In this document: piece by piece, positions 1 through 22,706 of the stretch
Numbering within the stretch: position 1 is the stretch's first letter
Layout: each line of letters opens with the position of its first letter
Source: a virus
Strand: one strand, 5' to 3'
Length of the DNA stretch: 22,706 nucleotides
Virus record (IMG/VR): IMGVR_UViG_3300030116_002614
Coordinates: 1-22,706 of that record
Program-made: the position numbers and the translations under genes
Notes under the pieces: generated by a model
The model's input: the letters and a program-made list of their open reading frames with translations, nothing else
Database searches by the model: none
What the model was told of the DNA's origin: nothing

Positions 1-561
1 GCACTTGCTAGGTCCATGATGATGAAAACAGTAGAAACATTTTTACCACATGCAGATAAATTAGTTTTGGCTGGATGTCCCGGGAATCATGGGGAAGTTT
101 CTCGCACAAGTAAAGGCCAGGTATCTACAAGCAGACTAGATAATTCAGATACAATGCACATTCAAATATGTGAAGAGATAATGAAAGCTAATCCAGACAG
201 ATATAAAAAAGTCAAGGTCGTAGTTCCAGATGGATTTCATCAAGTAATGAAAATCAAATCTATTAGCTGTGCTTGGCTCCATGGCCACATGAGTGCTGGC
301 TCGGGGAATGCAGAGGCAAAGATTGAGAATTGGTGGAAGGGCCAAATGTATGGAAAACTAGATACTAAAGATGTTTCAATACTTATCTCTGGTCATTATC
401 ATCACTTCCGTGCAAAACAACAGGGAGATAGAACCTGGTTTCAAAGTCCTAGTTTAGATAAGAGTATAGATTTTACAGAGAGAACTGGTAACTGGTCCCA
501 TCCTGGTGTACTTACCTTTACAGTAAATAAAAAAGGATGGGATAATCTAAAGATTCTTTAG
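1..561 (+). CDS. Calcineurin-like metallophosphoesterase, 5' end outside window
   Basis: The frame is open from base 1, so the N-terminus lies off the window. At least 186 residues remain. Numbered from the Met at base 16, the metal-binding blocks of a calcineurin-like phosphoesterase are visible: GNHGE at 23-27, HGH at 89-91 and GHYHH at 126-130, in the usual order. The expected upstream DxH motif would be in the missing part. The family hydrolyses phosphodiesters or phosphomonoesters with two metal ions, and phage copies are often encoded near DNA-metabolism genes. The substrate cannot be told here. It is the only rightward gene left of the control region and converges on the leftward operon with no intergenic base: its TAG ends at 561 and the opposing stop occupies 562-564. 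Confidence 0.85.
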   Translation, partial: ALARSMMMKTVETFLPHADKLVLAGCPGNHGEVSRTSKGQVSTSRLDNSDTMHIQICEEIMKANPDRYKKVKVVVPDGFHQVMKIKSISCAWLHGHMSAGSGNAEAKIENWWKGQMYGKLDTKDVSILISGHYHHFRAKQQGDRTWFQSPSLDKSIDFTERTGNWSHPGVLTFTVNKKGWDNLKIL

Positions 562-753
562 TTACTTTTCTTCTGTTTTAGATTCTTTATTTTCTAAGAA
601 CATTGGATTAATTGGCAAGACAGCTTTTAATTCTTGTTTGCCTTTGTTCTGACCAGCATTATGTGTAATTATCACAGACTGAAACAGACCTCTGTTTTCT
701 AATTCAGCTAGCAGTGTTACAATGTCTGCATCTTTGACTGATAAATCACTCAT
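562..753 (-). CDS. Small hypothetical protein, last gene of leftward operon in window
   Basis: This is a 63-aa protein of unknown function. It has an acidic N-terminal helix-like stretch (residues 5-20, many Asp, Glu and Leu) and a charged C-terminal tail rich in Glu and Lys. The ATG at 753 overlaps the stop of the upstream gene as TAATG, so translation is probably coupled. A good AAGGAGG lies about 10 nt upstream. No family is recognised. Its stop codon abuts that of the convergent metallophosphoesterase. Confidence 0.6.
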   Translation of the reverse strand: MSDLSVKDADIVTLLAELENRGLFQSVIITHNAGQNKGKQELKAVLPINPMFLENKESKTEEK

Positions 754-1034
754 TAGAACGGTGCCTCCTTAAATTCTTTAAGAGAATACATAGCTACATT
801 ACCTTTGTGTCCATGATTCCAGTATGGATGTTCTTTACAGTATGCAGATTCAATACGATGGCCCATGTTTTTTAAGTCATGTATTCTTTGTGCATAATCT
901 TTTATAAACAACTGAAGAAAATGTGTGCCACATACATAATCAAATCTACGTTCTCTTAATTTTTCTAATACTCTATGGTTATCGGTACCTTCCTTTGGTT
1001 CCTTAGCCTCTGTGAATAACATACCTTGCACCAT
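753..1034 (-). CDS. Winged-helix DNA-binding protein
   Basis: I place the start at the ATG at 1034, giving 93 aa, because it forms a TAATG overlap with the stop of the annealing-protein gene. An in-frame ATG at 1061 would add 9 residues. Residues 20-64 read as a helix-turn-helix: a helix beginning NHRVLEKLRE, then a helix ending YAQRIHDLKNMGHRIES. The arrangement of Arg-Ile-x-Asp-Leu and a Gly-x-Arg-Ile turn is familiar from small phage winged-helix proteins next to recombination genes. The C-terminal VAMYSL strand would be the wing. It probably binds DNA in phage replication, recombination or regulation. The role is inferred from fold and position. Confidence 0.65.
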   Translation of the reverse strand: MVQGMLFTEAKEPKEGTDNHRVLEKLRERRFDYVCGTHFLQLFIKDYAQRIHDLKNMGHRIESAYCKEHPYWNHGHKGNVAMYSLKEFKEAPF

Positions 1035-1999
1035 TACTTGCTGCCGTCCTGCAATACCCAAGGTGAATCTTCTCTATTTATCCAATCATAAATATTACCC
1101 TTAGTTATTGTGCCGTCATTCAATGCCTTCTTTGCTTTTTCGTAAAGCTCAATGTCATTATCAGCTGCTCTGTTAAGAACCTCATTAAATGGTTTTAATT
1201 GTGCCTCGCTAGGTGGGTCTTGTTCCCAAGCTCCCGATGGTGGTCTTTGTCCCACTTGTTCCTCCTTTATTTCTTGTACGTCATCAAGATTCTCAATGAT
1301 TTTATTTACAATAGGCTCATTGTTTTTTCTCTCTTCAAACGTATCTTCATTCTTGCTAATGTATTCATCAACAAAATCTAAAAATATTCTTATGTCAGCA
1401 TCATCCCACAATTCAAGAGAATCTTTATTTGTTTTAATTTTGGTTCTATTAAAACAATCTTTGTAACATCTCTTGGCAAAGTTTTTATCTTCTTTACAAC
1501 TAACAAATACCATTTCTTTTAGTTGAACTTCAGATATTCTTGGTTTAGAAGGGGATGTCCCAGTCTTTGGGTCCTGTAACTTTTTTACAGGGGTAGAACT
1601 GCCCTCCGAATAATGTTCTTCTTCCGTTACATCTCCGGTCCATAACTCTAGTCCTAGACCTATTCTCATGCAGCATCTCTTTATACCGTCTGAAACTGCT
1701 AGCTTTAGAATCTCTGATTCAGTTATGTTCCTGGCAATTTGATGTACATCAACGTCACCAACTTCAACAATAGTTTGGTCTGCATCTTTAAAATACAGTG
1801 TGCATCTTGCACCAACAATTGCGTTATCTTTATCCCTTATGATGTCATAAGAAAAATCATAACCTCCAGGTATCACATCAACTAAACGTTGTGTATATAA
1901 ATGGTGTGGAACATACTTACCAAACTTACCTTTAGGCGCAGGCCTTACTACTTCCTTTGGGAAGTTTGCAGTTAATTTTTTTCTAACTTCCTTGTTCAT
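1034..1999 (-). CDS. Rad52-like single-strand annealing protein
   Basis: This 321-aa protein resembles Rad52/22-type phage recombinases (Sak group). Residues 26-120 carry the hallmark order: a Tyr-Val-Pro-His-His segment followed by QRLVDVIPGGYDFSYDI, then strands ending in a VEVGDVDVH stretch, a helix TESEILKLAVSDGIKR and the closing MRIGLGLELW. Such proteins form rings on single-stranded DNA and anneal complementary strands during phage recombination and replication. Residues 155-215 form a second, helical Cys/Lys-rich segment. A Pro-rich linker (about 250-265) leads to a C-terminal helical tail of the kind that recruits partner proteins. The start has an AGGAAGGT ribosome-binding site and overlaps the upstream gene by 17 nt. 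No exonuclease partner is seen in the window. Confidence 0.8.
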   Translation of the reverse strand: MNKEVRKKLTANFPKEVVRPAPKGKFGKYVPHHLYTQRLVDVIPGGYDFSYDIIRDKDNAIVGARCTLYFKDADQTIVEVGDVDVHQIARNITESEILKLAVSDGIKRCCMRIGLGLELWTGDVTEEEHYSEGSSTPVKKLQDPKTGTSPSKPRISEVQLKEMVFVSCKEDKNFAKRCYKDCFNRTKIKTNKDSLELWDDADIRIFLDFVDEYISKNEDTFEERKNNEPIVNKIIENLDDVQEIKEEQVGQRPPSGAWEQDPPSEAQLKPFNEVLNRAADNDIELYEKAKKALNDGTITKGNIYDWINREDSPWVLQDGSK

Positions 2000-2219
2000 A
2001 TTTACCTTCCTGTACTTGTTTTACAATTGTATATACATGTTTACGTGATATGTCTGCAGCTGCAGCAATCTCTTGTATTCTCATCTTTGTATTTATACGA
2101 GAATTAAACAGCTTTACAATCATAAGATTTCTTGCTTTGATTTTATTCTTGATTTGTTTTGAATTAGATTTTAGTTCTTCTAATAACAAATCTTCATAGC
2201 TCGCTATTTGCTTTGCCAT
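1983..2219 (-). CDS. Small helix-turn-helix protein
   Basis: This is a 78-aa protein. The N-terminal half is a Lys/Asn-rich helix. Residues 46-68 (MRIQEIAAAADISRKHVYTI and onward) fit a classical helix-turn-helix of the resolvase or terminase-small-subunit kind, with Ala-Ala at the turn and Ser-Arg-Lys-His at the recognition helix. It is likely a DNA-binding regulator or recombination accessory factor. The ATG has AGAGGA-type purine runs upstream. The start lies inside the 3' end of the preceding 45-aa ORF, and its own 3' end overlaps the annealing-protein gene by 17 nt, so the three are probably translationally coupled. Confidence 0.65.
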   Translation of the reverse strand: MAKQIASYEDLLLEELKSNSKQIKNKIKARNLMIVKLFNSRINTKMRIQEIAAAADISRKHVYTIVKQVQEGKYEQGS

Positions 2220-2341
2220 CGTCCTCTTCCTCTCTTTTTTATTTCTATTACTATATCCTCAACTGAATCTGTGAGTGCATGATGTATTCCTAAATCATTT
2301 AATAAGTCATTTAGAGTGTCGTCATCCAATGGAACAGACAT
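2204..2341 (-). CDS. 45-aa hypothetical microprotein
   Basis: The ORF begins with ATG at 2341, preceded by CGGAAGGAA, the ribosome-binding site type used by other genes of this operon. It stops at 2204, overlapping the next gene by 16 nt. The product begins MSVPLDDDTLNDLLNDLG and ends in a Lys/Arg-rich tail (KKRGRGR), so it is an acidic Leu-rich helix followed by a basic end. No family is recognised. The good site and the overlap with a plausible HTH gene are the reasons for calling it. Confidence 0.5.
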   Translation of the reverse strand: MSVPLDDDTLNDLLNDLGIHHALTDSVEDIVIEIKKRGRGRWQSK

Positions 2342-2365
2342 GTGTTGATTCCTTCCGTTTTTTAT

Positions 2366-2500
2366 TTACAAATATATGGGTTGATTTGTTGGTACGTTTA
2401 CTGTCGGCTGCCCAAACAAGGTGCAAAGATGATTAACACAAACGTGCCTGGCATCTATCACCATGGTATGTTGGCCACACATCATACAAATGCTTGACAA
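2366..2500 (-). CDS. 44-aa Cys-rich microprotein, TTG start
   Basis: A perfect AAGGAGGT sits 6 nt before a TTG at 2500. The frame then runs 44 codons to TAA at 2366. The product has C5-x2-C8 and C21-x4-C26 with nearby His11, His19 and His24, so a single zinc site is possible. The first ATG in frame (codon 6) is too far from the ribosome-binding site, so TTG is preferred. The C-terminal 15 residues are Pro/Asn/Val-rich with no clear fold. Function unknown. Confidence 0.45.
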   Translation of the reverse strand: MSSICMMCGQHTMVIDARHVCVNHLCTLFGQPTVNVPTNQPIYL

Positions 2501-2539
2501 ACGTTACCTCCTTATACAATTGTTAGTAACTATTGTACA

Positions 2540-2680
2540 CTACTTGTCCATATTTTTCATCTTTTTTTTGGCAAAACGGTAGCCCTTCCACGTGAGGAAC
2601 TGATAGTAGGCCACTACTAAAGTGAACCCTACACCAACTGCTAACATGGTTAACAATATAAAGCCCTGCACACTGCACAT
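2540..2680 (-). CDS. 46-aa single-pass membrane microprotein
   Basis: The ATG at 2680 has a near-perfect AGGAGGTG site 4 nt upstream and starts 2 nt after the stop of the previous ORF. The peptide opens MCSVQG and then has one hydrophobic segment of about 20 residues (7-28: Phe, Ile, Leu, Val, Gly, ending in Ala-Tyr-Tyr), followed by a basic tail (WKGYRFAKKKMKNMDK). By the positive-inside rule the C-terminus would be cytoplasmic. Small membrane proteins of this sort in phages include lysis, superinfection-exclusion and host-takeover factors. Which applies cannot be told. Confidence 0.55.
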   Translation of the reverse strand: MCSVQGFILLTMLAVGVGFTLVVAYYQFLTWKGYRFAKKKMKNMDK

Positions 2681-2682
2681 AA

Positions 2683-2829
2683 CTACACCTCCTCTCTATC
2701 TGTTACTGTAACTCTTCTGACAGTGGTCCTACCTTCTTCAAAGGCCTTGATATGTATTTGTGCCTCTGCATAGGTGTAACCCTGGCTCAAACAGAACCAA
2801 AGCTGCTGGATTATTTCTTTATCTGTCAT
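2683..2829 (-). CDS. 48-aa hypothetical microprotein
   Basis: The ATG at 2829 overlaps the upstream stop as ATGA and has AAAGGT upstream. The peptide has a helical N-terminal half (MTDKEIIQQLWFCLSQGYTY, then AEAQIHIKAFEEG) and a Thr/Val/Arg-rich C-terminus. The pattern suggests a short three-helix or helix-hairpin regulator, but no family is recognised. Its stop lies 2 nt before the membrane microprotein gene. Confidence 0.5.
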   Translation of the reverse strand: MTDKEIIQQLWFCLSQGYTYAEAQIHIKAFEEGRTTVRRVTVTDREEV

Positions 2830-2957
2830 AATTTTTTACCTTTGTTTATTAGTCTTTGATACCTGGCATATACTCTCTTGAATCTTCTTTTGGTTTGGTA
2901 CTCTCCAATGATTCTTCCAGCAAGATATGCAACAACAACTGCTATCAGCTCAATCAT
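2826..2957 (-). CDS. 43-aa membrane-anchored basic microprotein
   Basis: The ATG at 2957 forms a TAATG overlap with the stop of the 199-aa gene. GGGGTC upstream may serve as ribosome-binding site. Residues 2-17 (MIELIAVVVAYLAGRII) form a short hydrophobic segment. The remainder is strongly basic (KRRFKRVYARYQRLINKGKK). This could be a small membrane anchor with a cytoplasmic nucleic-acid or lipid-facing tail. The coupled position between two other ORFs supports it as real. Function unknown. Confidence 0.5.
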   Translation of the reverse strand: MIELIAVVVAYLAGRIIGEYQTKRRFKRVYARYQRLINKGKKL

Positions 2958-3556
2958 TAGTGACCCCATCCAGCTGCTGTTTCGTGCATTGGTTTACCAT
3001 TCCAAGGCACAGCACAACTGAAACTACGTGTTTTAAGATACCCATCTTGTGGTACCTTGGTAATTTCTTCTGAAGTATGTATTGATTCTCTGGGAACTAC
3101 CAGCAATGCGCTTGTATAGTCAGCAACTGTTTCTTTACCAATCTTGACTACCTTGATAGATGCTTTGAGTTTTTTTGTAACTTTGTAAAACTCATTTTGT
3201 GTTTGGTCATAACCCCAGCTATCAACAAAAATATCTCCAACTTGTATTGAATCAAAGAACTCTTGCTTTTCTTTTTTCTTTTGTTCTTTGCGCTCTATCT
3301 TTAGTCTTGCAATATCTTCTAGCTTGCAGAAGTAATCCGAAATGTATTTATCCATTTGTTTCTTATCTCGGAATCTGTAATACCAATCGTATTTACTTCT
3401 CTTACCACTCCAGGCAACAGCGATTAGCCTATCTTCGTTCTTCAATACTAAGACTTCATCATCTGGAATCTTAGTAAGTGTTTGTTCAGCTTTTGTGAAC
3501 TCTGGGTTATCTATGTGTTCTTGTTTCCAAGAATCATAGAACTCTTTGTTACTCAT
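2957..3556 (-). CDS. Conserved-type phage protein of unknown function, 199 aa
   Basis: The first half (1-100) is charged and helical, with a Trp/Tyr-rich patch (YDWYYRFRDKKQMDKYI, residues 56-72) and a Lys/Glu coil at 84-100. The second half (101-199) is a beta-type domain opening VGDIFVDSWGYDQTQNEFYKV. That pattern of a Gly-Asp-Ile-Phe strand, Ser-Trp-Gly-Tyr-Asp-Gln-Thr and an aromatic strand occurs in many small phage proteins without assigned function. The C-terminus (PWNGKPMHETAAGWGH) also looks like the tail of that group. The site is GGAAGGAG just before ATG 3556. It overlaps its upstream microORF by ATGA. Confidence 0.7.
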   Translation of the reverse strand: MSNKEFYDSWKQEHIDNPEFTKAEQTLTKIPDDEVLVLKNEDRLIAVAWSGKRSKYDWYYRFRDKKQMDKYISDYFCKLEDIARLKIERKEQKKKEKQEFFDSIQVGDIFVDSWGYDQTQNEFYKVTKKLKASIKVVKIGKETVADYTSALLVVPRESIHTSEEITKVPQDGYLKTRSFSCAVPWNGKPMHETAAGWGH

Positions 3557-3633
3557 TGTTCTCCTTCCTTTTCTATATCATCAATCAACTCTGCCTTGCA
3601 ATTGCTGCAATGCCAGTTTTTCTTTTGGCTCAT
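3553..3633 (-). CDS. 26-aa CxxC microprotein
   Basis: The ATG at 3633 has AAGGAAGG about 6 nt upstream, and the stop overlaps the next ATG as ATGA. The peptide begins MSQKKNWHCSNCKAELIDD, a single C-x2-C knuckle with an adjacent His, too short for a full zinc ribbon unless it dimerises. An in-frame ATG at 3663 would add ten residues but has no ribosome-binding site and lies inside a promoter-like element. A leader peptide for the 199-aa gene is the alternative reading. Confidence 0.45.
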   Translation of the reverse strand: MSQKKNWHCSNCKAELIDDIEKEGEQ

Positions 3634-3651
3634 TGTTTTCCTTCCTTCTCT

Positions 3652-3694
3652 TTTATTATACATACTCTGTGTAATATGGTAACACTTTTATAAA
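3652..3694 (-). promoter_or_regulatory. Internal leftward promoter, copy 2 of the early element
   Basis: Reading leftward: TTTATAAA (3694-3687), TGTTACCAT (about 3684-3676), AGTATG (3666-3661) and TATAATAAA (3660-3652). The same blocks occur in the same order in front of the kinase gene. A start 7 nt after TATAAT would give a leader of roughly 15 nt that holds little more than the GGAAGG site of the 26-aa ORF. This would re-start transcription in the middle of the operon. Confidence 0.55.
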
Positions 3695-3699
3695 CTTTT

Positions 3700-3975
3700 T
3701 TATACAAGGCCCGAACCTCCATTTCTGTATTCATTGCTGCCGTGAGAACCAGAACATTCTTCATGTGGTTGTTCGTAAATTAGGTAATGTAAATCTAGTG
3801 CTGATAGTGGTTCTTCATTTGATGGGAATGAAATGTTTTCTATCTCTGCTCTTGCCTCGTGCAGTGCTGGCATTCCAATCTCTCTGCAATCTTGTGATAC
3901 ATACATGAATGGTGGATTCAAAACTCCGTTTGCATCTATATCAAATCTGCTGTATGAATCTCTGTGCAATCCCAT
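3700..3975 (-). CDS. Hypothetical protein, 91 aa
   Basis: I start this at the ATG at 3975, which overlaps the stop of the preceding gene as TAATG. An ATG at 4014 would add 13 residues inside that gene. The product is acidic, with a beta-like first half (DANGVLNPPFMYVSQD), a helix (GMPALHEARAEIENI) and a Gly/Ser/His-rich end. No family is recognised. The site before the ATG is weak, so expression probably depends on coupling. About 60 bases of promoter-like sequence follow its stop. Confidence 0.55.
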   Translation of the reverse strand: MGLHRDSYSRFDIDANGVLNPPFMYVSQDCREIGMPALHEARAEIENISFPSNEEPLSALDLHYLIYEQPHEECSGSHGSNEYRNGGSGLV

Positions 3976-4475
3976 TATGATGCAGCCTCGTGCATTTTTT
4001 CTAGCTCTATCCAATGTGGCTCAAAGTTTGGCCAGTAATAATTTCTTATGTAATCTGCATGGTTCTCAAATCCTGGAAATCTTTTTTGAAACTCCTCTTC
4101 AGATAACATCCATTGTTCTTTTGCTAATTCAAACGGCTCGTGTACCTCGTCCTTGAAGGTCCACTCATTAAGTTCCTTGATTGTATATTCTTTGTAAACA
4201 TACTTACCTTTTGTGACAACATGAGTTTTCTTTACGTACTCTTCAAAGTCCATACCGTCAACAACACCATCAACAGAACCATCAATATATTTTGCGCTGT
4301 TGCTGTCATCAAAGACTTTGTTTGTCTTTGTGTTTTTTAGAAAAGCATGGCCACCATAATGCAAACCACCTTTGAAAATATCTCTTAGCGCATGGACCAC
4401 GACCCAATCTTTTTCTTCTGGCCACTTGTCATGGATTGCATTCCAAGCTGCTGGATAACAATTACCTGCACCCAT
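3975..4475 (-). CDS. Possible Cys-His-Asp hydrolase of phage type, 166 aa
   Basis: I start at the ATG at 4475, with GGAAGGA upstream and a TAATG overlap. The longer frame from 4532 lies wholly inside the neighbour. Residues 3-14 read AGNCYPAAWNAI, followed by a strand WVVVHALRDI, then GGHAFL and a KVFDDSN strand. Cys6, His43 and Asp55 or Asp56 therefore fall in the order of a papain or NlpC-like triad. Similar layouts (NCY near the start, a GHAW strand, a V-x-D strand) occur in uncharacterised phage proteins. The C-terminal 75 residues are acidic and aromatic-rich and may be a lid or partner-binding region. The enzymatic role is inferred only from spacing and order. It could equally be an inactive fold. 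Confidence 0.55.
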   Translation of the reverse strand: MGAGNCYPAAWNAIHDKWPEEKDWVVVHALRDIFKGGLHYGGHAFLKNTKTNKVFDDSNSAKYIDGSVDGVVDGMDFEEYVKKTHVVTKGKYVYKEYTIKELNEWTFKDEVHEPFELAKEQWMLSEEEFQKRFPGFENHADYIRNYYWPNFEPHWIELEKMHEAAS

Positions 4476-4663
4476 TATATTTTTCCTTCCGTTGGTTGTA
4501 TTTTTTCCATTTTGTAAATCACACCTTCCCATGATTCTGCTGTCTTGTAAGCATCTTCATAAGTTGTTGGTGCTGTAACTTTTATCTCTCCAGAATTATT
4601 CCAGAAAACAACTCTGTATAAATGAGTATTAAATGTTTTCTCACCCATTTGTTTTGCCATCAT
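4475..4663 (-). CDS. Hypothetical protein, 62 aa
   Basis: The ATG at 4663 has AAGGAAGGT 5 nt upstream and overlaps the preceding microORF stop as TAATG. A second ATG follows immediately. The sequence alternates strands (HLYRVVFWNNSGEIKVTAP) with one helix (YEDAYKTAESWEG) and another strand, a compact alpha-beta pattern common in small phage proteins. No function is assigned. Confidence 0.55.
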   Translation of the reverse strand: MMAKQMGEKTFNTHLYRVVFWNNSGEIKVTAPTTYEDAYKTAESWEGVIYKMEKIQPTEGKI

Positions 4664-4746
4664 TACTTACCTTCCTTAACTATCACATAACCATTGTACA
4701 CATTTGTGTAACTTATGTAGTCATTTTTTATATTTATTTTTTTCAT
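4663..4746 (-). CDS. 27-aa coupled microORF
   Basis: The ATG at 4746 overlaps the upstream stop as ATGA, and its own TAA overlaps the next ATG as TAATG. The ORF thus bridges two genes without a free base. The peptide begins MKKINIKNDYISYTNVYNGY and is Asn/Tyr/Lys-rich. GGAAG lies upstream inside the previous gene. It may be a real microprotein, or mainly a device that carries ribosomes across the junction. Confidence 0.4.
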   Translation of the reverse strand: MKKINIKNDYISYTNVYNGYVIVKEGK

Positions 4747-5054
4747 GCTGCAACTTCCATGGCTGGCATCTTTTCTACTTGTAAATAGAAATCCAAATCA
4801 TAATCGTTGTGAACATATTTTCTATGGACTTTGTTATCTATCATTCCATAAATATATTTTCTTGAATGTTTTTCTATCATGATTGGTCTTTTGTAAACAT
4901 CTATTTCATCCCAGAATTTTTTTAATTCTTCTACAGTGCCTTCCTTTGACCATTCACCATTCGTCTTAGTAAATCCCGATTTTTCCAAAAAGGATTTTTT
5001 CTTACTGCCTAAGACTGGCTTGACTACAACCAGCTTTGCAATCTCTTTTGTCAT
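4743..5054 (-). CDS. Hypothetical protein, 103 aa
   Basis: The ATG at 5054 is preceded by a triple GGAAGGAAGG repeat. The protein is basic. A first module (residues 16-55) has the look of a small alpha-beta unit: KKSFLEKSGFTKTNGEWSKE, then EELKKFWDEID. A Tyr/Lys-rich middle (KYIYGMIDNKVHRKYVHNDY) follows. The aromatic-basic content suggests nucleic-acid contact, but I recognise no family. Confidence 0.6.
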   Translation of the reverse strand: MTKEIAKLVVVKPVLGSKKKSFLEKSGFTKTNGEWSKEGTVEELKKFWDEIDVYKRPIMIEKHSRKYIYGMIDNKVHRKYVHNDYDLDFYLQVEKMPAMEVAA

Positions 5055-5085
5055 TTTATTTTTTCCTTCCTTCCTTTATTTTTAT

Positions 5086-5223
5086 TTAGCTGCCTTGACT
5101 GGCATCTATCTCATTCTTGAATTTCATCGTGTCACGTTCTGGGCCTGTGATTTGATAGACATCTCGCTTGACTTCATTGCCGAAAATATCAACCCAAACT
5201 ATTTCATCTTTTGAATTTTTCAT
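5086..5223 (-). CDS. 45-aa hypothetical protein
   Basis: The ATG at 5223 has a strong AAAGGGGGTGAG site. The frame runs to TAA at 5086. The peptide is mostly strand-like and acidic (SKDEIVWVDIFGNEVKRDVY, then QITGPERD), which could be a small beta-hairpin domain. Codons such as GGC, CGT, GCC and AAG are commoner here than in its neighbours, as in the kinase upstream. The two may have arrived together. Confidence 0.5.
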   Translation of the reverse strand: MKNSKDEIVWVDIFGNEVKRDVYQITGPERDTMKFKNEIDASQGS

Positions 5224-5233
5224 CTCACCCCCT

Positions 5234-5836
5234 TTATTTTCTCATTAACTTATTTACTGAATATCCGATAAACTTTTTAATGAATCTGGATTTTACGGAT
5301 TCATAACCCGAAACTATTTCTAATTCAATGGCCCCAGCTGCTGCCATGAATTTAAGATTCTCTGCAGTTGCTACGGTACCGGCATAATCAAGGGCTACTA
5401 CTGACAACTTCATGGCTCTGCTGCTTGTCTTATTTCTTCTGTAAACATTTAGTAAGCAGCTTGCCAATGAGTTTTCAACATAGACAAACTTAACGGCCAG
5501 ACCAGCATCCAAACCATTCTTAATGTGATTCTGTACCTTGACCCAATCCTTCCCCCTATTATCAAATAAAACTGAATCGGCTTTGTATCTTGCTAAAAAT
5601 GTTTCGGGGTCATTGTAATAACTGGCTAGTAAATCTTTACTTAACTGGCTGGCTGACGGATGCAGCTGCTCATTAGTTTCAGCATCTAAATCTTTAAATG
5701 AATTTAAAGCTAGCTTTATTTTATCTGGGTCAATCACGAATGAATTATCTCTGGCCGCAAACTTTTCTGCGCGGCTGGATTTACCGGAACCAGATGCCCC
5801 GATTACAAACGTAATTTTTCTTTGCTCAATTTTCAT
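5234..5836 (-). CDS. P-loop kinase of the polynucleotide kinase/zeta-toxin type
   Basis: I choose the ATG at 5836 (200 aa). The ATG 18 nt upstream lies within a promoter element, and a TATAAT box ends 7 nt before 5836. Residues 13-21 are a Walker A loop, GASGSGKSS. VIDPDKIKLALN (34-45) matches the substrate-side Asp block of zeta-toxin and polynucleotide-kinase-like ATPases. A VLFDNR strand near 90 and a FVYVENSL strand near 118 followed by VYRRNKTSSR (lid Arg residues) complete the pattern. Family members phosphorylate nucleic-acid ends or small substrates, and phage copies often repair RNA or DNA ends. The gene is first in the leftward operon. Its bases are visibly richer in G+C than those of neighbours. 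Confidence 0.75.
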   Translation of the reverse strand: MKIEQRKITFVIGASGSGKSSRAEKFAARDNSFVIDPDKIKLALNSFKDLDAETNEQLHPSASQLSKDLLASYYNDPETFLARYKADSVLFDNRGKDWVKVQNHIKNGLDAGLAVKFVYVENSLASCLLNVYRRNKTSSRAMKLSVVALDYAGTVATAENLKFMAAAGAIELEIVSGYESVKSRFIKKFIGYSVNKLMRK

Positions 5837-5885
5837 ATACTTTATTATAGGCATACTTTTGTAACTAATGGTAACAATTTATAAA
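5837..5885 (-). promoter_or_regulatory. Main leftward early promoter, copy 1, with leaderless start
   Basis: Reading leftward: TTTATAAA (5885-5878), TTGTTACCAT, then GTTACAAAAGTATG, then TATAATAAA (5849-5841), then ATG at 5836. GTTAC occurs twice 10 bp apart, one helical turn, as expected for a protein-bound repeat. The predicted RNA start coincides with the ATG, so the kinase mRNA would have no leader. No ribosome-binding site is present. Confidence 0.6.
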
Positions 5886-5910
5886 AAATATTATTTTTAT
5901 GTAACCTTCT

Positions 5911-6021
5911 TTATTTCTTGCAGTCTGTTACTTTTGTACTCTTCATATATAAATTACTAGTGACAAGTTTTCTGATTAGATTGCTATCAATCCGTTTCAA
6001 TCTAGGCCATGCCATATTCAT
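5911..6021 (-). CDS. Possible 36-aa basic microprotein
   Basis: From ATG 6021 the frame gives a basic peptide beginning MNMAWPRLKRIDSNLIRKL. No ribosome-binding site is present. An ACCCCTATAT box lies 12-20 nt upstream, like the one in front of the Cys-rich ORF at 6246-6392. The sequence could equally be non-coding. It is listed because of the shared box and the directly following kinase promoter. Confidence 0.25.
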   Translation of the reverse strand: MNMAWPRLKRIDSNLIRKLVTSNLYMKSTKVTDCKK

Positions 6022-6104
6022 TTTTAAAAAAAATATAGGGGTAATTTTGCAGCTGCTTTTATATGCAGTAAAACTAGGCTTTTTTTTCTAAAAGGCTTAT
6101 TTTA

Positions 6105-6132
6105 TTGACGTGCTTGCGCAACATAATATACC
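6105..6132 (+). promoter_or_regulatory. Possible rightward promoter
   Basis: TTGACG (6105-6110), then 16 bases, then TATACC (6127-6132). No convincing ORF follows rightward for several hundred bases, so if active it would make a leader or an antisense RNA through the control region. Confidence 0.25.
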
Positions 6133-6220
6133 TTATAGGACAAACAAACGGGAATGTAAATTTGCGTGATGGGTATTCGTATTCGTAACAACATATTGTG
6201 TTATTGCCAATTTAATACTA

Positions 6221-6254
6221 TATAATGTGTATCTGTAAAGATATACTATATCTT
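6221..6254 (+). promoter_or_regulatory. TATAAT box with adjacent perfect palindrome (operator candidate)
   Basis: ACTATATAATG holds a consensus -10 at 6221-6226, with a weak TGTGTT 17 bp upstream. The palindrome AAGATATA-C-TATATCTT (arms 6238-6245 and 6247-6254) lies 12 bp downstream, just beyond the predicted RNA start. That is a usual place for an operator. Repressor unknown. One of the operon's HTH proteins or the zinc-motif proteins would be candidates. Confidence 0.4.
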
Positions 6255-6392
6255 GTGTCTGTTAATTGTTTTTGTAGATAAACTACACACATTAGGAGAA
6301 CTATCACAATAAAAGTTAGTATCATTTATTGATTTAAGTTTTCTTTTACATTCTTTGCATCTCATGAATAATGTAATTTTATAGGGGGTCAT
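6246..6392 (-). CDS. Cys-rich zinc-ribbon-like microprotein
   Basis: The frame from ATG 6392 encodes 48 aa with C12-x2-C15 and C29-x6-C36, a typical four-Cys zinc ribbon pattern (core begins RCKECKRKLKSINDTNFYC). A second in-frame ATG at 6365 would give 39 aa starting directly before the first Cys pair. It is favoured by a CCCCCTATAAA box about 12 nt upstream. No Shine-Dalgarno is seen for either start. The C-terminus runs into the palindrome at 6238-6254. It could be a small DNA-binding regulator encoded in the control region. Confidence 0.45.
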   Translation of the reverse strand: MTPYKITLFMRCKECKRKLKSINDTNFYCDSSPNVCSLSTKTINRHKI

Positions 6393-6625
6393 TTTGAATA
6401 TAGCGGGCTATTTTTTTTTATATTTTTTATTTTGAACTAGGATGTTTTGCTAGACCTTGGGTACCTTACTTGTCTTTCTAGTTGGTCATGCTGGCTGCAT
6501 GGTAAGGCTTTTGTACTCCCGATGTCCCCTTTACCTGTATCTTGCTACTATCTCCATGTTGTTTGTGCGATTAAACTCTACTAGAAATTTTCCTAACTTA
6601 CAATTCAGAGAAAAAAAATTTTTTT
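6393..6625. other. Non-coding control segment with compound hairpin
   Basis: I find no supportable gene here. It holds ATAG-CGGG-CTAT followed by nine T (about 6401-6419), a weak rightward terminator candidate. It also holds a compound hairpin in which CCTTAC (6464-6469) and CATGC (6487-6491) both pair with one continuous strand GCATGGTAAGG (6497-6507). This leaves a 5-nt loop and a 17-nt bulge. At the right end is A8T9 (6611-6627), directly after the stop of the leftward gene. Confidence 0.4.
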
Positions 6626-6832
6626 TTAGCCCAGGGGTTTTTGTTTTGTTTCATCAACATACTTGCCTTTGATTCTTGGATAAGATTTAGGTTTGTGTTT
6701 ATAACAATATTTGTATTTATTATATTGAGATAAAATAGTAGTGCATGCAGAATCAACGCAGGTCCGATTCTTTTGGTACTGCGCATTCCGTTTGGAATTA
6801 GGGTACTTGTTACCCGAAATGTATTCTGCCAT
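6626..6832 (-). CDS. Small zinc-finger protein (Cx4C...CxxH)
   Basis: This 68-aa protein is strongly basic. C25-x4-C30, then TTILSQYNKYKY, then C43-x2-H46 forms a clear zinc-binding module. The central Leu-Ser-x-Tyr-Asn is a motif I know from small bacterial and phage zinc-finger proteins. The rest is Lys/Tyr/Asn-rich and probably touches nucleic acid. The ATG at 6832 follows TATAAT (6844-6839) by 6 bases and has no ribosome-binding site, so the mRNA is likely leaderless. It diverges from the late operon with only 25 bases between the two ATGs, which makes it a natural candidate for control of the late promoter lying inside its own 5' end. Confidence 0.65.
   Translation of the reverse strand: MAEYISGNKYPNSKRNAQYQKNRTCVDSACTTILSQYNKYKYCYKHKPKSYPRIKGKYVDETKQKPLG
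6798..6818. promoter_or_regulatory. Inverted repeat over late promoter -35 (operator candidate)
   Basis: GGGTA-CTTGT-TACCC (6801-6815), extended by TT/AA two bases out on each side with one mismatch. It covers the -35 hexamer of the late promoter and includes TTGTTACC, the same octamer seen in the main early promoter. A bound protein would block or recruit polymerase here. Confidence 0.45.
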
Positions 6833-6835
6833 AAT
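6807..6835 (+). promoter_or_regulatory. Late rightward promoter
   Basis: TTGTTA (6807-6812), exactly 17 bases, then CATAAT (6830-6835). The expected start near 6842 leaves a leader of about 16 nt with AGGAG (6848-6852) before the ATG at 6858. The promoter lies within the first codons of the divergent zinc-finger gene. Confidence 0.6.
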
Positions 6836-6857
6836 ATTATTATAGATAGGAGAAACA

Positions 6858-6908
6858 ATGCCATATCATAAAAAAGGCAAGAAGAAAAAAAAGAAAAAAG
6901 GAATGTAA
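6858..6908 (+). CDS. 16-aa poly-lysine peptide, first late ORF
   Basis: ATAGGAGAAACAATG gives an excellent start. The whole peptide is MPYHKKGKKKKKKKGM. Lys-rich mini-ORFs of this kind sit in front of packaging genes in other marine phages. It may bind DNA or the capsid interior. It may instead serve as a leader for the next ORF, which begins 5 nt after its stop. Confidence 0.5.
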   Translation: MPYHKKGKKKKKKKGM

Positions 6909-6913
6909 CGACA

Positions 6914-7171
6914 TTGGCTGAATATCAAGGAATGAAGGTTAAGCTAAATAGTCCTACGGCTATTAGAAAAGGCGAACCAGGTTACGGAAGAAAATCTAAA
7001 AAAGTTTTTGTCATGAGTAATGGCAAAGTCAAGAAGATTATGTTCGGTGACCCTAACATGCCAGTTAGAAAAAATAATCCAAAAGCACGTGCATCATTTC
7101 GTGCCAGGCACAAATGTAGTACAGCAAAAGATAAGACAACAGCTCGTTACTGGGCTTGTAAAGATTGGTAA
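6914..7171 (+). CDS. Small basic conserved phage protein, 85 aa, TTG start
   Basis: The start is TTG at 6914. The first ATG (codon 7) has AAGGA immediately adjacent, too close to serve it. The protein reads KVKLNSPTAI, PGYGRKSKKVFV, FGDPNMPVRKNNPKARASFR and ends ARHKC-STAKDKTTARYWACKDW. The FGDPNM block, the RASFRARHKC block and the terminal YW-x-C-K-x-W are a conserved signature of small proteins found in many aquatic phages, close to head or packaging genes. Cys68 and Cys82 might form a metal site with His66. A virion role is likely but unproven. Confidence 0.75.
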   Translation: MAEYQGMKVKLNSPTAIRKGEPGYGRKSKKVFVMSNGKVKKIMFGDPNMPVRKNNPKARASFRARHKCSTAKDKTTARYWACKDW

Positions 7172-7180
7172 AGGAGAAAT

Positions 7181-7303
7181 ATGCCTAAAGGTAAAAAAGG
7201 TTATTCTGCAAAGCAAATGAAGATTGCACGAATAGCACCACCTAGAAATAAAATTACTGCAGCAGATTTTGCAGCATTAAGAAAAAAGAATAACGGAAAA
7301 TAA
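7181..7303 (+). CDS. 40-aa basic conserved phage peptide
   Basis: AAAGGAGAAAT precedes the ATG at 7181. The peptide begins MPKGKKGYSAKQMKIARIAP and continues PRNKITAADFAALRKK. The combination GYSAKQ, then APPR-x-KIT-x-ADF-x-ALRKK is one I know from short proteins next to head genes in marine phages. Biochemistry unknown. Its high positive charge suits DNA or capsid-interior binding. Confidence 0.65.
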   Translation: MPKGKKGYSAKQMKIARIAPPRNKITAADFAALRKKNNGK

Positions 7304-7307
7304 AATA

Positions 7308-7484
7308 ATGGGTGCAGGAACAAAACATTATTTCAAGACTGGTAAAGAGTACAAGGGCAAAGTTCATAAGATGAATGGTCAAATTCATACTGGAGCTAAA
7401 CACTCTAAATCATCAAAACAAGTAGTGCATTATGGAAAATTATCTAAGGCTGCAAAAGCAAAAGCTAGAGAGAGTTGGAAATAA
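7308..7484 (+). CDS. 58-aa basic conserved phage protein
   Basis: The ATG at 7308 follows the previous stop by 4 nt. The peptide contains KHYFKTGKEYKGKVHKMNG, then IHTGAKHSKSSKQVVHY and GKLSKAAKAKA. The repeated His-Lys-Met-Asn-Gly and HTGA-x-H-x-KSSK pattern is characteristic of small phage proteins, sometimes found fused to other structural domains. No enzyme motif. The stop overlaps the next ATG as TAATG. Confidence 0.6.
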   Translation: MGAGTKHYFKTGKEYKGKVHKMNGQIHTGAKHSKSSKQVVHYGKLSKAAKAKARESWK

Positions 7485-7696
7485 TGGCTATACCAGCTAG
7501 TGCAAAAACAGCATTACAGAAAAAAGCAAAATCAAGTGGCATATCTTATGGCACATTGGCAAAAGTTTATAGAAGAGGTCAAGCTGCTTATATGAGTTCT
7601 GGTTCAAGACCAGGTACAAGTATGGGTGCTTGGGCCATGGGAAGAGTAAATAGTTTTATACGTGGTTCTAAAAAACACGATAAAGATTTAAGGTAA
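7484..7696 (+). CDS. 70-aa conserved phage protein, DUF5824-like
   Basis: I start at ATG 7484 (TAATG overlap) rather than at a TTG nine bases earlier. The protein reads SGISYGTLAKVYRRGQAAYM, then GSRPGTSMGAWAMGRVNSFI and ends in a KKHDKDLR tail. The order SGIS-x-GTL-x-KVY-x-RG-x-AA, RPGT and W-x-x-x-RV-x-SF matches a family of unknown function widespread in marine phages and near other virion genes (DUF5824 from memory). Likely all-helical. Confidence 0.7.
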   Translation: MAIPASAKTALQKKAKSSGISYGTLAKVYRRGQAAYMSSGSRPGTSMGAWAMGRVNSFIRGSKKHDKDLR

Positions 7697-7887
7697 TGGC
7701 TAAAAGAACACAACCTTATAGATTTGGTGTACCAGCAAAATATTTAGCAGGTTTATCTGATGCAGCTGCAAGAAAACGTGCAGCAGAAATAAAACGTACT
7801 GCAAAAAAATATAAAGCAGGTAAAAAAGTAAATATAAAAAAAGTACAGAAATCAAGAGTAGCTGACAAGAAAAAAAAGAAAAAATGA
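7696..7887 (+). CDS. 63-aa Lys/Arg-rich phage protein
   Basis: The ATG at 7696 overlaps the previous stop as TAATG. The peptide begins MAKRTQPYRFGVPAKYLAGL, then SDAAARKRAAEIKRTAKKYKAG, and ends in a run of Lys. YRFGVP-x-KYL-x-GLS and AAEIKRT are a recognisable pattern in small phage head-region proteins. Net charge is very high. A DNA-condensing or capsid-internal role is plausible but only inferred. Confidence 0.65.
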   Translation: MAKRTQPYRFGVPAKYLAGLSDAAARKRAAEIKRTAKKYKAGKKVNIKKVQKSRVADKKKKKK

Positions 7888-7967
7888 TTCTTGATACATT
7901 CATCTTAGATGACTTAGATGACGAATTGACGCAAGAAGAAATAGATAACTACAATGGCAAATCTTAA
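7884..7967 (+). CDS. 27-aa acidic microORF overlapping TerL start
   Basis: ATGA overlaps the preceding stop, and its last 14 bases overlap the terminase start. The peptide MILDTFILDDLDDELTQEE plus eight residues is strongly acidic, in contrast to its basic neighbours. It may only hand ribosomes on to the terminase gene, or it may neutralise the basic peptides. Low certainty. Confidence 0.35.
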   Translation: MILDTFILDDLDDELTQEEIDNYNGKS

Positions 7968-9846
7968 AACAGTTAAGTGTCCACATTGTGGTGATAAATT
8001 TAAACAAGCACATGGCAGACAAAAGTATTGCAAAATACAATGTACTAAAGCTGCAAACGCCAGGACACGAACTGCAGAAAAAAAAGAACAAGAAAAATTA
8101 CAAACACCTAACAACAGAGCGAACCGTGGAGAACATTATTTATATTTTGTAGAGAATTATGCAGAAGAGATTGACGAAGGTTTACTTACACAAAAATTTG
8201 TAGCAGAAGATATAGGAGTTGACCAGAGTGTTGTAGCAAGGATGATGCTTGCTTACAAAGAAGATAAAGCAAAACTTGCAGCAAGAGAAAACTGGGATAT
8301 ACCGGAAGAGGCTAAAGATTCTTTAAAATCTTTTAAAAAATTTAGAGATAGATACTTCTTAACAGAAACTGGGCAACAATACGAAACAGCTAAGTTTCAC
8401 AAAAACTGGATAAAAAATATTCTAAAAGCTATTGACAAAGGTGAACAGCTTATGATTCTATCACCACCACGACACGGTAAAACAGATTTACTTACACACT
8501 TTGCTGTATGGCAGATATGTCAAAATCCAAACATAAGGGTTATGTGGGTAGGTGGTAATGAAGATATTGCAAAAAACTCTGTAGGTGCAGTGCTTGACCA
8601 TTTAGAGAATAACGAAAAACTAATAGAAGATTTTTGTGGACCAGGAGAAACTTTTAAACCAAAAAGCAGAACAGGTAAAACTTGGAGTTCTGGACAATTT
8701 ACTGTAAAAACTAGAACCGTAACTGGTATCAAATCACCGACTATGGTGGCTGTAGGCAAAGGTGGCAAGATACTATCACGTGACTGTGATTTAATTATTG
8801 CAGATGATATTGAGGACCACGGTACAACTGTGCAGCCTAGTTCACGTGAACAAACAAAACGATGGTGGACTACAACATTGTCATCACGTAAAGAGGAACA
8901 TACAGCAATTGTTGTCATAGGTTCAAGACAACATCCAGATGATTTGTATAACTCTTTGATTGACAATGATGAATGGGAGAAAATAGTAGAATCAGCTCAT
9001 AGCTTAGATATTCCTATTGATAGTGGTGAACCAAAAGACCATACAAAACACATGTTATGGTCATCAAAAAGAAGTTATAAGTGGCTCATGGCACAAAGGA
9101 GAAATGCCGAAACAACAGGTGGTCTTGCGATATTTGAAATGGTTTACTTAAACAGACCTTTTTCAGAAGGTTTACAAATGTTTAAAGTAGATTCTTTAGA
9201 TGCAGCAAGAGATGATTCAAGAATAGTTGGACACGTACCACCTAGAACAAGATTAATTGCTGGTCTTGACCCAGCTGCTACGGGTTACCAGGCAGCATTT
9301 TTATGGGCATACGATGTAGAAAATGGCAAACTTTACATGGTAGATATAGAAAATAAAAAAGGTGGTGGTATTCCACAAGCATTTAAGACGATAAAAGAAT
9401 GGCACAGTAAATATCAATGTTCACATTGGATAATTGAAGAGAATGGATTTCAACGTGCAATTAGACAAGATAGAGAATTAAAAGAATGGAGTTCATCACG
9501 TGGCATACATTTAGAGGGACATCAAACACAAAAAAATAAATTTGACCCATATTTCGGTGTCGGGTCCATGAGTGAACTATTTGACAAAGGCCTTGTAAAT
9601 CTTCCTTATGGTAATGCAGATTCACAAAATAAGAGTAATATATATCGTAGGCAGCTTTTGTATTTTTCAAATGCTGCTAACAAGGCAAGTAGCAAAGGAT
9701 ATAAGTCGGATATAGTTATGGCAAGTTGGTTTCCAATAAAAATTGTAAGAAGGTTACAAAAAGAATTTATTGCAGAAATGGGATATGATTACAACCCTAG
9801 CTTTGGAAACATGAACATAAGTTCTATGAATACGGCACCATGGTAA
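7954..9846 (+). CDS. terL: Terminase large subunit with N-terminal zinc and HTH modules
   Basis: This 630-aa protein is the DNA-packaging motor. Residues 9-30 form a zinc knuckle (C9, C12, C26, C30, beginning CPHCGDKFKQAHGRQKYC). Residues 78-100 look like a helix-turn-helix (LTQKFVAEDIGVDQSVVAR). The ATPase has the Walker A-like SPPRHGKT at 170-177 and Walker B LIIADDIED near 280-287. An Arg-rich coupling region follows. The RNase H-like nuclease starts at LIAGLDPAATG (434-444, Asp439), with acidic residues in IIEENG (493-498) and a late Asp at KSDIVMA (584-590). This metal triad cuts concatemers. The N-terminal 110 residues are an extension beyond a standard TerL and may do the work of the small subunit, of which no separate gene is seen. 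Confidence 0.92.
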   Translation: MANLKTVKCPHCGDKFKQAHGRQKYCKIQCTKAANARTRTAEKKEQEKLQTPNNRANRGEHYLYFVENYAEEIDEGLLTQKFVAEDIGVDQSVVARMMLAYKEDKAKLAARENWDIPEEAKDSLKSFKKFRDRYFLTETGQQYETAKFHKNWIKNILKAIDKGEQLMILSPPRHGKTDLLTHFAVWQICQNPNIRVMWVGGNEDIAKNSVGAVLDHLENNEKLIEDFCGPGETFKPKSRTGKTWSSGQFTVKTRTVTGIKSPTMVAVGKGGKILSRDCDLIIADDIEDHGTTVQPSSREQTKRWWTTTLSSRKEEHTAIVVIGSRQHPDDLYNSLIDNDEWEKIVESAHSLDIPIDSGEPKDHTKHMLWSSKRSYKWLMAQRRNAETTGGLAIFEMVYLNRPFSEGLQMFKVDSLDAARDDSRIVGHVPPRTRLIAGLDPAATGYQAAFLWAYDVENGKLYMVDIENKKGGGIPQAFKTIKEWHSKYQCSHWIIEENGFQRAIRQDRELKEWSSSRGIHLEGHQTQKNKFDPYFGVGSMSELFDKGLVNLPYGNADSQNKSNIYRRQLLYFSNAANKASSKGYKSDIVMASWFPIKIVRRLQKEFIAEMGYDYNPSFGNMNISSMNTAPW

Positions 9847-9850
9847 AAAT

Positions 9851-11578
9851 ATGAATACAGCAGAATTACAAAACAGAATAACGCAGCTACATTACGACAA
9901 TCAAGATAATCATAGTTCACGTGGACGTATTCGTTCTATTATGAATGGTGGTCCTTCTGGATTACTTGCTTTATTAGGTGACCAGATAAAAGGTTTTGAA
10001 GAATGGCAAGTACCTATGCCGAACCTTATGATGTCTGGACTTGAACATCTAGCACAAAAAATAGGAAGAATACCAAACTTAAAAGTAGATGTACCAAACA
10101 ATAAAGATTCTGAACGTGCAAGAAAAAGAGCAGATAAAATAGCAAGAATTGTTACAGCTTACGATGATGTACAAAGATTAGATTTACAAATGCCACAAGT
10201 TGGTAGATGGTTACCAGGCTATGGTTTTGCAGTTTGGATTATAAAAGAAAAAAAAGGCCCAGATGGAACACCTTATCCTTGTGCAGAATTACGTGACCCT
10301 TATAACTGTTTTCCTGGTTACTTTGGTGCAGACCAAATGCCAAAAGAAATGTCTATTGTAAGACGTGTTCCTAAAGAATCTTTAGCAAAAATATATCCAC
10401 AATTTGAAAAAGAACTTAAAAAAGGTTACAGCACAGTTAATGTTGCTAGTGGTTACGCATCAGCATATCAAGATGCTTACAATGGTTCTTGGGCAAACTC
10501 AAATAATCAAGGTGACTTAGTATCTGAATATTACAATGAAGAAGGTACATACATTTACCACATGTCATCAAGCACAATATTAGATTTTATTCCTAATCCT
10601 TTACAAAGTGGACCAGCTTTTGTTGTTGCAAAGAAATTTTCTTTTGACCAGATGCAAGGTCAATATGACCAGATTATTGGATTGATGGCATCAATGGCAA
10701 AGATAAATGTTATGTCAATAATTGCTATGGAAGATGCTGTATTTACAGAAACAAACATTACTGGTGAATTAGAATCTGGACAATATAAAAAAGGCAGATT
10801 TGCAGTAAACTATTTTTCTCCAGGTAGTTCTGTATCAAAACCAGCATCTAATATTCCTTATCAAATTTTTCAACAAATAGATAGAATAGAACGTCAGTTA
10901 CGTGTTGGTGCATCTTATCCAGCACAAGATGATTCGCAATCACCATTAAGTTTTGCAACAGGTAGAGGATTAGAAGAATTAGGTGCATCTATGTCATTGA
11001 TGATTAGAGAATATCACACAGTATTAGCAGATGCAGTTGAACAGATTGATTCTAAAAGACTTGAATGGGATGAAAACATGTACGGTGGTAGAAACAAAGA
11101 ACTATCTGGATATTATAACAATGAGTTCTTTTCTGAAAAGTATGACCCTAAGACAGATGTAAACGGTGCATATAAAACAAGACGTGTTTATGGTGCTATG
11201 GCTGGTTACGATGAACCACAGAAGATTGTAACAGGGCTGCAACTTCTTAGTTCTGGTGTTATTGACACACAAACATTACAAGAAAACTTAGACGGATTAG
11301 ATAACCTAGCTATGGTTAATGAGAGAATTACAAGAGAAAAAATGGATAAAGTATTAGAAGATACTTTACTACAACAAGCAGCTGGTGGTGACCAAAAAGC
11401 TATTATGGCTGTTGTGCAAATTAGAAAAAATCCAGGTAATATGCAGAACATCTTAGATAAATTTTTTACAGCAGAAAAACCCGACATACCAGAGCCAGAG
11501 GCTCAATTATTAGAAGGTCAAGGTCCCACCACCACGGGACCTGCGCCTTCTATACAACAAGTATTAGGAATAGGATGA
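9851..11578 (+). CDS. Portal protein
   Basis: This 575-aa protein starts 4 nt after TerL, with the size and place of a portal. It opens with an acidic and amide-rich helix, then a PSGLLALLGDQIKGFEEW segment and helix LMMSGLEHLAQKIG, as in the wing/clip half of podovirus-type portals. LRDPYNCFPGYFG near 147-159 and the long helical stretch FATGRGLEELGASMSLMIRE (about 374-393) resemble the stem and crown parts. The C-terminal third is helical and acidic and ends Pro/Gly-rich. Twelve copies would form the ring at one capsid vertex that docks TerL and the tail. The family is assigned from context and overall pattern rather than from a catalytic motif. Confidence 0.75.
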   Translation: MNTAELQNRITQLHYDNQDNHSSRGRIRSIMNGGPSGLLALLGDQIKGFEEWQVPMPNLMMSGLEHLAQKIGRIPNLKVDVPNNKDSERARKRADKIARIVTAYDDVQRLDLQMPQVGRWLPGYGFAVWIIKEKKGPDGTPYPCAELRDPYNCFPGYFGADQMPKEMSIVRRVPKESLAKIYPQFEKELKKGYSTVNVASGYASAYQDAYNGSWANSNNQGDLVSEYYNEEGTYIYHMSSSTILDFIPNPLQSGPAFVVAKKFSFDQMQGQYDQIIGLMASMAKINVMSIIAMEDAVFTETNITGELESGQYKKGRFAVNYFSPGSSVSKPASNIPYQIFQQIDRIERQLRVGASYPAQDDSQSPLSFATGRGLEELGASMSLMIREYHTVLADAVEQIDSKRLEWDENMYGGRNKELSGYYNNEFFSEKYDPKTDVNGAYKTRRVYGAMAGYDEPQKIVTGLQLLSSGVIDTQTLQENLDGLDNLAMVNERITREKMDKVLEDTLLQQAAGGDQKAIMAVVQIRKNPGNMQNILDKFFTAEKPDIPEPEAQLLEGQGPTTTGPAPSIQQVLGIG

Positions 11579-11793
11579 AAGATATAAATAAACAATTTGC
11601 TGATATAGTTTGGAACTCTTTAGAAGATGTTGACGAACTAGGTGACGATATATTATTAGAGAGTGATTTATTTGAACCTAGATTATTTCATAATAGATTA
11701 CCAACTATAGATTTACCTAATGGATATTTAATTATTAGTCAAACTTTTATATTTGATGATGAAGGAGAAGATAATGGCAACGAGGATAAATAA
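11575..11793 (+). CDS. Small acidic protein, 72 aa
   Basis: ATGA overlap with the portal stop. The product is strongly acidic throughout (VDELGDDILLESDLFEP and a DDEGEDNGNEDK tail), with an LPNGYLIISQTFIF strand pair in the middle. It has no known family. Its 3' end contains the AAGGAG ribosome-binding site and the start of the next gene. A small head-assembly or decoy protein is possible. Confidence 0.6.
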   Translation: MKDINKQFADIVWNSLEDVDELGDDILLESDLFEPRLFHNRLPTIDLPNGYLIISQTFIFDDEGEDNGNEDK

Positions 11794-12118
11794 AAGAAAT
11801 TCAGCTGTAAAGCCAGCATCTAATAATTATATTGACCAAACAAGAATGACTTATGGAGAAAAAGAACCCCTAAAAGCACTTAATAGTGAAGTACAAAATT
11901 TAAATCTATCAGAAGAATTACCACTTCCAGCACCAGCACCAACTGCAGCTGCAAGTGTCTTTGAACCTACTAATCAACCATTAAGACCAGTAGAAGATGG
12001 TTTAGATTTTGGTCCAGGTGTTGGTTCACAAGAACCGATTGACACTACAGAATCTTTAATACAAAAATTTTATGACTTAACAGGTGACCCACTTCTAGCA
12101 CAATTACTAAAGGGGTAA
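11774..12118 (+). CDS. 114-aa Pro/Ala-rich virion-region protein
   Basis: I start at ATG 11774, 7 nt after AAGGAG. An ATG cluster at 11753 lies before that site. The N-terminus is basic (MATRINKRNSAVKPASNNY), the centre is Pro/Ala-rich (PLPAPAPTAAAS), and the end is a short helix (SLIQKFYDLTGDPLLAQLLKG). This looks like a flexible linker protein carrying a C-terminal docking helix. Role unknown. Position between portal and the giant virion protein suggests the head or ejection apparatus. Confidence 0.6.
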   Translation: MATRINKRNSAVKPASNNYIDQTRMTYGEKEPLKALNSEVQNLNLSEELPLPAPAPTAAASVFEPTNQPLRPVEDGLDFGPGVGSQEPIDTTESLIQKFYDLTGDPLLAQLLKG

Positions 12119-12119
12119 C

Positions 12120-15100
12120 ATGTCATACAGCACTTTTGACGCATCATCGTTTCAAGATGATTCAGAAACAAAAAGAGCTATAAGTAAAGCTGTAGCACCT
12201 AGTTCAGTCAATCAAGAACAAGCTAACCTTGCATCAGCAATAATCAAACGTTATCCAACAATTAGTAAAGGTTCTTTAGTAGGTGCAGTAAAACTAGGTA
12301 TAGCAGAAGATGACCCAAGATTAGGTCAGATAGTAATGAAGGAATCTGTTTTAAAAGAAGAAAATGGATTTGAAAAACTAAAAGATGCTACACGTAGAGC
12401 AGTAAGAGGTGCTTTTATAGGATTCCAAAACTTATGGGAAAGTGGTGCGCCAAGAGGTGTTAGATATTTAGAAGGCAGACAACAAGGACTTACACATGAT
12501 GAGGCTGCTAAATTAAGTAAAGCAACTTTGTTAGGTGAAATAGATTCTGCTAAAGCTGCAGGAAAAGATTTAGATTTAGGTGAAGGATGGTTCTTAGGTA
12601 CAACAGACCCAACACAAACTGATGAATATAAAAATTTATTAGCTGCAGGTGTTGACCCGTTAGCTGCAAGAGAGTTTGTAAGAGATAATATTTTAGGTGT
12701 ACAAATATACGAAGAACAAAAGAAAAAAGCAAATCAAATACAATTTGTTGGTGAACGTGCAGAAAAATTTAGAGCTGCTGGATTAGAACCTACAGTTACA
12801 ATTGGAAGATATTTATTTAAGCCTATTGATGAAATAATAGAACCAGGCACAAAAGCATATAATTACATGACTGGAGCAATAGATATTATTGCACAGATAT
12901 TTGCTGACCCAGTAGCATTACTTGGTTTTGGTGTTGGTAAACTTGGAAAATCTAAATCTACATTTGTAGAATTAAATAATCTAAGTAAATCAGCTAAGAT
13001 TTTTGAAAACACTGGTTTATTACAAGGTGCAAGAAAAAGTATATTTGGTCCTACTACACAAGAGTTTTTAGCTGGTAAAGCTGGTGTAGGATTTAAAAAA
13101 TTTCTATATGAAAACTCTACATCTGACATTATTGCTGCATCTAAAAATAATATTGATGATTTTAAATTTTATGATGAGTTAGAAAAATTTAAAGTTAAAA
13201 ATAAAGGTAAGTCTTTTGAAGAAATAGATGCAGACTTTACAGAAAATCTTGTAAAGAAAAATCTATTGCTAGAGGCTACAGCAGGTAATGTTCCAACCGT
13301 CAGAAAAAAAGGTAATCGTTTAACAAAAATGTTAGAAAGAACATACGGTAACAGATTAGTTACTGAAAACAAAGATGACGCTTTTGTTAAATTAAATAGA
13401 TTTATTAGATTAGCTACATCAGAAATGGATAAAGGACAACAAGCTGCAATAAGAACTAAGTTTATGTCTGCATCTATAAAAGCACTTAATGATGCAGATG
13501 CACCTACAGCAACTGCTAGATTAGTAAATGATTTCATTAGAAGAGATTTTAAACCACAAGTTGTTAAGGCTTTAGGTGGTAAAGAAAATCTTACAAAGTT
13601 TCAACAAAATCTTGTTGATAGTGGACTAGAGGTACAAGCTAAATTTATTTCTGGTGCAAGAAAAGAAAAAGGTATTGTAAGAAGTTATGCAATAGAATCA
13701 ACTGGAGATAACCTACCATTGACAGATGTTCTTAAAAAATTACAAGGTGGCAAGTTAGATGGAGTTGATGAACTTGTTGACCCAGTTACAGCTGTGCAAC
13801 TTGCAGACGAAATATTTTTACCAAACACAAGAGATGTAATCAGAGCTGCAAAAACACTAGATAAAAAATTTGGAAAAATTGGAAGTAAGATTGCTGCAAA
13901 CAGTGGTGCAGAAACAGTAACAAGATTTATGGATTGGTATTATGGTGCATTGTTTAAACCTCTTGTTCTTTTAAGACCAGCATGGACAGTACGTGTGATT
14001 TTAGAAGAACAACTAAGAATGATGGCATCTGGTGTAACAAATGTTATTACACATCCAGCACAAATGATTGCAAGAGTTATAGGTAAAGAAAAAGAATCTG
14101 GTAAAACTTTATTAGGCAGCTTTGAGGATAATGCAAGTTTTATTGATGTAACTTTAAATGGTGCAGGTACACCTAGTGCAATAAGAAGAGGTTACGGTGC
14201 AACAGGTGAATTTACCACTGTTACCAGGTCAGAAAATGTAAGAGCTTGGGGTGAGGCATCATTTAGAAACTTTATGCAACATAAGTTTGACCCACTGTCA
14301 AGAAGGCTTGCACAAGCACAGTTACAACCTACAGCTGCAAAAAGAAGTGCTGAACTTAGAAAAATTATAAAAGAAACTCAAACACCAGGTAATGTTTTAA
14401 ATAACCATGTTAGAAAAGTTACTGGTGCAAAAGGTCATGCTTTTAACGGTGCAGGTTTTTCTAGTAGTCCAGGAGCTGCAAAAGCAGAAGAGTTTGTTCA
14501 TTATGTAAATGCTGCAGTTGCACAAGCTACTGGTGGTAAAGTTGCAACTACTACAGCTAAAGCTGGTACACCTAGAGCTGCAAGAAACTGGATTGATGAA
14601 AATGGTAATGAAGATTTATTAAAAGCATTAGCAGATGAAGATTTAACAGCACAAGAACTTGTAGGTCTTAAAAATGTAGATATGAAAAAATATTGGGCTG
14701 GTCAACTTAAAGAACAGGAATATACATCAATAACAACACAACTTAGAAAAAATCAAGAAAAGATAAAAAAAGATTTTATAAAAAAATATAAAAAAGTTTT
14801 ACCAGAATCTGCAAGAGGAGAACTTAAAAATTCTATATCAAGACAAACAAGAATACTTGATGACTATGTAGATATGGCATTTAATTTATTTATGACAATG
14901 CCAACAAAAACAATGTCAAGAGCGCCAACATTCAAAAAACATTACTGGGAAAAAGTAGGAGAGTTTGGTCAACATCTAAATGCACCAACACTTAGAAAAG
15001 TTGTAAAACAAGCAGAAGAGGCAGGACTTGCAAATGGTACTGCTTTAGAAAAAAAAGTATTAAAACAACTGCAAAGTTATGAAGGTGTAAGAGGTGGTGT

Positions 15101-16790
15101 AAGTGGTGTAGAACTTGTAGATAAATTAGCATCATCACATGCACTTACGCAAACAAAAAAATTACTTTATGATGTAACAACTAAAACAAGACTTGGTAAT
15201 GCTACAAGAGCTATCTTCCCATTCGGTGAGGCATACTTAGAAATATTTACAACATGGGCAAGATTACTTAAATCAGAAGGTCTAAGACCTTTACGAAGAG
15301 TACAACAAGTAGTGCAGTCTGGTCGTGAACCAAATCCTATTTTTGATGATGAAGGTCAAAAAGGATTCTTTTACAAAGACCCTAACACTGGTGAAGAGTT
15401 GTTTGGATATCCAGGAGAAGGATTACTTAAAAAATTTATGTTCAAAGATTTAGAAGAAAACGGTGTAAAAGTTAATTTACCAGTATTTGCACAATCACTA
15501 AACATAGCAGGTAATATTGTGCCAGGATTCGGTCCAACAATAACCGTACCTATGGCTGTTATAAATAAACAATTTAATTTATTAAGACCAGGTAAATGGG
15601 AAGAAACATTATTCTTTGGTGATTTTTCTCCACCAAGAGTAGAAAATATAGGTGAGCTTTTAGGTTCAACAATTCCAGAACCATCATGGTTAAAAAAATT
15701 AAGAACAGCTTATGAAATTGGTGGTGCAGAGGCTAAAAGACAATTCTCTAATACCACTATTGATGTTTATAAAGCATTGTTATATGCAGGACAAATAGAA
15801 GATAATACACCAGAAGGTGCAAGTGCAGGTATTGAATTAGCATCTGATTATGCAAGAAAAATATTTATCATAAGGTCAATTGCACAAGCTATTGGACCAG
15901 CTGGACCAGTTGCACCTAAATATGAAATATCTGACCAAACAGGTACCTTTTATTTATTTGAAACATTAGCGCAAGAGTATTGGAATATTCAGAATGCTGT
16001 ACAAGATTCAACTACAGCTGTACAAGTATTCACTGATAGATTTGGTTTTGACCCAGTAGCTATGGCAACTGGTAGAACATTTACTGTTAAGAAAAGACCG
16101 GTAACACAAGATGGTGCTGTATGGGAAAGAAAAAATCCAGAACTTGTAGAAAAATTTGATTTGACTTACGCATTTTTGATTGACGAAACAGATTCTGAAT
16201 TTTTATATGAACAATATTATGCACAGCTTTTAAGTGGTGATAGAGTTCCAAAGACTGCTGAACAATGGGTACAATCAAAAAATATTCTGTTAGGTAATTT
16301 AGAATATGAGGCATTTCTTAAAAAGAATAATCTTTTAAATAAAAATGACAAAGTATCAATACAAGCTAAGAGAAATAAAAAAGCAGAGATAGCTATGAGA
16401 TATCCAGGATATGGTAGAAGTATTGATTACACTCCTACTAAACCAGAGATAGATGATTTGATTGATGAGTTATACACATGGATTAATCCAACAACTTATG
16501 TATTAGACCCAAGACTTGCTGGCAATCCAGCAGCAGAAGGATTAAAAGAATATCTTATGTTGAGAGATAAAGTTATTGCAGATACAAAAAAACTACCAGG
16601 TGGTTATACAGATACATCGTTTAGACGTGCAAGTAAACTAGCACCTTATAGGACCTTGTTAAGAGATAAGATAAAGGCTATATTGGTTACAAAGCCAGAA
16701 TTTGCTCCGTTAGCAAAAGAAATATTTGAAAGAGAATTACGTGAGGCAGAAGAGGATATAGAATTATTAAAGGGACTATATGACAGTTGA
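12120..16790 (+). CDS. Giant internal virion/ejection-type protein, 1556 aa
   Basis: This is the largest gene in the window, more than a fifth of it. No enzyme motif is evident. Residues 80-125 form an amphipathic helix with Arg and Trp. Residues 250-272 (GAIDIIAQIFADPVALLGFG) are a hydrophobic stretch of the kind often seen in large phage internal proteins. Around 605-640 (YYGALFKPLVLLRPAWTV) and 1026-1048 (IFPFGEAYLEIFTTWARLL) are two further hydrophobic, membrane-active-looking segments. The rest is long helical, Lys/Glu-rich. An abundance of helices with a few membrane-seeking segments, next to a transglycosylase gene, suits a protein ejected to form a conduit through the host envelope, as in T7 gp16-like proteins. 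This is inference. The start follows GGGGTAAC. Confidence 0.6.
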   Translation: MSYSTFDASSFQDDSETKRAISKAVAPSSVNQEQANLASAIIKRYPTISKGSLVGAVKLGIAEDDPRLGQIVMKESVLKEENGFEKLKDATRRAVRGAFIGFQNLWESGAPRGVRYLEGRQQGLTHDEAAKLSKATLLGEIDSAKAAGKDLDLGEGWFLGTTDPTQTDEYKNLLAAGVDPLAAREFVRDNILGVQIYEEQKKKANQIQFVGERAEKFRAAGLEPTVTIGRYLFKPIDEIIEPGTKAYNYMTGAIDIIAQIFADPVALLGFGVGKLGKSKSTFVELNNLSKSAKIFENTGLLQGARKSIFGPTTQEFLAGKAGVGFKKFLYENSTSDIIAASKNNIDDFKFYDELEKFKVKNKGKSFEEIDADFTENLVKKNLLLEATAGNVPTVRKKGNRLTKMLERTYGNRLVTENKDDAFVKLNRFIRLATSEMDKGQQAAIRTKFMSASIKALNDADAPTATARLVNDFIRRDFKPQVVKALGGKENLTKFQQNLVDSGLEVQAKFISGARKEKGIVRSYAIESTGDNLPLTDVLKKLQGGKLDGVDELVDPVTAVQLADEIFLPNTRDVIRAAKTLDKKFGKIGSKIAANSGAETVTRFMDWYYGALFKPLVLLRPAWTVRVILEEQLRMMASGVTNVITHPAQMIARVIGKEKESGKTLLGSFEDNASFIDVTLNGAGTPSAIRRGYGATGEFTTVTRSENVRAWGEASFRNFMQHKFDPLSRRLAQAQLQPTAAKRSAELRKIIKETQTPGNVLNNHVRKVTGAKGHAFNGAGFSSSPGAAKAEEFVHYVNAAVAQATGGKVATTTAKAGTPRAARNWIDENGNEDLLKALADEDLTAQELVGLKNVDMKKYWAGQLKEQEYTSITTQLRKNQEKIKKDFIKKYKKVLPESARGELKNSISRQTRILDDYVDMAFNLFMTMPTKTMSRAPTFKKHYWEKVGEFGQHLNAPTLRKVVKQAEEAGLANGTALEKKVLKQLQSYEGVRGGVSGVELVDKLASSHALTQTKKLLYDVTTKTRLGNATRAIFPFGEAYLEIFTTWARLLKSEGLRPLRRVQQVVQSGREPNPIFDDEGQKGFFYKDPNTGEELFGYPGEGLLKKFMFKDLEENGVKVNLPVFAQSLNIAGNIVPGFGPTITVPMAVINKQFNLLRPGKWEETLFFGDFSPPRVENIGELLGSTIPEPSWLKKLRTAYEIGGAEAKRQFSNTTIDVYKALLYAGQIEDNTPEGASAGIELASDYARKIFIIRSIAQAIGPAGPVAPKYEISDQTGTFYLFETLAQEYWNIQNAVQDSTTAVQVFTDRFGFDPVAMATGRTFTVKKRPVTQDGAVWERKNPELVEKFDLTYAFLIDETDSEFLYEQYYAQLLSGDRVPKTAEQWVQSKNILLGNLEYEAFLKKNNLLNKNDKVSIQAKRNKKAEIAMRYPGYGRSIDYTPTKPEIDDLIDELYTWINPTTYVLDPRLAGNPAAEGLKEYLMLRDKVIADTKKLPGGYTDTSFRRASKLAPYRTLLRDKIKAILVTKPEFAPLAKEIFERELREAEEDIELLKGLYDS

Positions 16791-17802
16791 TGAATTTTTT
16801 AACAGAGTAGAGAAATTAATTACACAAATTAATGATGATGCTACATTAGGTACAAATAAAATAGGAATTACAGCAGACCAAAGACTAGATATTTTAAATG
16901 CTAATACTATTGAAGAGGCAATAACATTTTTACTTGCATACAACATACCTCAATATGTTGTAGATTTTGCTATATCTGGACAAGATTTAGCTGGTATTAC
17001 ATCAGATGATGCAGCTGTTGCAGCAGCAAGAGAACAAACTGGATTGTTTGGAAACACAGATGCTTACATTGGAGTGCCAGCAACATACGTACCACCAAGA
17101 GAAGGTGCTACAGATTTTTATACACAAAATGATTTGGTAAATTTATTTGCTGGTATTGGAGATGAACAGATTGCTGGAATACAAGCAGACTTAATAAATG
17201 CAAGATTACTTAGTGTAGGTGATGGATTTTTACCAGGAGAATGGGACACACCAACACAAAATGCTTTTGAACGTGTACTTGAAAGAGCTAATTTAGGTGG
17301 TGTTACAGAAATAGAAAAACAAAATGGTTCAGCATGGAGAAATGTTTTAAAAGAATTTGTTGCTAATCCAGTGCCTATAATGCCAGATACAGAGGTGTTT
17401 TTACCACAAGACCCAGCAGAGAATGCACAAACAGTTAAGAATCTTTATGCAAGAGAACTTAACCGTGACCCTTCTGCTTATGAAATAAAGTTATTATCAA
17501 ATGAATTATATAAACAAGCAGAGGCAGCTTATAAGCAATCAGAAGAATTAGGACAAGTTGCACAAGCACAACCAGCTTTTACTGGTGATGATTTGTTACA
17601 AGGTCAATACGGTAATTATGCAGCAGAAAATGTACAACAAGCCATTGATGAACAGGGACTTACACAAATAAACCCAGCAAGTAGAATGAAAGAAAAGTTT
17701 GATAGGATTACTGAAAATGAAAAAGCAAGGTTAGGAGAAAATTATTCTGCAAGGAACACTAGGACTTCTATTCTTCGTAGCATCGCTGGGAGGCCAAACT
17801 AG
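16780..17802 (+). CDS. Virion protein, 340 aa, unknown function
   Basis: The ATG at 16780 overlaps the giant gene by 11 nt. The product is acidic and Gln/Asn/Ala-rich. Residues about 114-176 (YTQNDLVNLFAGIGDEQIAG, then LLSVGDGFLPGEWDTPTQNA) have the spacing of a small peptidoglycan-binding-like three-helix unit: helix, Gly-x-Leu-Pro-Gly turn, Thr-x-x-Ala helix. A C-terminal helical part (VKNLYARELNRDPSAYE) resembles virion proteins of actinophages. Position among the internal proteins suggests part of the ejectosome or tail. Confidence 0.6.
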   Translation: MTVDEFFNRVEKLITQINDDATLGTNKIGITADQRLDILNANTIEEAITFLLAYNIPQYVVDFAISGQDLAGITSDDAAVAAAREQTGLFGNTDAYIGVPATYVPPREGATDFYTQNDLVNLFAGIGDEQIAGIQADLINARLLSVGDGFLPGEWDTPTQNAFERVLERANLGGVTEIEKQNGSAWRNVLKEFVANPVPIMPDTEVFLPQDPAENAQTVKNLYARELNRDPSAYEIKLLSNELYKQAEAAYKQSEELGQVAQAQPAFTGDDLLQGQYGNYAAENVQQAIDEQGLTQINPASRMKEKFDRITENEKARLGENYSARNTRTSILRSIAGRPN

Positions 17803-17803
17803 C

Positions 17804-18496
17804 ATGTCACAAGAATTAGTAGCTTTTATGGAATCAATTAAAAGCCAGGAAAATGCTGGTGGAGATTACTTATTGGAACATAAACCAACAGTTATAAAAG
17901 GTTATGACGGTAATCCAGTACAAGTCCAGGCATTAGGTGCTTATGGAATACTAGATATTAACTGGGATAAGTGGGCAGAACAAGCAGGTTACAAAGGTGC
18001 AGATTGGAGAGTTCCAGAAATGCAAGATATTGTGGCTGCATATAAGTTTACAGAATATTACAACACTTACGGTAGTTGGGATTTGGTAGCTGTTGCATGG
18101 TATGCAGGACCAGGTACAGCAAATAAAGCAAAAGAATTAGGTCTTGATTCAGTTGGTAATATAGAAAACCTAGAGAGTTTTGGACCAAATGTGTCTGAAT
18201 ATGTAAATAGTGTCATGGATAAGTATGAAAAAGTATTGGAAACTGCAAGTAACGATACTGTTGATTCTTATGTAAGTCAAACTTCTACACAAACTGTAAC
18301 ACCAAATATACAAACTCAATCAGATGGTATGACACCAGAACAAAACAAATTTGAAAAATATGCAGCTGATATGCTTAGAGCTTTAGTTCCAGATACATCT
18401 TCTGACTTTGCATCACAAGTTCCAAAACAAGCTGGTTCTATGGAGGCTGCAAAAATAAAAACAGACATCCGTAGAGAAGAGATGAATGCAGAATGA
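17804..18496 (+). CDS. Virion-associated lytic transglycosylase (SLT/lysozyme-like)
   Basis: This 230-aa protein has residues 8-105 with the lysozyme-like fold: FMESIKSQENAGGDY with Glu16 as likely catalytic acid, ALGAYGILDINW (43-54), and the hallmark AVAWYAGPGTA (96-106). It should cleave peptidoglycan glycan strands to open a hole for DNA entry. Lack of a signal peptide and its place inside the virion cluster favour an ejected enzyme over a lysis endolysin. The C-terminal 80 residues are a Thr/Gln/Ser-rich linker and an acidic-basic helix, probably the capsid docking part. The start follows GGGAGG by ten bases. The stop overlaps the next gene as ATGA. Confidence 0.8.
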   Translation: MSQELVAFMESIKSQENAGGDYLLEHKPTVIKGYDGNPVQVQALGAYGILDINWDKWAEQAGYKGADWRVPEMQDIVAAYKFTEYYNTYGSWDLVAVAWYAGPGTANKAKELGLDSVGNIENLESFGPNVSEYVNSVMDKYEKVLETASNDTVDSYVSQTSTQTVTPNIQTQSDGMTPEQNKFEKYAADMLRALVPDTSSDFASQVPKQAGSMEAAKIKTDIRREEMNAE

Positions 18497-20520
18497 AATA
18501 TAATTTAGATGGACAAAGAGGTCCTGCAGGAGAAATAAACCCAGATAACTTAGCAGCTGGACCTTATATTTATGATTCTCCACCTGGATTAGGTGATAAC
18601 AAAGGGTTAACATCAGATAAAAAACCTGTTGACCCAGAACAACATAAAACAAAACAAACAGGAGAACCACTAAAAGGTAATGCTTTTGATGTTATAAAAG
18701 ATTCTTTAAATAATTTAAACGATATAAGTGATAATCCAGTTATTAAAAGTTTAAATTTTACTCCATCGCAAAGATTCAATTTAGGACAAAAACTAGGAGT
18801 ATCTGGAAATGATATTAAAAAAGCACAACAAGGACCTATTATTGGACAAAGAAGAAATCCATTTAGACTAGGGGAAGGTCTTGACCCAATATCTCAATTA
18901 CAATTTGAAACAGATTTTATAAAAAATTATGTGCAAATAAGAAAAGAAAATAAAAAAAGTACAGTTGATACTAGAACACTTGAACAAAAAGAAACAGATT
19001 ATATAAAACATTACGTTGCTACAGGAGAATTATTACCAGTAGATTTTAAAGAAGAAAATATTACTATGGCTGATTTATCTGGTGATATAAATTATGTTGA
19101 ACAATTAAATAATGAATCTAATAAAATCAAAGAATTTATTGATAACAAAGTAGATAACAGTGGTAATAAAAATAATAATGAAATTGTTGATGATGTTGTT
19201 AATGAATCTAGTGCAACTGCTACTGGTGATGCTGGACAAACAGAAGAACCTACAGGTGGAACTACAATCACAGGAGAACCAGGTAGAAATATAAATTCAA
19301 ATAAAAATCAATTTAATAATATTCCAGAGGGTGCAGATTTAGTTGAGGTAGAAGGACAGCTTTATTTACGTTATGCAGTGCCAGGAGCAGGTGAATTGTA
19401 TCAAGGTAGTACAATATTCTTGTATTACACAGTAAAAGATAATGACCCAATAAAAGCTGGATTTGTAACACCAGGAGCAGATTACTTTATTAATGCTATT
19501 TTAACTTCAGAGGATTTAGATTTAACTGGATTAGTAGCTGGTAACAGTGCAGACTTACCAGGTAATGACCCAAGAACTGGACAAGCGCCACATCCATTTA
19601 CATCATTTGCAGAAACTCTAGCACAAGAGGCTACAATACAACCTTGGTTACTAGACCCAGATTCAGTAGCACTTATTGCAGAGGCAGCATTAGAAGATAG
19701 AGATGTAACTGTTGCAGAATGGGCAGGAACTAATTGGTATAAAACACACACAGATACAGAACGTGATTGGTTATTGTTTTATCACAGGGACCCAATATCT
19801 GCTAATCAAAAAGCTAATGATTATAAAATACAAATTGCATCGGCACTAAGAGCTGCTGGTGTTTCTGGTGGATATGATTCAGAAACTAATCAAGAGTTAG
19901 CTGCACCAGACGCATTATCACAATGGATTGCAAACAAATGGGTTACTGGTCAATGGTCAGAATCTTATACAACAGAACAATTAGCTTTATTTGCAGACCC
20001 ATTTAGAAGTGGTACAAGAGATGCAGACTTTACAACTTATATAAGCACTGCTGGTCTTGGTGGATTAAACAGAAGTGCAGAACAAGAAGATAGAATAAGA
20101 CAGCTTTATACTCAATATCTTGGTCCAGTGTTTGGTAAATTGACAGATGCAGAAACTGCAGAAAAAGCTGGTAGGTTACGTAACAATCCAGATTATGAAT
20201 CTGCTTTGATTGAAAGTTTAAAGACAAGTAGAGTTGCAATATTCCCTAAATACACAAATCCAGAATTAACGTATGATGATATTGCTGCACCATGGAGAGG
20301 ATTGACAAGACAAACATGGGGACAAGAGGCTGATGAAACACAAGGATGGTGGCAAGATATGGTAGCATCAAACAATTATGAAGAAGGACAACAGTTGTTA
20401 AGAACTAAAGGTTTAGAACAAAATATTTCAAAAGTAAATATTGAGGCTACACAAGCATTGACAGATGCACTTGGTGGTGCAGCTGGTTCAGTAGAGAGTA
20501 GCTTTGGAGTAAATCAATAA
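18493..20520 (+). CDS. Large virion structural protein, 675 aa
   Basis: The N-terminal 220 residues are low-complexity and charged. A Gly/Thr/Asn-rich spacer follows at about 222-275. The C-terminal half (from about 350) is folded and helical, with many Trp and Tyr. It includes FPKYTNPELTYDDIAAPWRG near 580-600, then a WGQEADETQGWWQDMV stretch, and ends in a helix with GLEQNISKVNIEATQAL. That last block, with YDDIA-x-PW and a Leu-Arg-x-x-Gly-Leu-x-x-x-Ile-x-x-Val helix, is like tail or virion proteins I know from actinobacteriophages. It probably belongs to the tail or internal assembly. Confidence 0.6.
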   Translation: MKYNLDGQRGPAGEINPDNLAAGPYIYDSPPGLGDNKGLTSDKKPVDPEQHKTKQTGEPLKGNAFDVIKDSLNNLNDISDNPVIKSLNFTPSQRFNLGQKLGVSGNDIKKAQQGPIIGQRRNPFRLGEGLDPISQLQFETDFIKNYVQIRKENKKSTVDTRTLEQKETDYIKHYVATGELLPVDFKEENITMADLSGDINYVEQLNNESNKIKEFIDNKVDNSGNKNNNEIVDDVVNESSATATGDAGQTEEPTGGTTITGEPGRNINSNKNQFNNIPEGADLVEVEGQLYLRYAVPGAGELYQGSTIFLYYTVKDNDPIKAGFVTPGADYFINAILTSEDLDLTGLVAGNSADLPGNDPRTGQAPHPFTSFAETLAQEATIQPWLLDPDSVALIAEAALEDRDVTVAEWAGTNWYKTHTDTERDWLLFYHRDPISANQKANDYKIQIASALRAAGVSGGYDSETNQELAAPDALSQWIANKWVTGQWSESYTTEQLALFADPFRSGTRDADFTTYISTAGLGGLNRSAEQEDRIRQLYTQYLGPVFGKLTDAETAEKAGRLRNNPDYESALIESLKTSRVAIFPKYTNPELTYDDIAAPWRGLTRQTWGQEADETQGWWQDMVASNNYEEGQQLLRTKGLEQNISKVNIEATQALTDALGGAAGSVESSFGVNQ

Positions 20521-21347
20521 TGGCTACTTACTTAGAAGAGGCACAAGCATTATATCCTAATTTATCAGCAACACTTTTAAATCTGTTTGCACAAGAATGG
20601 GCTAAGTCTGGTAATCCAGTTACTGCAATACAAGAGGTAAGACAAACAGATGAATATAAAACAGAGTTCCCAGGTAACTACAATCCATCAACTGGTCAAG
20701 TTAGATATAACGAAAATACATACAAGGCTTTAGAACGTTCTTACATTGGAACACTCCAGGAGTATGGAATACCAGAACAAACATCAAGAGTATTGTTGGC
20801 AGATAGATTTGTTAATTTATTAGAAGGAGAAGTATCTGCAAGAGAGTTTCAACAAAGAGTTAGCGCAGCTTATGAGGGAATTGTAGATAACATTCAAGGA
20901 GTACAAAACTTCTTTTCTAGTAATTACAATGTTGACTTAACACCAGAGGCTATATTTATGGGTGCATTGGACCCGTCAATAGGTGAAGAATTAATACAAG
21001 GTAGAATCACAGCAGCACAAATTGGTGGTGAGGCAGCAAGAGCTGGCTTTACAATTACAAGAACAGAGGCAGAGAATCTAAGAGCTGCTGGATTAACACA
21101 ACAACAAGCAAGACAATTGTACAGTGCAGCACAAAGAGATTTACCAAGACTTATAGAAGTTCAACAAAGAGTTGAACCAGATGCAGAAGAATTATCATTA
21201 GAACAATTTACACAAGCTGTTGTATTTCAAGATGCAGATGTTCTTGAAAATATCAGCAGATTAGAGGCAGAAGAATCTTCATTGTTTGCACCAGTCGGTG
21301 GTGCTGCTAGACGAGGTTCAAGAGTGACTGGACTTCAACAAGAATAG
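20520..21347 (+). CDS. Virion structural protein, 275 aa
   Basis: Coupled by TAATG to the gene before. The product is helical and Gln/Glu/Ala-rich. The first 90 residues follow the scheme YPNLSATLLNLFAQEWAKSG, then EVRQTDEYKTEFPGNYNP, then an aromatic helix with YIGTLQEYGIP. The scheme 'large hydrophobic plus Trp, then Arg-x-Thr-x-x-Tyr, then FPG' recurs in virion proteins of actinophages. An LLADRFVNLLEGEVSAREFQ repeat-like helix follows. It is the last gene before the hairpin at 21350. Exact part of the particle unknown. Confidence 0.6.
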   Translation: MATYLEEAQALYPNLSATLLNLFAQEWAKSGNPVTAIQEVRQTDEYKTEFPGNYNPSTGQVRYNENTYKALERSYIGTLQEYGIPEQTSRVLLADRFVNLLEGEVSAREFQQRVSAAYEGIVDNIQGVQNFFSSNYNVDLTPEAIFMGALDPSIGEELIQGRITAAQIGGEAARAGFTITRTEAENLRAAGLTQQQARQLYSAAQRDLPRLIEVQQRVEPDAEELSLEQFTQAVVFQDADVLENISRLEAEESSLFAPVGGAARRGSRVTGLQQE

Positions 21348-21349
21348 CA

Positions 21350-21389
21350 AAAACCCCAACAGCCAATTGAGCTAAACTGTTAGGGCTTT
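21350..21389. terminator. Hairpin after the virion operon
   Basis: Arms AAAACCCCAACAG (21350-21362) and CTGTTAGGGCTTT (21377-21389) enclose a 14-nt loop. In rightward RNA two positions are A-C mismatches. In leftward RNA the same positions become G-U wobbles, and a UUUUU run follows, so the structure is more stable leftward. It may be bidirectional and marks the end of the 20520-21347 gene. Confidence 0.5.
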
Positions 21390-21409
21390 GCATATTTAAT
21401 TATAATATT

Positions 21410-21436
21410 TTGATATATTTAAAAATAGTTTATACT
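21410..21436 (+). promoter_or_regulatory. Promoter of the putative small RNA
   Basis: TTGATA (21410-21415) and TATACT (21431-21436) with a short 15-base spacer. The start would be near 21443. The spacer is 2 bases shorter than ideal, so strength is uncertain. Confidence 0.4.
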
Positions 21437-21442
21437 AAATTT

Positions 21443-21537
21443 ATTGGATTACTTTTCTGGCAACAGAAGAGATATACCTTCCTTTCGTGATTACGTACTA
21501 AAAATAGTGGGTGTAAAAACCCACTATTTTATTTTTA
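21443..21537 (+). ncRNA. Putative small regulatory RNA, about 95 nt
   Basis: Bounded by a promoter-like pair at 21410-21436 and a strong terminator. The RNA would hold a first hairpin UUCUG-GCAA-CAGAA (GNRA-type tetraloop), an unpaired stretch with ACCUUCCUUUC (about 21477-21487), and the terminator hairpin. That is the typical layout of a bacterial antisense-type small RNA. The pyrimidine stretch is complementary over 6-9 bases to the GGAAGG ribosome-binding sites of leftward genes. A TTG-started frame (21444-21686) crosses the terminator and is not coding-like. The RNA is inferred, not shown. Confidence 0.4.
21501..21536 (+). terminator. Strong intrinsic terminator
   Basis: Arms AAAATAGTGGGT (21501-21512) and ACCCACTATTTT (21519-21530) match perfectly over 12 bp around the 6-nt loop GTAAAA. 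ATTTTTA follows. The A/T flanks make it symmetrical, so it may stop leftward transcripts too. Confidence 0.85.
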
Positions 21538-21542
21538 TAGGT

Positions 21543-21757
21543 TATAATAAAATTATCGCATTGTGGACGTCTGCGAATATAAATGGATGCTACAACTTCC
21601 GATTCACCTCGGGGTGTGAATTGTGTATCAAATTCCCTGTATTCAATAGTCAGAAGTGGCTGGCAATTCTCATTGTTGTTAATTAAAATTTGTCGCCTAT
21701 CCCGTCATAATCCCAAGGATGATGGAGTTTTAGTAATACTTGGAGTAGGAGAAAAAA
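21543..21757 (+). promoter_or_regulatory. Promoter and structured leader of scaffold and capsid genes
   Basis: TATAAT at 21543-21548 lies just past the terminator, without a clear -35. The presumed leader of about 200 nt has no credible ORF. It can form TCGCA/TGCGA (near 21556-21576), GATTCAC/GTGAATT (near 21601-21622) and CATAATCC/GGATGATG with one mismatch (near 21706-21724). GAATT with AATTC further on would compete with the second stem. AGTAGGAGA precedes the ATG at 21758. The leader may stabilise the mRNA or regulate capsid supply. Confidence 0.45.
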
Positions 21758-22228
21758 ATGGTAAATGAAGAAAATATGGAAAACATAGAAGAAGAACAAG
21801 TACAAGAAGATAGTAATGCTATCAAGAACTTGCGAGAGCGAGTTAAAGAACTTGAAGTAGTAGAAAAAGAATATAAGTCTGTAAAGATGGATTCTGCTAT
21901 CAAAGATGCTGGCTTTGACCCAGATTCTGGGCAGGGTAAAGCATTAAAAGATTTGTACAAAGGCGAACTAAAAGCTGATGCTATACAGCAATTTGCCCAG
22001 GAACAATACGGATGGACCTCAGAAAGTCCTACCGAACCTGGACCAGAAGATGCACAAAAAGCAAGGGTAGTTAGTAGTCAACAAAATTTGGACGATATGA
22101 TTGACGATTCAATACCTGTAGAACCAATTGCCTTAGATGACCAAATAACGCAAGCGCAAGCTGATGGTGATTGGCAAACAAGTTCTAATCTCAAAGCAGA
22201 ACAATTAAGAAAATTAACCCAAAAATAG
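21758..22228 (+). CDS. Capsid scaffolding protein
   Basis: This 156-aa acidic protein lies directly before the major capsid gene, the usual place of a scaffold. The N-terminus (1-20) is nearly all Glu, Asn, Met and Gln. A coiled coil follows (IKNLRERVKELEVVEKEYKS, about 22-41). Then AIKDAGFDPDSGQGKALKDL and a helix to YGW, a combination typical of small phage scaffolds. The C-terminal third is Pro/Asp/Gln-rich, ending in a basic helix (SSNLKAEQLRKLTQK) that could bind capsid subunits, as scaffold tails do. It would fill the prohead and leave before packaging. Confidence 0.75.
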   Translation: MVNEENMENIEEEQVQEDSNAIKNLRERVKELEVVEKEYKSVKMDSAIKDAGFDPDSGQGKALKDLYKGELKADAIQQFAQEQYGWTSESPTEPGPEDAQKARVVSSQQNLDDMIDDSIPVEPIALDDQITQAQADGDWQTSSNLKAEQLRKLTQK

Positions 22229-22243
22229 TAAAGGAGATTTAAC

Positions 22244-22706
22244 ATGGGGGCAGTAAGCGGCTTAGGTGATTCTTATGATTTACCTAATTTCGTGGGTGAG
22301 TTATTTAATATAACTCCAAATGATACACCATTCCTTTCTGCTATTGGTGGAATGACAGGAGGTAAATCAGTTACCTCTAAGCAGTTCACCTGGCAAACAG
22401 TTGATAATGCAACAGCAGCTCAAACAGTAGTTGTTGAAGGTGCAGATGCAACTTTCGCAGAGAGAACAAGAAGTCAAGTTGTAAACGTGACACAAATTAT
22501 GCAATATGGTGTAAACGTATCATACACAAAACAAGCAGCAACAGGAAACATCAGTGGTGAATCTATACTTGGAAATCAACCAGTTCAAGATGAATTGGCT
22601 TTCCAATTAGATATGGCTATGAAGAGAGCAGCTAGAGATATAGAGTTCTCTTTCATACAAGGTTCTTATGTTGCAGATACAGATGTATCAACAGCAAGAA
22701 AAACAA
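22244..22706 (+). CDS. Major capsid protein, N-terminal part (SU10/DUF5309-like)
   Basis: AAGGAGATTTAACATG gives a strong start. The frame is open to the end of the window, so the last part is missing (154 codons seen). The protein begins MGAVSGLGDSYDLPNFVGEL, then FNITPNDTPFLSAIGGM, and later ARDIEFSFIQGSYV. 'NITPNDTPFLSAIGG' and a Trp-Gln-x-x-x-Asp segment followed by an ARTRSQ-type E-loop (AERTRSQVVNVTQIMQYGVN) are typical of the HK97-fold capsid group known as SU10 major capsid or DUF5309. Codons ending in C (TTC, AAC, TAC) are more frequent than in the virion genes upstream, which fits high expression. Confidence 0.85.
   Translation, partial: MGAVSGLGDSYDLPNFVGELFNITPNDTPFLSAIGGMTGGKSVTSKQFTWQTVDNATAAQTVVVEGADATFAERTRSQVVNVTQIMQYGVNVSYTKQAATGNISGESILGNQPVQDELAFQLDMAMKRAARDIEFSFIQGSYVADTDVSTARKT

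Follow-up and report, generated by a model that had tools for sequence, protein, structure and literature searches.

T7-like phages carry many near-identical promoters on one strand, one per short gene block, and phage-encoded ECF-like sigma factors exist. Mycobacteriophage stoperators and start-associated sequences are short oriented repeats near gene starts, each a single short box. Among bacterial promoters, those read by C. glutamicum SigD have a -35 element GTAAC(A/G) and a -10 element GAT, those read by E. coli SigE have GGAAC and GTC (PMC6338062), and those of B. subtilis SigX follow tgtAACnww / CGwCww (quoted in PMC8024623).

We analysed a 22.7-kb IMG/VR virus record (22,706 nt, the whole of which is called the window below), in which head and packaging genes, with the terminase at 7954-9846, portal and capsid, run rightward; small genes in a leftward arm encode, among other products, a single-strand annealing protein, a P-loop kinase and an HTH protein. 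An element occurs twice in this arm, and we put at roughly two in three the probability that both copies are early promoters of the leftward module, of a class read by host polymerase with an ECF-type sigma factor. Judged from sequence, they seem to be changed versions of the promoters of a large class, set by unrelated ocean viruses before most of their early genes and with an ancestral form that would comprise an A-tract, TGTAACC, 16-17 nt, GTCTAA(G,T), 4-5 nt and a purine start. This form shares the GTAAC core of the -35 and the two short boxes with the actinobacterial promoters of C. glutamicum SigD, but its -10 is GTC(TAA) rather than GAT, and it occurs in many copies and in phage genomes. 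Its -35 is nearly identical to that of B. subtilis SigX, including two A/T after TGTAACC, and the GTC of its -10 is held in common with E. coli SigE, whereas the first base of its -10, just before GTC, is mostly A and not C, and the hosts are unrelated. Many near-identical copies on one strand, one per short gene block, recall the promoters of T7-like phages, from which the element differs in having two boxes and in that no single-subunit polymerase was found in its carriers (a control search was also silent). As in the stoperators and start-associated sequences of actinobacterial phages, short oriented repeats lie near gene starts, but here each is a -35/-10 pair. Likeness to sigma70/SigA promoters lies in the TATAAT of the window and its closest relatives, which stands some 7 nt ahead of the predicted start; elsewhere in the family the box is GTCTAA, without the key A, and there is no TTGACA.

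Two copies of the element in the window

An earlier note on this DNA had reported the same blocks, in the same order and at similar spacing, at two sites on the leftward strand. In the sequence of the window this is exact, with five blocks of the composite at 5885-5841(-) and again at 3694-3652(-). The features concerned are as follows.

5841-5890 (-): copy 1, putative promoter of the kinase gene, which it adjoins in all relatives
5885-5878, 5876-5868, 5864-5860, 5857-5852 and 5849-5841 (-): blocks of copy 1, respectively TTTATAAA, TGTTACCAT, TTACA, AGTATG and TATAATAAA
5876-5870, 5849-5844, 5890-5878 and 5865-5861 (-): parts of copy 1, respectively TGTTACC (-35-like), TATAAT (-10), an A/T-rich tract and a second GTTAC
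3652-3694 (-): copy 2, putative promoter heading a variable early-gene cassette, a family-matrix match conserved in relatives
3694-3687, 3684-3676, 3674-3670, 3666-3661 and 3660-3652 (-): blocks of copy 2, respectively TTTATAAA, TGTTACCAT, TTACA, AGTATG and TATAATAAA
3684-3678, 3661-3655 and 3700-3687 (-): parts of copy 2, respectively TGTTACC, GTATAAT (N16 after TGTTACC) and an A-tract
3631-3651 (-): leader of the copy 2 transcript as predicted from sequence, with ribosome-binding site GAAGGAAGG and start ATG 3633-3631
5234-5836 (-): P-loop kinase / zeta-toxin-like ATPase behind copy 1 (Pfam Zeta_toxin, 1.1e-5)
6626-6832 (-): zinc-finger-like protein of 68 aa (C..C/C..H), upstream neighbour of the leftward module

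The chance expectation for the gapped composite, calculated from base composition over both strands of the window, is about 7e-13, so five ordered blocks at similar spacing are not a chance occurrence; exact matches to TGTTACCAT in the window are confined to copies 1 and 2. TGTTACC and TATAAT are separated by 20 nt in copy 1 and 17 nt in copy 2. Scored with a family matrix built from non-redundant elements, copy 2 is the best match in the window (13.7 bits), and copy 1, in which the N20 spacing is three bases longer than in copy 2, scores below 9 bits, so that its membership of the family rests on synteny and position.

Whether copy 1 lies outside coding sequence, as the earlier note had it, depends on the kinase start: the statement holds for ATG 5836, which is conserved in relatives, and fails for the upstream ATG 5854 of the mechanical ORF. 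The true start is likely ATG 5836 (MKIEQ...). The 7 nt between TATAAT and this ATG in copy 1 is a distance that would suit a housekeeping sigma. In relatives with the TGTAACC-type element the distance between the -10 box and the kinase ATG is constant, the ATG lying 34 nt from the first T with a spacer of 16 and 35 nt with a spacer of 17. As only 4-5 bases lie between the -10 and the kinase ATG, the kinase message is predicted to be leaderless or nearly so; other promoter copies are followed by a short leader with a AAGGAAGG-type ribosome-binding site. Transcription, we infer, would begin some 5-6 nt downstream of the -10 box (predicted ranges 5-7 nt past GTCTAA and, for the TATAAT of the window clade, 7-8 nt), with one promoter copy per short early transcription unit and with messages beginning at the start codon (the kinase) or shortly before a strong ribosome-binding site.

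The ancestral form and its spread among marine phages

A terminase scan yielded 52 loci and a kinase scan 7. In the window clade (terminase 97-99% identical) both copies are present wherever contigs reach. Copy 1 always precedes the kinase and copy 2 precedes different genes in different genomes, being kept in L004, L008, L010, L041 and L147 though the gene behind it differs; a constant copy 2 with varying genes behind it indicates that the driven genes turn over faster than the promoter itself. Relatives with terminases 82-91% identical carry at the equivalent sites an A-tract, TGTAACC, N16-17, GTCTAA(G/T), N4-5 and a purine, and the kinase promoter of the TGTAACC-type relatives reads TGTAACC-N16/17-GTCTAA(T/G) or a close variant (CTCTAA, GTCAAA). 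The looser pattern TGTAACC-N16..19-TCTAA has 45 matches in the records of 11 of 16 relatives and none in a reversed-pattern control; in every match of this 16-19 spacer search across the 16 records, TGTAACC and TCTAA stood 17 or 18 nt apart. The search of related phages that the earlier note had suggested thus found the same sites kept, but showed its motif to be a local, derived form, with TGTAACC/GTCTAA elsewhere. The TATAAT box it named is a clade-specific replacement of GTCTAA, and TTTATAAA is the local form of an A-tract rather than a conserved box.

On the loci of group A, to which the window belongs (642 kb), the family matrix found 100 sites leftward and none rightward. Conservation beyond the search pattern extends to A-tracts lying 4-8 bp and about 16 bp ahead of box 1, to a run of about four bases after box 1 that are T or A, and to TAATR after box 2. 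The letters of the boxes belonged to the search pattern, so that their conservation is partly built in, and the independent evidence for the element comes from the flanks, strand bias, association with gene starts and zero controls.

In the terminase tree the window clade is nested in group A among phages with TGTAACC/GTCTAA (support 91/86; several branches weak). The same changes are seen in both window copies, TGTAACC to TGTTACC and GTCTAA to TATAAT, and on these comparisons the form of the window clade is derived from the TGTAACC/GTCTAA form. That both copies changed in parallel suggests a shift in what recognises them, to a housekeeping sigma or to a different or altered-specificity sigma. 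The window clade is in this respect a natural case of promoter re-specification over several copies.

Other marine phages were brought in by an IMG/VR scan with the motif plus a ribosome-binding site and by a second one with a longer form, the latter giving 70 stretches. The element, first described in two copies, is not confined to that number in its family, where contigs of relatives and of unrelated marine phages can have as many as 19 exact copies. TGTAACC-N16/17-GTCTAA occurs exactly 19 times in contig G033, 17 in G035, 16 in G034, 10 in G043, 8 in G049, 6 in each of G037, G041 and G017, and 5 in G019, with no reversed-pattern match in any carrier contig counted. Among 108 distinct exact copies the spacer is 17 in 91 and 16 in 17 (the only lengths searched), and 79 of the 108 have a ribosome-binding site and start codon at most 45 nt downstream, against 4.7% of random positions. 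The carriers represent two virion lineages with different terminases and portals, comprising groups A/B/D3/D5-D7 and C/D1/D2. Eight copies stand before leftward genes of G008 (IMGVR_UViG_3300048063_000101). This 38,975-nt contig is terminally redundant, and because its first 1.1 kb of genes recurs at the end the genome is probably permuted and complete, with about 37.4 kb of unique sequence, although listed as linear. None of the cultivated relatives is close, the best terminase and portal matches being to Streptomyces phages (22-28%); for the major capsid protein, identity to Mycobacterium phages is about 50%.

A further set of contigs, mostly freshwater-looking (L149-L153, L156-L158, L160-L164, L166, L170, L172-L175, L177, L179, L180), shares one conserved locus, TTTTAC TGTTACC-N17-GTATAAT before a gene starting MWT..., that resembles the window's form. 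The TGTTACC-N-GTATAAT of freshwater contigs was not counted among family members because each contig has in essence a single homologous locus.

A search through the text of open literature returned nothing relevant on TGTAACC as a phage promoter, which is weak evidence of novelty, and the promoter class is apparently undescribed so far. TGTAACC-N16/17-GTCTAA is a signature by which early genes, and where they start, can be recognised in abundant uncultured marine phages, and it may serve as a host-assignment marker.

Candidate readers of the putative promoter and the probable host

The two boxes lie 23-24 bp apart, start to start, which is a -35/-10 geometry. Together with conservation, strand bias and position before leftward genes, this supports the earlier description of a dedicated early promoter, though its parts are now read differently. 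An ECF-type -35 (GTAAC/GGAAC) is present as TGTAACC in nearly all copies, which were selected by search, and an ECF-type -10 core (GTC/CGT, about 16-17 nt after the -35) is present in the family as GTCTAA. The window clade lacks this core, having GTATAAT in copy 2 and CTATAAT in copy 1, and both window copies contain the TAnnnT of a sigma70/SigA -10, which is absent from the TGTAACC/GTCTAA family. As to a TTGACA-like -35 at 16-18 nt, copy 2 offers TTACCA (4/6, at 16 nt) and copy 1 has no such pair. The -10 of the class has C where sigma70 needs A, the boxes of published ECF promoters are a closer match, and host RNA polymerase with an ECF-type sigma would most likely read TGTAACC as the -35 and GTC(TAA) as the -10.

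The strongest competitor, which we nevertheless consider unlikely, is a housekeeping sigma assisted by a phage or host activator on TGTAACC/TGTTACC, the window's TATAAT being an ordinary sigma70-type -10 and GTCTAA a weak, activator-needing one. It would explain the perfect TATAAT of the window copies, and the 3-bp difference in box spacing between copies 1 and 2 would be better tolerated by an activator than by a sigma factor. The GTTAC repeat at 10-bp pitch that the earlier note saw in copy 1 is confirmed, and GTAACCTTTTGTAAC corresponds to it in the kinase promoters of relatives, where a second GTAAC lies one helical turn on; in the spacers of carriers a second GT[AT]AC is observed 11 times against 2.0 expected from shuffled spacers, and an inverted GGTT 26 times against 9.0. 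This enrichment is unneeded by a plain sigma contact, counts against the ECF reading and keeps the activator model alive; the repeats may offer an additional contact or embed a terminator in the promoter. The activator model is opposed by a spacing of just 16 or 17 nt in the 108 exact copies (the range searched, with which the 16-19 search agreed), by the C at the second -10 position, which is poor for sigma70, and by the lack of an activator gene common to carriers. An activator or repressor site, as first proposed, is not needed, TGTTACC being the derived TGTAACC box at the -35 position, but the box may still serve as one.

Slightly less probable again is a phage-encoded specificity factor, too diverged for Pfam, that reads the element. 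As many as 19 copies per contig would be in keeping with phages that have their own polymerase or sigma, and a zinc-finger protein is common to groups A and C. GTDB genomes almost lack the motif in its 20-base form (one match each in the unrelated Nitrincola, Butyrivibrio and Oceanobacillus, none of them actinobacterial and all taken as chance), which also counts against the favoured reading, and use of the promoter by host genes is putative. Yet Sigma70_r2 has no match in 36 records, sigma r4_2 has one sub-threshold match, in G017 only, and no protein family is common to all 10 carrier groups, the closest being the annealing protein (8/10) and a SET-like protein (7/10). The HTH protein at 1983-2219 was rejected as a universal factor, since it is absent among the leftward ORFs of promoter carrier G013. 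A promoter for a T7-like polymerase was also tentatively rejected, no polymerase gene having been seen or found: PF00940 (T7-type polymerase) has no match in 16 carrier contigs, a weak negative given that the control search was silent in every genome too, and G008 holds by eye no polymerase- or sigma-like gene. No recognisable regulator, sigma factor or T7-like polymerase is common to carriers of the two lineages, which implies a host factor, and we infer that an ECF-type, host-encoded sigma is the favoured reader. The SET-domain-like protein, small and recognised by eye (G033 36188-36568, G017 60123-60428), occurs in both virion lineages.

An operator, a stoperator-like site bound by a phage repressor, or a signal acting on RNA (processing, translation) would likewise run in one direction, in many copies and close to gene ends, and some spacers (in G033, G037, G039, G040, G041 and G049) have GGTT inverted to TGTAACC and are able to fold into hairpins whose loop is C(UUCG)G, such as AACCTCTTCGGAGGTT. 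A role of this kind is improbable given two boxes at promoter spacing, a non-conserved spacer, an A-tract upstream, a start codon locked to box 2 and no hairpin in most copies. An archaeal promoter with TTTATAAA as TATA box, in an archaeal host, is highly improbable and was rejected: the distance from TTTATAAA to the upstream ATG (5854) in copy 1 is indeed about 27 nt, and the start is predicted to be leaderless, but relatives have an A-tract rather than a TATA box, the AAGGAAGG ribosome-binding sites are strong and other carriers encode WhiB.

As for the host that would supply an ECF-type sigma, the actinobacterial regulator WhiB is encoded by carriers G017, G021, G042 and G052, with none found in the window's group A. 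Its presence in four carriers points to actinobacteria, probably Ca. Actinomarinales. Ca. Actinomarinales have a GC content of about 32.5% and two sigma factors, and their single-cell phages carry WhiB and have 33.6-36.5% GC (PMC7771536); a metagenomic WhiB-bearing fragment, near a 35.4%-GC phage group, has been linked to Ca. Actinomarina (PMC3861242). The carriers' hosts are probably these tiny marine actinobacteria, and the assignment is extended to the window's group through the promoter held in common and its low-identity best matches to Streptomyces and Mycobacterium phages. We offer only tentatively, as a proposal more apt to fail than to hold, that uncultured phages of marine actinobacteria, in two or more unrelated families, drive most early genes from a common ECF-type promoter and so depend on the one alternative sigma that a two-sigma host possesses, the window clade having switched both copies of its promoter in parallel to a different sigma. 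This raises the testable question of whether phages of streamlined marine actinobacteria live off their host's only alternative sigma.

Other features of the window

The zinc-finger-like protein at 6626-6832(-) has a homologue in the group C phage G017 (62689-62889; phmmer 1e-11, group A against G017) and no match in Pfam. With C..C, LSxYN, C..H and a basic tail, and common to otherwise unrelated carriers, it is a possible regulator. Between its gene and the kinase promoter lie about 590 nt (5984-6570) that are largely non-coding and mostly 71-78% conserved in diverged relatives, more than the genes around them. A 160-nt part of this region (6410-6570, minus strand) folds, with 7 base pairs backed by two-sided changes; it has no match in Rfam and looks like an undescribed structured RNA. 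Inside the same otherwise non-coding region, 6246-6365(-) may be a short Cys-rich ORF (MRCKECKRKL...YC..SPxxCSL), kept in 6 window-clade genomes. A strong AT-flanked hairpin at 21495-21530(-), AAAATAGTGGGTTTTTACACCCACTATTTTT, is a likely terminator, and at its site relatives carry a lone leftward gene that has a promoter copy of its own.
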